This document shows positions 1-64,000 of a stretch of DNA of 64,000 nucleotides, in pieces. A program made the translations under genes and the position numbers. This DNA comes from Armatimonadota bacterium (GTDB lineage Bacteria; Armatimonadota; Fimbriimonadia; Fimbriimonadales; Fimbriimonadaceae), in the NCBI GenBank assembly GCA_018268315.1, contig JAFDWU010000001.1, forward strand, positions 900,324-964,323, written 5' to 3'. How positions within the stretch are numbered: position 1 is the first letter of the stretch; each line of letters begins with the position of its first letter. The notes beneath the pieces are model-generated. The model searched no databases. It was not told the DNA's origin and worked only from the letters and a program-made list of their open reading frames with translations.

Positions 1-28
1 TTGCGCCTTACCCGAACGCTTTGACTAA

Positions 29-697
29 CTACCGACGTGGGCCATTGCTTTGTGCCGCGAAATCGCGAAGGGTCTTTCGCAGGGGTGCGAGCCGTTGTCT
101 GTTTCGCTGGATTGCCAACAGCAATGCATCGGCGAGTGGCATGAACGCGCTTCGTGAAATCGGAACAACCCTGATGTCCGCCTCTCGATAGGCAGGAAAA
201 TCGCAGTTCATCCCGTAAACTTCGGATTCGATGTAGTTGTTACCCCGGCCCATCGATCTATTCTTCCACGCCTGCTGAATCACGTCGAACAGGTATGCAC
301 ATGAACCTGAAGGGCCCCGCTCCAGTTCAACTGTGAATGATTCAGTCACGAACGATTCGTGCAAGTTCTTATAGAAAAGATTGCATGTGACGCTCACGCC
401 CTTGTCGGTCTTTTCCACGGGTTCGTATTCTATGTGGTCGAGATTGTCGAAACACGGCTTTACCGTTGTATTAAGAATTGATTGAACCTGTGCCTCGCTG
501 AAGTGGGTCCGTTCAGCCGCCCCTAGATGCAGGTAAAGATCATTGCCGTCAAGCTTGAGAATATCGGATAAACACTTAGAAGCTTCTGACTCAAGAGTGG
601 GAAGCGGACGAACCAGCCTCCATCCTATTGGCGCAGCAACAACAATGACGCCCAAGATAGGCAGAATCCATGCCGCTCGATTCTTCACGGACCCCAT
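29..697 (-). CDS. Single-pass membrane protein, paralog 1 of a tandem array
   Basis: A 222-aa protein of unknown function. Residues about 8-28 form one hydrophobic N-terminal segment, followed by an extracytoplasmic domain with a short basic C-terminus. It shares a core with the three genes upstream: an LDxxxxY helix near residue 50, a QVxxIL...VKP segment near 70-80, a hydrophobic segment ending in W near 145, and an MPLAD box near 190. It is the most divergent copy and has extra cysteines. The ATG start overlaps the end of the preceding gene by 13 bp, so translation is probably coupled. No family is recognised. Confidence 0.7.
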   Translation of the reverse strand: MGSVKNRAAWILPILGVIVVAAPIGWRLVRPLPTLESEASKCLSDILKLDGNDLYLHLGAAERTHFSEAQVQSILNTTVKPCFDNLDHIEYEPVEKTDKGVSVTCNLFYKNLHESFVTESFTVELERGPSGSCAYLFDVIQQAWKNRSMGRGNNYIESEVYGMNCDFPAYREADIRVVPISRSAFMPLADALLLAIQRNRQRLAPLRKTLRDFAAQSNGPRR

Positions 698-1395
698 AGC
701 AATTGCTCCGCCAGCTTCGCTTCCTCTGCCCGCACGTACGGCTTCCGCTCCAAAAGGGAATCATAAACAGCGTAAATATCCGAAAGGGGCATTATTCGAT
801 GGTCATAGTGGTCCTCATACATCGACTTGACTCCGATATTGCCAAGACGAGGGATCGTATTGCGAAGCCCATCGACAGAGACTTTCCAAAACCAATCGCG
901 ATCAGTCACATCCTTGCCTCCAACGAAGGCGTTTGCAAGCCACATGTTACGCATAACTCCGAACACGGATGTCGTTACAAACCCGTCCTTCCGAGCAAAG
1001 AAGAAGTAGAGATAATGCGCTTCCTCCCTACCGCCGCGGTCCCTCATTACCGAAAGCAAGAGCACGCGCTCTCTCCCTGGTGGCACATGATGCTTCGCAT
1101 TAAAATGCGCAAAATCGTCGGTGCTAATCGAAAACCGCTTAGCCTTCGACACGAAAGGCTTCACCGTCATTTCGAGAATCTTCCCAACTTGTTCCTCGGT
1201 TAAGGTTGCTCGGTCCGCGGAGTCGAGATGCTCATAGACCTCATGTGTCTTGCAATCCAAAATGTCCTGGAGAAGTTGTTCGCTCGTAATCTGATTCTTG
1301 GGTGGATTGGCGGAACCAGCCAGGACCACGGCAACCATGATGATCATGGAGATACCGAGCAGTAAGGTAACACTCAGTTTATCGCGAAGGTTCAT
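685..1395 (-). CDS. Single-pass membrane protein, paralog 2 of a tandem array
   Basis: A 236-aa protein with an N-terminal hydrophobic anchor (about residues 8-27, signal-anchor or signal peptide) and a periplasmic-type domain. It aligns with its neighbours through the QVGKILEMTVKPF segment, a TTSVFG...MW hydrophobic segment and an MPLSD box near the C-terminus. It lies 18 bp downstream of paralog 3 and overlaps paralog 1. No enzymatic motif is visible. Function unknown; tandem duplication is the most economical explanation. Confidence 0.72.
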   Translation of the reverse strand: MNLRDKLSVTLLLGISMIIMVAVVLAGSANPPKNQITSEQLLQDILDCKTHEVYEHLDSADRATLTEEQVGKILEMTVKPFVSKAKRFSISTDDFAHFNAKHHVPPGRERVLLLSVMRDRGGREEAHYLYFFFARKDGFVTTSVFGVMRNMWLANAFVGGKDVTDRDWFWKVSVDGLRNTIPRLGNIGVKSMYEDHYDHRIMPLSDIYAVYDSLLERKPYVRAEEAKLAEQLLWGP

Positions 1396-1413
1396 GCTGT
1401 GCTCCGACGCACT

Positions 1414-2109
1414 TTATGATCCGGTTGCAAGGGTCTTGAAGTAGCCAAGGCAAGAATCAAGGCTCATAAGATGCGCATCCGGCCTTGCCGGATCGATTGA
1501 GTAAACCCCAAGTTGCTTGTACTGAGGAAAGTCCTGCTCCATACCTTTGATACAAGCTCGATAACCCTCCTCATTTGTCTTGATTGATTCACCACGGCAA
1601 ATCGCCCTGCCAAGCCATGATGTGTAGAGTAAACCGAAAAGGCTGGTTCTTGGACCAAGGCGTGAGTCTTTTACGAACATTGTAAGTTCTAGCACCCGTT
1701 TCTCATTCGGATGCTTGAAGTTGATCAGATAGTTCGCGCTTCCTTCTCCCAACCCATCGTCCGTTATCGGCTTATTTGAAGTGCTGGAAAGTTTGGCGGC
1801 CCTGATTTCTGAGAGGAAGGGCCGGACTGTAATCCTGAAGATGCCGGCGAGTTGCTCTCTCGTAAGGCCGCTCTGAAGTTCCTCCGGTCGGATGAAGCTG
1901 TAAAAGCGATTTGAGTCCAGCTTTAGGACGTCATCCATCCGATCCTGCGCAACACGCGCGAAGTTTGGCGGCTCAAGTAAACGCCACCACGCAATTACCG
2001 CAAGAATGGCTAAAGCAATCCACAAGCCGGCTCGCAAAGTCGTGGAAGCGGCCAAGTTCCGTGGCTTACCCTTTGTGCCTATCTTCTTCGTGCTCCAGTC
2101 TCGCAGCAA
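1414..2109 (-). CDS. Single-pass membrane protein, paralog 3 of a tandem array
   Basis: A 231-aa protein with a basic N-terminus, one membrane segment at about residues 27-45 and a soluble domain. The core RMDDVLKLDSNRFYSFIRPE and TREQL...ITVRPF matches paralog 4 closely. The region from TSLFGLLYTSW to the final MSLDSC box is also shared. The listed TTG start overlaps the end of paralog 4 by 44 bp, so the true start may lie slightly further in. Function unknown. Confidence 0.7.
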   Translation of the reverse strand: MLRDWSTKKIGTKGKPRNLAASTTLRAGLWIALAILAVIAWWRLLEPPNFARVAQDRMDDVLKLDSNRFYSFIRPEELQSGLTREQLAGIFRITVRPFLSEIRAAKLSSTSNKPITDDGLGEGSANYLINFKHPNEKRVLELTMFVKDSRLGPRTSLFGLLYTSWLGRAICRGESIKTNEEGYRACIKGMEQDFPQYKQLGVYSIDPARPDAHLMSLDSCLGYFKTLATGS

Positions 2110-2749
2110 CTTGCTGATAGTAGGCTACACAGTCATCCAACGGCATGAGTCTGGAATGCTCGGCGATCGCATAGATCTTCGTAATGCCCGCCTCGGCATA
2201 CTTGGGAAAATCCTCCTTCATGCCCTCCACATACGCCCGATAATAGTCCGATCCCGGCTTTAACGTCTTGCCCGCAAGCATCGCTCTACCAGCCCAAACC
2301 TGGCAAAGAAGGCTAGATAGCGATGTCTGTGGCCCCTGGTTGCTATCCTTGACGAGCATGGAAAACCGCATCCTGAGTGATTCATGAGGAGGCTTGAAGT
2401 GAACCAAGTAATCCGACAACCCTTGACCCACAACAGAGGCATTCCCTGACTGCTGGCGCTGCTCGACCAGTTCCATCGACTCGACTTCATTCATGAACGG
2501 GCGGATCGACACGTTAAAGATAGTCGCCACCTGTGCTCGAGATAGTCCTTGCAGTTCGGAAGATCGAATATACCGGTAGAACGACTCTGAGTCAAGATTC
2601 TTGAGATCGTCGACCCGCTCGGCTGCTACTCCGCCATAGTCCACCGACCCAGTTCGTAAGTATGCAAATAGGAATAAGCTTGCCGCGACAATCCAGCATA
2701 CAGCGACAGCCGCATACTGCCTTTTATTCAGTCTTACTTTTACGACCAC
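2066..2749 (-). CDS. Single-pass membrane protein, paralog 4 of a tandem array
   Basis: A 227-aa protein starting with GTG, with an N-terminal membrane segment at about residues 11-31 and the same soluble domain as paralogs 1-3 (RVDDLKNLDSESFYRYIR, RAQVATIFNVSIRPF, LVKDSNQGPQTSL, MPLDDC). It is the first copy transcribed, 3 bp after the small Cys-rich protein gene. Paralogs 3 and 4 are the most similar pair, suggesting the most recent duplication. Function unknown. Confidence 0.72.
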   Translation of the reverse strand: MVVKVRLNKRQYAAVAVCWIVAASLFLFAYLRTGSVDYGGVAAERVDDLKNLDSESFYRYIRSSELQGLSRAQVATIFNVSIRPFMNEVESMELVEQRQQSGNASVVGQGLSDYLVHFKPPHESLRMRFSMLVKDSNQGPQTSLSSLLCQVWAGRAMLAGKTLKPGSDYYRAYVEGMKEDFPKYAEAGITKIYAIAEHSRLMPLDDCVAYYQQVAARLEHEEDRHKG

Positions 2750-2752
2750 TTC

Positions 2753-3007
2753 TTAATCTGTCGGACAACTGATCTTATTTATGCATGAAACCAGGCCCTG
2801 TTGGTAAGTAATACGATATTTTATCGTTCCATCCGGGCATGCATACTGCCAGGTGATGACGGAACAACACCCACCAGAATTATTGACGCACTTCTCCGAA
2901 AGCTGCGTAACAATTGCGCCAGTGCAGGGTATGTCATCGCTGGGGGAACAGGGGACTGCGAATGCAGTCATTACTAATGATAGAAGTGGTACCAAGTGAC
3001 TTTTCAT
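2753..3007 (-). CDS. Small secreted Cys-rich protein
   Basis: An 84-aa protein with an N-terminal signal peptide (about residues 1-20, ending near VPCSP). The mature part is about 65 residues with eight cysteines, including an adjacent CC pair, which suggests a disulfide-stapled exported peptide. It sits between the pseudopilin gene and the four-paralog array on the same strand with very short spacing. No known family is recognised. The signal peptide and cysteines are read directly; any role is unknown. Confidence 0.6.
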   Translation of the reverse strand: MKSHLVPLLSLVMTAFAVPCSPSDDIPCTGAIVTQLSEKCVNNSGGCCSVITWQYACPDGTIKYRITYQQGLVSCINKISCPTD

Positions 3008-3025
3008 GATTCTCCAGATTAAAGG

Positions 3026-3646
3026 TCAAAACTGCAATTCCTCCAGTTCGGCTACATTGCCGTACCCGTAGATGGAATGCACGACCTGATATTGTCCGCT
3101 AAGGCGGACAAAAGCGATTCTTTTGTTAATCCCACTCTGCAAGATTGGGACGTCGGGTGGGTTGTGGTTGAAGTCTAGGAAGATGATCGTGTTCTCGCGC
3201 TGCTTCTCCGATCGTGCCTTGAAGTAGCCTACGGTGTCGAATTCGGCAGGGAGCACGCCGTACTGATACTCGAAGCCACCTGCGTGAGGGGTGAGGCTTG
3301 CCATGCAGGTTCCTAATCCTGGAGCCCATGGAGTCGAAAAGACCACCTTGCCGTCCTTGTGACCGACAATGGTCGGCGTCGCCGGCAATCCCATCTGCAC
3401 CTGATCCCCATAGACGCCTTCTAGGTCGCGACTTGCTCGGTATATCTGGACAGAAGTGATGAGCTGCTTCAGATTTGAAGCGCACTGGGCCTTATAAGCG
3501 TCGTCTTTCGAAGTCGTGATCATGGGCAACATTAAAACCATAAGCAGGAAGATAATCGAAATGACACTGAGAAGCTCGAGGAGGGTAATGCCATAGTTCT
3601 TTGTTCTGTTATAACCACTACAACGAAATTTCACTTTGCTTGACAA
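3026..3646 (-). CDS. Type IV pilin-like pseudopilin
   Basis: A 206-aa protein with a class III prepilin signal: a basic leader, then YG cleaved before ITLLELLSVIS with the conserved Glu at +5, and a 20-residue hydrophobic helix. The globular part contains the QCASNLKQL stretch common in pseudopilins with a GxxxxH-type C-terminal domain (DUF1559-like H-X9-DG families), although the canonical C-terminal motif is not obvious here. The TTG start overlaps the 72-aa gene by 16 bp. Probably processed by a prepilin peptidase and inserted into a type II secretion or type IV pilus-like fibre. The assembly machinery is not in this window. Confidence 0.75.
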   Translation of the reverse strand: MSSKVKFRCSGYNRTKNYGITLLELLSVISIIFLLMVLMLPMITTSKDDAYKAQCASNLKQLITSVQIYRASRDLEGVYGDQVQMGLPATPTIVGHKDGKVVFSTPWAPGLGTCMASLTPHAGGFEYQYGVLPAEFDTVGYFKARSEKQRENTIIFLDFNHNPPDVPILQSGINKRIAFVRLSGQYQVVHSIYGYGNVAELEELQF

Positions 3647-3849
3647 CTCGATACCTCTTCGTGGTCCTTCATGCCGAGAAAGACCTGTACCTTCTCGACG
3701 CTTGAGGACTTACTAAAGGCGGCCCTTACGTAAGGATTTAGTGACAATAAAAGCGCGCCTGTGGCAAGAGCGAATGCGATGATCGCATTTAGTAGGACAA
3801 TTCGGCTCGGAGATATCTTAGAAAGTGAGCCAGCCACAACATGAGGCAT
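3631..3849 (-). CDS. Small single-pass membrane protein
   Basis: A 72-aa protein with one hydrophobic helix (about residues 17-38) and a short polar tail containing one cysteine. It overlaps the pseudopilin start and begins 60 bp downstream of lpxC, so it probably heads the accessory set. No homology is recognised. The tight overlap with the pseudopilin is the main argument that it is translated. Confidence 0.5.
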   Translation of the reverse strand: MPHVVAGSLSKISPSRIVLLNAIIAFALATGALLLSLNPYVRAAFSKSSSVEKVQVFLGMKDHEEVSSCQAK

Positions 3850-3909
3850 CCTACTACAGACAGTCTCAAACCGGCCCGCGCAATTCTGCCAGTTTTCTCG
3901 TTCGCAGGT

Positions 3910-4719
3910 TCAAAAAAGATCAAAAATCATTGCGCGCAATTTAATAGCCGCTTCAACGTTAATGCGGTGGCCGCAGTGGGAAGCGTTCACGCTGAGGAAC
4001 GAAATTGGTACGCCTGCCAGATAGATGTCCCCGATTAAGTCGAGCATTTTATGCCTCACGGCTTCATTGCTGAATCGGGGCTTGTTCACATACCCTGCCG
4101 GACCGAGAATCAGGCAGCTTGACTCATCAAGCCCCTTGCCCAGTCCAGCGGAACGCGCCGCCTCGACCTCATCAGCGAAGACTGTCGTTCTCGCCGGAGC
4201 AATTTGGCTCACGTAGTCTTGGAGTATCGACTCGCTTTCAAAGGCTTCCTCGAATGGGAAACGGTCTCTCGGTGCGTCAAACTCACAGCGCCAGTGCCCG
4301 CTACCGCCCGCAACTGCCACTTTGGCCGAATCGGCCTGGACAAACACACGCTTGAACAATCCCTTAATTTCGGCTTGCCCAACAGTTTCCGTCCCGGCTT
4401 CAAGAATGGCCTGAACAAAAGGCTGTGAGCATCCCCCGGCGGCGGGTAGCTCATGGCCATTGGTCACCACATCGACATCGGTAATTCCCAGGCCCGCAAA
4501 GGCGCTCATGAGATGCTCAACCGTGGCAATTTCGCCGATTGTCGTACAGCGACGGGTATCAGTTACTTGATCCGGCCTGGCGGGCCAAACTGACGTCCCA
4601 CGATGGAACCTAATTCCGTCACTGGATGGAACCAACCGGACCTCAACCGGCTCGCCTGAATGCAAACCGTTGCCACCGAACAAGACTTCACCCTTAAGGG
4701 TCAGGCGGTCATACGTCAC
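3910..4719 (-). CDS. lpxC: UDP-3-O-acyl-N-acetylglucosamine deacetylase
   Basis: Catalyses the committed zinc-dependent deacetylation step of lipid A synthesis in the cytoplasm. At 269 aa it is shorter than the roughly 300-aa family norm but has every key motif: GLHSG at 18-22, VEHLMSAFAGLGI with Glu68/His69, HKMLDLIGD with zinc ligands His223 and Asp227, and the SHCGH motif with the general-acid His251. It overlaps lpxD by 4 bp (ATGA). It occupies the position after lpxD where fabZ-lpxA lie in many Proteobacteria; neither follows here. Confidence 0.96.
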   Translation of the reverse strand: MTYDRLTLKGEVLFGGNGLHSGEPVEVRLVPSSDGIRFHRGTSVWPARPDQVTDTRRCTTIGEIATVEHLMSAFAGLGITDVDVVTNGHELPAAGGCSQPFVQAILEAGTETVGQAEIKGLFKRVFVQADSAKVAVAGGSGHWRCEFDAPRDRFPFEEAFESESILQDYVSQIAPARTTVFADEVEAARSAGLGKGLDESSCLILGPAGYVNKPRFSNEAVRHKMLDLIGDIYLAGVPISFLSVNASHCGHRINVEAAIKLRAMIFDLF

Positions 4720-5750
4720 TTTTCCAGTTCCTGGATCCGCTTTTCAAGCTCCCTCAGCTTGTTCATCAGTTCCGGCAGCTTTGTAGTGGCGTTCATGATT
4801 CTCAGCGCCTCACGCACGGGTAGGGCGGGGGTTCCAAAGTAGACGCCTGGCTCTAACACATCTTTCGTGGCGCCGGTCCAGCCACCGAGAATGACGTCAT
4901 CCCCAATCGTGACCCCCGCATTCAAGCCAACCCCGCCGCCCATCTGGACACGACTGCCAATGGTTACGCTGCCAGGGAACCCGCATTGCCCGGCGATGAC
5001 CGTGTGGTCGCCCACACGGCCATTGTGGGCAAGCTGCACAAGGTTGTCGATTTTTGTATCGTCACCCACGGACGTGTCGCTCATCGTGCCTCGATCGATT
5101 GCCGTCAGCGCGCCCACCTCGGAATCATCGCCAATGCTCACTCCGCCCACGTGAGGAATCTTTACATGGCGGGAACCGTCCCAAACGAATCCAAAACCGT
5201 CAGCGCCAATGATTGCGCCCGGGTGGACGATTGAACGCTTCCCGATGGTCACATCCTGCATCAGAACTGCGTGAGGATAAATCACCGCATCGTCGCCAAC
5301 CTCACAGCTTTCGCCAATATAAGCGAAGGGATATATCCTTGCGTTCTTGCCGATTACAGCGCCGCGCTCAATGACCGCGAACGGTCCAACGGATGCGGTG
5401 GGATCAATTTCAGCGCCCGGGTCAACGCTCGCCATCGTGTGGACGCCGTGATGGAATGGGATGGGCCTCGAAAGCTTCGATAAGAGATAACCGAACGCCT
5501 GCTTCGGGTTGGTCACCTCAATGGAAGGGATTCCGCGTGTATCCGCCCCCGGCTTCACGATGACGGCGGTGACTCCCGCCTGAATCGCCTGGTCCAGGAA
5601 GGAATCTTCCGCGGCGAAGGTTATTGCCCCTGCACGAGCGTCTGAGGCAGGGCAAACTCCGCTGATCTTGAGATCGCTTGGCCCGTTAAGCTTGCCTCCA
5701 ATCCACTGGGCTATTTCGCCTAGGGTCCAAATCGGTGAGTTTGTCTCCAT
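4716..5750 (-). CDS. lpxD: UDP-3-O-(3-hydroxyacyl)glucosamine N-acyltransferase
   Basis: Transfers a 3-hydroxyacyl group from acyl-ACP to UDP-3-acyl-glucosamine in lipid A synthesis. The 344-aa protein has an N-terminal uridine-binding domain (about 1-100), a long left-handed beta helix of hexapeptide repeats (about 105-310) and a C-terminal coiled coil (about 320-344). The catalytic His242 is in the LAHN motif. Its start lies 31 bp inside the lipoprotein gene upstream and its stop overlaps lpxC, giving a tightly coupled lipoprotein-lpxD-lpxC order. Confidence 0.96.
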   Translation of the reverse strand: METNSPIWTLGEIAQWIGGKLNGPSDLKISGVCPASDARAGAITFAAEDSFLDQAIQAGVTAVIVKPGADTRGIPSIEVTNPKQAFGYLLSKLSRPIPFHHGVHTMASVDPGAEIDPTASVGPFAVIERGAVIGKNARIYPFAYIGESCEVGDDAVIYPHAVLMQDVTIGKRSIVHPGAIIGADGFGFVWDGSRHVKIPHVGGVSIGDDSEVGALTAIDRGTMSDTSVGDDTKIDNLVQLAHNGRVGDHTVIAGQCGFPGSVTIGSRVQMGGGVGLNAGVTIGDDVILGGWTGATKDVLEPGVYFGTPALPVREALRIMNATTKLPELMNKLRELEKRIQELEK

Positions 5751-6721
5751 TCCTTGAATTCCTTAGTTTTATCCAAACCGTCGCCTGCTTTGCCCAACCG
5801 GTAGCCGTTAATGCCAAGCCAGATATTAAGCTCAGCACGCAAATCTTCTTTTGTGAATACCTGCGGACTATCCCCCTCAATCGGCACCGCGGGCAAGGTT
5901 GAGCCCGGGATTGCGCCCGATCTAGCCTCCGGCGCTGCGGGAATCTGGATTTCGCTCCCTTTGAGCGCGGGCGCTTGAAGGTCGCTCAGTAGCAGCTGCA
6001 CCTGCTTTTCGGCATCTGCCTGAGCCTCGCTGTCGGCTTTGATACGAGCTTGCTCGACTGCCTTTGAGAACTCGAGGCTGGGCAGGTCCAGCGCATTCTG
6101 GCGCTCCAAGATAAGGGTGGCGCTTCCCTGCTTGTAATCCTTTTCAATCTGGGCGAGCTTTGCCCGAAGGCTCCTAATCTCCGTACGCCTTTGTTCGGCA
6201 ACCGCTCCCTTCGTTTCTGGTCTCGCTTGCCCCCGGTTTCTTGGCTCAGGGAAGCCAACCATGAATGCCAGCCTTGCAACGATCGGGCCGCGTTTTTCGG
6301 CATATTGGTCGAAAAGAGACCGAAGCCGGGCGCGATAGGTAAGGCTAATCTCCTGCTGCTTGGCCGTCATCGCCTGACGCTGCTCCGCTTCGGCAGAAGC
6401 AAGCCTCGATTGATAGATGTTGCTGAGCCGCCTCGTAAGCTGCTTAAGAACTTTCTGTTTTCTCTTCTCAAGAAATCCAGAAATGTCGACTTCTGAGCCG
6501 TTAATCTTATTCTTAACGGTTCTTGCTGGCAGTGCTGGCAGCGTGATTCCGGGGTCGCCAGGAACAGTGATGGCACCTAAGGTCTTTGCAGGCGGAAGTT
6601 GTATCTGTCGAGGCGCGATTTGATCAAGATCAACGAATACAACTTGCTGTGAAGTTGACTTCCCGCAACCGCATACAAGAGAAGCGATGGCCGCGAAGAA
6701 CAGAAGGCTTCGGGGCCTCAT
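5720..6721 (-). CDS. Coiled-coil lipoprotein of the envelope operon
   Basis: About 333 aa from the ATG at 6721, chosen because it gives a signal peptide with a good lipobox (SLVCGC) and lies just after the stop of the ompH-like gene; a longer frame to 6760 would overlap that gene. The centre (about residues 70-250) is rich in Gln, Glu, Arg and Ala and predicted to be coiled coil, resembling an extended Skp/OmpH chaperone. The C-terminal part contains an ELNIWLGINGYRLG stretch. Probably a periplasmic lipoprotein helping outer-membrane assembly, inferred from its place between skp-like genes and lpxD. Confidence 0.75.
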   Translation of the reverse strand: MRPRSLLFFAAIASLVCGCGKSTSQQVVFVDLDQIAPRQIQLPPAKTLGAITVPGDPGITLPALPARTVKNKINGSEVDISGFLEKRKQKVLKQLTRRLSNIYQSRLASAEAEQRQAMTAKQQEISLTYRARLRSLFDQYAEKRGPIVARLAFMVGFPEPRNRGQARPETKGAVAEQRRTEIRSLRAKLAQIEKDYKQGSATLILERQNALDLPSLEFSKAVEQARIKADSEAQADAEKQVQLLLSDLQAPALKGSEIQIPAAPEARSGAIPGSTLPAVPIEGDSPQVFTKEDLRAELNIWLGINGYRLGKAGDGLDKTKEFKEWRQTHRFGP

Positions 6722-6729
6722 TGCGCTTT

Positions 6730-7368
6730 CTACTTGACGGCGTTCATTGCCTGGAGGCAAGCGGCAGAAATGTCGTTTGCACCGTAGGGGGCAATTCCGG
6801 CCTCAAAGACAACTGTGAAACCCTGCTCGCGTGCTACTTTCTGCACGGCTGCGCGAGCTTTATCCACACTAGCAAGCTTTTGCTTATCCGCCCAGTTCTG
6901 CATTTCGGTGGTGAAATCGGTGTACCACCTGCGTTCTAGCTGGTCCATCGTCTGCGCGCGCCGAGCGTAATCCTCGAGCAACGTGCGGTCCTCTGCGGTC
7001 AGGTTTTGCTTGGCATTTAGCTCAGCATTTCGCTTGGCGGCCTGCACCACGTCGGCCTTGATCCTCTCCGACTCGGCGGTCTCGGCTGCCGACGGACTGT
7101 CCTTTAGCGCAAGCTCTTTAAGCCTAAGGGCCTGTTCGTTGGTGAGAATTCGATTCTGATCAATGAACTCAAGAAGGCTCTCGCGAACACCCTTCATCTT
7201 CTTGAAGGCGGCTTGGTTGGCCTTTCCGAAGTCGCTATCTTCCACGACCTTCGAGATATCGACGACACCAACTTTCTCCGTTCCCGCTTGGAAGCCAGTT
7301 GCCACCAATCCGCCAAGCAGCCCGCAGGCTACGATCCATCCAAGTTTGTTGCTTCTAATATTCATCAT
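6730..7368 (-). CDS. OmpH/Skp-family periplasmic chaperone, copy 2
   Basis: A 212-aa protein with a signal peptide (about 1-27) followed by the family hallmark KVGVVDISKV strand and a long charged alpha-helical hairpin. It ends with the strand motif FTVVFEAGIAPYGANDIS and a terminal helix, which rebuilds the beta-barrel core of Skp trimers. Skp holds unfolded outer-membrane proteins in the periplasm and delivers them to BamA. It is a tandem paralog of the next gene upstream, with the same GANxxxxxxLxxM ending. Confidence 0.9.
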   Translation of the reverse strand: MMNIRSNKLGWIVACGLLGGLVATGFQAGTEKVGVVDISKVVEDSDFGKANQAAFKKMKGVRESLLEFIDQNRILTNEQALRLKELALKDSPSAAETAESERIKADVVQAAKRNAELNAKQNLTAEDRTLLEDYARRAQTMDQLERRWYTDFTTEMQNWADKQKLASVDKARAAVQKVAREQGFTVVFEAGIAPYGANDISAACLQAMNAVK

Positions 7369-7376
7369 TCAATTCC

Positions 7377-8018
7377 TCAAGGCTTCAGCGAGTCCATAGT
7401 CTTCAAAACGTCAGGGGTTACTTCGTTTGCGCCATACGGCACGACTTCACTTGAGAAAATCAAGGTGAAGCTCTTCTTTGCGCCGTAGGTCTTGATCGCC
7501 GTCTTAACGCGATCTAAAGTTTCCTTCTTGTACTTATCGTTCAAGGCGTTCAACTCGTCGTCAAACTCCTTTGCCCATTTCGAGAGGGTGAGGCTGCATG
7601 CCTGCACCAAATCGTTGTCGTCCCGCAGCGCCTTCACTTCCGATTCGTTCGGACTGGGTTTGAGCTGCAGATCGCGAAACTTCTTATCGTTTGCGATAAT
7701 CGCCGCCTTCAACTTATCCAGTTCCTGCTTCTCAGCCGGGGTTGGTGCATCCTTCAGGCTAAGCTCGCGGAATCGGGTCGCCTGCTCAGCGGTCACCACT
7801 CGATAGGTGTTGATGAATTCGATAATCGAGCGGCGATTTTCTTGGACCGCCTGGTAGCTCTCGCCTTCTTTGTGAGCAAGCTGGCTATCGCGGAAAACCT
7901 TTCCAACATCCACGACGCCGATTTTGGATTGGTTGGTTTGGAATCCAACAAGCATGAGGGCAACAACCGCACCAGCCGCGTGCCATCCATATTTCTCGAG
8001 TTTGTTGAACACCCGCAT
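7377..8018 (-). CDS. OmpH/Skp-family periplasmic chaperone, copy 1
   Basis: A 213-aa Skp-like protein with an N-terminal signal or anchor (about 10-26), KIGVVDVGKVFRDS at the start of the core, a long coiled-coil hairpin and a C-terminal FTLIFSSEVVPYGANEVTPD strand-helix. The ATG overlaps the bamA stop by one base (TAATG), giving translational coupling. The two tandem copies could form hetero-oligomers or serve different clients; this is inference. Confidence 0.9.
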   Translation of the reverse strand: MRVFNKLEKYGWHAAGAVVALMLVGFQTNQSKIGVVDVGKVFRDSQLAHKEGESYQAVQENRRSIIEFINTYRVVTAEQATRFRELSLKDAPTPAEKQELDKLKAAIIANDKKFRDLQLKPSPNESEVKALRDDNDLVQACSLTLSKWAKEFDDELNALNDKYKKETLDRVKTAIKTYGAKKSFTLIFSSEVVPYGANEVTPDVLKTMDSLKP

Positions 8019-9862
8019 TAGAAGGAAGTTCCTATCAGGAAGTGAGTTCGCGACTTGCCGTTTTCATCCCAGCCGACATCCAATCGGATTGGTCCGAGCG
8101 GCGAATTAAAGCTTAGCCCAATACCGTTGCCTCGGTGCAGATGCGCGCCCTGAGTGTAGGTGTTGAGGGTGTCGTACCCATTCCATGCGCCGCCGTAATC
8201 AACGAATCCAATCAAGTTGAAAGATCGCTGGATGGGGAAGCGATATTCCAACGTCGAGACCCAATACTCGCGGCCCCAATATCGATCTTCAGGATAGCCA
8301 CGGATGGTGTCGGCGCCGCCCGCAAAGAATTGCTCGAAGAAGGGCACGGTTCCCGCGATGTATCCAAACCGGGTTCGGAAAGCAAGCACTTGGCGCGGTG
8401 CGTCAAGGTCCTTGATCGTGCGGGGAGGCTGTGGCGACCAGTATCGGCGGTATTCAAGATTAGTGCGGACGAAGGTGTGACTACCAATCAGACCCGGATC
8501 CTGCAAGTCTCCGCCGACTTCGGTTATGTTGGCAACACCCGGCTCAACGGATACGCGTGCCCAGTCGCCGCGGGAGGGGTCGGTGTCCACATCTCTGCGA
8601 TTCCTTTGCAAAGCTAGGCTGCCGCTGCCTACTGCGCCATCCTGCTTGATGAAGCCGGTCGTTGTCTTGCTATTGATGCCGGTCGTATTGATCCGCTCAT
8701 ACCGAGCGCCGTAGTTTAGGTTGAGGTCGTCCCTCAGCACCTTGCCGAACGTAAAGCTTGAACCGGTTCTGCGCTCGGAATACTGATTATCGTTCGTCGG
8801 CGTATTGTTGCCGCCAAAAGCAGTTCCCGTAAATCGATATATCAGCCGTGAATAGATGCTGAAATTAAAGGTGGTGTCGTTGCTGTCGTAAAACGGATCG
8901 GTGTAGCTGAGGTTAATGCTCGGCCCGCCGCCAGTCGTTGACTGTAGCCACTCAACTCCAACGCCCTTGCCCGTTCCTCGGAAGTTGTTGTCCGACAGCT
9001 TGAAATAGCCACCGAAACTCGACTGGGGGTCAATCTGCAGGCCCGCGCCAATCTGAGCGGTGCGAGCTTCCTTCACGTTAATGTTCAGGTTTATCTTGCC
9101 TAACTCTTGCTCTTCGGGCGCTTCCGGACGCACGGAACCAGGCTCAAACCAGCCAGTGCTGATGAGCTTTCTGAGGTCCTTTATGAACTTGTTCTCGTTG
9201 TAAACGTCGCCTTCCCGAGTCTTGATAATTCGGCTGATAACGCCCGGTCGCGTTTTGGTGAGGCCGGTAACCGTTACCTTGCCCACCGTCTGCTCGACGA
9301 GGTCAATTTCGAGTGTGGACTCCTGGTCAGCCTGGGGACCCACGTTCGTCACCCTCGCGAAGTAGCCCTCCTTTGAATAGAGGTTCTGGATGGCGTCGCC
9401 GGTAGGCTTGAGCAGGTTAAGATTGAAGACTTGGCCCTTCTGAACGGGAATGACCTTCAGAAGGTCTTCGGTGGGAATCGCGTGATTTCCGTTGATGGAA
9501 ATCTCCTTGATGACGGCGTACTCGGTTACGTCGACCACGATCTGCCAATTGGTGGCATCCAGCGGCTTCGCCCGCACATCAACGGCCTTGAAGAAGCCCA
9601 GGCCCTTGATTCGCTCCTTGTCGGCGTCTAGCTGCTCCTGAACGTAGGGCTGGCCGGTGCGCGTTCGCATGGCGGCAAGGATCGCTTCTTTAGAAACGTG
9701 GGATGTGCCGTTGATCGAAATCTCTTTGATGATGCTGGCGGTTTGGCTCTGCGGCATCATCATCATCTCGGTGGCTCCTAGTTCGGAGAAACCTGTCGCA
9801 TGGGCGTCCTGAACTGCAAAAACGAGCGCGAGTGATGCCAACAATATCCCTGTTCTATTCAA
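8018..9862 (-). CDS. bamA: Outer-membrane protein assembly factor BamA
   Basis: Core of the machine that inserts beta-barrel proteins into the outer membrane. I chose the TTG at 9862 because a strong AGGGA ribosome site lies 7 bp upstream, it starts a clean signal peptide (NRTGILLASLALVFAVQDAHA), and the longer frame to 9973 would run into the divergent gene. Three POTRA repeats follow the signal (SIIKEISINGTSHVSKE, VIKEISINGNHAIPTED and VGKVTVTGLTKTRPGVI), then a 16-strand-type barrel of about 350 residues with the conserved FFAGGADTIRGYPEDR segment and a final aromatic residue. First gene of the envelope operon. Confidence 0.95.
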   Translation of the reverse strand: MNRTGILLASLALVFAVQDAHATGFSELGATEMMMMPQSQTASIIKEISINGTSHVSKEAILAAMRTRTGQPYVQEQLDADKERIKGLGFFKAVDVRAKPLDATNWQIVVDVTEYAVIKEISINGNHAIPTEDLLKVIPVQKGQVFNLNLLKPTGDAIQNLYSKEGYFARVTNVGPQADQESTLEIDLVEQTVGKVTVTGLTKTRPGVISRIIKTREGDVYNENKFIKDLRKLISTGWFEPGSVRPEAPEEQELGKINLNINVKEARTAQIGAGLQIDPQSSFGGYFKLSDNNFRGTGKGVGVEWLQSTTGGGPSINLSYTDPFYDSNDTTFNFSIYSRLIYRFTGTAFGGNNTPTNDNQYSERRTGSSFTFGKVLRDDLNLNYGARYERINTTGINSKTTTGFIKQDGAVGSGSLALQRNRRDVDTDPSRGDWARVSVEPGVANITEVGGDLQDPGLIGSHTFVRTNLEYRRYWSPQPPRTIKDLDAPRQVLAFRTRFGYIAGTVPFFEQFFAGGADTIRGYPEDRYWGREYWVSTLEYRFPIQRSFNLIGFVDYGGAWNGYDTLNTYTQGAHLHRGNGIGLSFNSPLGPIRLDVGWDENGKSRTHFLIGTSF

Positions 9863-9909
9863 TATCCCTTCCCTGAGAGTCTCCACTGGTAAAAGGTCAT
9901 TTAACCCCA

Positions 9910-9926
9910 CCCAGACATGTTCTGGG
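9910..9926. promoter_or_regulatory. Inverted repeat between bamA and the aminopeptidase
   Basis: CCCAGA, five bases, then TCTGGG: a perfect 6-bp inverted repeat in the 109-bp space between the divergent bamA (TTG start) and M29 aminopeptidase genes. Its place between divergent starts fits an operator, but no regulator is known and chance is possible. Confidence 0.25.
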
Positions 9927-9971
9927 CATTTAGATGCGCCGAATCCCTGATCGTTTCGGTAACCTTTTGCC

Positions 9972-11093
9972 ATGGTTGACTCCCGCGTAACTCAGCTAGC
10001 CGAATTAGTCTCGTCTCACTCCATGCGACTGACGAAGGCCGATAACCTCTTGATTCAGGCCATTGACATCCGAGACGAATTGGTTGCCGAGTTTGTGCGC
10101 GTGGCCCAAAGCCATGGGGCGAATGTTGTCGTCCGCTACGAATCCAACTTGATCAAAAGGCAAATGCTTCTTGGCATGACCGAGGAGAATGCGAAGCTCC
10201 ACGGTCGCACCGAGAAATATGAGATGGAGCAGATGACCGCCTGCCTTATGATCCGAGGCGCGTCCAACCTCAATGAGCATGGCGACGTTCCAAGCGACAA
10301 GATGGCCCTTTGGCAAACGCACTACGCCCAGCCAGTGACTTTTCAGACTCGAATTCCAAACACGAAGTGGGTTGTGCTTCGGTGGCCAAACCCCTCCATG
10401 GCACAGCAAGCGGGCATGTCCACCCCGGCATTCGAAGATTTCTTTTTCCGCGTTTGCCTGGTGGACTATGCAAAGATGGGCGCTGCGGCCAAGCCTCTTG
10501 AGGAATTGATGGCCCGCACCGACCAAGTTCGGATCGTTGGCCCGGGAACGGATCTCAACTTCAGCATCAAGGGCATCGGCGCAGTAAGGAGCGAGGGTCG
10601 GCGCAACATCCCAGACGGCGAGTGCTATACCTGCCCCGTGAAAGATTCAATGAACGGCACGGTGCAATACAACACTGCCACTCTCAACCAAGGCGCGGTC
10701 TTCAATGACATCCGCTTCGTGGTCAAGAACGGCAAGATCGTCGAGGCCACTGCCGGCGACAAGACTCAGAAGCTAAACGACATCCTTGATACCGATGAGG
10801 GCGCGCGATACTTCGGCGAGTGGTCGCTTGGGTTCAACCCGCACATCTTGCATCCGATGCTTGACACGCTCTTCGATGAAAAGATCGCCGGCTCGTTCCA
10901 CCTTACGCCCGGCAACGCCTACGATGGCCCCGGCGGCAACGGCAATAAATCCGCGATCCACTGGGACATCGTGAACATCCAGCGCCCGGATTACGGTGGA
11001 GGCGAGATCTGGTTTGACGGCAGGCTCATCCGCAAAGACGGCATCTTTGTGGTACCGGAACTGGAAGGGCTGAACCCGAACAGGCTCGTTTAG
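9972..11093 (+). CDS. M29-family metallo-aminopeptidase
   Basis: A 373-aa dimetal aminopeptidase of the AmpS/aminopeptidase T (M29) family, expected to remove N-terminal residues from peptides in the cytoplasm. Metal-ligand positions are visible: Glu217 in PDGE, Glu283 in GEWSLGFNP, His310 in GSFHLTPG, and the His330-x-Asp332 pair in SAIHWDIV. Length and fold order match the family. It is divergent from bamA and converges with the zinc-ribbon gene, with only one base between their stops. Confidence 0.93.
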   Translation: MVDSRVTQLAELVSSHSMRLTKADNLLIQAIDIRDELVAEFVRVAQSHGANVVVRYESNLIKRQMLLGMTEENAKLHGRTEKYEMEQMTACLMIRGASNLNEHGDVPSDKMALWQTHYAQPVTFQTRIPNTKWVVLRWPNPSMAQQAGMSTPAFEDFFFRVCLVDYAKMGAAAKPLEELMARTDQVRIVGPGTDLNFSIKGIGAVRSEGRRNIPDGECYTCPVKDSMNGTVQYNTATLNQGAVFNDIRFVVKNGKIVEATAGDKTQKLNDILDTDEGARYFGEWSLGFNPHILHPMLDTLFDEKIAGSFHLTPGNAYDGPGGNGNKSAIHWDIVNIQRPDYGGGEIWFDGRLIRKDGIFVVPELEGLNPNRLV

Positions 11094-11094
11094 C

Positions 11095-11943
11095 TTAGTG
11101 GACGCCCATCGTGTCAACGGTGGGCACCGCTTCGTCCTTCAAGTAGGCTTCAAAGCGCAGCTGACCCGTGATGCGGTTCCCGGAAGGATGGAATCCTTCA
11201 ACCAAGATCGGCGTTTTCAGCTCGGAGTGCTGCCGCACTACCCGGCTGTAAACCGTTCTCGGATCCTGAACGGAGCCTTCAAACGGCTTCACCGCATAGG
11301 TCATGTCTCCGTAGATGAACATCAGCCGGTAGTCGGTGACGGGCTTATCGGAGTTGTTGTACAAGGTGGCTTCGCCAACGCAACGCATGATGCCGTCCGG
11401 CCCCTTCCACATCCTTAACTTGGCGGTACCCAAACCTACATCTGCTGGGTTGCTGAGGACCACATGGCCTTCATAGCTGACGAACTGGCGGGCGTGACCG
11501 CCACCGCCTCCAAGCGGGGTTGCATATCGAAGGCTTGGGAAAGTCGTGTCGGAAGGCGATGGATTTGCAGGCGGAGGCAAGAAAACTGGAGGCGCCGACT
11601 GGAATCCAGGCACCGGAGCAGGAGCATTTGCTGCGACCACCTTCTGGTCAAGCGGAAGCTTTGGAGCAGTTGATTCGGCCACCTGGGGCGTCTTGGATGA
11701 ATCCGAACTGGACAACCAGAAAAACGTAGGAATTCCAACAAGAAAGACGGCAACCAAAGCTATCTTTGTCGGCGACCACCAAGACTCTGTCGGTTCGCTG
11801 TCGCTGTTAAGCTGGCTGGCATCGCTCTTCCATGAACGCTGGTCAGCCGGACCCATCGAGGGCTGAAGCGAAAGCGGCCGCTTGCACCAGTCGCAGGTCA
11901 CATCGTTCTTCGATTCAATTCCACACCAATTGCAAATAGGCAT
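11095..11943 (-). CDS. Zinc-ribbon membrane protein of unknown function
   Basis: A 282-aa protein with an N-terminal zinc ribbon made of two CxxC pairs (residues 4-7 and 17-20), a polar linker, one transmembrane helix (about 60-76), a Pro/Ala-rich spacer (about 90-140) and a C-terminal beta-rich domain (about 155-275) likely outside the membrane. The C-terminal part (LRMWKGPDGIMRCVGEATLYNNSDKPV) resembles FxLYD-like domains that describe modified versus unmodified residues in secreted proteins, but I cannot assign it firmly. Cytoplasmic zinc ribbon plus external domain suggests sensing or scaffolding. Confidence 0.7.
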   Translation of the reverse strand: MPICNWCGIESKNDVTCDWCKRPLSLQPSMGPADQRSWKSDASQLNSDSEPTESWWSPTKIALVAVFLVGIPTFFWLSSSDSSKTPQVAESTAPKLPLDQKVVAANAPAPVPGFQSAPPVFLPPPANPSPSDTTFPSLRYATPLGGGGGHARQFVSYEGHVVLSNPADVGLGTAKLRMWKGPDGIMRCVGEATLYNNSDKPVTDYRLMFIYGDMTYAVKPFEGSVQDPRTVYSRVVRQHSELKTPILVEGFHPSGNRITGQLRFEAYLKDEAVPTVDTMGVH

Positions 11944-12119
11944 CGAGCAATCCTTTTTCAGCCTTTTCCTTGAGGCTATCTATTAGTCGCCATTTTGCCC
12001 CACTTGGTTCGCCTAATCTTGGGCATTTCCTCCCAAACTAGTACTGACATGTGGGCCAACAGTCCCGAATCCCCAGTGTATCACGACTGACGTTTGTACA
12101 TTAAGGATTGAGGTGAAAA

Positions 12120-12620
12120 ATGTCAATCGGTGATGTACTTGGACCCGTGATGGCGTTGCTTGCCCTTAGCCTTTCCGGCTGGGCGCTTACGCTTCTTGCA
12201 GATTCTTTCTTTCCTTACCGCATACAACGTGCCAATGAGGCCGTTTCTGTCCGAACAAATAGCACTTTGGCGATGGGGGCGATTGTGCTCCTCATTGTCG
12301 GGACTATTGCCCTGATGCTCGTGAGCTCTAAAGTGCCGTTGCTTGTGTTATTCGGCCTTCTGCTCACATCGGTCGTCTTGGCGATTGCCGTGATCGGCCT
12401 AAGCGGTACTGCCCGCTTGATTGCTACTCGCTTGCGCAGCATGGATAACGCGATGAGTGAATACGGTTCGCTTTCAAGAGCAAGCGCAATTCTGTTCGCA
12501 AGCGCTCTCATGCCCTTCGTGGGCTGGTTCATCGTCGCTCCCTTGCTGCTTTGCATGGGCCTTGGCGCCGGGCTTAAGAGCTTTGGCACGGCGCATGAGG
12601 TTTCCAAGCTGGAGGCGTAA
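12120..12620 (+). CDS. Four-helix membrane protein
   Basis: A 166-aa protein with four predicted membrane helices (about residues 5-30, 46-68, 71-95 and 120-148). No catalytic motif or known family is seen. Its TAA is immediately followed by the GTG start of the DUF1800 gene, so they are probably one operon and the protein may assist the same surface process. Confidence 0.65.
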   Translation: MSIGDVLGPVMALLALSLSGWALTLLADSFFPYRIQRANEAVSVRTNSTLAMGAIVLLIVGTIALMLVSSKVPLLVLFGLLLTSVVLAIAVIGLSGTARLIATRLRSMDNAMSEYGSLSRASAILFASALMPFVGWFIVAPLLLCMGLGAGLKSFGTAHEVSKLEA

Positions 12621-14051
12621 GTGGCCCTGTCACGTCGTCAGGTGCTAGGTTACGGGGCTCTTGCGGGCTCCGGCTTGCTTGCCGGTTGCGGCAGATTAGC
12701 CACGCGGTACGCAGAAACGTCGTGGCCCGCCCAGTCTGCTGCCCCCGATTCCCAAGCCAAGCGCTGGATGAACCGAACCGGCTTTGGACCAAGACCAGGC
12801 GATTACGAACTCCTTGTCAAGGAGGGCTTTGACGTTTCCCGCGAAAAACTCCTAGCCGCAAGTGAGCCCGAGTCGATTGCTGCTACGCTCGCTTTGCGAA
12901 GGCTTGAACCCTATTCAACCAGCGAGAGCGAACTCGAAAGCGAGCCTTACAACTTCGTCGCCGAGCAGCTTCGGCAGGGCTACTTGATCCACGCAACATC
13001 AGGTTCAAATCAGCTCTTGGAGCGCATGGTCGACTTCTGGTCGAACCACTTCAACATCTACTTCATCAAGGCCAACCTGCGGTATCGCAAAGGCACGGAC
13101 GAGATGCAAGTGATACGCCAGCATGCCCTCGGCAACTTCGTAGATATGGTGACCGCCAGCGCCAAGAGTCCGGCGATGCTGGAATACTTGGACAACGCGG
13201 CGTCGGTTAAAGGCCACCCGAACGAGAACTATGCACGAGAGCTACTGGAGCTCCACACGCTCGGCGTGCATGGCGGCTACACCCAGCAGGATGTGATGGA
13301 GGCGGCCCGCTGCTTCACCGGTTGGACCATCGAGAAGCGCTTCCTTCACCGTCGCGGCGAATTCATGTTCGACGCTGAGCGGCATGACTCGGGTGCTAAG
13401 TTCGTGCTTGGCCACCACATCCCTGCCGGAGGCGGCGAAGAAGACGGTCTTGCTGTGATTAGACTTGCCGCACTGCATCCAAGCACCGCCGATCACCTTG
13501 CTGGCAAGCTATGCGCCTGCTTTTTGGGAGATTCGAGCCATCCGATGCGGACTCAAGTGGCCAAGGCGTTTCTGGATTCGAAGGGAGACATCAAGGCGAC
13601 GCTTCGGCCGCTGCTTGATCCTCGGCTTCTTGCCCAATCCAAGCCGGTTGCCAAGCGTCCACTTGATTATGTTGTGTCTGCGGTTCGCTGTCTTGGAGGA
13701 TCGACGGATGGCGCGGCTCTTCATCAGCACTTGGCAAACATGGGCCAGCCGCTCTATGAGTGGCCGCTGCCCGACGGTTATCCGGTGTCCGCGGAAGCCT
13801 GGACCGGATCGATGCTGGCCCGCTGGAACTTCGTGGCCGCGATGATGGCGGGAGAAATCAAGGGCACTCAATTCGATAAGTCAGAACTTCATCTGCGCCT
13901 CGGCGGCGATCCCGGCAAGAGCGTCCGCCATGTTCTCGGCAAGGAACCCCAACCAGGTGAGCCGCTAGTTGTTGAGCTTGAGAAGCTCGGCAGCGACTCC
14001 GTCGCCCATGTCGGGCTATGTATGGCATCGCCGGAATTTCAGTGGAGATAA
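12621..14051 (+). CDS. DUF1800 family protein
   Basis: A 476-aa protein with GTG start, a Tat-type SRRQVL motif at residues 4-9 and a lipobox (LLAGC) near residue 22. Hallmarks of DUF1800 are present: RTGFGPRPGDYE, MVDFWSNHFNIYF, and ENYARELLELHTLGVHGGYTQQDV with the CFTGWTI that follows. The family is widespread in Planctomycetota, Armatimonadota and Proteobacteria and almost always precedes a DUF1501 gene, as here. The biochemical role is not established; an exported folded protein acting with DUF1501 is likely. Confidence 0.9.
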   Translation: MALSRRQVLGYGALAGSGLLAGCGRLATRYAETSWPAQSAAPDSQAKRWMNRTGFGPRPGDYELLVKEGFDVSREKLLAASEPESIAATLALRRLEPYSTSESELESEPYNFVAEQLRQGYLIHATSGSNQLLERMVDFWSNHFNIYFIKANLRYRKGTDEMQVIRQHALGNFVDMVTASAKSPAMLEYLDNAASVKGHPNENYARELLELHTLGVHGGYTQQDVMEAARCFTGWTIEKRFLHRRGEFMFDAERHDSGAKFVLGHHIPAGGGEEDGLAVIRLAALHPSTADHLAGKLCACFLGDSSHPMRTQVAKAFLDSKGDIKATLRPLLDPRLLAQSKPVAKRPLDYVVSAVRCLGGSTDGAALHQHLANMGQPLYEWPLPDGYPVSAEAWTGSMLARWNFVAAMMAGEIKGTQFDKSELHLRLGGDPGKSVRHVLGKEPQPGEPLVVELEKLGSDSVAHVGLCMASPEFQWR

Positions 14052-14055
14052 CCCG

Positions 14056-15294
14056 ATGAAACAAGCTTGCGACGGATTTATCGATTACGAACGCCGCGCG
14101 GCGCTGCGGCTTGGCGCAGGGGTCGCGCTGAGCGCCCTTGGCCTGAGCAAGTGCTTCAGCCAACTTGGGCTGCAAAGCGATGCCAGGCCCACCGAAGCGC
14201 CGGTGCTGGTGGTGCTCTTCCTGCGCGGGGGCATGGACGGCCTCCACGCTGTGCCGCCCATTGCCGATGACGCCTACTACCGGGCAAGACCAACACTTGC
14301 AATCGCCGCCCCTCAAAGCGGCAAAGCCGCCGTGGCCGACCGCGCTCTTCGATTGAACGATCAATTCGGTCTCCACCCCACGATGGCCGCGATGCTGCCG
14401 CTCTTCGAAAGCGGCGAGCTGGAGATTATTCACGCCGTAGGCAGCCAGGACCGCACTCACAGCCACTTTGAGGCGATGAGCGCGATGGAACGAGGCATGG
14501 CGGCGAATTCCGATGCCGCCCAGGACGGCTGGCTTTCCCGATACATCCGAGCGCGAGAGCTAAAGCCGACGAGCCCGCTACGCGCGGTGGCTCTTACACA
14601 AACCCTGCCCGCGTCGCTAAGCGGCTCCAATTCGGTAGCTCTCGAAGACCTCTCGCAATTTCGCCTCTCGGAGCAGTTCCGCTTGGAGGCCCTTAGCGCG
14701 CTCTACGCCCAAGGAGACGACCCTTTGGCTGCCGCCGGAAGGGAAACCTTGAGCGCCCTGCGCAAACTGAACCGTTTCGACCCAAAGCAATACCAACCGG
14801 ATCACGGCGCGCATTACGAAGCGAACGAACTTGCGCAAGCCTTTCGGCAGGCCGCCTTCCTTATCAAGGCAAATGTGGGTCTTGAGATCGCGTGCATTGA
14901 TGAACTTGGCTGGGATAGCCATGTAGCGCAAGGCAATTCAACCGGCATCACCGCCGGACAGCTTGGCAAGGTTGCTAACGCGGTCGCCACCTTCAACCAG
15001 GACATGGGCAAAGAAATGTCCCGCGTTCGAGTGGTGGTGATGACCGAGTTCGGCCGCAGGGTCGCCGAGAACAACGGGCTTGGCACCGATCACGGCCGCG
15101 GCTCCGCCATGTTCGTGCTGGGTGGCGGAGTAAAAGGCGGACAAGTGAGGTGCGAATGGCCAGGTTTGGAACCGCACCAACTCGAAGATCCCGGAGATCT
15201 CAAGGTCACCACCGATTACCGAACGCCCTTATCGGAAGCGATCACCTTCCTCGGCGGTGGAGAAACGCTGAAACAGGTCTTTCCGAACTTCTAG
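14056..15294 (+). CDS. DUF1501 family exported protein
   Basis: About 412 aa from the ATG at 14056. This start has GGAG 8 bp upstream, follows the DUF1800 stop by 4 bp and reveals a twin-arginine signal (ERRAALRLGAG). Family motifs are LVVLFLRGGMDGLHAVPP near the N-terminus, and VVVMTEFGRRVAENN followed by TDHGRGSAMFVLGGGVKGG near the C-terminus. DUF1501 has an alkaline-phosphatase/sulfatase-like fold; its substrate is unknown. It pairs with the preceding DUF1800 gene. Confidence 0.92.
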   Translation: MKQACDGFIDYERRAALRLGAGVALSALGLSKCFSQLGLQSDARPTEAPVLVVLFLRGGMDGLHAVPPIADDAYYRARPTLAIAAPQSGKAAVADRALRLNDQFGLHPTMAAMLPLFESGELEIIHAVGSQDRTHSHFEAMSAMERGMAANSDAAQDGWLSRYIRARELKPTSPLRAVALTQTLPASLSGSNSVALEDLSQFRLSEQFRLEALSALYAQGDDPLAAAGRETLSALRKLNRFDPKQYQPDHGAHYEANELAQAFRQAAFLIKANVGLEIACIDELGWDSHVAQGNSTGITAGQLGKVANAVATFNQDMGKEMSRVRVVVMTEFGRRVAENNGLGTDHGRGSAMFVLGGGVKGGQVRCEWPGLEPHQLEDPGDLKVTTDYRTPLSEAITFLGGGETLKQVFPNF

Positions 15295-15302
15295 AAGGGA
15301 CT

Positions 15303-15377
15303 TGGAGCGGGTGACGGGACTCGAACCCGCAACCTTGACCTTGGGAAGGTCCTGCCCTACCATTGGGCCACACCCGC
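15303..15377 (-). tRNA. tRNA-Gly (CCC)
   Basis: The reverse strand folds as a full cloverleaf: 7-bp acceptor (GCGGGTG/CACCCGC), D arm GCCC/GGGC, anticodon loop TTCCCAA with anticodon CCC, T arm with TTCGAGT loop, discriminator T and an encoded CCA. The outermost anticodon-stem pair is a G-A mismatch. It lies 12 bp from a second tRNA-Gly. Confidence 0.95.
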
Positions 15378-15389
15378 TTGCGAGGTATC

Positions 15390-15463
15390 TGGAGCGGGTG
15401 GCGGGAATCGAACCCGCATGGCCAGCTTGGAAGGCTGGAGCTTTACCACTAAGCTACACCCGC
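15390..15463 (-). tRNA. tRNA-Gly (TCC)
   Basis: The reverse strand gives a complete cloverleaf: acceptor GCGGGTG/CACCCGC, D stem AGCT, anticodon arm CCAGC-CTTCCAA-GCTGG with anticodon TCC, T loop TTCGATT, discriminator T and an encoded CCA. It is transcribed ahead of tRNA-Gly (CCC), probably as one precursor. Confidence 0.96.
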
Positions 15464-15601
15464 GTAACTTCGCCTATAAGATTACTCCAATGCTGACCGT
15501 TACGAAAACCTGCACCAGCATTCGTACCTGCCTTTAAGCTCGACCGAATGGATTTATGGCCTAGAGCGTCATACTATTCACATCCGTTTCGAGAACGAAA
15601 G

Positions 15602-17305
15602 ATGCCAGTTTTCACCCCATTTTTCATCGCCCTTGCTCTGCTGAACCCGCAGGATTTGGAAATCCGCGCAAACGTCAAAACCGGCGACGTTCTGAAAGGC
15701 GAGCAGACCATTCGAGCCATCGTGCAGTCCAAGGACATCATCAACCAGGTTGAGTTCTACTTGGCGGGAGAGCTCCGAGACTCGAAGAGCTCTACGCCCT
15801 ACGAGTTCAAACTCGATACCATTGGCGAAGAGGACGGCGAGGTCGCTATCAAGCTCATAGCCTATTCGTCAAGCGGCGAGAAGAAGGAACAGATCATCCG
15901 GGTGATGATCGATAACGGCGTATCCAAAGGGGCGCCGTTCCATACCGAGATAGCCCAAAAGGCCTTCGAGGACGGCAACTATGACCTCGCGATTCAGGAG
16001 GGCCGAATTGCCCTGCATGCGCAGAAAGGTTACGTGCCCGCAAAAGCAATTTTGGCCCGAGCCTATTCGGAAAAGGGCGTACTGGACCGAGCGCTGAAGT
16101 ATGCCGAGGACGCCCAGGCGAGCGACCCCGATAACGACGTTTACAACGAGTTGGTTATGACCTTGAACCTTAAGCGGGTCTTCACCACCTATGATCGCGC
16201 CGATACGAGTTCGGATGACAACCTCAAAATCATCGGGGATTCCCTGAAGAGCGCCATTCAGCTGCGCGCCAAGGTGCTTGAAAGGAAGATTGATGCCCTG
16301 GGAACGGCAACCGAAGCCAACGAAATCCAGCGTGTAGACCTGTTGCTGCTGGCCAACCGTTACAGCGCCGCGCTCGCCGCGCTGCGGCCCAAGAATAACC
16401 TTGAAGGAACCGCCCCCTGGCTTGATCGGTACGCCTACACGCTGCTGCGCATGGGCCGCTACACCGAATGCCGGAACTTGATGTTTGACCTAAACAAGTC
16501 AAACCACCATACAATGTTCACCGCGGCGGTTGACGCAGCGCTGAGGGCCTATCTGCTCGACTACTCCGGCCTTTATGGAGCTAACAACAATGTTCTGCCT
16601 TCCACTAAGGACAACCTCGGCTTCCGCTCTGTGGCAGTCTACGCCCTCCTAAGACAGGGGAACACAAATGGCCTTCGCCAGGCTATTAGCGACCTGCAGG
16701 AGTCGGTCACCACGGACTCCGTCGTCAGCACGATTCTCTCGGTGGCTTCCAACAAGGTAGGCGACTTCGAGAAGGGTCGTCAGCTATTCCGGCAGGCGAT
16801 TCTGCAGAATCCGATGAACACCGACGCCTATCTTGAGCAGGCCATTCAGGCCATCCAGATAACCGCAACCACGGAACTGACCCCTGAAGCTGCCAAGTAT
16901 CAGCTTGCCGCCGCCCGCGTTTGGCTGGAGGCTGCTCTTGCAAGCCGGCCAGAGTCGGCCGAAGCGCTTACGTGCTTGGGGATGCTGGACATGCTCACCG
17001 GCAAGTACGATGAAGCGATCCGGTTCGTAGATTCGGCAACCATGGTCTCCAAGGATTACGCTCCCGCTTACCTGATGAAAGCCACCGTCATCCAAGCCGC
17101 CAGCCGACCGGGGACGAACCGAAGCGGCAAGAGCATCTTCATGGATTCGGGCGAGCAGGCGCAAGTCGAAGTGCGAAGCCTGCTGGAAAAGACGCGAGAG
17201 CTAGACCCCCGGTTTGCACTTGCGACTCTGCCAACCGCGAAACAGGCGTTCGATTATTTCATGCAAAAGCGCACGCCACTCATCGCATCGCCTTTCTCGC
17301 ACTAG
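15602..17305 (+). CDS. Secreted TPR-repeat protein with N-terminal Ig-like domain
   Basis: About 567 aa from the ATG at 15602, which begins a short signal peptide (MPVFTPFFIALALLN); the frame extends upstream to 15548 without a better start. Residues about 18-110 look like a bacterial Ig-like beta domain (VEFYLAGELRDSKSSTPYEFKLDT). The rest is TPR-type helical repeats (AQKAFEDGNYDLAIQEGRIAL, ARAYSEKGVLDRALKYAEDA and others). Probably a periplasmic or surface scaffold. It faces a PEP-CTERM gene across a shared terminator-like hairpin. Confidence 0.8.
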   Translation: MPVFTPFFIALALLNPQDLEIRANVKTGDVLKGEQTIRAIVQSKDIINQVEFYLAGELRDSKSSTPYEFKLDTIGEEDGEVAIKLIAYSSSGEKKEQIIRVMIDNGVSKGAPFHTEIAQKAFEDGNYDLAIQEGRIALHAQKGYVPAKAILARAYSEKGVLDRALKYAEDAQASDPDNDVYNELVMTLNLKRVFTTYDRADTSSDDNLKIIGDSLKSAIQLRAKVLERKIDALGTATEANEIQRVDLLLLANRYSAALAALRPKNNLEGTAPWLDRYAYTLLRMGRYTECRNLMFDLNKSNHHTMFTAAVDAALRAYLLDYSGLYGANNNVLPSTKDNLGFRSVAVYALLRQGNTNGLRQAISDLQESVTTDSVVSTILSVASNKVGDFEKGRQLFRQAILQNPMNTDAYLEQAIQAIQITATTELTPEAAKYQLAAARVWLEAALASRPESAEALTCLGMLDMLTGKYDEAIRFVDSATMVSKDYAPAYLMKATVIQAASRPGTNRSGKSIFMDSGEQAQVEVRSLLEKTRELDPRFALATLPTAKQAFDYFMQKRTPLIASPFSH

Positions 17306-17329
17306 GCGCCTGCGTTCGGATTAGGTCAT

Positions 17330-17362
17330 TTAAGGGGCCAGGACTAAACCCCGACCCCTTAA
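17330..17362. terminator. Hairpin between convergent genes
   Basis: TTAAGGGG and CCCCTTAA form a perfect 8-bp inverted repeat around a 17-base loop, centred between the convergent stops at 17305 and 17373. The AT ends give short T-tracts on both strands, so it could end transcription from either side. Confidence 0.5.
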
Positions 17363-17372
17363 GAGTTCGCGT

Positions 17373-18158
17373 TTACTTTTTGCGCCGCTTTAGCAGTGCG
17401 ACAACGCCTAGCCCCAGTGCCGCCATCGAGGTTGGCTCGGGAGTCACGCTGGTGCCAAATTCGCCTCCAAGGACGTACGTTTGATATCCGTAAGAATTCA
17501 AGTAGGCATGGGTACCCGCGCTGAACTGAAGCATCGCGTTTCGCGAGTTATCCTTCATCCACAACGAGTCATCGGCAGCATCATATCCAAGCGCCCCAAC
17601 GAGGTTGCCGCCCGTCCCGGTTACGCTAAGCAGCGTGCCGTTCATCGACCACTCCTCGAGATTTCCTGTGATCCAGTTGGAAGTCCAGATTTCATTCCGC
17701 TTGGAATCATAGGTGATGCCGAGATCGTACTGGCTTGCATTGAATAGAACGTTCCCAGGGCCCTCATAGTTGAGGCCCCATGACTTCACTTGGCCACTGC
17801 CCCAGTCCACCATGAACACATTCTTTCCATCGCTCGCCGCGTCGTAGGCCTGAATGCCGCCGTTGTTCCAGTTGTTGCCGTAGCCGGTGGCTACGCCACC
17901 CAACGTATATTCCATTCCCGGCCCGCCGCTAGCGATGTAGTAAGCCTGGCGTACTGTGGGTCCTACCCAAATCGGGATCTGGGCTGGCCCAGTCCATTGA
18001 TAGGCGCCGATTTCGCTGCCACCTTGAAGCATGTGCGTGTAGCCAACGCTGCCGGTGCCGTCGGTGACGTACATCGTGCTTACTTGTGCGAGAGCGGTTG
18101 AACTCACCGTTGCTACCGCAAGCAGCATCGGCAATCGTGTTTGAGAGTTGCGTTTCAT
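17373..18158 (-). CDS. PEP-CTERM sorting domain protein
   Basis: 261 aa from the ATG at 18158, chosen because GGAGGA lies 6 bp upstream; the frame continues to 18440 only through the antisense of tRNA-Pro. A signal peptide (about 1-25, ending ALAQ) precedes a beta-propeller-like body with repeated YDA and W/S-rich segments. The C-terminus has TPEPTSMAALGLGVVALL then RRKK: Pro-Glu-Pro motif, hydrophobic helix and basic end, the sorting signal processed by exosortase. Expected to be an exported surface or matrix protein. No exosortase is in the window. Confidence 0.88.
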   Translation of the reverse strand: MKRNSQTRLPMLLAVATVSSTALAQVSTMYVTDGTGSVGYTHMLQGGSEIGAYQWTGPAQIPIWVGPTVRQAYYIASGGPGMEYTLGGVATGYGNNWNNGGIQAYDAASDGKNVFMVDWGSGQVKSWGLNYEGPGNVLFNASQYDLGITYDSKRNEIWTSNWITGNLEEWSMNGTLLSVTGTGGNLVGALGYDAADDSLWMKDNSRNAMLQFSAGTHAYLNSYGYQTYVLGGEFGTSVTPEPTSMAALGLGVVALLKRRKK

Positions 18159-18205
18159 CAGAATTCCTCCACCGAGAATCGTAAGATCTCTGCAAGTATT
18201 TGTTC

Positions 18206-18224
18206 TCACAGGGCAAATCTGTGA
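18206..18224. promoter_or_regulatory. Inverted repeat upstream of the PEP-CTERM gene
   Basis: TCACAG, seven bases, then CTGTGA: a perfect 6-bp inverted repeat about 50-65 bp upstream of the PEP-CTERM start codon, in a position suited to an operator. No regulator is identified. Confidence 0.25.
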
Positions 18225-18362
18225 CATTAAGATTTGAGGTTTTTCGCGCCAAGGGATGCCGACGAGTTGTTTGCCGCCACCTTGATCAAAGGGCGTAGCC
18301 CTTAGGCAAGGAATTTGGCTCCTGGGCGTCGGGCAAGGTATTCTGTTGCCCTTCACACGAGT

Positions 18363-18439
18363 CGGGGTGTGGCGCAGTTTGGTAGCGCGCTTCCATGGGG
18401 TGGAAGAGGCCGTGGGTTCGAATCCCGCCGCCCCGACCA
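18363..18439 (+). tRNA. tRNA-Pro (GGG)
   Basis: Full cloverleaf on the forward strand: acceptor CGGGGTG pairs with CGCCCCG (one T-G pair), anticodon arm CTTCC-ATGGGGT-GGAAG with anticodon GGG, T loop TTCGAAT, discriminator A and encoded CCA. The C1-G72 pair is typical of bacterial tRNA-Pro. Confidence 0.96.
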
Positions 18440-18578
18440 AAATCCAGCTTCACTCTCCCCAGAAAACATTTAGCGGAAGCTGGAAAAGAACAATTCAGTC
18501 CTTACATTGCAAGTACAGCGGCAACTCCCTGGGCCGTGTAGCCCATTCCACCCTTCGTAGTGCTCCACCCTGTCTCAT

Positions 18579-19955
18579 ATGATCAAGTCTTCAATGCTGC
18601 TTCTTGCCGGGCTTGGATGCGCAGGTGCATCCCCTGCAGACCAGGGCTCGGACGTCGACGCCCTTGTGGCCAAACTTATGGCCAAGAACAAGGTGCCAGC
18701 GGTCTCGGTGCTGGTGCTAGACCATGGTCAACCGCTTAAACAAACGACTTACGGGATTGCCGACCTTGAATTAGGTGTGCCAGCCACGAATAAGACGCTC
18801 TTTCAAATCGGCTCGGTGGGCAAGATGTTTACCGCCGCCGGAATCCTTCGGCTTGAGCGGGATGGCAAGCTCTCGCTGAATGACTCGCTGGCAAAGTTCT
18901 TCCCTGATGCCCCGAGTTACTGGAAGCCGATAAAACTCCGGAATCTGCTGAATCAAACCTCCGGCATCCCCGACTACTACGACGGCGAGATCAAGATAGA
19001 CCCCAAGAAAGAGATGAGCGAAGATGAGCTTGTTAAGTTCACGGAAGTGCTCAAGCCTGCGTTTGAGCCGGGCACGAAATGGGCCTACTCGAACTCCGGC
19101 TACATGCTCCTCGGCATCATCATGCACAAGGTCACCGGCGCTCTTTATAGCGATTACCTAAGCCAAACCATTTGGACTCCCGCGGGTATGAAAACCATTC
19201 GCACTGTGGATGATAGAGAGGTCATCCCCAACCGATGCAAAGGCTACGAGATGTCTCCCCAAGGCATCGTCAACCAAGATTGGTCGTCAAGATCGGCTTG
19301 CTCTACCGCTGACGGAACCCTCTACGCGACAACCGACGACTTCATCGCTTGGGATCGCGCGCTAAGCGACAAGTCCGTCTTGAACGAGAAAGAACTTGAG
19401 GCGTTCTGGGCAGAGGGGAAATTGGCCGACGGGCATCCTACAAGCTATAGCCTAGGCTGGGCGCTATCCTCCAGGCTCGGATGCGGTGCGAAGTGGCACA
19501 ACGGCGAAGCGCAGGGCTTCCGATCGAACTACACCCGATTTGACGACGGACTTTCGGTAGTCGTGCTTACCAATGCAACGTTCACGAACGTTGATCGCCT
19601 TGCGCGAGACATAGCCGCCATCTATCGCCCTCAACTGCACTGGCAAGTCCTGCCGGAAATTAGCAATCCCGATGCGGCGAAAGCCATTGCGCTGGCAAAT
19701 GCGTTCTTAGCGGGTAAGGCGGCAGGCTATGCGGGCCAAGCGGAAGCTGTTGGGCCGGCAATTGCCGCGGCCATGCCGGGCCTCCAGAAGCGTTTTGGCA
19801 AGATTTCAACCATCGCTTGCTTGAAGATGTGGGAGACCGATCAGCATAAGAACTATGCATTCAGAGTGTCGTTTGCGAAGCTGCAAGCGTTCCTTCAGGT
19901 CACGGTCGCTGCCGATGGGAAGATAACAAACGTAGACTTCGAGCCGTCGTCCTAG
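18579..19955 (+). CDS. Serine hydrolase, beta-lactamase/class C-like family
   Basis: A 458-aa protein with a signal peptide (about 1-18) and the serine beta-lactamase-like fold. Catalytic motifs are SVGK at 79-82 (nucleophile Ser79, Lys82), YSN at 170-172, and HNG around 307 in place of KTG. The family includes DD-peptidases, esterases and penicillin-binding-protein-like hydrolases, so the substrate cannot be named. A C-terminal domain of about 100 residues after the catalytic part resembles DUF3471-like accessory domains. Single gene between tRNA-Pro and queD. Confidence 0.88.
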   Translation: MIKSSMLLLAGLGCAGASPADQGSDVDALVAKLMAKNKVPAVSVLVLDHGQPLKQTTYGIADLELGVPATNKTLFQIGSVGKMFTAAGILRLERDGKLSLNDSLAKFFPDAPSYWKPIKLRNLLNQTSGIPDYYDGEIKIDPKKEMSEDELVKFTEVLKPAFEPGTKWAYSNSGYMLLGIIMHKVTGALYSDYLSQTIWTPAGMKTIRTVDDREVIPNRCKGYEMSPQGIVNQDWSSRSACSTADGTLYATTDDFIAWDRALSDKSVLNEKELEAFWAEGKLADGHPTSYSLGWALSSRLGCGAKWHNGEAQGFRSNYTRFDDGLSVVVLTNATFTNVDRLARDIAAIYRPQLHWQVLPEISNPDAAKAIALANAFLAGKAAGYAGQAEAVGPAIAAAMPGLQKRFGKISTIACLKMWETDQHKNYAFRVSFAKLQAFLQVTVAADGKITNVDFEPSS

Positions 19956-20015
19956 ACGCTAATGTGGGCGAGCTTTAAGATGCTGTAAGTAAACTGCCGC
20001 CTTAAGGCCGCCTCC

Positions 20016-20381
20016 ATGGAAGTCTCAAAGTCGTTCACCCTTGAAGCCGCCCACTGGCTTCCGAATGTGTCCGAAGGGCACAAGTGCGGGCGGATGCACG
20101 GCCACTCGTTTCATGTCGAGGTAACGGTTTCGGGCGAAGTCGGGGCAGAGAGCGGCTGGGTGATGGATTTCGCGGAGATCAAGCGGGTGTTTCAGCCGAT
20201 CCACGATCTGCTTGATCACAATTGCCTGAACAACATCCCCGGCCTTGAGAATCCGACCTCTGAGAGCTTGGCGAAGTGGATTTGGCAGCGGCTGGCGGCG
20301 GATTTGCCAGGGCTCTGCCGCATCACGATCCAGGAAACCTGCACCAGCCGGTGCAGCTACACTGGAGAGGTGACCGGCTAG
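20016..20381 (+). CDS. queD: 6-carboxy-5,6,7,8-tetrahydropterin synthase QueD
   Basis: Converts dihydroneopterin triphosphate to 6-carboxytetrahydropterin, an early step of queuosine and other 7-deazaguanine pathways. At 121 aa it matches the family. Zinc ligands are His13, His28 and His30, catalytic Cys24 is in HKCGRMHGH, the Asp67-His68 pair is in DHNCLN, and the substrate-binding Glu107 is in TIQET. No other que gene is in the window. The KAP NTPase gene begins 24 bp downstream on the same strand. Confidence 0.95.
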   Translation: MEVSKSFTLEAAHWLPNVSEGHKCGRMHGHSFHVEVTVSGEVGAESGWVMDFAEIKRVFQPIHDLLDHNCLNNIPGLENPTSESLAKWIWQRLAADLPGLCRITIQETCTSRCSYTGEVTG

Positions 20382-20405
20382 AAATTCCTTGCGAGGCAAG
20401 CCTTG

Positions 20406-22496
20406 ATGAATTGGAACGATAACCCAATCCTTGAAAAGTCAGAAGACCTACTTGAGAGAGGGGCTTTCGCTGAGCTTATTGCAAAGGCTCTCTTCGCTGA
20501 GAACATATCTGGCGCAACTGTTGTCGGCCTTAGCGGCGCCTGGGGATCTGGCAAGACATCAGTCGCCAATTTGGTAATTAAGTTGGTTCCTGGATCAGAC
20601 ATTGTAAGGTTCCAGCCCTGGATGATAAGTACACCCGATGGGCTTGCGCGAGAATTCTTTAAAGAGCTAGGTAAAGCTGTTCTTCCAAAAGGCGACGATC
20701 AGGAATCCAGGGAAGCCCGAATCCAATTCTATAAATACGCAGCCCAAGCTCTTGACGCGCTGTCGATGACGTCTGAGGCGCTCCACACATTTGACGTGCC
20801 GCTGACTGGCCTTGTATCCAAAGGACTGAAAGGGACAAAGAAGGCGCTCGAAGTGGCCGCAAAAGGGCTCGAAGCACAATCAAACCTACCAACTCTTCGG
20901 GAGGCTCGTGATGAAATCGTAAAGCTACTTGCAAAGCGAAGCCGTCAACTCTTGTTTGTCATAGATGATATTGACCGCCTCACGAGGGAGGAGATACGGA
21001 CACTATTTCAGATCGTGAAGGCTTGTGCAGATTTCCCAAATGTCCGCTACCTCCTTCTCTTTGACCGAACCCAAGTTTCGTCGGCCCTTGATCAATCTGG
21101 AATCGATGGCGATGCTTTTCTTGAGAAGATCGTGTCACGCATATTCGACCTCCCTGAAGTGACCACGGGTCAGCTAAATACCCTCATCGGTAATTCACTG
21201 ATGAGACTCGATTTTGGAGAATTGGACCAGGCCGCGGAGAATCGCTTATACCAACTCGAACAGAACCTGCTTCTACCAGCATTGAAAACCGTTCGACAAA
21301 TCAAAAGATATTTTGGGACTGCAGAGACTCTATTGAATGGAGTTAAGGAAAAGGGGCATCTGAATGTTGAGCCTACCGACTACCTTGCCCTAGAGTTTAT
21401 TAGGCAGACCGCACCAAAGCTGTATTCCTACCTTCGTGATGAGGCCGGGGCTACACCGGGAGGCATCTTCAGACTTCTAACCGACAAGGACAAATTCAAC
21501 AAAGATCTTCAGACACAGTATGAAAAAGCTGTTGAGGCGGATGAACCGGCTTCGACGCTTACCCGTGAGGCCCTGAATCTAATGGGTTATCGGATTCCTT
21601 TTGTGACGCAGAATTCAATCGACCAGGGTTCATCGCGGAGTGATTTCCAAGCGAGAAGATTCAATTGCGATTATTGGAAGCGTGTCTACTTTGGGTTCGA
21701 TGCCGCACGCATACCGATGCCCGAGTCAGAATGGCGCGAGTTTGTGCGCCAACTTCAAGACCCGAACCTAACGGTGATCTGGCTCAACCAATTACAGGAT
21801 CGGACCGACCCGGAAGGGTGGATACTTTGTGTCTCCAGCCGCGCGGGCGAGCTATCTAATGGTGAGCTAGAAACCTTGCTCGTGGCCCTTATGATCTGGG
21901 GTGACGGTCAGAAAATGCATGGCCCTCTTTGGGAAGTCGGGCTCGATTGGACCAAGGTGCTAATGCAAATAGGGGAGTCAGCATTAAGCCAGTTTATGTT
22001 TCACGATAAGGAAAGCTGGAACGTACAAGAGACAGTCACGTCAGCAATTGCAAAGTCGGGTTCTGTGCTTGCGGCGTCTATTCTGATCGGGCGCGAATAT
22101 GAAAGATGGTCGCGCGACAAGTTTGGATCATGGTCCGGCTCGAAGGGAATTGACGATATTGCGCAGTCTTTGCGAAGTGGTCTAAGAAGCTTTATTGAGC
22201 AGGGGCATATTTGGGAGGCGCCGGATCCCAAACCAGTGGTCCTTGCCTGGGCGGCTTTCGAAGGTGAGCAAGCCTATGACGGATGGTGGAAAACGCAGGT
22301 GGGCAACCCTTCCCTTATTCCACAGATCCTAAATAAATGGTTCGGTAGAGACCGAGGGATGTCCGAATCATACAAATGGTCCTACAAGCTCGAAGCCCCA
22401 TTAGTCGTGGCCGTCAAATCTACGGATGACTCCCTTCTTGATGAAAACGGCCAATGGGCAAAGAAGCAGGTACTTGCATCGGCGGATTCAACTTGA
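20406..22496 (+). CDS. KAP family P-loop NTPase
   Basis: About 696 aa from the ATG at 20406 (a TTG sits 3 bp earlier). Walker A is GAWGSGKTS at residues 44-52, followed by the KAP-typical RFQPW at 68-72. Walker B is LLFVIDDIDRL at about 182-192, with the LLFDRT sensor region about 35 residues later. Unlike classical KAP proteins no transmembrane pair is inserted between Walker A and B. The 350-residue C-terminal half has no recognised domain. KAP NTPases often occur sporadically and in phage-defence settings. Codon use looks more AT-rich than in neighbouring genes, suggesting transfer. Confidence 0.87.
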   Translation: MNWNDNPILEKSEDLLERGAFAELIAKALFAENISGATVVGLSGAWGSGKTSVANLVIKLVPGSDIVRFQPWMISTPDGLAREFFKELGKAVLPKGDDQESREARIQFYKYAAQALDALSMTSEALHTFDVPLTGLVSKGLKGTKKALEVAAKGLEAQSNLPTLREARDEIVKLLAKRSRQLLFVIDDIDRLTREEIRTLFQIVKACADFPNVRYLLLFDRTQVSSALDQSGIDGDAFLEKIVSRIFDLPEVTTGQLNTLIGNSLMRLDFGELDQAAENRLYQLEQNLLLPALKTVRQIKRYFGTAETLLNGVKEKGHLNVEPTDYLALEFIRQTAPKLYSYLRDEAGATPGGIFRLLTDKDKFNKDLQTQYEKAVEADEPASTLTREALNLMGYRIPFVTQNSIDQGSSRSDFQARRFNCDYWKRVYFGFDAARIPMPESEWREFVRQLQDPNLTVIWLNQLQDRTDPEGWILCVSSRAGELSNGELETLLVALMIWGDGQKMHGPLWEVGLDWTKVLMQIGESALSQFMFHDKESWNVQETVTSAIAKSGSVLAASILIGREYERWSRDKFGSWSGSKGIDDIAQSLRSGLRSFIEQGHIWEAPDPKPVVLAWAAFEGEQAYDGWWKTQVGNPSLIPQILNKWFGRDRGMSESYKWSYKLEAPLVVAVKSTDDSLLDENGQWAKKQVLASADST

Positions 22497-22587
22497 GTAG
22501 TGATGCCCCGGTACCTGAGATATTCCGTCACGTGCGAACGAGTTATTTCTTAGCATGTTGCACTTAACCTGCCCTGTTTGGAGGAAC

Positions 22588-23985
22588 CTATCCCATCGAA
22601 CCCGGCGCGAGGCGGGCGAGGCGCTCCAGCATCTTCACGTAGACCACCTGGCCGCGATCGAAGTCCCCGAGCCGCATGAACTCGTTCGGGCTATGCATCC
22701 GCTCATCGTCCAGCGCGAACCCGACGTCCACCGTGTACGCCCCGAGCTCCTGCCGGAACATGTCCGTGATCGGCAAACTGCCGCCCATCTTCACGAAGTA
22801 CGGCGCGCGCCCGTAGACCTCGGTGAGCACCTCCGCCACCGCCTGAACGCCCACGTTATCGGAGGGCATCTCATACGGGTTGGCGCTTGCCCCAAACCGC
22901 TTAAAGCGCAGAGTCGCGCCCGCTGGGCAGTGCTTCTTCATATGCGCCTCGATGCAATCTACAATCTTCTCCGGAACCTGGTTCGCCACTAAACGGCAAG
23001 TGATCTTGGCCCCCGCCTTCGCCGGAATAACCGTCTTAACGCCGCCGCCCGAATATCCGCCCCAAAGGCCATTCACATCCAAGGTCGGGCGCGCCCAAGC
23101 GCGCTCATAGGTGCTGTAGCCCGGCTCGCCCACCAGCGCCGTAACGCCGATCTCGCGCTTGTACGTATCGGCGTCGAACGGCACCTCGTTAATCTTCTCA
23201 CGCTCGCCTGCGGTCAGCGGCCGAACCGAATCGTAGAAACCTTCCACCAAGATATTGCCCTCAGCATCGCGCAGCGAACCGAGAAGCTGGACCAGCGCAT
23301 GGGCCGCGTTCGGCACTGCGCCCCCATAAAGGCCGGAGTGCATGTCCATGCCGGCGGTCTCAACCTCGACCTCCATCGCGCAAAGCCCCTTGAAGCCCAT
23401 GCAAAGACACGGCTGCTCCTCGTTCCACTGAATGCCATCGGGCGTCAGCACGATGTCGCAGGCAAGCTTCTCTCGGTTTGCCGCCACGAACGCGGGCAGA
23501 TCGCGGCTGCCAATCTCCTCTTGACCCTCGAACAGAAACTTCACGTTCACGGGCAGCTTGCCTTCCGATTGCAGCAGCGCTTCAACGCCGGTTAGGCACA
23601 GGATGAGGTTGCTCTTCATGTCGGCGGTGCCGCGGGCGTAGATTCGGCCATCCTTGATCACCGGCTCAAAGGGCGGGCTGTCCCAAAGCTCAAGCGGGTC
23701 GGCGGGCTGGACGTCGAAATGTCCGTAAATCAGCACAGTCGGCATGCCGGGAGCGTGCATCCAATCGGCATAAACGGCGTCGTGGACGCCGGTCGGGCAA
23801 ATCTCAACGTTCTCAAAGCCGCCTTTCTTCAGGCGATCGGCCACCCACTGCGCGGCACGCTTGACGTCGTCAATATGGTCGTCGGAAGCGGAAACGGAGG
23901 GGATGCGCAGCAGCTCCACCATCTCGTCCAAATACCGCTGCCGATTCTCTTTAAGAACTTCCCGCCAAGTCGCGTTGCCCGTCAT
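22588..23985 (-). CDS. M20 family dipeptidase
   Basis: A 465-aa cytoplasmic metallopeptidase of the M20 family (PepV/CNDP-like dipeptidases). The first metal motif is YGHFDVQPADP near residue 89, ARGTADMKS gives the bridging Asp, FEGQEEIGS holds the catalytic Glu pair, and the C-terminal histidine is in DDERMHSPNEF. An inserted dimerisation domain (about 190-350) includes the MDMHSGLYGG segment. Single gene. Confidence 0.93.
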   Translation of the reverse strand: MTGNATWREVLKENRQRYLDEMVELLRIPSVSASDDHIDDVKRAAQWVADRLKKGGFENVEICPTGVHDAVYADWMHAPGMPTVLIYGHFDVQPADPLELWDSPPFEPVIKDGRIYARGTADMKSNLILCLTGVEALLQSEGKLPVNVKFLFEGQEEIGSRDLPAFVAANREKLACDIVLTPDGIQWNEEQPCLCMGFKGLCAMEVEVETAGMDMHSGLYGGAVPNAAHALVQLLGSLRDAEGNILVEGFYDSVRPLTAGEREKINEVPFDADTYKREIGVTALVGEPGYSTYERAWARPTLDVNGLWGGYSGGGVKTVIPAKAGAKITCRLVANQVPEKIVDCIEAHMKKHCPAGATLRFKRFGASANPYEMPSDNVGVQAVAEVLTEVYGRAPYFVKMGGSLPITDMFRQELGAYTVDVGFALDDERMHSPNEFMRLGDFDRGQVVYVKMLERLARLAPGSMG

Positions 23986-24155
23986 AAGGGCATTTTCGCA
24001 TATCGGTGAGTTCGCGGTGGGACCAAGTGTGTGGCTGAAGCTCGATTCCCCACGCCTCAGTGCATGGGATGAGCTGAAGTCAAGGTGATTACTGAGATCC
24101 GTTATTAAGACTGCCGATAAGATGCCATCTCCGAAACGCCTGACCCCAGCAAAGC

Positions 24156-24602
24156 TTAATCGTCTAAGCCTATGATCTTCAAACCGGTGGCCTCAGCTAG
24201 GAATCTCGCAAGGTCCAGGGATCCAGTTGCACTCGTGTCCCAAGAGTATCTAGCTTTCCCAATAAAAGCGAGGATTATGCGGCTGCTCCCCTTTTGGCCG
24301 GCCCGTAACTCTATAGATTTCATGTCCTTAAGATCTTGGCGAAAAAGCACCTTGCCTCCAAAACCAGTGACCGCGAATGTTCGATTGTCCGCCTCAAGCC
24401 TTGTGAAAAAGACGTAAAGGAGCATCCGTATGCATAAGACCCATATGGCGGTTCCGATCGACGCCAAGAATAGCCAATTCAAGATGTAAATTCCACGGGC
24501 GATACTGATCGCTAAGAACATCCTGTACTCGTAGTAAGACGCTATGCTGCCTGCAAATAGCCAGAAGAAAATTGCATAGGCGCTACGAAGATAGATCTTC
24601 AT
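24156..24602 (-). CDS. Small two-helix membrane protein
   Basis: 148 aa from the ATG at 24602, preceded by AGGAG at short spacing; the frame extends to 24683. Two hydrophobic segments (about 7-27 and 36-62) precede a soluble C-terminal domain of about 80 residues (FAVTGFGGKVLFRQDLKDM). This layout resembles small proteins with a PH-like membrane-linked domain, but no family match can be claimed. Confidence 0.55.
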   Translation of the reverse strand: MKIYLRSAYAIFFWLFAGSIASYYEYRMFLAISIARGIYILNWLFLASIGTAIWVLCIRMLLYVFFTRLEADNRTFAVTGFGGKVLFRQDLKDMKSIELRAGQKGSSRIILAFIGKARYSWDTSATGSLDLARFLAEATGLKIIGLDD

Positions 24603-24694
24603 CACTCCTATTTTCGCGTATCTTGGGTTTGGAATAGTACAAAACAGAATGGGCGCAGGCAATGCGCCTGCGCCAATCCTCAACAGACCCTAAC

Positions 24695-26575
24695 CTACTT
24701 GCGCGGAAGGGTTTCCAGAAGCGCCATCATCGCCCAGCATGTGCCGTTGAATGAGGCGTACTGCGATTCGCCGTGCGGGAAACCCGCATCGAAGTAGTTG
24801 TTCGCAGGGATCGCGCGCTTGGCCACGAACCAGGAGCCGTCATCGTCCTGGGTTCGCAGCAGGTAGCTGACGCCCTTCTGATAAGCGGCATCGCTGGTCG
24901 GCACACCGCCCGCCGCGTGCAGGGCATAAAGCGCCTGGCCGGTGGCATAGGCGTCAGTGTGCAAGCCCGGAAGCTGATTCCAACCGCCATCTTCCTTCTG
25001 GTCCTTCAGAATGGCTTCTTTGGCAGCGTTGATATCCGCTTCGTCTGCGCCTGCCCACTTAAGGCCAAGCAGCCGTCCCGCGCGGTCCTCGCTGTTCTTC
25101 GGCTCCGCCTTTAGCAGCCAGTCTTTCGCCATCGCAATGCGCTTGGCCGTGTCGTCCGACTTCGGCGCGTACGCCTTCAGAGCCTTGATCGTCAGCGCAG
25201 TGAACGTGAACGGGCTGGACTGCATCGGCGCGCGCGGAAGCGAGAACGAATAGCAGCCGTCCGGCTGCTGCTGAACTGCAAGCACGCTTGCCATCTCTGC
25301 AGCGCCGGGGACACCCTTCTCATTCATGTCCGCCATGCCGCAAAGCAGCCAGGTGTCCGTGGTCACCACTTCATTGATCTCAAACAGCGGAATCTGCTTC
25401 ATCACCTCAGGCGATTTCAGCGCGCCCTCGTGCAGCGGCTTCATCCCCATCAGCATGCCGTGGATTCGACCCATCTGAGCCTTCTGGACTTCCTGATCAA
25501 GCCCGTATCCGCGAGCTTTCGCTTCGCCGAGCGCCATTCGCCCCAGGCCTTCCTGGTGGCACGAAATGCAGGCCGTTCCGCGATTAAACTCAAGCATTGA
25601 GGACTGAACCAGCTTCAAGCTGCGCGAAATCGCGGCGCGCGGGGTGACAGTTGCGACCTTCGGCGATGTTACGCCGAGCACTGCCGCACTCTCGCTAAAG
25701 CCCTTAGCGGAGGCAAGCATCGCTGCCGTTCGCCCCTTGGGATCCTTCATCTTCGCGTTTGCTCCGCCTCCCAGCAGGGTGCGGACAACCTCCGGATAAT
25801 CGCCATACGAAACGGCAAGCATCAAGGCCGTGCGGCCCTTGGCATCCTTAGCGTTTGGGTTGGCGCCCTTGGCAAGCAGCATCTTCACAAACTCGGGATG
25901 GCCGGTCATCGCCGCATTCATCAGCGGCGTCTCCCCTTCCATATCGCCGAAGTTGACCTTTGCTCCTGCGCCAAGCAGGATCTTGCCGACCTCGGTGTGC
26001 CCGCTACGAGCTGCAAGACTGAGAGCGGTTGAGCCGCCGTCGTCCTTGATGTTGACGTCCGCCTTGCGCTTCACCAACTCTGTTACCAATTCAGGCGCAC
26101 CCGCGTGGGACGCCATCATGAGCGGAGTCATGCCGTCGCTGCGAATCGGATCGATCTTCACGTTGTGCCCGAACAGAATTCGCGCACCGTACACGTTGCC
26201 CGTCATCGACGCGAACGTAAGCGGAGTGCCGTAATTGCTCTCAGCATCCGGCTTCGCGCCAGCCTTCAACAGCTCCTGCATCACATCCATTTGGTAGGAT
26301 GCGGCGGCGATGTAGAGCGGTGTGAACTCAAGGCCGTTTCGGCTGTTCGGGTCGGCGCCCTTCTCCAGTAGCGACTTAACCTCTGCCGTGTCCCGCTTGC
26401 CGATGGCAAGGAACAAGTCCGTGCACATCTTGCCGCGCGAAGCTACGGGCGGATCGGTCGTCTTCCTCGTCGATTGCGAGACGCCAGCAGTGGCGAAGCT
26501 CGCTCCAAGCACGGTCACGCCAGCGATTGCAAGCGCCCAATGCTTTGAATTTTTCCCTAATTTTCTCCTATCCAT
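24695..26575 (-). CDS. Ankyrin-repeat, CxxCH and toroid-domain fusion protein
   Basis: 626 aa from the ATG at 26575, which has GAGGGG upstream and begins a signal peptide (about 1-33). Residues about 50-300 carry seven or so ankyrin repeats (GxTPLMxAAxxGHxExVKxLLxxGA). A linker holds one haem-type CISCH motif (336-340). Residues about 350-625 resemble a terpene-cyclase or prenyltransferase alpha-alpha toroid with repeated DGSW/DGGW/DGCY segments, but no DxDD catalytic acid motif. Likely exported. It is divergent from another CxxCH protein gene 159 bp away. Function unknown. Confidence 0.82.
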   Translation of the reverse strand: MDRRKLGKNSKHWALAIAGVTVLGASFATAGVSQSTRKTTDPPVASRGKMCTDLFLAIGKRDTAEVKSLLEKGADPNSRNGLEFTPLYIAAASYQMDVMQELLKAGAKPDAESNYGTPLTFASMTGNVYGARILFGHNVKIDPIRSDGMTPLMMASHAGAPELVTELVKRKADVNIKDDGGSTALSLAARSGHTEVGKILLGAGAKVNFGDMEGETPLMNAAMTGHPEFVKMLLAKGANPNAKDAKGRTALMLAVSYGDYPEVVRTLLGGGANAKMKDPKGRTAAMLASAKGFSESAAVLGVTSPKVATVTPRAAISRSLKLVQSSMLEFNRGTACISCHQEGLGRMALGEAKARGYGLDQEVQKAQMGRIHGMLMGMKPLHEGALKSPEVMKQIPLFEINEVVTTDTWLLCGMADMNEKGVPGAAEMASVLAVQQQPDGCYSFSLPRAPMQSSPFTFTALTIKALKAYAPKSDDTAKRIAMAKDWLLKAEPKNSEDRAGRLLGLKWAGADEADINAAKEAILKDQKEDGGWNQLPGLHTDAYATGQALYALHAAGGVPTSDAAYQKGVSYLLRTQDDDGSWFVAKRAIPANNYFDAGFPHGESQYASFNGTCWAMMALLETLPRK

Positions 26576-26734
26576 ATCTTTCCCCTCTGACCGCATAATG
26601 CGGCGGTGAATACCTATGATACATTTGCTTGCCCGTAATAACATCGATCCACTAAAAACATTCATTGGTTTAGGACCCTTGACCTTTAATTCGCGAATCG
26701 GCTACGCTCCCTGAACTCTCTGGAGGAATCTCAT

Positions 26735-27124
26735 TTGAATCTGAATCGTACTGCTGCAATCTCTATTTTCATAGTCACCGCCGCCATCTCCGCGGCCAAG
26801 CCCCCGTTCCTGAAGACCTTCATGGAGACCTACAAGCCAAAGCCGGACAGCTTGCTGGCCAAGTCTCGATGTTTGATTTGCCACATGCCCCCCGGCCCTC
26901 CCATCCGCAACGCCTTTGGAAGGGATGTCCAGGCTGCGCTCCGCGCCGCCCACGAACGGATGGTTACCCCGGAAATCCTAAAGTCGGTTGAGCTGAAGGA
27001 TTCCGACGGCGACGGCGTGAAGAACATCGACGAAATCAAGGCTGGCACCATGCCCGGCGATCCTAAGTCGAAGCCGGCAACTAAGCCGACCAAGCCGATC
27101 AAGAAAAAGAAGAAGAAGAAGTAA
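26735..27124 (+). CDS. Exported CxxCH protein with calcium-type repeat
   Basis: A 129-aa protein starting at TTG with GGAGGA 8 bp upstream. A signal peptide (about 1-21) precedes one CLICH haem-type motif (46-50). A DSDGDGVKNIDE loop (about 89-100) matches thrombospondin type 3/EF-hand-like calcium loops, and the C-terminus is a Lys/Pro-rich tail ending in seven lysines. The combination resembles small periplasmic cytochrome-like proteins, but only one haem site is visible and no axial Met is certain. Confidence 0.7.
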   Translation: MNLNRTAAISIFIVTAAISAAKPPFLKTFMETYKPKPDSLLAKSRCLICHMPPGPPIRNAFGRDVQAALRAAHERMVTPEILKSVELKDSDGDGVKNIDEIKAGTMPGDPKSKPATKPTKPIKKKKKKK

Positions 27125-27168
27125 GCGGTTTGCCGCGAAGATAGGGCCGATAGGTACGCTTGCCGCAC

Positions 27169-28125
27169 ATGGCAAGGCTTATCGGCCCTCCTCTTTCTAA
27201 CATCCCCTGGCAAGAGCCGGACGGCGACGAGCCGGTTTGGCGGTACGCCAATAATCCCATCATCACCGCGGCGCAGGTGCGCGGCGCAAACAGCGTGTTC
27301 AACAGCGCGGTCGTGCCATTTGGCGGTGGGTTTACCGGCGTTTTCCGCGTAGATGATAAGCGCAGGGAAATGACCCTTCGCGCCGGATGCAGCGCCGACG
27401 GCCTCAGCTTTTCCATTGACGATAGCGAAATTCAGTGGGATATCCCTCCAGGAATGGAGCCGCCCTCCTACGGCTATGATCCTCGCGTCACTTCACTTGA
27501 AGACCGGTTCCTTATCAGCTTTTGCAGCGGTTTCCACGGGCCGACCATCGCTCTTGGCGAGACCCGCGATTTCAAGCACTTCAAGCTGATCGAGAACATC
27601 ACCCTGCCCTACAACCGTAACGGCGTGATATTCCCTCGCCTCATCAATGGGCGCTACATGATGCTCTCCCGACCAAGCGATCGCGGCCACACGCCTTTCG
27701 GGGATATTTTCCTAAGCCAAAGCGAGGACCTTATTCATTGGGGTCGGCATCGCTTTGTCATGAAGCCTGAGCAGCCGTGGGAAAGCACAAAGGTCGGGGC
27801 GGGGCCAGTCCCCATCGAGACGAGCGAAGGCTGGCTGCTCATTTATCACGGGGTTCTGACAAGTTGTAGCGGCTACGTGTATCACTTTGGCGCCGCGCTG
27901 CTTGATCTCGAAGAGCCGTGGCGGGTTATCCGTCGATCAGCGGAGTATTTGCTGGCACCCCACGAGCTGTATGAGCGAACCGGTGATGTGCCGAACGTGG
28001 TGTTCCCTTGCGCGGCGCTGACGGACAGCGCAACCGGGCGGATCGCGGTCTACTACGGCGCAGGGGACTCGGTGACGGCGCTGTGTTTCACCACCTTGGA
28101 TCGCTTGCTGGCTAGTCTACGATGA
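27169..28125 (+). CDS. Glycoside hydrolase family 130 phosphorylase-like protein
   Basis: About 318 aa from the ATG at 27169 (a TTG at 27160 is possible). The sequence fits the five-bladed propeller of GH130, which phosphorolyses or hydrolyses beta-mannosides: NSVFNSAVVPFGGGFTGVFR in blade 1, YDPRVTSLEDRFLISF holding the conserved Asp acid, NRNGVIFPR, and KVGAGPVPIETSEGWLLIYHG in later blades. Exact substrate unknown. Its 3' end overlaps the convergent cupin gene by 14 bp. Confidence 0.88.
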   Translation: MARLIGPPLSNIPWQEPDGDEPVWRYANNPIITAAQVRGANSVFNSAVVPFGGGFTGVFRVDDKRREMTLRAGCSADGLSFSIDDSEIQWDIPPGMEPPSYGYDPRVTSLEDRFLISFCSGFHGPTIALGETRDFKHFKLIENITLPYNRNGVIFPRLINGRYMMLSRPSDRGHTPFGDIFLSQSEDLIHWGRHRFVMKPEQPWESTKVGAGPVPIETSEGWLLIYHGVLTSCSGYVYHFGAALLDLEEPWRVIRRSAEYLLAPHELYERTGDVPNVVFPCAALTDSATGRIAVYYGAGDSVTALCFTTLDRLLASLR

Positions 28126-28441
28126 ACAGCTTCGCGCCGGTCTGAGTTGAGGAGCGGTGCGGCTCGCCGTCGTCTTGCACCTGGTAGCTCATCCCTGGCT
28201 TAAGCTCAAACACGCGGCCATCTTCGAGCTCGGTTCTTAACGAGCCTTCAAGGCACAGCAGAACGTGCCCCTTCACGCACCAATGGTCGGCTTTGTAGCC
28301 AGGCGAGTACGAGACCATCCGCACGCGGATCGATCCGAAGTTGCGAGTGCGCCAATAAGCAACTCCGGCTTCACCGGGATGCTCGGTAGCTTCGACGTCG
28401 GCCCAATCGACGATCTGGAACGGGATTCCCACCAGTTGCAT
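28112..28441 (-). CDS. DHWC-motif cupin protein, intact copy
   Basis: A 109-aa single-domain cupin. The ADHWCVKGH motif (about residues 51-59) and the GRVFELKPGMSYQVQDDGEPHRS segment match the small family named for its DHCW/DHWC-type motif. Metal binding through these histidines is likely; the substrate is unknown. A second, broken copy lies 167 bp upstream on the same strand and aligns without gaps. Confidence 0.85.
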   Translation of the reverse strand: MQLVGIPFQIVDWADVEATEHPGEAGVAYWRTRNFGSIRVRMVSYSPGYKADHWCVKGHVLLCLEGSLRTELEDGRVFELKPGMSYQVQDDGEPHRSSTQTGAKLFIVD

Positions 28442-28608
28442 GACAGGAGGTTAGCAGCCTTGGGTGTGATGATCGCGCTTCGTATTACCTAATTTCAAAC
28501 ATGCGGGTTCATCGTTCCCATGAGCAAACACACATTTAGGCCCTATGAGGCACTTTCTCACTTACCAACTAAGAAATTGTCGCCTGATTTTCACCCGGCT
28601 TCGGTAGC

Positions 28609-28938
28609 TTAATCTACAACAAACAGCTTTGCCCCGGTCTTCGTTGAGGAGTGATGTGGTTCGCCGTCATCTTGCACCTGAAAGCTCATTCCCGGACCGA
28701 GTTCAAAGACCCGACCGTCTCCAAGCTCCACCCTAATCTCGCCCTCTAGACAATAGAAAACGTGGCCCTTAACGCACCAATGGTCGGTAATGTAACCTGG
28801 AGTCCATTCCACCAATCGGACCCGAATAGTGCCGAACTCCTTTGTGCGCCAATAGGCCATACCTTACTCGCCTGGGTGCTCAGTTGCCTGCACAGTAGAC
28901 CAGTCGACAACCTCAAACGGAAAGTCGTGCAAACGCAT
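28609..28938 (-). pseudogene. DHWC-motif cupin, second copy with in-frame stop
   Basis: The 110-codon frame from the ATG at 28938 aligns without gaps to the intact copy (PFEVVDWSTVQATEHPGE against PFQIVDWADVEATEHPGE). Codon 25, at 28864-28866, is TAA where the intact copy has Ala. An ATG two codons later at 28860 would allow an 83-aa restart product that keeps the DHWCVKGH motif. The rest of the frame is undamaged, so decay is recent, or the shortened protein is used, or this is a sequencing error. Confidence 0.75.
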
Positions 28939-28970
28939 TGTAAGAATCTACCAGATGACCCGAAATGGGT

Positions 28971-30110
28971 TTAGGTTCGTAATGATTTGGCTTCGAAATA
29001 AGCTTGTTCGACGGCTTCGACCATTGTCTCCACGCGAAAGAGTTTCTTCGCCCGGGCTTGCAGTCGCTCCTCAAGCCCATCGTGAACATCCAACCGTTCA
29101 GCGATCTCGCGGCCAAGCGCTTCGGGGTCTTCCTTGTCCACCAGCAGGCCCTCGTCGGGCCCAAATATCTCGGGGACGCCGCCAACTCTGGTTGCGACAA
29201 CAGGCATCTTCGCCGCAATCGCCTCCAACACGATATAGGGCAGCGACTCATTGCGAGAGGCGAGAATCATGAGGCGGGCCTTTGAGAACGCTTCGCGAGC
29301 AGGCATCGGCTTGCTGAATATGAAACCGCTATGGCCCGACGCTAACCGGTGGTATTCCTCCTCAAACTTGCCCGCGCCGACTATCAGAGTCTTCAGGCGA
29401 CGCCCTAATCGCTTCTCCGCATGGGGCACCGCCTCAATTAAGATATCGACGCCCTTGTTCGGCACCAGCTCGCCTACCAAAACGAGGTCAAGGGCATCCA
29501 TCCCGGTTGGCAGGGGCTCGAATTCCTCCGGCCGGAGGCCGTTGTAGATCACCCGCACCTTGCGCTCGTTTGGCAGCCCAATCTTTTGATCGTAGGTTGT
29601 GCGGGCATATTCGCTTTCGAACAGCAGCAAGTCGGTCGCCCGAAACAGCATGCGCTCCAACCCGAAGTAGATGCGGCCTGCCATCGAACCTTTCTTGTAG
29701 TGCAGGCTTCCGCCGTGAGGCGTGTAGGCCAGCACCGGACGCTTTGATCCCTCCATCAGATACGGCAGTCGCGCAAACGCGCCGCCTTTGGCGCCGTGGC
29801 CGTGAACCACGTCCGGTTTTAGCCGCTGCAGCTCAACCTTGATGCGCGTGGCAAGGGTGAGGTCGCCAGCGCTCACTTCGCGCCCCATCGGGATGCGGGT
29901 GACGCCAAGCGCAAGCTCGGGCTCAAGCTCCTGGAAAACCGCTCTAGCGCGATCCCCGCCAGTGGAATCGTCGGCGATAATGCCGACCTCATGCCCCTTG
30001 GCGGCCATGCCGCGCGAAAGGTCCACCACATGGCGGAACAGCCCGCCGACTGGCGAGCGCATCACGTACACGATGCGAAGCGGCACGAAGCTGGTTGTAC
30101 CCGGCAACAC
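28971..30110 (-). CDS. Glycosyltransferase family 4 protein
   Basis: A 379-aa GT-B fold retaining glycosyltransferase. The N-terminal domain begins RIVYVMRSPVGGLFRHVVDL, typical of GT4 enzymes acting on surface polysaccharides. The C-terminal nucleotide-sugar domain has LVGELVPNKGVDILIEA, the E-x7-E motif in NESLPYIVLEA, and VVATRVGGVPEIF. Cytoplasmic or membrane-associated; donor and acceptor unknown. Divergent from the secreted protein at 30146. Confidence 0.92.
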   Translation of the reverse strand: MLPGTTSFVPLRIVYVMRSPVGGLFRHVVDLSRGMAAKGHEVGIIADDSTGGDRARAVFQELEPELALGVTRIPMGREVSAGDLTLATRIKVELQRLKPDVVHGHGAKGGAFARLPYLMEGSKRPVLAYTPHGGSLHYKKGSMAGRIYFGLERMLFRATDLLLFESEYARTTYDQKIGLPNERKVRVIYNGLRPEEFEPLPTGMDALDLVLVGELVPNKGVDILIEAVPHAEKRLGRRLKTLIVGAGKFEEEYHRLASGHSGFIFSKPMPAREAFSKARLMILASRNESLPYIVLEAIAAKMPVVATRVGGVPEIFGPDEGLLVDKEDPEALGREIAERLDVHDGLEERLQARAKKLFRVETMVEAVEQAYFEAKSLRT

Positions 30111-30145
30111 GACTCATTACGCTCAGGCTTGGGTATGGTTAGCTC

Positions 30146-30862
30146 ATGATTCGAACCGCTGGCCTTGCTCTCGGATGTCTTTTCGCCGCTTCCGCCTGTT
30201 CCCAGAGCGTAACTCTGCGATACCACTATACGCCGGGTACCACGCTTAACTACAAGATGAGCATCCAAGTGAATATGCAAGTGCCATCACCGATGAACAG
30301 CACCATGACAATGGGGTTCAAGACTCAGGTCTTAAAGGTTGCGCCAAATGGTGATGCAACGCTGAAGGTATCGACCAGCTCCCCGAAAATGGTGAGCGGA
30401 GGGAAAGAGGCGCCGGTGAACACCCCGCCGCAAACGGCAACCATGACGATCACGCCAAGGGGTGAGGTCAAGGGAATGAGTACTCAGATGGGCAGCATGC
30501 AACAGTTCCAAACGCAATTCCCAAGTGGACCGGTACACCGCGGCAGCACCTGGGAAACCTCGGCGAATCAGGGTGGCGTTAAGATCGATATCAAGAACAA
30601 AGTGGTGTCGATCTCATCCTCCGGCGGGCACCAGATCGTTTTGATTTCAGCCACTGGCGCAGGCAAGATGAATACTGGGGGAGCAAGGGGAACCATCGGC
30701 CTTGATATCAGCGAAACGTTTGATGCCACGGCGGGCGTGATCAAGTCCGTTACCGGGAACATCAGGACCGATCTTACGCTCGACTCAGGCGGCGGCAAGC
30801 CGATGAAGATGGGCGGCACCCAGAAGATGTCGCTAACGCTTGTCAACATCACCAAAAGCTAG
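30146..30862 (+). CDS. Secreted protein of unknown function
   Basis: A 238-aa protein with a signal peptide (about 1-19) ending near ASAC, possibly a lipoprotein cleavage site. The mature part is a beta-rich, Met/Thr/Gly-rich domain with paired strands (LRYHYTPGTTLNYKMSIQVN and GNIRTDLTLDSGGGKPMKMG), similar to DUF6263-like periplasmic proteins, though I cannot confirm the family. A good intrinsic terminator follows at 30934. Confidence 0.7.
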   Translation: MIRTAGLALGCLFAASACSQSVTLRYHYTPGTTLNYKMSIQVNMQVPSPMNSTMTMGFKTQVLKVAPNGDATLKVSTSSPKMVSGGKEAPVNTPPQTATMTITPRGEVKGMSTQMGSMQQFQTQFPSGPVHRGSTWETSANQGGVKIDIKNKVVSISSSGGHQIVLISATGAGKMNTGGARGTIGLDISETFDATAGVIKSVTGNIRTDLTLDSGGGKPMKMGGTQKMSLTLVNITKS

Positions 30863-30933
30863 TCGGCGAACCTACGTCAAGTCTATGCGTACAGTCCAGT
30901 GGTAGGAACGGTTCGTCGCTCATTCCTCGCCAC

Positions 30934-30951
30934 AGGCAAAAGTGCCTTTTT
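30934..30951 (+). terminator. Intrinsic terminator after the secreted protein gene
   Basis: AGGCA and TGCCT form a 5-bp stem with an AAAG loop followed directly by five T. It lies 72 bp after the stop at 30862 and ahead of the membrane protein gene at 31029. Confidence 0.6.
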
Positions 30952-30953
30952 GA

Positions 30954-30975
30954 TATAAATTTGCTCAAATTTATA
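30954..30975. promoter_or_regulatory. AT-rich palindrome upstream of a membrane protein gene
   Basis: TATAAATTTG, two bases, then its exact reverse complement: a perfect 10-bp inverted repeat, 54 bp upstream of the start at 31029 and just after a terminator. The position suits an operator for the membrane protein gene. Confidence 0.4.
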
Positions 30976-31028
30976 GAAATTGCGTTAATCTAACTGCTAG
31001 CTGGTCAAACTGGCAAGAACGTTAGTCC

Positions 31029-32801
31029 ATGTTTAGACGCGCAATTTTCCCCGTGCCTAGCAAGGGGTCTGGGCCACTACGCTCTTGGCCATTCCTTTTT
31101 GCGCTTTGCATTGTGCTCTGTTCGACTTTCTACGCGGGACTGACTTTTGGAAATCTTCGGAGCACGGAAGAAATTCCTGGACTAGTCCTTCTGATCAAGT
31201 CGCTCACGTTTCTAGCCTCATGGGGACTCGGGCACTGCATTGACTGGCTCATTCGCGAAATCAGGGGTGGTAACGTCTTCGCCGCCCGGTGGCTCAAATT
31301 CGGTGCGCCCTACTTTGCCTTCAACATGCTGTTGTTGTTGCTAACGTGGCCCGGCACTTATCGACTTGATGAGTTCAGCATCATTTACATGGCGAGGCAC
31401 TGGGAGTTGGACTATTGGCAGCATTATCTGACCTCCCTGTTCTACATGGTGTCGTGGAACATCATTCCGCTCATTAATTCGCCTATTGTTTTCGAGACGC
31501 TCCTTGCTTCGGCGGTCGTGGGATATCTTGTCGCGTTCTACTATGGACGCTTACCCAACAAGCGACTGTCGTTCCTCTTCTTTCTCCCGTTCATGATGCC
31601 GCCGGTGCTGGACAACAACCTGTATCCGATGCGGAGCACTCCGTGGACCTATTTGATTGCGGGCGTCATCGCTTGGCTTGTAACTCTCGGGCCCCATAAA
31701 GCGCTGAATAGCCCGAAGAGAGTGATACTTCTCATCCTGACCCTCTCTGTGGTTGGGTCTTGGCGTTCCGAGGCGATCATCTTGCTGCCAGTCCTTATGA
31801 CAGCAGCGCTTGCCTATACGTGGAAGGACCTTAACAAGGTCTCCCGATTTGCTATTGCCATCGGTCCGCTTGTTGGGATGCAATTGCTTAACATTCCGCA
31901 AAAGTTAGATGCGCAGATGTCAAACAATCGGTACGAAGTTACTTCGTTTGTGGGTCCCGTTGCGCCCCTAATCTTAGCCGATGAGAAGAACCCTTCGAAA
32001 GCAGCAGTAATGACCGATCTTGGGCGACTATTCAACTTCAAGCCTTTCCACCGTGTACTGGGAGGAGAGGCATTTTGGGAGGGAGGCGTACGCAAAGAGT
32101 ACACGAACGGGGATTTCCTTGTCGCCCGGAATGCGTTCTTGCGAGAGGCAATGGTCTCCCCAGGGCTTGTCTTCCAAGAACGGTGGGATAACTTCAGCGA
32201 TTCGCTTGGCTTTGGCGGCTATTGCCATGTGCGCAACAGCGCGATGATCTTCCACCCTCTTTTCGATAAGGGCATGTTCCCGTTCATCGTTAAGGCAAGA
32301 TCCACTTGGCCGCTCTTTCAGCCATTCAATTTGGAGCTCCGCAAGGACGTGGTTTCCTATCTCCAAATGCGGCCGGCAGGCGATGCCACAACCCCAATGT
32401 TCGGCAGCGTGCTGCTGTATAACGGCGCACCCGCATTCGTTCTAACGCTCCTCGCCCTGATACGAGGGGCCAAGCGGCGTCAAGTGCTAGTCGTTGGGGC
32501 CAGCATCGCAATGCTTCTCTGCGCTTGCGGCGTTTTCCTTACTGCCCCACAAAGCTTCTTCTTCTACTACTTCTATCTGTACGTGGGAGGGCCGGTTCTC
32601 CTATTGCTGAGCGAGTTTGAAGCGAAGTTGAAACGAGAAAATGTAAGGGCAAACTTTGCGATGCTGCCTGCTGAGGCATTTGAGATTCTGTCAAGTTCAA
32701 TAGAACTAACCTCATCCGCACGTCGAAACCGCGAATCTGCAGGGGTTAAGCTTGAGAGTGATGAGCGAGATCTCAAACTGGTTCGCGGGCCCAAAGGGTG
32801 A
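31029..32801 (+). CDS. Polytopic membrane protein, GT-C-like
   Basis: A 590-aa integral membrane protein with about 11-12 hydrophobic helices and one large extracytoplasmic loop (about residues 300-430). The TWPGTYRLDEFSI segment after the third helix resembles the acidic catalytic loop of GT-C membrane glycosyltransferases and DUF6020-like proteins, but the match is weak. The soluble C-terminus overlaps the start of the decarboxylase gene by about 41 bp, so the two are probably co-translated. Confidence 0.65.
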   Translation: MFRRAIFPVPSKGSGPLRSWPFLFALCIVLCSTFYAGLTFGNLRSTEEIPGLVLLIKSLTFLASWGLGHCIDWLIREIRGGNVFAARWLKFGAPYFAFNMLLLLLTWPGTYRLDEFSIIYMARHWELDYWQHYLTSLFYMVSWNIIPLINSPIVFETLLASAVVGYLVAFYYGRLPNKRLSFLFFLPFMMPPVLDNNLYPMRSTPWTYLIAGVIAWLVTLGPHKALNSPKRVILLILTLSVVGSWRSEAIILLPVLMTAALAYTWKDLNKVSRFAIAIGPLVGMQLLNIPQKLDAQMSNNRYEVTSFVGPVAPLILADEKNPSKAAVMTDLGRLFNFKPFHRVLGGEAFWEGGVRKEYTNGDFLVARNAFLREAMVSPGLVFQERWDNFSDSLGFGGYCHVRNSAMIFHPLFDKGMFPFIVKARSTWPLFQPFNLELRKDVVSYLQMRPAGDATTPMFGSVLLYNGAPAFVLTLLALIRGAKRRQVLVVGASIAMLLCACGVFLTAPQSFFFYYFYLYVGGPVLLLLSEFEAKLKRENVRANFAMLPAEAFEILSSSIELTSSARRNRESAGVKLESDERDLKLVRGPKG

Positions 32802-34647
32802 GAACGGGGACTGGTTCACCGAAAGCGTGCGCCATATCATGCATGACTACTATGCATGGCGACGCAATTACTTCCCAGAAGACGGCCTTGTCATTGATGC
32901 CGAGAGCCGCCGCGCAGGCGAGGCGTTCCGAGATCGGTACGACGACAAATTGTTTGAGCTTCTTGCCCGCCTGAAGGCGGATTTTCCTTTCCAGAGCCCA
33001 CGCTATGCCGCCCACATGCTGGCGGAGCAAACCCTTCCAAGCATCGCCGCTTACATGGCCGCCATGCTTTACAACCCCAACAACGTGGCATTCGAAGCCG
33101 CACCGGTAACCGTGCGCCTAGAGATTGAGGCCGCCCAGATGATCGCAAGGATGGTGGGATACGGGTCGGACAGCTGGGCGCACCTTACCAGCGGCGGCAC
33201 GGTTGCGAATATTCAGGCGCTTTGGCTTGCCCGCACCGTGAAGTATCTTCCGCTGGTGGTCGAAGACATGAGAAAGCAGCTTGGGCTGGTTCATGCTTGC
33301 ACCGCGTTTGGGGCTTCGCCGGACGAGGCGATGCAGACTTTTGCCAAGGTGTTCGAGGAAGCGCCCGCCAAGGATGCGATTGCCGCCTACTTGGAGTCGC
33401 GGCACAATGTGGTGGAGCGTGGGTTTGCCCACGCATTTGCTAAGCTCGGCTCTGAGCCGTTCCTGCTTGCGCCGGAGACCCAGCACTATTCCATCCGCAA
33501 GGCTTTGGACATTTTGGGTCTTGGTCGCCAGGCGTTGGTGACCGTAAAGGTCGATTCCGACTTCCGCATGGAAGTTGATGACCTACGCGAGAAGCTGGAC
33601 AAGATAGATCAGCGAGGCGACCACGTCATCGCGGTCGTGTCGATCATCGGCACGACCGAAGAGGGAGCCGTGGACCCCCTCGATAAGATTGTCAGCCTAC
33701 GGGCGGAGCGCAAGAACAGCTTCTGGCTGCATGCCGATGGAGCATACGGCGGCTACTTCCGCACAATCACCCTCTCCGATCGACTCGGCTTAGGCGATCC
33801 GACTACCATCATCAAGCTTAACGGCGAAGTGAAAGAAATACCGATGGCGCTGCCCAGCAAAGGCATGTGCGACGCGCTTGAGGCGATGGGCGCTTGCGAT
33901 TCGGTAACCGTCGATCCTCACAAGCTGGGCTACGTCCCGTACCCGGCTGGCGCGATCTGCTTCAAATCCAATCTCGTGAAGCCGCTTGCCAGGCAAGACG
34001 CTCCCTATTTCGAGGAAGGGGTTGGCGGGGTCGAGGAGGAGAGGAATGCGGAAAACGTGGGCGTCTACATTCTCGAAGGCAGCAAGCCTGGCGCCGCAGC
34101 GGCGGCGGTGTGGCTGAGCCACACCTTGATTCCGCTTGATAAGACCGGCCACGGTCTTCTCATTCGTGATGGCATCCGCAACGCCTGCGAGCTCAATGCA
34201 CTGCTAGAGCAATATCCAAAGCTGGCTGGCGAGAGCTCCAACCAGGCGGTCGCCCTGTGCGCGCCCGGCTCCAACATCGTTTGCTTTGCCTTCCGAGCTT
34301 CCGGTAAGCGCTCGCTGAAGGAGCTTAACGAGCTGAATCAGCGGATTTACGAGAAGTTCAGCGTGGCGGATAAGAGCGGCAAGCGCGTATATGACCAAGC
34401 GTTCTTCCTCAGCCGAACCCGGCTTGATCCAAAGCGCTACTCGGTCGAGACCTTGGCGAGGTTCTTGGACCGGCTGGGCGTGAACCGTGAGGAGTACGAG
34501 ACAGAAGGCGTTTTCCTACTCCGTTCGGTGCTGATGAACCCATGGTACGGCGAGGCGAAGCGGCGCGGTCGCTACTTCCTGAGCGAATTGGTCACTGAGC
34601 TTTACCAAACAGCCGACGAGCTCTCCTCAACTCCAGTCAAGGAATGA
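32761..34647 (+). CDS. Pyridoxal-phosphate-dependent decarboxylase, group II
   Basis: About 628 aa from the ATG at 32761 (TTG and GTG codons lie just upstream). It belongs to the aromatic-L-amino-acid/glutamate/tyrosine decarboxylase family (PF00282): SGGTVAN at 144-150, HADGAYGG at 324-331 binding the PLP nitrogen, and the Schiff-base Lys388 in VDPHKLGYVPYPAG. It is longer than usual with a C-terminal extension, similar to tyrosine-decarboxylase-like bacterial enzymes. The amino-acid substrate cannot be named from sequence. Confidence 0.9.
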   Translation: MSEISNWFAGPKGENGDWFTESVRHIMHDYYAWRRNYFPEDGLVIDAESRRAGEAFRDRYDDKLFELLARLKADFPFQSPRYAAHMLAEQTLPSIAAYMAAMLYNPNNVAFEAAPVTVRLEIEAAQMIARMVGYGSDSWAHLTSGGTVANIQALWLARTVKYLPLVVEDMRKQLGLVHACTAFGASPDEAMQTFAKVFEEAPAKDAIAAYLESRHNVVERGFAHAFAKLGSEPFLLAPETQHYSIRKALDILGLGRQALVTVKVDSDFRMEVDDLREKLDKIDQRGDHVIAVVSIIGTTEEGAVDPLDKIVSLRAERKNSFWLHADGAYGGYFRTITLSDRLGLGDPTTIIKLNGEVKEIPMALPSKGMCDALEAMGACDSVTVDPHKLGYVPYPAGAICFKSNLVKPLARQDAPYFEEGVGGVEEERNAENVGVYILEGSKPGAAAAAVWLSHTLIPLDKTGHGLLIRDGIRNACELNALLEQYPKLAGESSNQAVALCAPGSNIVCFAFRASGKRSLKELNELNQRIYEKFSVADKSGKRVYDQAFFLSRTRLDPKRYSVETLARFLDRLGVNREEYETEGVFLLRSVLMNPWYGEAKRRGRYFLSELVTELYQTADELSSTPVKE

Positions 34648-34784
34648 GCCATCGGACTTTGAGCCGCCCCACTTAGCGCGTGTTAGCTAAGCACTGACAA
34701 GGTAGACTTTAGTAACAGCATTGTTTTGTGGGCGTGTCCTGCATGCGTAACAGTCATATGGCAAGATAGGAAGTAGATAGATTT

Positions 34785-35504
34785 ATGGTTATCCTCCCAT
34801 TTGAAAGGCTTCCGCTTGTCGAAGCCTCAGTTCGCATTACATTTAGGAATCAGTTGCCGCTCGGTCTAGCTTTTATAGGGGATCTCTATGATCTGGTACG
34901 TGTAGATTTTGAATTAGCTGACGACGAAACACTAGAACCAATACCGGGCACCGGCTTCACATTCTCGCAGCGGTCAATCGAGGTTGCAACCTTCAATCAT
35001 CGTCACCACCCTGGCGTTTCAGCAAAACTTCAGACCCAGATGCTCCGTGCTTCGTGGCAGAAGGCGAGTGACGAGGGATATCCAGGCTATCAAAAGGCAC
35101 TGCTGCCCGTCCTGCAAAAGCTCTTAGGTTCAATAGAGAAGCTAATTGGCAAACAAGAGATTCAAGTTATCAACATGTCCTACCAGAACTCGATCACTGG
35201 AATCGAGCCTATCGGAATGACTTCCTTCGTTCAATTACCGATTCAAATACAGCTAGAAGGCAGCTTGAAATCCCTTGAATTCGTATGGAGCGACCATTCG
35301 CAGATTGACCAAAGAGTGCATGTTCAGGGAATCAAGAGTGCGGACGAGTTGCGCGTGGCGCTAACAAATGTTGCCGCCAAACGTCTGCAGAGCAACGAGG
35401 AAATTTGGACTACCTTGGAACTAATACATGACACTCTATGTATAAATTTCAGGGATAGTCTTACCGATAGAGCAAAGGATGAGTGGGGTTATGGCAACAG
35501 TTGA
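34785..35504 (+). CDS. TIGR04255-like protein of an accessory cassette
   Basis: A 239-aa soluble protein. The start LPFERLPLVEASVRITFRN resembles the P-LVE-xxxxIRF opening of TIGR04255, and the end TLELIHDTLCINFRDSLTDR resembles its H-F-T-x-W-type C-terminus. That family is sporadically distributed and often sits beside mobile or variable genes; its function is unknown. The assignment rests on pattern resemblance only. Bases here are visibly more AT-rich than the flanking decarboxylase and che genes. The next gene overlaps it. Confidence 0.6.
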   Translation: MVILPFERLPLVEASVRITFRNQLPLGLAFIGDLYDLVRVDFELADDETLEPIPGTGFTFSQRSIEVATFNHRHHPGVSAKLQTQMLRASWQKASDEGYPGYQKALLPVLQKLLGSIEKLIGKQEIQVINMSYQNSITGIEPIGMTSFVQLPIQIQLEGSLKSLEFVWSDHSQIDQRVHVQGIKSADELRVALTNVAAKRLQSNEEIWTTLELIHDTLCINFRDSLTDRAKDEWGYGNS

Positions 35505-35892
35505 GATGGTGAGTTCAAGCAGTATTTCTGATCCCGAAGACAAGATATTGCAGAGACTTCATTGGGATCGGTATCGAGGTCACTTGGCAAAGCTGCAGTC
35601 GGTCTACTCAATTCCCCAAGAGACGTTAGAGAACATGAATTCTGCAATATTTGAATTGACAAATCTGCTCGGGCGTCATAACTGGAAGGGTGTCGGGGTA
35701 ACCAGCGGCGAAGATGCTGACACCGTTGAATGCGTAGTTGACTGCCTAGACACGGCCAAGCGGCTTGAATTGGTGTTTGAAAAATCTGGAGTACACATTC
35801 GCCAGGTTAGCCGAGCCGGCGTCACGGACCTCGGATTCAGGCGTCGGCCATATGCACTTAATAGCCAGGTACAATGGCTAATGAGTGGATAG
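35479..35892 (+). CDS. Cassette protein 2, unknown
   Basis: A 137-aa soluble protein, no recognised family. The first frame ATG is at 35479 (26-bp overlap with the preceding gene); a second ATG at 35491 has GGGG just upstream and is also plausible. Residues about 65-105 look like a small alpha/beta unit (WKGVGVTSGEDADTVECVVD, LELVFEKSGVHIRQV). No signal or membrane segment. The overlaps on both sides argue for one operon with its neighbours. Confidence 0.55.
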   Translation: MSGVMATVEMVSSSSISDPEDKILQRLHWDRYRGHLAKLQSVYSIPQETLENMNSAIFELTNLLGRHNWKGVGVTSGEDADTVECVVDCLDTAKRLELVFEKSGVHIRQVSRAGVTDLGFRRRPYALNSQVQWLMSG

Positions 35893-36310
35893 TTTCCCAA
35901 CAAAAGATCATCTGCTACGCAGGATTGTCCTATCCGATCACCTGGTCTCAGACCAAGTCACTAAGAAGTTGTTCAAGCCTCGACGAGGCGAAGAAAACGA
36001 AGGAATTTCATTCACATCCTGTAACGAATCCATTGGAGACGAGGATGCAATTGACGCTTACCTTGAGGCCTGCTCCGGTTCTGAAATGCGGCTCGGTTGC
36101 GCGTTTGTGCGGTCATCTTACTGTAAAGAAATTGAATTGACAGTCAAGGGGGATCCGCAAGAAGGTGAACCGTACGGCAACCTACATGTACTCCTACAGC
36201 AAGATTCTTCGCCCGACTTATGCCCTGACGTGGACAAGAGGAGCCTACTTGCCTTCGAGGCAACGCATCAAGGGCATGTTCGCCCGCCAATTCGATACTC
36301 CGATCAGTAA
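35885..36310 (+). CDS. Cassette protein 3, unknown
   Basis: A 141-aa acidic soluble protein with GTG start, overlapping the previous gene by 8 bp. It has five cysteines spread along its length. No family is recognised. A competing 88-aa frame (35874-36140) is less protein-like, so I prefer this one. It ends the three-gene unit that separates the decarboxylase from the che module. Confidence 0.5.
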   Translation: MDSFPTKDHLLRRIVLSDHLVSDQVTKKLFKPRRGEENEGISFTSCNESIGDEDAIDAYLEACSGSEMRLGCAFVRSSYCKEIELTVKGDPQEGEPYGNLHVLLQQDSSPDLCPDVDKRSLLAFEATHQGHVRPPIRYSDQ

Positions 36311-36439
36311 GTGCAAGGAACTCAACATCGCTGGCCTGGTCTGAACAAAGCCTGTCATTTCTACTTGGCTTGAACTGCCCCTTGCGTGGAACTTAAACGG
36401 TACTTGGGGTTGGCGCCTTCAAGGCTGAGGGACTACTAT

Positions 36440-37063
36440 ATGGCAAGACGAGAGGGGCATTTGAACCTGCTGGAACTTTCAGCAGTGCGTGAAATATCAA
36501 CGATTGGACTTGAGCACGCCACGACCGCCCTCTCCGAACTTACCGATCGCAAACTGCTGATCAGCGCTCCCCACGCCGAATCGCTCGGCATCGACGACGT
36601 ATCAACTCTGCTGGGCTCAGCGGAAGCGCCGGCAGTGGGCATCTACATGGAAATCGCGGGTGACCTTGAGGGACACATCGCCTTCTTCCTTAGCTGGGAT
36701 TCAGCCTTAGCGCTGTGGGACATCCTTGCCGGCAGCCGTCCAAAGAGCTTCGACGTGAGCGACAAGCAGGTCGCGGCCTTACTTGAAGCTGGCCAGAAGA
36801 TCAACGAGAGCTTCCTGAGCGCGATCGCAGGAATGGCGAACTTGCAGCTTGAGGCGCGGCCACCGGTTCTGGCAATCGAGATGGTGGGATCCATCGTGGA
36901 GTCCATCGCCGCAGAGGCCGAAGACAAGCAGAGCTATCTGCTCTCAATCAAGACCCGCATTCGCGACGAGCAGGGCGCGATCGAGGGATTCTTCTTATAC
37001 ATCCCGGCAGCGGGAGGGCTCCAAAGGCTCTTCCAGCAACTGGGCATCGCGGAGGCGGCTTAA
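36440..37063 (+). CDS. cheC: CheC-like protein with altered phosphatase sites
   Basis: About 207 aa from the ATG at 36440 (GAGGG upstream; a GTG at 36386 extends it). CheC dephosphorylates CheY-P and binds CheD. The fold is clear: ELSAVREISTIGLEHATTALSEL matches the first CheC helix and LLEAGQKINESFLSAIAGMA the second. The two phosphatase motifs S/D-x3-E-x2-N are changed: Glu18 is followed by Thr21, and Glu116 by Gln119, where Asn is required. It may therefore act mainly as a CheD partner. It overlaps cheD by one base (TAATG). Confidence 0.85.
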   Translation: MARREGHLNLLELSAVREISTIGLEHATTALSELTDRKLLISAPHAESLGIDDVSTLLGSAEAPAVGIYMEIAGDLEGHIAFFLSWDSALALWDILAGSRPKSFDVSDKQVAALLEAGQKINESFLSAIAGMANLQLEARPPVLAIEMVGSIVESIAAEAEDKQSYLLSIKTRIRDEQGAIEGFFLYIPAAGGLQRLFQQLGIAEAA

Positions 37064-37566
37064 TGGTTAGTGCACCGGTACTTGTAGGAATGGCGGAGAT
37101 CCATGTTCTTCGCGATAGTGGCCTTCTGTCGTGCCTCGGCCTCGGAAGCTGCATTGGCATTGTCATGCTCGATCCCGAAACGGGGATCGCCGGCATGGCG
37201 CACCTAATGCTGCCAGAGTCGTTTTCAAAGAAGCCCACTGACAAGCCGGGCAAGTTCGTGAACACCGGCATCCAGGAGTTAATCGGTCAGCTTGAACGTG
37301 CAGGCGCAGACCGCCACCGATTGCGAGTCGCTTATTCTGGCGGCGCCCAAGTCTTCAAATTCGGCTCCGAAGCAGGCCTCAAGCTTGATCTTGGCGCTCG
37401 GAATGCTTCGGCGGTTAAGTCGCTACTTGATGAGCTCGGGCTCGATACGGTGGCAATCGACGTAGGGGGCCACACCGGCCGCACCATGACCTTCACGGTC
37501 GAAACCGGGATTGTAACCGTTCGCACCGTCACCCAAGGCGAAAGCGTCTTGTGCCAGCTTCGATAG
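37063..37566 (+). CDS. cheD: Chemoreceptor glutamine deamidase CheD
   Basis: A 167-aa CheD, which deamidates or demethylates glutamines on chemoreceptors and forms a complex with CheC. Catalytic Cys30 is in GLGSCIGI and His47 in MAHLMLP; the usual Thr of the TLGLGSC motif is Cys24 here. The late segment VGGHTGRTMTFTVETGIVTVR is typical. One-base overlap with cheC supports a CheC-CheD complex. Confidence 0.93.
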   Translation: MVSAPVLVGMAEIHVLRDSGLLSCLGLGSCIGIVMLDPETGIAGMAHLMLPESFSKKPTDKPGKFVNTGIQELIGQLERAGADRHRLRVAYSGGAQVFKFGSEAGLKLDLGARNASAVKSLLDELGLDTVAIDVGGHTGRTMTFTVETGIVTVRTVTQGESVLCQLR

Positions 37567-37576
37567 GTGGAAAGCC

Positions 37577-38440
37577 ATGTCAACACTCACACTAGAAGAC
37601 ATCCTTAGCAAAACCAGCGACCTGCCGACAATGCCAGCAGCCACCGTACAGGTCTTGCGTGAGCTTGATCGGGAAGAATCAAGCGCGCAGTCCGTTGCCA
37701 CCTATATGCAGCAAGACCCAGCGCTTTCGGCGCGGGTACTGAGGCTGGCGAACAGCGCTTTCTATGGCACGCCGACTCCCATCATGAGAGTGGGCGACGC
37801 TATCATGCTGCTCGGCAACATCAATGTTCGCAACCTGTGCCTTGTGGCCTCAACCTATGCCTGGATGACTAAGCCGTTGCCGGGTTATGACCTTGGGCCC
37901 GGAAAGCTGTGGGAGCATAGCTTCGCGGTGGCGGTGGGCGCTGAGCTCATTGCCAATGAAACAAGGAGCGCCGAAAAGGGGCATGCCTTTACAGCCGGTC
38001 TTCTGCATAACCTTGGCAAGCTCGCGATGAGCGTTTGGCTTGAGAACAAGCTGCAGGCCATCCAGCTTTTGGCTGAGCGAGACGACCTCAGCTTTGACGA
38101 GACCGAGCGGCGTGTTTTTGGATTCGACCACGCGCAAGTCGGCGCTCATTTGGGCGAGAAGTGGAACCTGCCCAAGCCACTCGTCGACGCCATGCGATTT
38201 CATCATAACCCTGATGCTTGCGATCCCACAAGTTCAATCGTGGATTGCGTGCATGTGGCGGACTACCTTGCCAGCAGCTTGGGCTACGGCCTTGGAGGAG
38301 ACGGGCTTCGCTATTACCTTGCGGAAGGCTCCCTGACGAGATTGAAGCTAAATGCCGATATTTTAGAAGGGCTTTGTGAGCCTTTCACGGAAGAGTACGA
38401 CCGCTTTATGAAGCTGTTTCACGAAAAGGATGCCGCCTAA
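37577..38440 (+). CDS. HDOD domain protein
   Basis: A 287-aa protein whose residues about 12-210 form an HDOD domain, an HD-related output domain without obligate catalytic residues: TVQVLRELDREESSAQSVAT, QDPALSARVLRLANSAFYG, VGDAIMLLGNINVRNLCLV, and GLLHNLGKLAMSVW. HDOD proteins take part in signalling networks that control motility and pili. Its position between cheD and cheR, 10 bp after cheD and directly abutting cheR, makes it part of the same module. Confidence 0.92.
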   Translation: MSTLTLEDILSKTSDLPTMPAATVQVLRELDREESSAQSVATYMQQDPALSARVLRLANSAFYGTPTPIMRVGDAIMLLGNINVRNLCLVASTYAWMTKPLPGYDLGPGKLWEHSFAVAVGAELIANETRSAEKGHAFTAGLLHNLGKLAMSVWLENKLQAIQLLAERDDLSFDETERRVFGFDHAQVGAHLGEKWNLPKPLVDAMRFHHNPDACDPTSSIVDCVHVADYLASSLGYGLGGDGLRYYLAEGSLTRLKLNADILEGLCEPFTEEYDRFMKLFHEKDAA

Positions 38441-39262
38441 ATGTTCATACAGCCAGCACAGACCGATTGGGATACTTTCTACGAGAATCTGAACCGGCGC
38501 ACCGGGCTGGACCTGAAGCTGTATCGCCCAGAGCAACTTCAACGCAGGCTCTTGACGATTCTGCGCAGCCGTGGCTTTGAAAGCCTAGATGAATTCTGGC
38601 GATTCCTCAACATTGAACCGTCCAACATCCCGTGGCTCCTTGACCGCCTTGCCATCAACGTCAGCGAGCTTTATCGCAACCCCGAAAAGTGGGTAGAGCT
38701 TCGCAGAGCGATCTTGCCGCAAATGCTCAAGCGCTCAGAGAAACTGAAGGTCTGGAGTGCCGGATGCAGCTTCGGCGCGGAGGCATATACGCTCGGCGTT
38801 GTCCTGCAGCAATTGGGAGCGGGCGATCGAGCCAAGATTATTGGCACCGACATCGACGAAGCGGCTTTGGCGATGGCCCGAGAAGGTGCGTTTACCGATT
38901 CGGATATGCGAGCGGTTCCCGCCGATGTCCGCTACAAATATTTCAGCCGCAGCGATGACGGGAAGTGGATTGCCGGAGACGCCATTCGCAAGAACATCGA
39001 GTTTCGCAAAGGCAATCTGTTACGTGATCGATATGATAATGATTACGATCTTATTCTTTGTCGTAACGTCGTAATTTACTTCACGGACGAAACCAAGAAG
39101 ACCCTGTTCAACAAGTTCTTCCATGCCCTTAAGCCGGGCGGAATTCTATTCGTTGGCAGCACGGAGCGAATATTCAATGCCGAGGCGATAGGATTCGAAA
39201 CGCCTCTGCCGTTCTTTTACCAAAAGCCGTATGAGGAGGGAAAGTGGCAAAACGCATCCTGA
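38441..39262 (+). CDS. cheR: Chemotaxis protein methyltransferase CheR
   Basis: A 273-aa SAM-dependent enzyme that methylates glutamates on chemoreceptors. An N-terminal helical domain (about 10-75) is followed by INVSELYRNPEKW, the SAM-binding KVWSAGCSFGAEAYTLG (103-119), GTDIDEAALAMAREG and DLILCRNVVIYFTDE. It starts immediately after the HDOD stop. The matching receptor and CheB are not in the window. Confidence 0.94.
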   Translation: MFIQPAQTDWDTFYENLNRRTGLDLKLYRPEQLQRRLLTILRSRGFESLDEFWRFLNIEPSNIPWLLDRLAINVSELYRNPEKWVELRRAILPQMLKRSEKLKVWSAGCSFGAEAYTLGVVLQQLGAGDRAKIIGTDIDEAALAMAREGAFTDSDMRAVPADVRYKYFSRSDDGKWIAGDAIRKNIEFRKGNLLRDRYDNDYDLILCRNVVIYFTDETKKTLFNKFFHALKPGGILFVGSTERIFNAEAIGFETPLPFFYQKPYEEGKWQNAS

Positions 39263-39609
39263 TAACGGACGATGCCTTGTTCATGCGCGTGACCCTGAAG
39301 AACATCCTCGTGCAGAACGGCTACGAGATTGTCGGCGAAGCCTGCAACGGCGCCGAGGCGATTCAAATGTATAAGTCACTAAAGCCAGACTTGGTGACAA
39401 TGGACATCACCATGCCGGAGCTTGACGGCCTCAGCGCGCTTAAGGAGATTCGCTCGATTGACCCAGCCGCAAATGTCGTAATGTGCACCGCTATGGGGCA
39501 GAGCAAGATGGTCGCCGAAGCTCTTGGCTCAGGCGCCAAAGATTTCATCATCAAGCCGTTTCAGGCAGAAACCGTTGTGGAGGCGATTGGCAAAGCGCTC
39601 GCTGCCTAA
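39244..39609 (+). CDS. cheY: CheY-type response regulator
   Basis: A 121-aa stand-alone receiver domain starting at GTG and overlapping cheR by 19 bp. All residues needed for phosphotransfer are present: Asp9/Asp10, phosphoacceptor Asp54 in VTMDITMPE, Thr82 and Lys104 in IIKPF. Expected to carry phosphoryl signal to a motility or pilus motor, or act as a sink. No histidine kinase is nearby. Confidence 0.94.
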   Translation: MAKRILITDDALFMRVTLKNILVQNGYEIVGEACNGAEAIQMYKSLKPDLVTMDITMPELDGLSALKEIRSIDPAANVVMCTAMGQSKMVAEALGSGAKDFIIKPFQAETVVEAIGKALAA

Positions 39610-39618
39610 CTAAAACCC

Positions 39619-40095
39619 ATGAAGGTTGAATACGTAAGCCCGTTTGCTAACGCCGCCATCGCGGTTTCCGAGTCCCTGCTCAAAACGGTGCCGGAACGAG
39701 GAGACCTAGCCGTGCGGCCTAAGCTCTTCACGTCCCAGCAGGTGAGCATCGTCTGCGGCGTAACCGGCAGCATTGAGGGGCATGTCATTTATGGCATGAG
39801 CATGGCGACCGCGGACAAGATCGCTTCAATCATGATCGGGCAAAGCGTGGTGACCTTCGACCAGATTGCTGCCAGCGCCTTGGCAGAGCTAGCTAATCTC
39901 ATCTCTCGCAACGCCGTCAGCCGTTTGGCCGAGCAGGGTTTTAAGTGTGAGATCACGCCGCCGACGATTCTTCGCGGTTCGAACGTGCAGGTCTCTTTGC
40001 TCGAAATTCCTGCGCTTGTAATTCCGCTTAATTCAGAGGCATTTGGGATGATCGAGATCGGGATGAGCCTTCAAGACAGGCAGCTAGCCGCCTAA
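39619..40095 (+). CDS. cheX: CheX-family CheY-P phosphatase
   Basis: A 158-aa CheX-like phosphatase, 9 bp after cheY. The single catalytic helix reads SALAELANLISRNA with intact Ser86-x3-Glu90-x2-Asn93, the residues that attack phospho-Asp on CheY. The C-terminal strand pair LLEIPALVIPLNSEAFGMIEIG is typical. Since the CheC here has lost its Asn residues, CheX is the likely working phosphatase. Its end overlaps convergent folD by 4 bp. Confidence 0.88.
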   Translation: MKVEYVSPFANAAIAVSESLLKTVPERGDLAVRPKLFTSQQVSIVCGVTGSIEGHVIYGMSMATADKIASIMIGQSVVTFDQIAASALAELANLISRNAVSRLAEQGFKCEITPPTILRGSNVQVSLLEIPALVIPLNSEAFGMIEIGMSLQDRQLAA

Positions 40096-40958
40096 ACACG
40101 AGCCGGCGTCATCGCCTTTTCGGCGGCTTCCACACAGTTGCTGAGCAAACTCGCGACCGTCATCGGTCCGACTCCACCCGGCACCGGAGTGATGTAACCA
40201 GCCACCTGCTGCGCGGTCTCAAACTCAACGTCGCCAACGTCGCCCTTGCGGCCCTCAACCTTGCTATAACCTGCGTCGATCACGATTGCGCCCGGCTTGA
40301 TCCAGTCTCCCTTAACATATTCCGGCCGGCCGATGGCGGCTACCACCACGTCAGCCTCTCGGCACAACTCGGGGAGCGATTGGGTTTTGCTGTGGGCAAT
40401 GGTGACGGTCGCATTCTTCTGCAGCAGCATAAGCGCGGCGGGCTTGCCAAGAATGACCGACCGCCCGATGACCAACGCGCGGCGACCAGTCACGTCCAAA
40501 TTGTAGTGCTCCAGAATTTTGATGATGCCAAGGGGGGTGGCGCAGCGAAAGCCTGGCAGATCGGCAGTCAATCGGCCAAGGGATTGCGGCGTGATGCCAT
40601 CAACGTCCTTTTGCGACCCAAGCGTCAGCAACGCCTCGTGCTCATCCAGGTGGCTTGGAAGCGGGTGCTGAATAAGGACGCCGTGCACTTCGGGGTTCTC
40701 GTTTAGCTCGCGAATCTTATCGATCAGCTGGGATTGGCTCCAAGAGCTGTCCACGTAGTAGGCCTGCCCGGTCATGCCCAGTTCTGCCGCCCACTTGTGC
40801 TTCATATTCACATAGGCGAGGCTGGACGGGTCTTGGGAGGCCACAAGGACATCAAGCCGAGGCGTGACTCCCCTGCTTCGCAGGGCGTCAACCCGAACCT
40901 TGAGCTGGTCGCGAATTGAGCGGCTAAGGGCCTTGCCGTCGAGAATAGTCGCGCTCAT
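40092..40958 (-). CDS. folD: Bifunctional methylenetetrahydrofolate dehydrogenase/cyclohydrolase
   Basis: Interconverts 5,10-methylene-THF and 10-formyl-THF in the cytoplasm. About 288 aa from the ATG at 40958, chosen for GGAGGA upstream and the ATGA overlap with nusB; the open frame to 41102 is antisense-like extension. Motifs: YVNMKHKWAAELGM with the catalytic Lys, QHPLPSHLDE, the NADP loop VIGRSVILGKPAALML and the closing PVPGGVGPMTVASLL. Complete and normal length. Confidence 0.96.
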   Translation of the reverse strand: MSATILDGKALSRSIRDQLKVRVDALRSRGVTPRLDVLVASQDPSSLAYVNMKHKWAAELGMTGQAYYVDSSWSQSQLIDKIRELNENPEVHGVLIQHPLPSHLDEHEALLTLGSQKDVDGITPQSLGRLTADLPGFRCATPLGIIKILEHYNLDVTGRRALVIGRSVILGKPAALMLLQKNATVTIAHSKTQSLPELCREADVVVAAIGRPEYVKGDWIKPGAIVIDAGYSKVEGRKGDVGDVEFETAQQVAGYITPVPGGVGPMTVASLLSNCVEAAEKAMTPARV

Positions 40959-41518
40959 GATGGGTCCTCCGCCCGGAGGCGCCAAGCGCCAATGCGGGCC
41001 AATTCTTGAATTCGCTCCTCGTCGGTAACGGTTTCCTCTTCGATTTCTTCTTCCGGCTCGATTTCCCGCTCTTCCTTCATCGTCTCCTGTTGCGGATCCC
41101 ACTGAGCCTTCGGCGAATCCTTCAGCACTTTGCCGAGAACGCCGTTCACGAACTTGCCGCTGTCGGCAGTTGAATACTTCTTCGCGATTTCAATCGCCTC
41201 GTCGATGCTCACCGCGGGCGGAACGCCAGGCATGTAAAGCAGCTCGTACGCGGCAATACGCATTACGTTCTTATCGACTACCGCGAGGCGATCAAGCTCC
41301 CAATCGATGAGAGCCGAGCGAAGTTTGGCGTCGATATCCGGCCTGTGCCGAAAGACCCCGGTTATCAAGCCTTCTGCAAACTCTTCAAGATCGGGCGGCA
41401 ACGCGGATTCCGCCATGACCTCTTCAAGGGCGTCCTCTAAAGGAACCTGCCCAATCTCCATCTCGTAAAGACAGCGCAAGGCCGCTTCGCGAGCCTTTCG
41501 GCGCGACTTAACTTGCAT
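40955..41518 (-). CDS. nusB: Transcription antitermination factor NusB
   Basis: 187 aa from the ATG at 41518 (a TTG two codons upstream is possible). The NusB helical fold is clear: SRRKAREAALRCLYEMEIG, LDRLAVVDKNVMRIAAYELL, and VSIDEAIEIAKKYSTADSGKFVNGVLGKV. It binds boxA RNA with S10 in rRNA transcription antitermination. The last 45 residues are an unusual acidic tail (EEREIEPEEEIEEETVTDEE) beyond the normal domain. It overlaps accC and folD. Confidence 0.95.
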   Translation of the reverse strand: MQVKSRRKAREAALRCLYEMEIGQVPLEDALEEVMAESALPPDLEEFAEGLITGVFRHRPDIDAKLRSALIDWELDRLAVVDKNVMRIAAYELLYMPGVPPAVSIDEAIEIAKKYSTADSGKFVNGVLGKVLKDSPKAQWDPQQETMKEEREIEPEEEIEEETVTDEERIQELARIGAWRLRAEDPS

Positions 41519-42872
41519 AGACAAGCGATTCCTCCAGCATCTTGGGGACGAAGCTGGTGTCGATGTCTCCCGAAACGAACTTTGGATGGGCGACCATCTT
41601 GCGCAAGAAGGAAATGTTGGTGAGGATGCCCTCCACCTGAAATTCGTGAAGCGCCGTCGCGAGTTTTTCGACCGCCTGCTGGCGCGTCGGCGCGGTAACG
41701 ATCACCTTCGCAAGCATGGGGTCGTAATACGGGCTCACTGTGAAACCCGCATAGCAGTGGGTGTCCATCCGCACACCTCTCCCGCCTGGAGCGTTCCAGA
41801 CCGTGATCTTGCCGGAGCTTGGTGCGAAATCGCGGTCGGGGTCCTGCGCGGTAATGCGCGCCTCGATCGCATGGCCCTTAAGCTCAATATCACGCTGTGT
41901 AAACGGCAGCTTTTCCCCGGCGGCTATGCGAATTTGGAGTTGAACGAGGTCGACGTCAGTTACTTGCTCGGTAACCGGATGCTCAACCTGCAAGCGAGTG
42001 TTCATCTCGAGGAAGTAGAACTTCTCGTCCTTGGTCACGAGGAACTCAACCGTCCCCGCATTCGTGTAGCCAACATGCTTGGCAACCTTTACTGCCGAGT
42101 CGCCCATCGCCTTGCGGAGCCTTGGCGACATCAACGCATACGGCGCTTCTTCAATAATTTTCTGATGGCGTACAGTTTGAGCCGAGCACTCGCGCTCGCC
42201 CAAGTACACGACATTCTTAAACGAGTCCCCCATCACCTGCACTTCAACGTGCCGAGGTTCAACAACGTATTTCTCGACGATCAACTCGCCGCTTCCAAAG
42301 CTTGCCTGAGCTTCGGATTGCGCAAGCTTCCAATTTGAGACAAGCTCCTCAGCCGAGTCGACTCGGCGGATGCCGCGTCCTCCGCCACCCGCCACTGCCT
42401 TAAGCAATACGGGATAGCCGATCCCCTCCGCCAGTTTGACGGCCTCCTGCTCATTGGCAACCGGGCCAGATGAACCGGGGACTACCGGGCAGCCAACCTT
42501 AATTGCCACCGCTTTGGCTTTGGCTTTGTCGCCCATGGCTTCAATTGCGTCGGGGGGTGGGCCGATAAAGGTGATGCCCAGCGACTTCAGGGCTTCGGCA
42601 AAGTTTGCCCGCTCGCTGAAGTAACCGTAACCCGGGTGAACTGCCTCTGCGCCCGATATCTGAACCGCCATGAGAACGTTTGCAAGGTTGAGATAGCTGT
42701 CAGAGTTGGAGCCTGCGCCTACGCAGATGGCTTCATCGGCGATCTTTACGTGCAACGAATCGCGATCCGCCTCCGAATAGATGGCGACGCTCTTGATGCC
42801 CATCTCTCGACAAGCGCGCGCGACTCGACACGAAATTTCTCCGCGATTGGCAATTAGAATCTTCTTGAACAT
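41508..42872 (-). CDS. accC: Acetyl-CoA carboxylase, biotin carboxylase subunit
   Basis: A 454-aa ATP-grasp enzyme that carboxylates biotin carried on AccB. The start MFKKILIANRGEISCRVARA, the glycine-rich loop VLLKAVAGGGGRGIRRV, and the metal/biotin site FLEMNTRLQVEHPVTEQVT are all intact, and the length is normal. It follows the small TM protein by 3 bp and the AccB-like gene. The AccB-like partner here lacks the biotin lysine, so the true carrier is probably elsewhere. Confidence 0.97.
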   Translation of the reverse strand: MFKKILIANRGEISCRVARACREMGIKSVAIYSEADRDSLHVKIADEAICVGAGSNSDSYLNLANVLMAVQISGAEAVHPGYGYFSERANFAEALKSLGITFIGPPPDAIEAMGDKAKAKAVAIKVGCPVVPGSSGPVANEQEAVKLAEGIGYPVLLKAVAGGGGRGIRRVDSAEELVSNWKLAQSEAQASFGSGELIVEKYVVEPRHVEVQVMGDSFKNVVYLGERECSAQTVRHQKIIEEAPYALMSPRLRKAMGDSAVKVAKHVGYTNAGTVEFLVTKDEKFYFLEMNTRLQVEHPVTEQVTDVDLVQLQIRIAAGEKLPFTQRDIELKGHAIEARITAQDPDRDFAPSSGKITVWNAPGGRGVRMDTHCYAGFTVSPYYDPMLAKVIVTAPTRQQAVEKLATALHEFQVEGILTNISFLRKMVAHPKFVSGDIDTSFVPKMLEESLVYAS

Positions 42873-42875
42873 CGT

Positions 42876-43268
42876 TTAGTAACCGCCGTGCCCAGGATGC
42901 GGACAATACACCCTGCCGGTTTGAGGATCATACACATAAGGCTCGTGGCCAACCGGACAAGACATGATGGAGGCGGGCGCCCGCATCTCACCCAGGTCTC
43001 GCGGTGGCTCATCGCTCGAAGTGCGAGCTACGGAAATGATTTGGCGAAGCTGATTTAGGTTGCTTTTGCACACTTCGTCCTTAGCGGAAACCATCGCGCC
43101 GCCCATCACCGTGGTGCCCTGCCCGTCGGGCCTTGCCGATGGGGGTGGGGCAGAGGTTGGGGCCACGGATGTCGCGGTACCGCGCTCCTGCACCACCATG
43201 ATGATGAGAATGATGACAACTGCGGCCAGAAGGATCAGCAGGGCAAAGCCGCCGCGCTTTCGCTTCAT
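42876..43268 (-). CDS. Small membrane-anchored protein between accB-like and accC
   Basis: A 130-aa protein with one N-terminal membrane helix (about 8-26), a Pro/Ser/Ala-rich linker (about 30-55) and a C-terminal domain with CKSNLNQLRQIISVA, PASIMSCPVGHEPYVYDPQTGRVYCPHPGH. The last part resembles the Cys/His end of some pseudopilin-like proteins (peptide-bond-rich YDPxTGxVxCPHPGH). It overlaps the AccB-like gene by 4 bp. Function unknown. Confidence 0.65.
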   Translation of the reverse strand: MKRKRGGFALLILLAAVVIILIIMVVQERGTATSVAPTSAPPPSARPDGQGTTVMGGAMVSAKDEVCKSNLNQLRQIISVARTSSDEPPRDLGEMRAPASIMSCPVGHEPYVYDPQTGRVYCPHPGHGGY

Positions 43269-43672
43269 GCGCCCGCCTTTACGAAGGCGACTACCTGGCC
43301 AAATTCCACCGGATCGCCATCCTTAACCAAAATCTCGATGACCTCGCCTTCCACGCCTGCTTCAACGTCGTTCTCGATTCCAAGAGTCTGCACACGTCCA
43401 ACAACGTCTTGAGGGCCAACAAACTGACCAACCTTAAGGGGTTCTTTTCCTGATTGGAAGTATCCGACGTGCCGAGCCTTGATCATGAGATTGCCGTCTG
43501 CGGCAGTCGATTCCTTTGAAATGGCGGCCAGCGGGCTCTTTGCCGGTTTCTTTTGAGGCTCCAAGGTAGCGCTGAAGACGCCCTCGCCGACTTCGAGCTC
43601 GACTCGGTAGTAAGAGCGATCCCTCGCCGTCATCAATGCGTGGCGAACCAATTCAGATTCGAGTCCGGCCAT
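43265..43672 (-). CDS. AccB-like biotinyl domain protein lacking the biotin lysine
   Basis: A 135-aa protein. The C-terminal 75 residues match the biotinyl/lipoyl fold (ARHVGYFQSGKEPLKVGQFV, VEAGVEGEVIEILVKDGDPVEFGQ). At the tip turn where biotin carriers have EAMKM, this protein has Gln95-Thr-Leu-Gly98-Ile, so the acceptor lysine is replaced by glycine; I checked the DNA (CAG ACT CTT GGA ATC). It heads the operon with accC. Comparable lysine-less proteins (BADC in plants) damp acetyl-CoA carboxylase, so a regulatory or structural role is possible, by analogy. Confidence 0.85.
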   Translation of the reverse strand: MAGLESELVRHALMTARDRSYYRVELEVGEGVFSATLEPQKKPAKSPLAAISKESTAADGNLMIKARHVGYFQSGKEPLKVGQFVGPQDVVGRVQTLGIENDVEAGVEGEVIEILVKDGDPVEFGQVVAFVKAGA

Positions 43673-43713
43673 GGTTTGAGTCTACCCGCCGAAGCTAAAT
43701 TCAAACAAAAAAT

Positions 43714-43755
43714 CGGGAACACTGCCGTTTCGGAATGTGTTTGGCAGTATTCCCG
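43714..43755. promoter_or_regulatory. Long hairpin upstream of the AccB-like gene
   Basis: CGGGAACACTGCC and GGCAGTATTCCCG form a 13-bp stem with one mismatch and a 16-base loop, 42-83 bp upstream of the AccB-like start. In the leader of the minus-strand acc operon it could be an attenuator or protein-binding site. Confidence 0.35.
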
Positions 43756-43963
43756 TCTTTGAGGAGAGTCTTGCTTCTTGCTTGTTCTTTGGTTCTTTGT
43801 CCGCTTTAAATGCGGATCTATCTATCTGAACGAGACTTTAACACATAAGGTTCCAAGATTTGTACCCATGTGGGCCTGTTTCTGTTAAGTTTCTTGGCGA
43901 AGACGTGAATAAATTTGAAAGGGGAACTTTCGCAAGAAAGGCGCTATCTAAAGATTCGAGCAA

Positions 43964-43988
43964 GAAAAAAGGGAACTCTCGTTCCCTT
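43964..43988 (-). terminator. Intrinsic terminator on the minus strand
   Basis: AAGGGAAC, TCTC loop, GTTCCCTT is a perfect 8-bp stem. Read on the minus strand it is followed by a run of T (the A-tract at 43965-43970), the classical terminator form. The nearest minus-strand gene upstream ends at 44429, so it ends either read-through from there or an unannotated small RNA. Confidence 0.6.
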
Positions 43989-44025
43989 AAAGCAATACAT
44001 CAAAGGCTAATTGCTCGATCATCCT

Positions 44026-44054
44026 GGCCACGGTTCCTGTAGGAATACGTGGCC
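44026..44054. other. Stem-loop in the YciI/AccB-like intergenic region
   Basis: GGCCACG and CGTGGCC enclose a second inner TTCC/GGAA stem, giving a stable hairpin 40 bp from the minus-strand terminator. Together they could form the 5' stem and terminator of an RNA of about 100 nt on the minus strand. Confidence 0.35.
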
Positions 44055-44166
44055 TTGGCCCTTTTGACTATGCATCCCAAACCCTCGGGCGATAGGGATT
44101 TGCGCAAATACCAGCAATATCGAACGCATTTTCAAGCTTCACGCAGGCAGGTAACCTCCCGGAGTC

Positions 44167-44493
44167 ATGCAGCAGTGGGTGATTCATGCTTGGGACGGAA
44201 CTGATCCGGATGCCCTTTCACGCCGAATGGCGGTCCGTGAGCAACATCTGGAGGGAGTTGAAGTCCTCAAGAGCCGGGGCCAGTACCTGATCGGAGGCGC
44301 CATGTTCGATGACGAGGGAAAGATGATCGGCTCGACGATGATCGTTCAGTTTGAGACTATTGAAGAGCGAGATGCCTGGCTTGCCCGCGAGCCTTACTTG
44401 GTTGGCGACGTCTGGAAAGACTGGAAGATCACCGCTTTCCGCGTCGCGAAGAGTGCGCTAGGATATCCAGCGCCCGCTCCGCCGAATCAGTAA
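44167..44493 (+). CDS. YciI-family protein
   Basis: A 108-aa protein of the YciI/YCII fold, a small ferredoxin-like alpha/beta barrel dimer. It has RMAVREQHLEGV (with the conserved His), SRGQYLIGGAMFDDEGKMIGS, and the acidic turn EERDAWLAREPYLVGDVW with the active-site-like Asp. Function in most bacteria is uncharacterised. Its 3' end overlaps the convergent ceramidase-like gene by 65 bp. Confidence 0.9.
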   Translation: MQQWVIHAWDGTDPDALSRRMAVREQHLEGVEVLKSRGQYLIGGAMFDDEGKMIGSTMIVQFETIEERDAWLAREPYLVGDVWKDWKITAFRVAKSALGYPAPAPPNQ

Positions 44494-45628
44494 TCGAGTC
44501 TCCGAAAGAGGGGCCATAGAAACTGAGAGTCGCTTCGTATCCACCGCGCCCATAATCCTCGGCATCCAGCAAATATCCCATCCAGCCGCCCACGTGGCTG
44601 ACCACAAGGCAATCAAAGAAGCCAAGCCTGCGGCCGTAATTCCGTATCCGGCGGCCTAATCGGGAAGTCGGCTCACCTGGAATGCCCACCACCGCAAAGT
44701 CCCCAATCCTGAAGGCGGTAATTTCGCCCTGAGTAGGCGCAAACTTCCCAACAATGATCTTGGCAAGCGGGGGCGGAACCTTGTAGTAATCGTAAAACTG
44801 GGGATGAGGGATCGCTGCCGGCGGCGTAACTTCTACCTTAGCGACTTCCAAATTGGAGGCGAGCTTATGCGGAGGCTTGCGCAGAGCAAAAAAAGCATCG
44901 ATCGCAAACCTGGCGACCTGATCCTTCGGAGTTGGCCCTTCCGCGCTTGGAGACATGTCCCCGATCGCTCCGGTGAAAGCAAGCTCAGAATTGTGCCGCA
45001 TCCATTCGCCGGGCCAGTCGCCCCTGGTCTGCATTTCTTCCGGGCCGTAAAACACGGGATGGGCTGCGACGCTAAACAGCAGGTTCGGCACCTCGGTGAT
45101 AGTCTGATCAGGTTCCGCCAAGTACCGGCGACCATGGTTTAAGTCGGCATGGCCGAGCAAGAGGCTCGGCGAAAACGCCTTGGCGGGAGCCTTGCCCGCC
45201 GCGCGAATCGTCTCGGCGATGCGAAGGGCATACCAATCCAACCATCGATGCTTGTAGGTCGCAATCCCTGGAATTGAGATCGTCATCCGGTCGTTGAGCA
45301 TCTGGCTGTCAGGCGCGCAATGGGTATGAGTCGCAGCGAGGAAGATTGCAAGAGACGGATCACCGACCGACTTGACCACCTCTCGCTGAAGGCTTTCGGG
45401 AATCGTAAGCATCTCCGCCGCCACCAAAGCTAGCCGCTTGCTGCCCTGTTGAAGTATTTCAACCCTTACGCGAAGGTCATCCCCGCCCGGCAGGAAGTGC
45501 TTGTCGCCCCGCTCGGTGTAACCGCCCAAAGGAAGCGGCTCGGGTGGCAGGAGCGAAGCGGACGCGCTTCGAATGGTCATCCCGCTGTGGGTGGTAAATA
45601 GGAGGGCAAAAGCGACGAGCGGTATCAC
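44429..45628 (-). CDS. Neutral/alkaline ceramidase-like hydrolase
   Basis: A 399-aa exported protein (hydrophobic N-terminus about 1-15) resembling the N-terminal zinc domain of neutral/alkaline ceramidases: LPLGGYTERG near the start, AATHTHCAPDSQ holding the metal histidines, AHPVFYGPEEMQTRGDWPGEW and TGAIGDMSPSAEG in the middle, and the end GGWMGYLLDAEDYGRGGYEATLS. It lacks the C-terminal Ig-like domain and is shorter than true ceramidases, so the substrate is uncertain. Co-transcribed with the TPR gene and gatB. Confidence 0.8.
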   Translation of the reverse strand: MIPLVAFALLFTTHSGMTIRSASASLLPPEPLPLGGYTERGDKHFLPGGDDLRVRVEILQQGSKRLALVAAEMLTIPESLQREVVKSVGDPSLAIFLAATHTHCAPDSQMLNDRMTISIPGIATYKHRWLDWYALRIAETIRAAGKAPAKAFSPSLLLGHADLNHGRRYLAEPDQTITEVPNLLFSVAAHPVFYGPEEMQTRGDWPGEWMRHNSELAFTGAIGDMSPSAEGPTPKDQVARFAIDAFFALRKPPHKLASNLEVAKVEVTPPAAIPHPQFYDYYKVPPPLAKIIVGKFAPTQGEITAFRIGDFAVVGIPGEPTSRLGRRIRNYGRRLGFFDCLVVSHVGGWMGYLLDAEDYGRGGYEATLSFYGPSFGDSITDSAERALDILAHSSRRGKR

Positions 45629-46191
45629 TTGCCTGGTGGGGCCGCCGAATGACGCCCGTTCAGTTTATTAATAACGCGTCGCAGGTTCGCTTCTGCCGGA
45701 AGGTCCCTTGGGTACTTGGCAATGTACTCATCCCACACGCGCTTGCTCTCGGTTAAGAGATCCATACGCTCGTAAGCATGGGCAAGAATCCGGAAGGTGT
45801 TTGGATGCGGATGCAGCTTTAGCGAAGGTTCCAGAAGAGCAGGAACTCGCGCATACATCTTCTTAGCGAAGTAGAAGTTCGCTTCAGGAAACGACGCATC
45901 TGGGTCAGACGGATTCAGGCGTCGGAAGCGAGTGTATGTTGCCAGCGCCTCGCCGTAAACGTCAACGCTTTCCAATAGCCAGCCGAGGTTCGTCGCCACT
46001 TCGTAATCCGATGGGCTCAGCCGGTTCATGAAGCGCAGCTGCTGAATCACGCGCGGAAAATCGCCGTTTTCAAACCAGACGTCGCCTTGCCGGTTCATGC
46101 GGTAGAACGCCTGTTGCATGATCTCCTGAGTCTGATCGGCGGCGACAGCCAGAGAAGGCAAAGCAACAAGCGCAAGGAGTAACGGCCTCAT
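45625..46191 (-). CDS. Exported TPR protein
   Basis: A 188-aa protein with a signal peptide (about 1-18, ending AVAA) and about four TPR-type helical pairs ([67 protein letters not shown]). A periplasmic scaffold is likely. It overlaps gatB and the ceramidase-like gene by 4 bp each, so translation is coupled. Confidence 0.78.
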
Positions 46192-47630
46192 GAATTAAGA
46201 ACTTCCGTGAGCAATTTCTGGACCAGTTCAGGATTTGCCCTGCCGCCAGTCTGTTTCATCACTTGTCCGACGAAGAAACCGGCCACGCTAGTTTGCCCAT
46301 TTCGATACTTTTCTAGAATCGCCGGGTTTTCTTCGACCACCTTCTTTACGATGCTACGCACTTCGGAATCGTCACTGATCTGGGTTAGGCCCTTGGATTT
46401 AACGATCTCGGCCGGCGACGTGCCGGTCTCAAAGACCTCTGGGAATATCTCCTTCGCGATCTTGCCGCTGATCTCGCCCTTAGCGATCAGCTCCGTGAGT
46501 TCGCAAAGCAACTTCGGAGTGACCTTGCTCTCGCGCGCGGTCTGGCCAGACTTGTTCAGGAACTGCGCAAAGTCAGAGTTCATCCAGTTGCAGATCGCCT
46601 TGGGGTCGCCGCCAAGCTTAACGGCTTCCTCAAAATACTCCGCCCAGCTTCGGTCGCCCACGAGCAACCCAGCATCATAGGCGCTCAATCCGAAATCCTT
46701 CTGGTAGCGCTGGCTCTTCGCAAGTGGCAGTTCGGGAATCGTTGCCCTCAGCTCCTTAAGCGTCTCCTCGTCGAAGCACATAGGCACGAGGTCGGGATCG
46801 GGGAAATAGCGGTAGTCGTTCTCCGCTTCCTTCACGCGCATTGGGAAGCTCTCTTCCTTCGCTTCGTTCCAACCCCTGGTTTCCTGTAGAACCGTTTCGC
46901 CCTTCTCAAGCAACTCGCGCTGCCGCGCAACCTCAAACTCAACGCCAAGCTGCACGCTGCGGAACGAGTTTAGGTTCTTCAGCTCGGTCTTCACGCCAAG
47001 CTGCTCAGCTCCTTCCAGGCGGATTGAGATATTCGGCTCGCAACGCAAAGAGCCTTCTTCCATCTTGCCGTCGCAGACGCCAAGATAAAGGAGGATCTGG
47101 CGAAGCTGGACCAAGTACTCCTTAGCCTCATCGGGATTCGAGATATCGGGCGGAAAGTCGGTGACGATCTCCATCAGCGGGGTGCCCGCGCGGTTGTAAT
47201 CCACGCCGCTGCCGCCACTTGGGAGGTGCATCAGCTTGCCGGTGTCTTCTTCAAGATGCACCCGGCGGATGCCAATTCGCTTTACGCCGTTGCCGGAGGG
47301 GATCTCAAGGTAACCGTGGTAGCCAATCGGGTTCGTTTCACCGTACTGGCTCACCTGATATCCCTTGGGGAGGTCCGGATAGAAGTAATTCTTGCGATGG
47401 AAGATCGAGTGCATCGCAATCTTGCAGTTAAGGGCAAGAGCGGTGCGCATCACCATTTCTATGGCGGCATGGTTCGGCACCGGCAGCGTTCCCGGCAACC
47501 CAAGGCATATCGGACAAACGCGCGTGTTCGGCTCCCCGCCAAACGCGACGGGACACCGACAAAACATCTTTGAATGAGTGCTGAGTTCGGCATGAACTTC
47601 CATGCCGACGCTCGCAACGTACTTCCCCAT
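46188..47630 (-). CDS. gatB: Aspartyl/glutamyl-tRNA amidotransferase subunit B
   Basis: A 480-aa GatB of the GatCAB complex, which converts Glu-tRNA(Gln) or Asp-tRNA(Asn) to the amide form. The family signature [47 protein letters not shown], and the C-terminal YqeY-like tail ([25 protein letters not shown]) are present. gatA and gatC are not nearby. Confidence 0.97.
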
Positions 47631-47657
47631 GTGGCGCAGAGTTTACCGAGGCTGGAC

Positions 47658-48053
47658 TTACTTCTTAGGGTCGAACTTCAGGCTTACCGAGTTGATGCAG
47701 TATCGAATGCCGGTCGGCTCCGGCCCATCTGGGAAAACGTGACCCAAATGAGAGTCGCACCTGGCGCATCGAACCTCAATTCTTCGCATGCCGTGGGAAA
47801 GGTCCTCAATCTGCCGGATTCGCTCAGGATCGACAGCGTCAAAGTAAGACGGCCAGCCGCATCGGGAATCAAATTTCTGATCCGATCTGAATAGCTCCAG
47901 TCCGCACGCCGCGCACTTGTAGGCGCCGTCGCCCTTGAAATCCCAGAACTCGCCCGTGAACGGCCTTTCGGTGCCCGCCTCGCGCAATACGTGATACTGC
48001 TCAGGCGAGAGTTCCTCGCGCCACTGCTCCTCGGTCTTCGTGATCTTTTCCAT
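47658..48053 (-). CDS. msrB: Peptide-methionine (R)-S-oxide reductase MsrB
   Basis: 131 aa from the ATG at 48053 (AAAGGA upstream); the frame to 48122 overlaps the next gene and is unlikely. It reduces methionine-R-sulfoxide in proteins. Zinc cysteines 47/50 (CAAC) and 96/99 (CARC), the GWPSY substrate pocket and the catalytic Cys119 in RYCINSVSL are all present. Full length; no MsrA fusion. Confidence 0.95.
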
Positions 48054-48081
48054 CGATTCCTTTAATCTACGCCCGCTTGGC

Positions 48082-48423
48082 TTAGTTCCGCGAAGCAGGA
48101 CCGTCGGCCAGCAGCTCTTCAATCTTCCAGGTGAGCTGGCTGTTGGTGGCCACCATGTCGCACCCTGCCGCCAGCCCCTCGGCGCTCAGCGCCTTCTCCT
48201 TGTGTCCCGCGTGACCAATCACGCGCACTCCCAGCCCCTTCAAGGCGTGGATGAGGGACTCGTCGGTGAAATCGGCAAGGTTCAAAAGCGCAATATCACC
48301 GCTCTGAGGCTCCGCCTTGCCAACGACGATGGCTTCGTGGTCAAGAGCAGCGACCGACTTTCGCAGCCGCTCGCTCCACAGGAGGTTACGTTCGTAAATG
48401 AGAACCCGCACAACGAGAGGCAT
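48082..48423 (-). CDS. Receiver-like protein lacking the phospho-Asp
   Basis: A 113-aa protein that follows the secondary-structure order of a response-regulator receiver ([52 protein letters not shown]). At the position of the acceptor Asp it reads LLNLAD, so phosphorylation at the normal site is unlikely. Perhaps a pseudo-receiver binding partner. It lies divergent from RNase HIII by 34 bp. Confidence 0.6.
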
Positions 48424-48457
48424 ACCCTAAAAGCTTCGTAGGTAGACTCACCGGCGC

Positions 48458-49099
48458 ATGGATCAGGGTCATATCGGGGTTGATGAGAGCGGCAAAGGCG
48501 ATTTCTTTGGGCCGCTCGTGATCGCCGCCTGTTATGTTGGCCCGGAGCATCTAGCCGAATTAGACGGTGTCAAGGACTCTAAGAAGCTGACTGACAAGGT
48601 CGCCTTAGCGCTCGCCCCGCGAATCGCTCGCGTGTGCCCTCACGCGATCATTTCGATTGGGCCCCTCAAGTACAACGAGCTATACGAGAAGATGCGGAAT
48701 TTGAACCGGATGTTGGCTTGGGGCCACGCAAAGGCAATCGAAAACGTGCTTGAAATTCAGCCCGCAAGCCTTGCGATTTCCGACCAGTTCGCAGATCCAT
48801 CCGGCCTTCGGCGAGCCTTGCAGGAAAAAGGCAGGCAAATCACGCTGGAATCCCGCGTGCGAGCAGAAGCCGATATTGCCGTCGCCGCCGCCTCCGTCCT
48901 TGCGAGGGCAGATTTCCTTCGTAAGCTGGACCGCTTGAGCGAAGAGGCAGGAACCACCCTTCCTAAAGGCGCTGGCCCGCAAGTTCTTGAAGCGGCGGAG
49001 CGGCTTGCGCGCAAGCACGGACCGTCCATCTTTGAAAAGTTCGCGAAAGTCCACTTCAAAACGCGCACCGACGCGCTGAAGCGGGCAAATCTGCTTTAG
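48458..49099 (+). CDS. rnhC: Ribonuclease HIII-type
   Basis: A 213-aa ribonuclease H of the HII/HIII family, degrading RNA in RNA-DNA hybrids. GVDESGKGDFFGPLVIAA is the HIII-type signature (the HII family has DEAGRG). VKDSKKLTD and ADIAVAAASVLARADFL carry the other acidic residues. It lacks the N-terminal TBP-like hybrid-binding domain of Gram-positive RNase HIII. It begins a long plus-strand run of genes. Confidence 0.88.
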   Translation: MDQGHIGVDESGKGDFFGPLVIAACYVGPEHLAELDGVKDSKKLTDKVALALAPRIARVCPHAIISIGPLKYNELYEKMRNLNRMLAWGHAKAIENVLEIQPASLAISDQFADPSGLRRALQEKGRQITLESRVRAEADIAVAAASVLARADFLRKLDRLSEEAGTTLPKGAGPQVLEAAERLARKHGPSIFEKFAKVHFKTRTDALKRANLL

Positions 49100-49102
49100 G
49101 CT

Positions 49103-50707
49103 ATGAAAATCGGCGAGTTCGTAAAGAAATGGGGTCCGCTTGCGGTGCTGGCGATTACCCTGCTGCTTTACATCCCGATTCTCAAGGTGCCGCTGATTTC
49201 CGACGACTACGGCCTCGTCATCCAAGTTATCAGGAACGGCCCGTTCAGCTTGTGGTTTGGCCAAAACACAGCGCAGCCCGGGTTTGTGCGGCCGCTTATC
49301 GGCCTGAGTCTTTGGATCAACGCCCGCCAAGCCGGCGCAACCGAGCCGTTCTTTTACCACCTCACAAACGTTCTCTTCCATCTTGCTTGCACCTGGCTGG
49401 TTATTGCCATCGGGCAGGCAATCGGAAGGCTGGTAAAGCGCGATCTCACCTATTCCTCGATTGCCGCCGGGTTGTTCTTCGGTATCGGCTGCCATCACCC
49501 GGAGGCAGTCACCTGGATTAGCGGGCGCACCGATGTGATCGCCGGCGCATTTGGGCTGGGCAGCGTGCTAGCGTTCTTGAAGGCGATCGAAACTGAAGAT
49601 CGCCGCTTTGCCTGGGGTTCCGCTGTTCTCATGGGCTTGGCGCTTCTGTGCAAAGAGTCTGTCCTCACCCTTCCAATTGCCCTCACGGCCGCTGGGTTTA
49701 TGCTGACCGGTCGCAAAGGTGCGCTACAAAGCCTCCCCATCCTTGGCGTCTTTGCGCTCTACCTCGTGCTAAGAGTGAGCCTGATCCACACGCTCATCGG
49801 CGGTTACGGCGAGGGCATTCACACCGATTTCAGTCCGAAGACGCTCGCGTTCGTGTTCCAGCAACGGATGTACGGCATGTTCTTCCCCGTGCGCTACTTC
49901 GCTCAGGAAGACCTCTTCAAGGGCGGGTACGGAGTTGGGGCGCTGCTGTTCCTACTTCTTCCTCTGCTCGTGCTGATGAAGGCAAAGGAGCGCGGCGAGA
50001 AGCCGATCCAGCTTGGTGTTGTGCTTTTGTTCCTGGTGCTGACGATGATCCCGGTCGTCAACTTGGGAGAAAGCCTGGACGGCTCCGGCGAGCGCCTGAA
50101 TTACCTCCCATCCGCTTTTGCCGCGCTGTACTTGCTCGCGCTCTTGGATGCCTGGAGGCCGAAAGCCGCGACTCTGGGGTTGGTCGCTCTTGGAATTGTT
50201 TCGGGAATCTCACTAGTAAAGGCAAACCAATCCTGGATCGAGGCGGGCAGGGTTGTTCGAGGCGAGCTTGATGGTCTCGAGGACCTAGTGAGGGCCGACT
50301 TTGACCTCGACATCCTGTGCATGACCGATACGCTTGATGGCGTTTACGTCTGGCGAAACGGCATTGACGCCGCCATCGAACTGACCTACCGGAAACCGCG
50401 CCGCCTGAGCCTTCCGATGAGGATGGTGAATGCGCGCAAAGGCGACCGCTTGCGCTTCGAGGATGCCACCCCAGACGGCGTGACCCTCTTTGCCGATCCA
50501 ATCCCGGAGCCCCATTTGCACCCCGTCGTCTTCGTTCCCCACCTCTTCGATAAGGAGCGCTACGATTGCAAAGGGTTTGGAGAAAGCCGGGTGCGCCTGA
50601 ACATTCTTAACCCTGATCCACGGCGCTTTAACGTGATCCTGCTGAACGGTGAAGTACTCCTTCTGCCTAGCTCGATTCCCAGCCAGCAATCCGCGAAGGT
50701 AGACTGA
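49103..50707 (+). CDS. Polytopic membrane protein, GT-C glycosyltransferase-like
   Basis: A 534-aa integral membrane protein with about 10-11 helices in the first 390 residues and a soluble C-terminus. The first loop has LISDDYGLV, an acidic pair like the metal site of GT-C enzymes, and the third helix begins FFYHLTNVLFHLACTWLVI, a motif common in membrane glycosyltransferases of the DUF1736/TMTC type. Probably transfers sugar from a lipid carrier; substrate unknown. It lies 3 bp after rnhC. Confidence 0.75.
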   Translation: MKIGEFVKKWGPLAVLAITLLLYIPILKVPLISDDYGLVIQVIRNGPFSLWFGQNTAQPGFVRPLIGLSLWINARQAGATEPFFYHLTNVLFHLACTWLVIAIGQAIGRLVKRDLTYSSIAAGLFFGIGCHHPEAVTWISGRTDVIAGAFGLGSVLAFLKAIETEDRRFAWGSAVLMGLALLCKESVLTLPIALTAAGFMLTGRKGALQSLPILGVFALYLVLRVSLIHTLIGGYGEGIHTDFSPKTLAFVFQQRMYGMFFPVRYFAQEDLFKGGYGVGALLFLLLPLLVLMKAKERGEKPIQLGVVLLFLVLTMIPVVNLGESLDGSGERLNYLPSAFAALYLLALLDAWRPKAATLGLVALGIVSGISLVKANQSWIEAGRVVRGELDGLEDLVRADFDLDILCMTDTLDGVYVWRNGIDAAIELTYRKPRRLSLPMRMVNARKGDRLRFEDATPDGVTLFADPIPEPHLHPVVFVPHLFDKERYDCKGFGESRVRLNILNPDPRRFNVILLNGEVLLLPSSIPSQQSAKVD

Positions 50708-50711
50708 AATC

Positions 50712-51248
50712 ATGCGGAGGGACGATCTCCTCGACCTTAACGATGTGCTCCAGCATCCAGGTCGGAAGCTGGCGGTCGACATTTCCACCGAGCTGCCCCA
50801 GGAAGAAGACCTTGATCTGGTGAAGCCACTCGAAGGCTTTCTTGAAGCGGTAAGCACCGGCAACTTGCTGCTAATTACCGGACAGTTCTCGACGAAAGCG
50901 GTTTTTGAGTGCGCGCGATGCGGCGGGCCGGTGGAGCAGGACATCACCTTCGATATTGATGAGCAATTCCCCGTCGTAGGAGTGCCCAGCAGTTACAACA
51001 CTCAGGACTACGCCCGCGTCTCTCCTGATGAGCCGTTCGAACTTTTCGAAGGCAATAACCTAATGGTGGAAGCTTTGATCAGGCAGGGACTCATCACGAA
51101 TGAGCCGCTTCAGCCCCTTTGCGAATACGGGTGGGACGGCGATTGTCCGGTGGCCGCGAAGAGGGTCCGGGCCAGCGGCGTTGAAAGCGCGCGCCCCGAA
51201 TTCAAAGGGCTCGCGAATCTCCTTGATAAGGGAGAGAAAGAAAATTGA
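50712..51248 (+). CDS. yceD: YceD/DUF177 family protein
   Basis: A 178-aa DUF177 protein, a family needed for 23S rRNA accumulation in several bacteria and usually encoded just before rpmF and plsX. The Cys motif ECARCGGPVEQDITFDIDEQF and the C-terminal LIRQGLITNEPLQPLCEYGW are characteristic. Unlike the usual order, no rpmF (L32) lies between it and plsX; the plsX TTG overlaps its stop codon region. Confidence 0.9.
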   Translation: MRRDDLLDLNDVLQHPGRKLAVDISTELPQEEDLDLVKPLEGFLEAVSTGNLLLITGQFSTKAVFECARCGGPVEQDITFDIDEQFPVVGVPSSYNTQDYARVSPDEPFELFEGNNLMVEALIRQGLITNEPLQPLCEYGWDGDCPVAAKRVRASGVESARPEFKGLANLLDKGEKEN

Positions 51249-52246
51249 GGATCGCGATCGACGCAATGGGTGGGGACCACGCCCCAAAGGCCATTATTGA
51301 GGGCGCTCTGGAAGCAGCGCCGCATGCAAAGTGCGGCCTGATTTTGGTTGGCAATTCCGACCAGATGAAACCCTATCTGCCTCCCCAGCTTCCGGCAAAT
51401 GTCACCCTCGTTGAAGCAAAGGAATCCGTCGGCATGGAGGAAAAGCCGCTTGATGCCTACCGCTCCAAACCGAACTCAAGCCTAAGGGTCTGCGCTGACC
51501 TGGTTCTCCGGGGCGAAGCGGATGGAATGCTCTCGGCGGGCAACACCGGCGCTTGCGTGGCTACCTGCCAGCTCACATGGCGGCAAATTCCCGGCATGCA
51601 TCGCCCCGCTATCGGCAGCATCATGCCTAACCAGTTCGACCGCAAGTTCTTGCTTCTCGATTCAGGCGCAAGCCCAGACATCGATCCGGAAATCATGGTG
51701 GAATTCGCACTTATGGGGCGCGCCTATATGGAAAAGGCGATGGGTCGCCGGAACCCAAAGGTACACCTGATTAACATCGGCGAGGAAGAGGGCAAGGGCA
51801 ACGCATTTACCAAGCAGGCTTACAACCTTCTTAAGGAATTTCATTGGTTCGCCGGCAACATTGAAGGAAAGGATCTGTTCAATAAGCCGTGCGATATCGC
51901 TCTTTGCGATGCATTTGTAGGCAACGTCATTCTGAAAACGTCAGAAGGGTTGGCTGAGCTCATGTTCAATATGATCAAGCACCAGGTGCCGGGCAGCAAG
52001 CTGGCGCAGGTTCCATACCTCCCTCTCAAGAAGGTCATGCGTCCGATTAAGAAGCATGCCGATTGGGCGGAGGTGGGTGGTTCGCCATTGCTGGGGCTCA
52101 ACGGAGATTGCACCATCGCGCACGGGCGTAGCGATGCCCGGGCAATCAAGAACGCGATCCTGCTTGCCGACAGATCAGTTCAAGGAAGGGTGCTGGCAAC
52201 CATCAAAGAGAGCATTACGCAAGAGATGAAAGAGGTGCTGTCTTGA
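51245..52246 (+). CDS. plsX: Phosphate acyltransferase PlsX
   Basis: A 333-aa soluble enzyme converting acyl-ACP to acyl-phosphate for glycerophospholipid synthesis. The TTG start gives MRIAIDAMGGDHAPKAIIEGA, the family opening; MLSAGNTGACVA, ALCDAFVGNVILKTSEG and GGSPLLGLNGDCTIAHGRSDARAI are also typical. It overlaps yceD and fabH by 4 bp each, making a coupled yceD-plsX-fabH unit. Confidence 0.97.
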   Translation: MRIAIDAMGGDHAPKAIIEGALEAAPHAKCGLILVGNSDQMKPYLPPQLPANVTLVEAKESVGMEEKPLDAYRSKPNSSLRVCADLVLRGEADGMLSAGNTGACVATCQLTWRQIPGMHRPAIGSIMPNQFDRKFLLLDSGASPDIDPEIMVEFALMGRAYMEKAMGRRNPKVHLINIGEEEGKGNAFTKQAYNLLKEFHWFAGNIEGKDLFNKPCDIALCDAFVGNVILKTSEGLAELMFNMIKHQVPGSKLAQVPYLPLKKVMRPIKKHADWAEVGGSPLLGLNGDCTIAHGRSDARAIKNAILLADRSVQGRVLATIKESITQEMKEVLS

Positions 52247-53226
52247 GGTCTGTTATCCAAGGCGCGGGCCACGCTGTTCCTTCCAAGGTTCTAACCAACC
52301 ACGATCTTGAAAAGTTGGTCGAGACGAATGACGAATGGATTACCCAACGCACCGGCATCAAGGAGCGACGCATCGTTTCCCCCGGCGAGACCTCGGCAAC
52401 CCTGAGCGCAGAAGCCGCAGCCATGGCTCTGGCAAGGGCGGGCATGCGTGCCGATGAGATCGAGCTGATCATTGTCGCCACCGTCACGCCGGACATGCAG
52501 TTCCCATCCACAGCGTGTTTAGTGCAAAGAGCCCTTGGAGCAGAAAACGCCGCCGCATTCGACCTTGCTGCCGCTTGCGCCGGGTTTATCTATTCCCTCT
52601 GCACGGCCTCCAGCATGATTCAAACCGGGCAGTTTAAGAACGCCCTCGTCATCGGCGTCGACACGTTATCCAACGTTCTCGACTGGACCGATCGAAGCAC
52701 ATGCGTTCTCTTCGGAGACGGTGCGGGAGCGGTTGTGCTTAAAGGTGTGGAGAATACAGACCGCGGCTTGGTGAAGACGGTCCTGTTCTCGGACGGACGC
52801 GGGGCGGACCACATTAACATCGAAGCGGGAGGCTCACGGTATCCATACTCGCGGCCCGAGTGCTTCAATTCTCATCGGCAGAAGCTGTACATGGCGGGGT
52901 CGGAGGTCTATCGCTTTGCCGTTACCGCGATGGGAGATGCCTGCTGCAAAGTTCTTAACGAGGCCGGTTTGACTACAGAAGACGTCGATCTCTTCGTTCC
53001 TCACCAGGCTAACCTTCGCATTATCGACTCTGCCGCGAAGCGGCTGAACCTGCCTCCCGAGAAGGTTTTCGTGAACGTGCAGAAGTACGGCAACACCAGC
53101 GGGGGGTCCATACCCATCGCCCTTTCCGAGGCCGTCGAGCAGGGCAAGCTTAAACAGGGCATGAACGTGCTGACGGTCGGATTTGGCGCGGGAGTGGTTT
53201 GGGGCGCGAACCTCATTAAGTGGTAG
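52243..53226 (+). CDS. fabH: Beta-ketoacyl-ACP synthase III FabH
   Basis: A 327-aa enzyme that starts fatty-acid chains by condensing acetyl-CoA with malonyl-ACP. TTG start. Catalytic triad: Cys112 in DLAAACAGF, His254 in VPHQANLRII and Asn284 in GNTSGGSIPIAL. The glycine-rich C-terminal GFGAGVVWGANLI is intact. Directly coupled to plsX. Confidence 0.97.
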   Translation: MRSVIQGAGHAVPSKVLTNHDLEKLVETNDEWITQRTGIKERRIVSPGETSATLSAEAAAMALARAGMRADEIELIIVATVTPDMQFPSTACLVQRALGAENAAAFDLAAACAGFIYSLCTASSMIQTGQFKNALVIGVDTLSNVLDWTDRSTCVLFGDGAGAVVLKGVENTDRGLVKTVLFSDGRGADHINIEAGGSRYPYSRPECFNSHRQKLYMAGSEVYRFAVTAMGDACCKVLNEAGLTTEDVDLFVPHQANLRIIDSAAKRLNLPPEKVFVNVQKYGNTSGGSIPIALSEAVEQGKLKQGMNVLTVGFGAGVVWGANLIKW

Positions 53227-53326
53227 GTCTCATTTCGTTGGGGCTGACGCTATAACCCATTTCGTAGAAACCGGCAGCGCTCAGAGTGCTACCATTTAGC
53301 AGACCAAATATTGGAGGGGTTGTTTC

Positions 53327-53896
53327 TTGGCAGTTGATACAAGCGATTTTAAGAACGGAATGCATTTCTTCATGGATGGCGATGTTTGGACCATCCTTGA
53401 GTTTCAGCACGTAAAGCCGGGCAAGGGTGGGGCTTTTGTAAGAACGCGGCTACGCAAGATTAAAACAGGGGCGGTTATGGAAAAAACCTTCCGCTCGGGA
53501 GAAAAAGTCGAGCCGGCCTTCGTTGAGAAAGCAAAGATGCAGTATTTGTATCGTCAGGGGGGCAATGTGATCTTGATGGATCTCGACTCCTACGAGCAGG
53601 TTGAGGTACCGGAGGAGAACCTTGGCGATCAGGCAGCGTTTCTCAAAGAAGAGGCAGAGGTCATTGCTTTGGTTTGGAACGAGCAGCACCTTGGATACGA
53701 ACTCCCCAATTTCGTTGAATTGAAGGTGACTGAGACAGACCCTGGTTTCAAAGGAGACACTGTTAGCGGTAGTAATAAACCTGCAAAACTAGAATCTGGG
53801 GCAACAATCCAAGTACCCTTCCATATTAGCGAAGGCGATGTCGTGAAGGTAGATACGCGAACCGGCGCCTACCTAGAACGAGTAAAGAAGGAATGA
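53327..53896 (+). CDS. efp: Translation elongation factor P
   Basis: A 189-aa EF-P that relieves ribosome stalling at polyproline. TTG start with a strong GGAGGGG 6 bp upstream. Three beta domains: the KOW-like domain with the tip loop VKPGKGGAF (Lys33 at the modification position), an S1/OB domain (about 65-125) and a C-terminal domain ending GAYLERVKKE. Its 100-bp upstream gap may hold its own promoter. Confidence 0.96.
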   Translation: MAVDTSDFKNGMHFFMDGDVWTILEFQHVKPGKGGAFVRTRLRKIKTGAVMEKTFRSGEKVEPAFVEKAKMQYLYRQGGNVILMDLDSYEQVEVPEENLGDQAAFLKEEAEVIALVWNEQHLGYELPNFVELKVTETDPGFKGDTVSGSNKPAKLESGATIQVPFHISEGDVVKVDTRTGAYLERVKKE

Positions 53897-53897
53897 A

Positions 53898-54992
53898 ATG
53901 AGTCAGTACAGGAAAGACCAAAACGAAAACGCGGCGATAGAAACCGCTCTGGATGTTGCATTCGGAATCGCAAGAGTTGCGATGTGGATTGGTTTGGTCC
54001 TCCTGACCCTTTCAATCTCAGTACTGTGCTATTACCTGGTAGCGTTTGCCCAGCCACAAAATCACCTTGATGTGAACCAGGCGGTTGGCTTCATTGGCTA
54101 CGCCAAGACCGCTCTCCTGGCGGGCTCCGTCATGTTCGGCGTCGGCGCATCGGTGCTTCTTTGGGGCGAGTGGACCTTGAGCCTCTACTTGGTCCTTGCC
54201 TCCGCGATCATTCTTGCGATGCCGTTCGCAACGTCCCAGTTCCTCCAATTCCCGCCACCACCCGATATCGCCAACCCGATCAGCGAAGCAACTCAGACTG
54301 AAGGTTCCATCCTCGCCATAATTGCTGCGTTCGCTGTCGTCTTCAACGTCATCGTAGCAATCCGCGATCGCGTCGAGCACGGGTTCCGAGCTGAGAATAT
54401 CAAGTACGGCAAAGGCATTCGAGAGGAGCATGATCGAGCAAACGTGTTTCTGGGCAAATGCTGGCAGCTGCCCTATTGCCGCAAATTCGTCCGCGAGCGC
54501 TGCCCGATCTTCCACTCAAAGCGCACCTGCTGGAAGGAGCGAGTTGGGTGCATGTGCGAAGAGCTTGTCATCAAGAATGCAATGGAGGGCAAGGTCATTC
54601 CAAAGGATTCTGTTGGCGCAGCCGCAATGATCCCCAAGAATGATCGCCTGACTGTGCTTCAGAAGATGGAGCGGTGCCGCCAATGCGTGATCTATAACGA
54701 GCACCAAAAGCACAAGTACAAGGCTGCCCTGCCAGTCACAATCCTCTTGTTCATCGGTATGTCCGGCTTCATGTGGAGAGCGCTCTACGAGATGATGCAG
54801 GGCTTTATCCAGCGACTGGATCGATTTGTATCCACGGTTAGTCTTGGCACCGCGAAGGAGGGTTTGATTGCAGCTCAGTTCAAGAACACAACCATTCCCT
54901 TCGAAGCCGTTCTCGTCGTCTGTTTCCTGCTACTTAGTCTTGCCTACATTCTGAAGGCGCTTGAGTATGCGATGTTCAAACTGAAGATATGA
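53898..54992 (+). CDS. Membrane protein with cytoplasmic two-CW Cys domain
   Basis: A 364-aa protein with four N-terminal membrane helices (about 28-50, 66-88, 91-112 and 137-155), a soluble region of about 115 residues and two C-terminal helices (about 275-297 and 330-355). The soluble region has eight cysteines: CWQLPYC at 188-194, C202 in RCP, CW at 211, C218/C220, and CRQC at 260-263. The spacing resembles so-called two-CW domains that may bind metal. It starts 1 bp after efp and overlaps rtcA by 4 bp. Confidence 0.75.
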   Translation: MSQYRKDQNENAAIETALDVAFGIARVAMWIGLVLLTLSISVLCYYLVAFAQPQNHLDVNQAVGFIGYAKTALLAGSVMFGVGASVLLWGEWTLSLYLVLASAIILAMPFATSQFLQFPPPPDIANPISEATQTEGSILAIIAAFAVVFNVIVAIRDRVEHGFRAENIKYGKGIREEHDRANVFLGKCWQLPYCRKFVRERCPIFHSKRTCWKERVGCMCEELVIKNAMEGKVIPKDSVGAAAMIPKNDRLTVLQKMERCRQCVIYNEHQKHKYKAALPVTILLFIGMSGFMWRALYEMMQGFIQRLDRFVSTVSLGTAKEGLIAAQFKNTTIPFEAVLVVCFLLLSLAYILKALEYAMFKLKI

Positions 54993-56047
54993 CCCGCGCG
55001 CGCGGCACGATCACGATCGATGGCGCTCATGGCGAGGGTAGCGGCGCGCTGTTTCGTACAGCGGTGACGATGAGCGTGCTGACGCAGCAAGCCGTCCATA
55101 TCGAAAACATTCGCGGGGCCAGCAGCTTTCCCGGCCTGGACGCCGAAGATATCCAGTTCCTGCGCGCCCTCCAGGCGTCAAGTAAGGCCGATGTTGAACG
55201 CGACGAGGTTGGATCAAGCAAGCTCACCTTTGCTCCCACTCGCAAGGCGTGCAAGCTTGAAATGGAGTTGCCGGATATCGAGGGTTCGCGAAGAAACCCT
55301 AACGCCTTGGTGGTGCAGGGCTCGCTGATTCCGGTTCTAGCGCGAGCGGGTGCCTACAGCGTCCTTGAGTCGCGCGGCGAAACTTACGGGTTCAACTCCC
55401 TCACCTACGATTACTTCGTTGGAGTATCCAGCTACGCCCTCGGCGCCATGGGCATCAACGCAATGCCAGAGCTCATCAAGGCGGGGTACGGCCGAGACTC
55501 GTTTGGCGAACTGAAGATGGAGATCGAGCCCAGCGCCGTGCAGGGCATCGAGTGGACGGATCGTGGCAAGCGCCTTTCGTGCAATGCGATTATCACGACC
55601 AGCAACCTGCCTCAATCGATAGCTCATCGCGGAACGGCTCACCTCGCCAAACTTGCCGCGCATGCGGGCATTGAGGTCACGCCTATGATCAGAGAGGTCC
55701 CTGCCGAACGCCCAGGAGTGTTCGTAACGATGTACGCAACCTACCAGCGCGGCGTTGGCGGCGCAACCGCGATGGGCGCTCGTAGCGTGCGAATGGAGCA
55801 TTTGGTTCAGACCGCTTTCCAGCAGACCATGCAGTGGATGTCTGGCCCCGAGACAACGGATCCCTTTGTCGCGGATCAATTGCTGATTCCCGCAATGCTT
55901 GCAGAGGGACCGACCACTTTCACCACGAGCTGCCTAACCCTCCGGTTTCTCACCACCGTCTGGGTCATGAAGCAGTTCGTTCCCATCCGAGTAACAATCA
56001 GCGGACAGCAAGACGGCCCTGGCGCTGTCAATATCAGAATGTCTTAG
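54989..56047 (+). CDS. RNA 3'-terminal phosphate cyclase-like protein
   Basis: A 352-aa protein clearly of the RtcA/Rcl1 fold: TITIDGAHGEGSGALFRTAV at the N-terminus, IRGASSFPGLDAEDIQFLRAL, and PFVADQLLIPAMLAEG near the end. RtcA uses a histidine in the C-terminal SCHLLTN motif for AMP transfer; gap-free alignment puts Arg319 there (CLTLRFLTT). Only the DNA-level reading supports this (CTC CGG TTT). It may be an inactive Rcl1-like RNA-binding paralog rather than a cyclase. No rtcB is present. Confidence 0.8.
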   Translation: MTRARGTITIDGAHGEGSGALFRTAVTMSVLTQQAVHIENIRGASSFPGLDAEDIQFLRALQASSKADVERDEVGSSKLTFAPTRKACKLEMELPDIEGSRRNPNALVVQGSLIPVLARAGAYSVLESRGETYGFNSLTYDYFVGVSSYALGAMGINAMPELIKAGYGRDSFGELKMEIEPSAVQGIEWTDRGKRLSCNAIITTSNLPQSIAHRGTAHLAKLAAHAGIEVTPMIREVPAERPGVFVTMYATYQRGVGGATAMGARSVRMEHLVQTAFQQTMQWMSGPETTDPFVADQLLIPAMLAEGPTTFTTSCLTLRFLTTVWVMKQFVPIRVTISGQQDGPGAVNIRMS

Positions 56048-57330
56048 CCCTGTGGGCTGGCGAAGACCGATAGATAGACGCCGTCCTTTGTGATCCTCTT
56101 TGCGTTCTTTCCGTCGGCATCGGCACGGTAAATTGGGCGGTCCTTTCCTTCCTGCACAAGGTAGAAAATGTGCTTGCCATCCCTGCTCCAGGCTGCATTT
56201 CCCACTTCGCCTTTCGCAGTGCTTGAATAGTTCCGTCCGCCCTGCGATTGACAAGGCATGACCAAGAGATTCTTTCGGGTGAGTTCGCCGGCGCCTTCAT
56301 AGGCGCCATAAGTCAGGATCACCGAACGCCCGTCAAACGAGACGGCTGGCTCCATAAATGCCTGCTTTGGATCAGGGCTTGCAACGATCGAATCACCAGC
56401 CGGAAACTGCGGATTCACATGCTGAGGATCGAACACGAATACCGCATTCTCGAATGGCTTTGTGGCCTTGCCGTTCTTGATGAATTCCTTTGGAACGGAT
56501 TTCTCATCGGGCCAGCGGAATCCGCTAATCGCATAGACCAGCGCGCCAGTTGCGGGATTCACCGTTATCTCGATATGATCGCCGGACGTAAGCGTAAGCG
56601 CCTGGGGACCTGGGTTCTTCAAGTTCAAAACCTGGAGAAGCTGAACTTCGTCAGTATCGCGGATGAAAGCAATAAACTCGTTCTTCCCAAAGTAGCGGGC
56701 CTCCCGAATCCTCAGCTGTGCGCCCTGCCCATATTCGCCGTGGCCCTCTCCGCTATTCTCATCAACTTGGGAGTCGCCTCCATCTTTCTTGGATGCAACG
56801 GGCGGAACCTTCTGGATACTCGTTCCCTCAGCGACATTGAGCTGCCTTACCAGTCCACCGGCAACAAACAGCGGATCGGTGCTGTCGCGATCGCTTTCCT
56901 CAACCGAAAACGAGGGCTTTGTGCGAGGCACTCGCCCGACGGTGCGGCGCATTACAACGTTCGTCGATAGATTCCATCGATAGATATTCTTCGTTCCGTC
57001 TTCCCGGTCGCTCGCGAAAAAGATTCGGTTGCCGTCTGGCCTCCAAACCGGGTCTTCATCATGAACCGAGTGCTTGGAGTCATCGTATCCGGGAGCGACG
57101 ACGGGATCGCCGTAACTGTCGCCTTGAGGCTTGAGAACCACGACTTGGCTGCCACGGTTCGCGGACTTAACGGCAACAAGCCAGTCCTTGGACTCGACTG
57201 CCCCGAGATCGATGTCTTCGCCGTGACGCTTAAGCAGCACCCATGCGCCGGCAATTATTGCGACAGCGACCAGCGCGTAAGCAGATCGGGAACCCATACG
57301 ACGAAGAATTAACGGTTGCTTTGCTGACAT
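56044..57330 (-). CDS. Membrane-anchored PD40/TolB-like propeller protein
   Basis: A 428-aa protein with one N-terminal membrane helix (about 15-34) and a beta-propeller of TolB/PD40-type repeats outside: DEDPVWRPDGNRIFFASDRED, GNAAWSRDGKHIFYLVQEGKDRPIYRADADGKNAKRIT, and ARYFGKNEFIAFIRDTDEVQ. Blades typically bind proteins or glycans. Its 3' end overlaps the RtcA-like gene by 4 bp; fmt lies 24 bp downstream. Confidence 0.82.
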   Translation of the reverse strand: MSAKQPLILRRMGSRSAYALVAVAIIAGAWVLLKRHGEDIDLGAVESKDWLVAVKSANRGSQVVVLKPQGDSYGDPVVAPGYDDSKHSVHDEDPVWRPDGNRIFFASDREDGTKNIYRWNLSTNVVMRRTVGRVPRTKPSFSVEESDRDSTDPLFVAGGLVRQLNVAEGTSIQKVPPVASKKDGGDSQVDENSGEGHGEYGQGAQLRIREARYFGKNEFIAFIRDTDEVQLLQVLNLKNPGPQALTLTSGDHIEITVNPATGALVYAISGFRWPDEKSVPKEFIKNGKATKPFENAVFVFDPQHVNPQFPAGDSIVASPDPKQAFMEPAVSFDGRSVILTYGAYEGAGELTRKNLLVMPCQSQGGRNYSSTAKGEVGNAAWSRDGKHIFYLVQEGKDRPIYRADADGKNAKRITKDGVYLSVFASPQG

Positions 57331-57354
57331 GATATGTTCCGAGCGTTTGTGATC

Positions 57355-58266
57355 TTACTTCAACTTGCTGCCTGGGCTTAAGCGATAGCCGTTGGCAAAG
57401 TCGAGACCCGATATTCGCTTCCTACCTTCCGGCTGGACTTCAAGAAGTTCTATTGAGCCATCGCCAAATGCCACCAAACATCCCGCGGAGAGTTTCAACA
57501 CTGTTCCCGGCTCTCCGGTTTCCGTGTGCAGCCTTGCCTTAGAAATTCTTACCAATCCTAGCTTCGTTCTCAGGGTCGCGCCAGGGCTTGGAGTAAACGC
57601 CCGGAAGCGGTTGTACTCCTTAGCTGCTGGCGAATCCCACTGTAATTCGCCTTCCTGTTTTGTCAGTTTGGCGGCATGGGTTGCCTTGGAGTGGTCCTGC
57701 TCCAGACGCGGGTAGGTGCCTGCAACGAGGCGATCCAACCATTCTTCGAGTTGCCTTGCTGCGATCTCAGCAAGGCGGTCTTGAAGCTCACCATAGGTCT
57801 CGTCGGGGACGATTGCCGTCTCGTCAATGTCGATGATGTCGCCGGTGTCCATCCCCTTCGCCATTTGCATGAGGGTGACGCCGGTCTTCGTCTCGCCGTC
57901 CATAATGGCCCGCTGGATTGGCGCCGCGCCGCGATACTTCGGCAGGATCGATCCGTGAAGGTTAATGCCGCCATGCTTTCCGGTATTCAGTAAGGCTTCA
58001 GAAAGGATTTGGCCGTAAGCCGCCACAACCAAGATGTCGGGATTCAGAGCGGCGATGGATGCCACAAATTCGGGATCACGAGCCTTTTCCGGCGTGGCCA
58101 CCGGCAGGGCAAGCTCCATAGCCGCTTCCTTAGCCGGGCTTGCTTGCAGCTTCATTCCGCGCCCGCTTGGGCGATCCGGCTGTGTAACCACCAGCGCACA
58201 ATGCTTGGCGACAACTCGCAATGCCGGAACGGCAAACGAGGCTGTGCCGAAGAAGACAACGCTCAT
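57355..58266 (-). CDS. fmt: Methionyl-tRNA formyltransferase
   Basis: A 303-aa enzyme that formylates initiator Met-tRNA using 10-formyl-THF. Motifs: VVFFGTASFAVPALR, VTQPDRPSGRGMKLQ, NLHGSILPKYRGAAPIQRA with the catalytic Asn-His-Asp set, and MDTGDIIDIDE. A C-terminal OB-type domain (about 205-300) binds tRNA. It overlaps def by 4 bp, the classical def-fmt pair. Confidence 0.96.
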   Translation of the reverse strand: MSVVFFGTASFAVPALRVVAKHCALVVTQPDRPSGRGMKLQASPAKEAAMELALPVATPEKARDPEFVASIAALNPDILVVAAYGQILSEALLNTGKHGGINLHGSILPKYRGAAPIQRAIMDGETKTGVTLMQMAKGMDTGDIIDIDETAIVPDETYGELQDRLAEIAARQLEEWLDRLVAGTYPRLEQDHSKATHAAKLTKQEGELQWDSPAAKEYNRFRAFTPSPGATLRTKLGLVRISKARLHTETGEPGTVLKLSAGCLVAFGDGSIELLEVQPEGRKRISGLDFANGYRLSPGSKLK

Positions 58267-58814
58267 TCGACGTCGTCGTTGGGCTCGCCTTCCGGGTGAG
58301 ACCAGTGCAAGGTTGCAGGATCAACCTTGTCGATAAAGAGAACGCCGTCCAGGTGGTCCATCTCATGTAAGAGAATTCGCGCGGGCATCCCCTCAAGCTC
58401 AAGCACGATCTCTCGCCCTTTGCGGTCCAAAGCCTCAACCTCGATGTACTCCGCTCGCTTCACGTCGCCGTAAAGGCCAGGGATGCTGAGGCAGCCTTCC
58501 TGCCCGACCTGCTCTCCTTCCGCCTTCACCAGCACGGGGTTGATGACCGGAAACGGGCGCTTGCCCTCCGGCGAGATGATCACCAGCCGCTGCAAAATCC
58601 CCACCTGGGGAGCCGCAAGCCCAACCCCATTGGCAAGCTTAAGGATTCGGATCATGTCGTTAATCAACAGATCCGTCTTCTTGGACACCTTCACGACCGG
58701 CTGCGCCTTCTTACGCAGAACAGGGTCCGGAATCTTGACTACCGGACGCTCTTTGCTCTGGACGTAAAGGTACTTGAACTCGTCAGGTACAACGACTTCG
58801 ATTTCCACCGGCAT
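58263..58814 (-). CDS. def: Peptide deformylase
   Basis: A 183-aa metalloenzyme removing formyl from nascent proteins. All three motifs are intact: GVGLAAPQVG (63-72), EGCLSIPG with metal Cys108, and HEMDHLDG with His150, Glu151 and His154. A 25-residue N-terminal extension precedes the core. Coupled to fmt by ATGA overlap. Confidence 0.97.
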   Translation of the reverse strand: MPVEIEVVVPDEFKYLYVQSKERPVVKIPDPVLRKKAQPVVKVSKKTDLLINDMIRILKLANGVGLAAPQVGILQRLVIISPEGKRPFPVINPVLVKAEGEQVGQEGCLSIPGLYGDVKRAEYIEVEALDRKGREIVLELEGMPARILLHEMDHLDGVLFIDKVDPATLHWSHPEGEPNDDVE

Positions 58815-58817
58815 TAA

Positions 58818-59891
58818 TTATGACAATCGCGGAGTGAAATCAGTATCTTTGGCTACTCTTCGGCAATAAGCCGCCATCAAGCGAGCGCAATTCTCAACGT
58901 CGGTAAGCGATAGCAATTCGCACGGACAGTGCATATATCGCAGCGGAACGCCCAAAATGCCGGTCGCCATGCCCGAACGGTTGATCTGCATCGCATTGCC
59001 ATCGGTTCCGGTGCCTGCCGCCTCTACATCAACTTGATAGGGGATGCCATCCTTCTCAGCGGCTTCGCGCAGCATCTTGAAAACGATTGGGTTCACATTT
59101 GCGCCACGGGTCATGCTTGGGCCCTTGCCGATATCGAGCTGCCCGTAGCGGGTCTTGGAAACGCCGGGGTAGTCGATCGCATGATTCACGTCAACTGCCA
59201 AACCCGTCTGAGCTTCGATCGCAAAAGCCGAGGTGCGCGCGCCGCGCAGCCCAATTTCTTCTTGGACCGTGGCAACGGCGTAAACACCGACGCCCTCCTG
59301 CAAGCCGCCATCCTGCTTCAGCAATCGTAAAGCTTCCGCTACGATGAACGAGCCCATTTTGTTGTCGAACCCGCGCGCGGTAGCCCGGTCGCCCAGCATC
59401 TTCTGGAATTCCCACTGATAGGTCGCAACGTCACCGAGCGAAACCAACTCTTCCGCCTCAGCGCGGCTGGATGCACCGATATCGATCCAAAGATCCTTAA
59501 CCTCCGGCTTCTTCTTGCGCTCGTCTTCCTCAAGTAGGTGGATCGCTTTGCGGCCGAGGACGCCCGCCACCTTCTTTTTGCCATGGACCCATACGCGCTG
59601 ACCGACCATTACGGTGCTGTCATGGCCGCCGATGGTCTTGAAGTAAAGGAAGCCCTGATCGTCGATGTAATGGACTATCAAACCGATCTCATCCATGTGA
59701 CCCGCCAGCATGATCTTCATCGGAGCATCGGGCGCGAGAATCGCGTAAGTGTTGCCGTGGCTATCGGTGCGGACTTCGTCCGCGAACGGCTTCGTGTACT
59801 TGCGATAGACTTCGGCAGCTCGCTCTTCGTAGCCGCTAGGCGAAGGCGTGTTGACCATTTCAACCAGAAAATCGAGGGATTCGGCGCGCAT
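58818..59891 (-). CDS. M42 family glutamyl/tetrahedral aminopeptidase
   Basis: A 357-aa dimetal aminopeptidase of family M42, which forms tetrahedral complexes. Metal and catalytic residues: His65 and Asp67 in AGHMDEIG, Asp176 in GFDNKMGS, Glu211/Glu212 in VQEEIGLRG, Asp234 in LAVDV and His321 in YMHCPCE. An inserted PDZ-like-position domain lies around 70-165. It lies 3 bp ahead of def. Confidence 0.95.
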   Translation of the reverse strand: MRAESLDFLVEMVNTPSPSGYEERAAEVYRKYTKPFADEVRTDSHGNTYAILAPDAPMKIMLAGHMDEIGLIVHYIDDQGFLYFKTIGGHDSTVMVGQRVWVHGKKKVAGVLGRKAIHLLEEDERKKKPEVKDLWIDIGASSRAEAEELVSLGDVATYQWEFQKMLGDRATARGFDNKMGSFIVAEALRLLKQDGGLQEGVGVYAVATVQEEIGLRGARTSAFAIEAQTGLAVDVNHAIDYPGVSKTRYGQLDIGKGPSMTRGANVNPIVFKMLREAAEKDGIPYQVDVEAAGTGTDGNAMQINRSGMATGILGVPLRYMHCPCELLSLTDVENCARLMAAYCRRVAKDTDFTPRLS

Positions 59892-59943
59892 AGGCCCGAT
59901 TTTAGCTATTTCGGCTCGCTTTTCGCGCGAAGGTGGGCCCGGC

Positions 59944-60951
59944 TTACCTAGCAGGCGACATCCGCCGCGTCAGGACGCGCGCGGCAACGTTAAGACTCAG
60001 AATCATCATAAGCAGAACGAGGGCGCCTGACCAGGCTTGCGCAACCCAGTCGTCGTATGGCGAAATCGCGTATTGATAGATCTGCATCGTAAGCGACGAG
60101 ACCGGCTGGGACGGGTTAAGAACAAGCTGCCCGCTACCGAAAGCCGTGAACAAAAGTGGCGCCGTCTCACCGCTTACTCGAGCAATCGCCAGCATGACGC
60201 CGGTTACGATTCCGTTCTTCGCGGCAGGAACTACTACCGTTCTTACGGCATAACCGCGCCGCGCCCCCAACGCAAGCGCTCCCTCCAGGTGCGACGCTGG
60301 CACCATCTTGATCATCTCCTCAGTTGTTCTGAGGATTGTCGGCACCATCATGATGGAAAGTGCCAGCCCACCTGACCATGCGGAAAAGTGCTTGAACGGA
60401 AGAACGAAAGCCGCATAAGCGAATAGCCCGATCACGACGGATGGAATACCGTTGAGGACATCGGCAGAAAACCGGACAGCGTCCCCAAGCTTGCCCTTGC
60501 TAAAGCAGGAAACGTATATGCCCGCAAGCAAGCCAACCGGAATACCTCCAATTGAGGCGATAAGGACGAGCAGCAGGGTCCCGATAATCGCGTTTCTCAT
60601 GCCGCCGCCCTCGATGCCTGGCGGCCGTGGTAACTCAGTGAAGAGGTGAAAGCTAAGGCCGTGAATGCCCTTTGCCGCGACGTAAAACAGGAGCGCCCCT
60701 AGCACAAAGCAGGCAAGGATGGCGGATAGGGATAAGACGTACTGCATTGCAGTGTTCGTGAACCTACGCCAACTGCGGCCCAACATCGATCCCTTCAAGC
60801 GATTGATCGAGAACATTCCAATGCACACAGTGGCGGTCACAAGCTCAACCGGCCCAAGCAAAGCAGATGCACCAAAAGCGCGCACGTCGCAGTAGATCTG
60901 AAACAAGATCGCCGAGAGGAACAGTCCGCCAAGAATCCGTCTGCCTATCAT
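59944..60951 (-). CDS. pstA: Phosphate ABC transporter permease PstA
   Basis: A 335-aa inner-membrane permease of the high-affinity phosphate transporter. Several helices plus the EAA-type loop ASHLEGALALGARRGYAVRTVV that docks the ATPase, and ISGETAPLL (here VSGETAPLLFT) typical of PstA. The first 90 residues form an extra N-terminal helix region. It overlaps pstC by ATGA; no pstB follows it. Confidence 0.95.
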   Translation of the reverse strand: MIGRRILGGLFLSAILFQIYCDVRAFGASALLGPVELVTATVCIGMFSINRLKGSMLGRSWRRFTNTAMQYVLSLSAILACFVLGALLFYVAAKGIHGLSFHLFTELPRPPGIEGGGMRNAIIGTLLLVLIASIGGIPVGLLAGIYVSCFSKGKLGDAVRFSADVLNGIPSVVIGLFAYAAFVLPFKHFSAWSGGLALSIMMVPTILRTTEEMIKMVPASHLEGALALGARRGYAVRTVVVPAAKNGIVTGVMLAIARVSGETAPLLFTAFGSGQLVLNPSQPVSSLTMQIYQYAISPYDDWVAQAWSGALVLLMMILSLNVAARVLTRRMSPAR

Positions 60952-62036
60952 GTGGCAGGCACCCCGACTACTTTAGAAGTACTCCTTTCATTGCGGGGCG
61001 ATCCATCGGAGAGCTTCCTTGCCGTCATCCGTAGCAAGACTCGAGCTAGGATATTGAAAGCCAGCGTAACGAGAAAGAGGATAAACGCGACTTCAATCAA
61101 GGCTGAACGCTGTAACTCATCATTGTATGCCTCGTTAAACTGGTTAGCCAACAGGGCGGGCATTGTATATCCGGATTGAAGGATTGAAGCCGAAATCTGG
61201 GGCGTATTGCCGATTACCATGACCACCGCCATCGTTTCGCCAATTGCGCGTCCTAAAGCGAGGATCACCGCGCCGGTAATACCGCTTCTAGCCTCTGGCA
61301 GTACGATGTGTTGCAGCATCTCCCACTTCGTGGAACCGAGCCCCATGGCGGCTTCGCGTTGCCCTGCGGGAACGTTCCGCAGCACTTCACGTGAAATCGT
61401 AGTGATTATCGGCAAGATCATTATCGCGAGGATTGAACCCGCCGCCAGCATGTTCGTCAACACCGGCGGCCCCGCAAAGAGCGGGTTTGCGCCCAAGTGG
61501 CTTGCGATCCATGGGCTTATGTGGCTCTGTAGGAAAGGGCACAAAACCATAAAGCCCCAAAGCCCATAAATAACGCTTGGGATAGAAGCAAGGAGTTCTA
61601 TCACGAACGAAAGCGGTACTGCAAGGCGCTTCGGCGCAGTCTCATTTAAGAATAGGGCAGCACCGACCCCAAGGGGTACGGCGATGAGCAAAGCCAGTAG
61701 AGAGGAAACGACGGTTCCGAAGATGAACGGAAGGGCCCCGTATATCTCGTGCGGCACATCCCACACTGATGTCGTGATGAGTGAAGCCCCGTAGCGGCGC
61801 CTCGTTAGGCCCGACTCGATAAAGAGCCTCGCCCCGATCCAAAGGATCAGGGCGATTACCACTAGGCCAGAAGCAAGAGCCGTCCTGGCGAATGCCAGGT
61901 CCACCACTTTGCGAAGAGTAGATCTCAACACGAATTGCGAACCTACCACACTGGTTTCAACCAGTGCTCGTGAACTCAATTCCGCCTGTTCTGGCTTCAC
62001 TACGGTCTGAGTATTACTTAAGCGCGATGGTTTCAA
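60948..62036 (-). CDS. pstC: Phosphate ABC transporter permease PstC
   Basis: A 362-aa permease partner of PstA. Hallmarks: the RRYGASLITTSVWDVP loop after the first helix, ELLASIPSVIYGLWGF, the EAA loop PAGQREAAMGLGSTKWEMLQHIVLP and GRAIGETMAVVMVIGN. The first TTG start overlaps pstS by 23 bp; a GTG at 62000 is also possible. Confidence 0.96.
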   Translation of the reverse strand: MKPSRLSNTQTVVKPEQAELSSRALVETSVVGSQFVLRSTLRKVVDLAFARTALASGLVVIALILWIGARLFIESGLTRRRYGASLITTSVWDVPHEIYGALPFIFGTVVSSLLALLIAVPLGVGAALFLNETAPKRLAVPLSFVIELLASIPSVIYGLWGFMVLCPFLQSHISPWIASHLGANPLFAGPPVLTNMLAAGSILAIMILPIITTISREVLRNVPAGQREAAMGLGSTKWEMLQHIVLPEARSGITGAVILALGRAIGETMAVVMVIGNTPQISASILQSGYTMPALLANQFNEAYNDELQRSALIEVAFILFLVTLAFNILARVLLRMTARKLSDGSPRNERSTSKVVGVPAT

Positions 62037-63117
62037 GGCTTGCGGTATTCAACGTTACGACGGCGTCAGGTAGCGGAGCATACTGCAAGTCAATCGCAGT
62101 CTTCTGGCCGGGGCCAAGCACCCAAGTCATGAAGTCCTTGACCGCTTTTGCCTTAACTTGATCCTTAGGCGCCTTCGAAAGGAGCACATAGGTCATTCCA
62201 GCGATCGGATAGGCATCCTTGCCATCTTGGTTGACGATTGAGACGCGGATATCCTTCTTAAGTGCTTCGGCGGCGGCATTCACAGCTGCGGTAGTGCTTT
62301 CGATTGAAGGAGTTACGTAGTTGCCGCTCTTGTTGCGAATTGGGCCGTAGTTCAGCTTAGTCTGAACAGCGTAAGCCAACTCAACATAGCCAATTGCGCC
62401 GGGAGTCTGCTTAATCAAGCCGGCAACGCCCTCGTTGCCTTTGCCGCCAACGCCAACCGGCCAGTTAACAGTCTTTCCCTTGCCAGGTCCAGACTTCCAC
62501 GCTGGGGAAACGGCCGAAAGATAATCTGTGAAGATGAATGTCGTGCCCGAACCATCGGAGCGGTGCGCGATGGTAATCGGCGTTGAGGGGAGCGTCATTC
62601 CCGGGTTTGCGCTCACGATGCGCGGATCGTTCCAAACCTTAATCTTGCCGAGAAACATATCGGCGAGTACATCCTCGGAGAGCTTCAATCCGTTCTCCAC
62701 ACCAGGGAGGTTATAAGCCAGAACCTCACAACCGGCGATTACCGGCACGTGGATGGTTGGGGACGGCATTTCCGCAAGGTCCTTATCCGAAAGAGGAGCG
62801 TCCGTTGCGCCAAAGTCAACCGTTCCTGCCTTATACTGCGCTATGCCAGCGCCGGAACCCACAGACTGGTAGTTCACGGTAATGCCCGGATGGTCTTGTT
62901 GGTACATGTAAGCCCACTTGCTCATTGCCGGATTCACAAATGTGGACCCTGCGCCAGTTATAGCAACGGATTGCGTCGGCGCGGCATCTGTCTTTCCAGT
63001 CGTGCCAGCAGTTCCCTTTTCACCATTGTTTGCAGCAGCATCGTTATTGCCGCAACCCACGAGGAGCAAACCCGCCAGGACACTTGTAGTGCCTAAAATC
63101 ATTATGTTTTTGATCAT
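62014..63117 (-). CDS. pstS: Phosphate-binding lipoprotein PstS
   Basis: About 367 aa from the ATG at 63117 (GGG 8 bp upstream; an in-frame GTG at 63126 has no good spacing). A lipobox (LLVGC) anchors it to the membrane. ITGAGSTFVNPAMSKW, YQSVGSGAGIAQY, DFGATDAPLS and HRSDGSGTTFIFTDYLS are phosphate-pocket motifs. The Asn/Gly/Ala/Thr-rich linker after Cys is typical of lipoproteins. First gene of the pst operon. Confidence 0.96.
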   Translation of the reverse strand: MIKNIMILGTTSVLAGLLLVGCGNNDAAANNGEKGTAGTTGKTDAAPTQSVAITGAGSTFVNPAMSKWAYMYQQDHPGITVNYQSVGSGAGIAQYKAGTVDFGATDAPLSDKDLAEMPSPTIHVPVIAGCEVLAYNLPGVENGLKLSEDVLADMFLGKIKVWNDPRIVSANPGMTLPSTPITIAHRSDGSGTTFIFTDYLSAVSPAWKSGPGKGKTVNWPVGVGGKGNEGVAGLIKQTPGAIGYVELAYAVQTKLNYGPIRNKSGNYVTPSIESTTAAVNAAAEALKKDIRVSIVNQDGKDAYPIAGMTYVLLSKAPKDQVKAKAVKDFMTWVLGPGQKTAIDLQYAPLPDAVVTLNTASLETIALK

Positions 63118-63165
63118 TTTCTTCACCCTACTCTGATGTTGAGCACCTTGAATCTACTGGCGGAT

Positions 63166-63195
63166 TATTAAGAATGCGTTAAGCTCCAGGTTCAA
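63166..63195 (-). promoter_or_regulatory. Possible Pho box upstream of pstS
   Basis: On the minus strand three TTGAAC/TTAACG/TTAATA-like half-sites occur 13 and 11 bases apart, 49-78 bp upstream of the pstS start. Spacing near one helical turn resembles PhoB/PhoP direct repeats. No regulator gene is in the window, so this is tentative. Confidence 0.35.
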
Positions 63196-63265
63196 CGCGA
63201 GAAAAATTGTTAATAACATTTCCTCGTTGGCGCTGGGCACACGCTGGCGCTCGTCCTGTCCTAAA

Positions 63266-64000
63266 GTGGCTCGGCTCCCGCAGTTCGATAGCGCGAGGAT
63301 CGATCGATTTGCGTGGGTTATCCTAACCGTTGCCTGCGTCGGCATTGCCTTTGCGATGCGCGGCTACACGTTCGACGACGCTTACATCACGTTTCGCGCC
63401 GCCCGGAACTTCGCCGATGGGCATGGGCTTGTTTTCAACCCCGGCGAGAGATACCAGACTACTTCCGCGCCTGGATACGCGCTGCTCTTGGCAGCCTTCT
63501 GCCGAGTGTTTGGGCCGGGCCCTGTGCCGGGCCTTGCAACGCTGCTCTCCGCGACTGGGCTGCTTGGCGGAGCAACCGCCCTTTACGAAATTGGGCGTAG
63601 TCGCAACTCTCGCATAGCCGGGCTGCTTGCTGGTCTATTCTTTGCTCTTTCGCTTTCGAACTCGGCGGCCTTCACCAACGAAACCCTGCCCCAAGTAGCG
63701 CTGATCCTCTGGGGATTTGCCTTGATTCTGAGGGGGAATACTCTTGCTTCTTCATGGCTGCTTTTGGCAGCAACCCTCATGCGGCCGGACGGATTGATGG
63801 CAGCCGCCATCGGCCTTGTCGCGATGCACTATGTGGCCAAGCGCCTCCTTTGGCGAGAGACAGCGATTTTGGTTTGCGGCATTGGGCTGGCTGCGCTTGC
63901 CCTTTATTTGTCGTTTGGCTACATCTTGCCGACCACCATGGAGGCCAAGCAAGCCCAAGTCATCGGACGCGAAGGGCAGATCACTCCATTCCTTGAGGGG
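63266..64000 (+). CDS. Membrane glycosyltransferase-like protein, truncated by the window edge
   Basis: An open frame of 245 codons from the GTG at 63266 with no stop before the end of the window; a TTG at 63227 is an alternative start. It encodes several helices with the DDAYITFRAARNFADGHGLV motif after the first helix and MRPDGLMAA further in, as in GT-C arabinosyl/mannosyl-type transferases and related membrane proteins. Divergent from pstS. Three other frames here are shadows. Confidence 0.75.
   Translation, partial: MARLPQFDSARIDRFAWVILTVACVGIAFAMRGYTFDDAYITFRAARNFADGHGLVFNPGERYQTTSAPGYALLLAAFCRVFGPGPVPGLATLLSATGLLGGATALYEIGRSRNSRIAGLLAGLFFALSLSNSAAFTNETLPQVALILWGFALILRGNTLASSWLLLAATLMRPDGLMAAAIGLVAMHYVAKRLLWRETAILVCGIGLAALALYLSFGYILPTTMEAKQAQVIGREGQITPFLEG

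Follow-up and report, generated by a model that had tools for sequence, protein, structure and literature searches.

Acetyl-CoA carboxylase (ACC) catalyzes the step by which carbon is committed to fatty acids; look-alikes of its BCCP subunit that have no catalytic role have so far been treated as a plant feature. The window, a 64,000-nucleotide stretch of an Armatimonadota genome of the family Fimbriimonadaceae (contig JAFDWU010000001.1, positions 900,324 to 964,323), raises the question of what an AccB-like protein does when the lysine that accepts biotin is gone. The initial annotation had described such a protein, and its reading frame was confirmed on the minus strand, which that annotation had left unstated, together with the QTLGI tip and the glycine in place of the lysine; we refer to it as AccB2 (Table 1). 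The tip reads V-Q-T-L-G-I-E-N-D, and in the K column of an alignment of 258 distinct BCCP-like proteins Gly98 (codon GGA, 43381-43379, minus strand) occupies the position of the biotinyl lysine of AccB. No lysine lies within 5 residues of Gly98, and the tip lysine of a functional carrier (E-x-M-K-x) is absent from the window protein and from every family member read. With the acceptor lysine missing and the thumb shortened, the window AccB2 is predicted to be incapable of serving as a biotin carrier.

The protein is otherwise recognizable as a BCCP. It matched Pfam Biotin_lipoyl (PF00364) with 28.8 bits, exceeding the cut-off of 22.1, and TIGR00531 with 45.3 bits, under the curated cut-off of 115.2; the latter shortfall is not decisive, because the true AccB1 of the same genome, at 90 bits, is under the cut-off as well. 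AlphaFold2 predicted a helix (residues 6-18), two β-strands forming a hairpin (23-28 and 31-36), a disordered linker and a barrel (61-133), the N-terminal half being modeled with moderate confidence only (pLDDT 66-79). The best PDB matches of the predicted fold were E. coli apo-BCCP 1a6x, 1bdo and 4hr7, with TM scores (by target) of 0.82 against 1bdo and 0.85 against 4hr7, which supports the barrel fold.

Table 1. Features of the AccB2 locus, in window coordinates
Feature	Position	Strand	Basis or remark
nusB, overlaps accC	40955..41524	minus	TIGR01951, 142.7 bits
accC, biotin carboxylase, catalytic motif EMNTRLQVEH intact	41508..42872	minus	TIGR00514, 633 bits, over cut-off; the genome's only ACC-type biotin carboxylase
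Type IV pilin-like gene between accB2 and accC (130 aa, single TM, Cys-containing)	42876..43268	minus	No family match in a Pfam and NCBIfam search
accB2, lysine-less AccB paralogue (135 aa)	43265..43672	minus	ORF; PF00364 and TIGR00531 matches; predicted BCCP fold
Biotinyl-type barrel, residues 61-133	43274..43492	minus	Predicted, pLDDT about 90 over most of length
Biotinyl hairpin tip, QTLGI replacing E-A-M-K-x	43376..43390	minus	Translation; K column of aligned proteins
Shortened thumb segment, 11 residues between Gly70 and Gly82 versus 16 in every AccB1	43430..43462	minus	Segment lengths, 258 proteins
N-terminal helix and β-hairpin, residues 6-36, through which BCCPs attach to biotin carboxylase	43565..43657	minus	AlphaFold2 secondary structure; hairpin role from PMC11077971

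Among the relatives, 51 of 61 genomes carry a homologue of AccB2. Conservation of the glycine had been proposed as a check, and it held: every Fimbriimonadaceae AccB2 read has Gly at the lysine position, usually within A-L-G-[LI]-x-N-[DE], and none has Lys, so that the residue is fixed over about 30 genera. Because the glycine recurs in every one of these homologues, Gly98 is neither chance nor a sequencing error; a pseudogene was likewise rejected, given this conservation across genera and a low dN/dS. Of the 61 genomes, 57 yielded a stand-alone AccB1, with E-A-M-K wherever it was fetched (E-A-N-K once). Profile searches found neither AccB1 nor AccB2 in two members of the window's family whose genomes are reduced to 1.5 Mb (G028 and G190), and the one biotin carboxylase of G028 has a longer frame resembling the second, non-ACC type; these two may lack this ACC altogether.

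The rest of the host genome (2.8 Mb, listed as 100% complete) bears directly on whether AccB2 could be its only AccB. A Pfam search located a second AccB-like gene, AccB1, at C1:305417, with the motif EAMKFFNEI and a full thumb; the true accB that the initial annotation had asked for elsewhere in the genome is thus present, and AccB2 as the sole AccB was rejected. The genome also encodes AccA, biotin ligase, a separate acyl-CoA-carboxylase-type carrier (C1:414323) and E2-type lipoyl proteins. Two biotin carboxylases (BC) were found: the accC of the AccB2 operon and a second one, adjacent to an enoyl-CoA hydratase homologue, that resembles a methylcrotonyl-CoA carboxylase (MCC) subunit. Since AccB1, AccA, biotin ligase and an ACC-type AccC are present, the host is, as far as these four parts go, equipped for a heteromeric ACC with AccB1 as its carrier, and AccB2 is extra. 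In two relatives (G008 and G036) the copy beside AccB2 is the only BC detected and therefore must serve AccB1.

The spacing of the genes indicates a compact minus-strand operon accB2 - pilin-like gene - accC - nusB: the pilin-like gene shares 4 bases (ATGA) with accB2, only 3 bases separate its end from the start of accC, and nusB is probably on the same transcript as accC. The claim that AccB2 is co-operonic with accC is therefore upheld for a shared compact cassette, with the qualification that the 130-aa pilin-like gene intervenes. This three-gene cassette holds nearly all of the relatives' AccB2 genes and is conserved over the order and in much of the phylum; in most Armatimonadota read, the pilin-like gene separates accB2 from accC. 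Location in the acc operon is not a fixed property, since AccB2 does not adjoin accC in two related families, f2 and f3. There, AccB2 with Gly sits away from accC (L107, L110 and L115-L117 in f2; L104 in f3); the f3 copy has the pilin-like gene as its neighbor as before but lies some 45 kb from the single BC detected. Two features of the neighbors were seen in passing. Several members of the pilin-like protein have a G-F-x-L-x-E-type N-terminus, and one TM segment and conserved C..NL.Q.R, CPvg and Y.YdP.tG.V.C.hpgH motifs were observed. AccC has a one-residue insertion in its active-site stretch (ECSxQ-[NT]-x-RHQK versus the usual SxQRRHQK), in the window and in many Armatimonadota loci, with or without Lys in AccB2.

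Across the phylum, profile searches found AccB2-like genes in 148 and AccB1-like genes in 147 of 151 Armatimonadota genomes, and outside the order the regions fetched and read numbered about 80 for AccB2 and some 40 for AccB1. Beside accC, AccB2 varies by family: some families keep Lys (often within E-S-M-K-L-M-N-D), and the others show Gly, Arg, His, Asn, Asp, Thr or Ser. The distinct proteins comprise 103 non-Lys and 31 Lys AccB2 and 99 AccB1, all with Lys, under a division by profile score, synteny and lysine state in which the script assigns any non-Lys protein to AccB2; independently of this sorting rule, Lys was read at every locus that the AccB1 searches brought in. Where AccB2 is non-Lys and both copies were read, AccB1 has Lys in 77 of 77 genomes, the AccB2 residue being Gly in 56, Arg in 13, His in 3, Thr in 2, Asn in 2 and Asp in 1. 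In lineages that keep the lysine, AccB2 may still carry biotin. In some of the Arg and Gly variants the residue next after the acceptor position is Lys (e.g., EALRKLT, EALGKWT), and these can be regarded as putative non-carriers with less certainty. A degenerate AccC was rejected, as nearly all Armatimonadota AccC stretches covering the catalytic motif retain EMN-x-R-x-QVEH or a close variant. One locus (L114, genome G054) with a Lys AccB beside accC fell outside Armatimonadota in the AccC tree; it is probably contamination or transfer and was left out of the counts.

Lysine was lost repeatedly. Mapped on AccC trees, the state changed between Lys and non-Lys at least 13 times in the careful tree (at least 13-14 over the AccC trees) and 15 times if losses only are allowed; over 300 bootstrap AccC trees the minimum was 11, with 12-13 at 5-95%. 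The residue at the acceptor position changed at least 21 times. Well-supported splits inside single families show that the losses are independent: Arg/Lys in f12, Ser/Lys in f19, and Arg and Asn/Lys in f24. In f4, the nearest tree relative of f1 and f5, the motif ESLTLMNEI is close to the lysine-keeping ESMKLMNEI. This recurrence across a phylum is a wider phenomenon than the single locus that the initial annotation described.

Other phyla gave a different picture. Among accC-linked AccB proteins, a Bacillota sample plus one genome each from several further groups gave 58 with Lys and only 2 without, both from Armatimonadota, while a Planctomycetota sample with one small phylum gave 42 Lys and 1 Ser. 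Since the other phyla yielded 58 Lys to 0 non-Lys and 42 Lys to 1 Ser, our reading of the K column is not prone to spurious losses. A lysine-less AccC-linked AccB was not seen as a general bacterial feature in the sampled phyla, a set drawn outside Chloroflexota, Cyanobacteriota and other neighbors. The one serine case (L379, Planctomycetota G316, 709-3257) lies in an efp - accB - accC operon in which AccC is without the catalytic EMNTR motif, so that a pseudo-carrier is paired with a pseudo-carboxylase.

What AccB2 has lost goes beyond the lysine. All 99 distinct AccB1 have a thumb segment of 16 residues, as do 23 of the 24 AccB from other phyla, whereas in most AccB2, with or without Lys, the segment is 8-11 residues long. 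A clean correlation of thumb loss with lysine loss was rejected, most lysine-keeping AccB2 being short-thumbed too. PMC10863985 cites a 2001 report by Cronan that the thumb is essential to the function of E. coli BCCP, and itself contains a model that puts the thumb at the biotin ligase interface. On these grounds AccB2 seems to have lost carrier-specific features first and the lysine, repeatedly, later. The N-terminal region was retained, as seen in the alignment and in the predicted helix and hairpin. The dN/dS ratio was 0.04-0.33 for close pairs of AccB2 without Lys and 0.04-0.25 for AccB1; purifying selection on AccB2 shows that it has a function, not which one.

We think it fairly likely that AccB2 is a non-catalytic BCCP paralogue that would help to build or tune the AccC-AccB1 subcomplex. 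The stand-alone AccB1, with its lysine and thumb, would shuttle the carboxyl between AccC and AccA/AccD, and AccB2, made together with AccC, would be relieved of carrying carboxybiotin. It may bind AccC through its N-terminal hairpin, perhaps forming mixed barrels with AccB1, and would occupy places in the complex meant for carriers while bearing no biotin itself, in the manner of plant BADC, the net effect being assembly or tuning and not inhibition. A precedent exists in BC1 of Chloroflexus aurantiacus, in which four N-terminal hairpins form a barrel joining two BC dimers; this barrel is needed for the tetramer and for full activity, and is unaffected by removal of the biotinyl core (PMC11077971). 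Because the barrel is independent of the biotinyl core, it offers a concrete way for a biotin-free carrier to stay useful.

The same anatomy, with the AccC-binding region kept and the acceptor lysine gone, would also suit an inhibitor. AccB2 would then compete for AccC with biotinylated AccB1, and ACC activity would fall in proportion to the AccB2 present. In vivo plant work cited in PMC11926652 supports inhibition by BADC. We regard an inhibitory AccB2 as unlikely. AccB2 is encoded with AccC and the real carrier elsewhere, which would probably set AccB2 at a fixed ratio to AccC, an odd arrangement for a dose-tuned brake. Moreover, the loss of the thumb and the synteny are common to lineages whose AccB2 has Lys, and the copy was therefore specialized before it could have acted as a dead-end competitor. 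This evidence argues mildly against an inhibitor, and an assembly subunit is the better fit.

Many independent losses to different residues resemble relaxed constraint at the site, as if AccB1 had taken over and AccB2, freed of the need for its lysine, were a dispensable remnant in slow decay. We give this little credence: AccB2 is uninterrupted in nearly all genomes of the phylum, its dN/dS is far below 1 and similar to that of AccB1, glycine is fixed over the genera of the window's family, and the whole-domain fold is predicted to be kept, so that relaxation is limited to the lysine and the thumb. Equally improbable is a partnership with the membrane pilin-like protein that would, for example, tether ACC or AccC at the membrane. 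The position of the pilin-like gene in most Armatimonadota read speaks for it, as does the membrane docking of ACC in plant plastids described in PMC7712654; by the charge rule, however, the pilin-like protein is N-in and would lie mostly outside the cytoplasm, and such linkage may reflect chance of operon history. Modification of AccB2 at some other residue, with its carrier role retained, is hardly credible. The variants with Lys one residue past the acceptor position would allow it, but the window AccB2 and most Gly variants are without a tip lysine. Biotin ligase reportedly requires Lys at the exact hairpin position, a finding attributed to Reche et al. in 1998, which also counts against it.

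On the preferred reading, as an assembly or tuning subunit, AccB2 could belong to a broader pattern, for and against which we see equal weight: a phylum-wide ACC with two kinds of carrier, one biotinylated and one thumb-reduced, often lysine-less and made with AccC, would form a hetero-oligomeric BC-BCCP core in which non-catalytic subunits set assembly and activity, the BADC principle having arisen in bacteria repeatedly, each time independently. Sister lineages that keep or lack the lysine in the protein encoded beside accC provide a natural series in which to ask whether such a subunit is assembly glue or a brake, and why the true carrier retains thumb and lysine while its twin loses both. 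AccB2 is relevant, too, to the dispute over the stoichiometry of BC-BCCP complexes and their oligomeric state.

The closest comparison is with the BADC (biotin/lipoyl attachment domain-containing) proteins of plants. Arabidopsis BADC1-3 are BCCP paralogues without the AMKL biotinylation motif that bind BC and BCCP; reconstitution and genetics favor a role as assembly 'glue' alongside the older inhibitor view, and non-catalytic subunits of this type have been called unique to the plant enzyme (PMC11926652). A search of open-licence papers found no published bacterial BADC-like or lysine-less BCCP, and the lysine-less carrier of Armatimonadota is probably a kind of subunit so far described only in plants. 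The BADC analogy drawn in the initial annotation holds for the anatomy: like BADC, AccB2 has no biotinylation motif, keeps the fold and the N-terminal assembly region, and coexists with a true BCCP of a heteromeric ACC, the missing motif and the true BCCP being found together in all 77 genomes and, likewise, in the host. The analogy does not extend to ACC inhibition, of which nothing in the sequence gives a sign. AccB2 differs from BADC in being bacterial, in at least 11-13 independent lysine losses within one phylum, in being encoded with accC and in its mostly deleted thumb; direct binding was demonstrated for BADC, whereas AccB2, known here from sequence and model, would bind by analogy. 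The repeated loss of Lys within Armatimonadota makes an independent origin likely and common descent with BADC unlikely, and as the likeness lies in sequence-level features, we do not name AccB2 a BADC.

Among bacterial proteins, AccB2 shares with AccB/BCCP (TIGR00531; E. coli 1bdo, 4hr7) the fold, the N-terminal region and the accC-adjacent operon position, and differs in its missing acceptor lysine and shortened thumb. The epsilon subunits of actinobacterial acyl-CoA carboxylases are not known to be BCCP homologues. They resemble the role proposed for AccB2 in being non-catalytic bacterial assembly subunits (PMC11926652). In Chloroflexus BC1, a fused BC-BCCP, the N-terminal BCCP hairpin alone can organize BC oligomers (PMC11077971), as we propose for AccB2, but the BCCP domain of BC1, unlike AccB2, has an intact EAMKM motif and is biotinylated.
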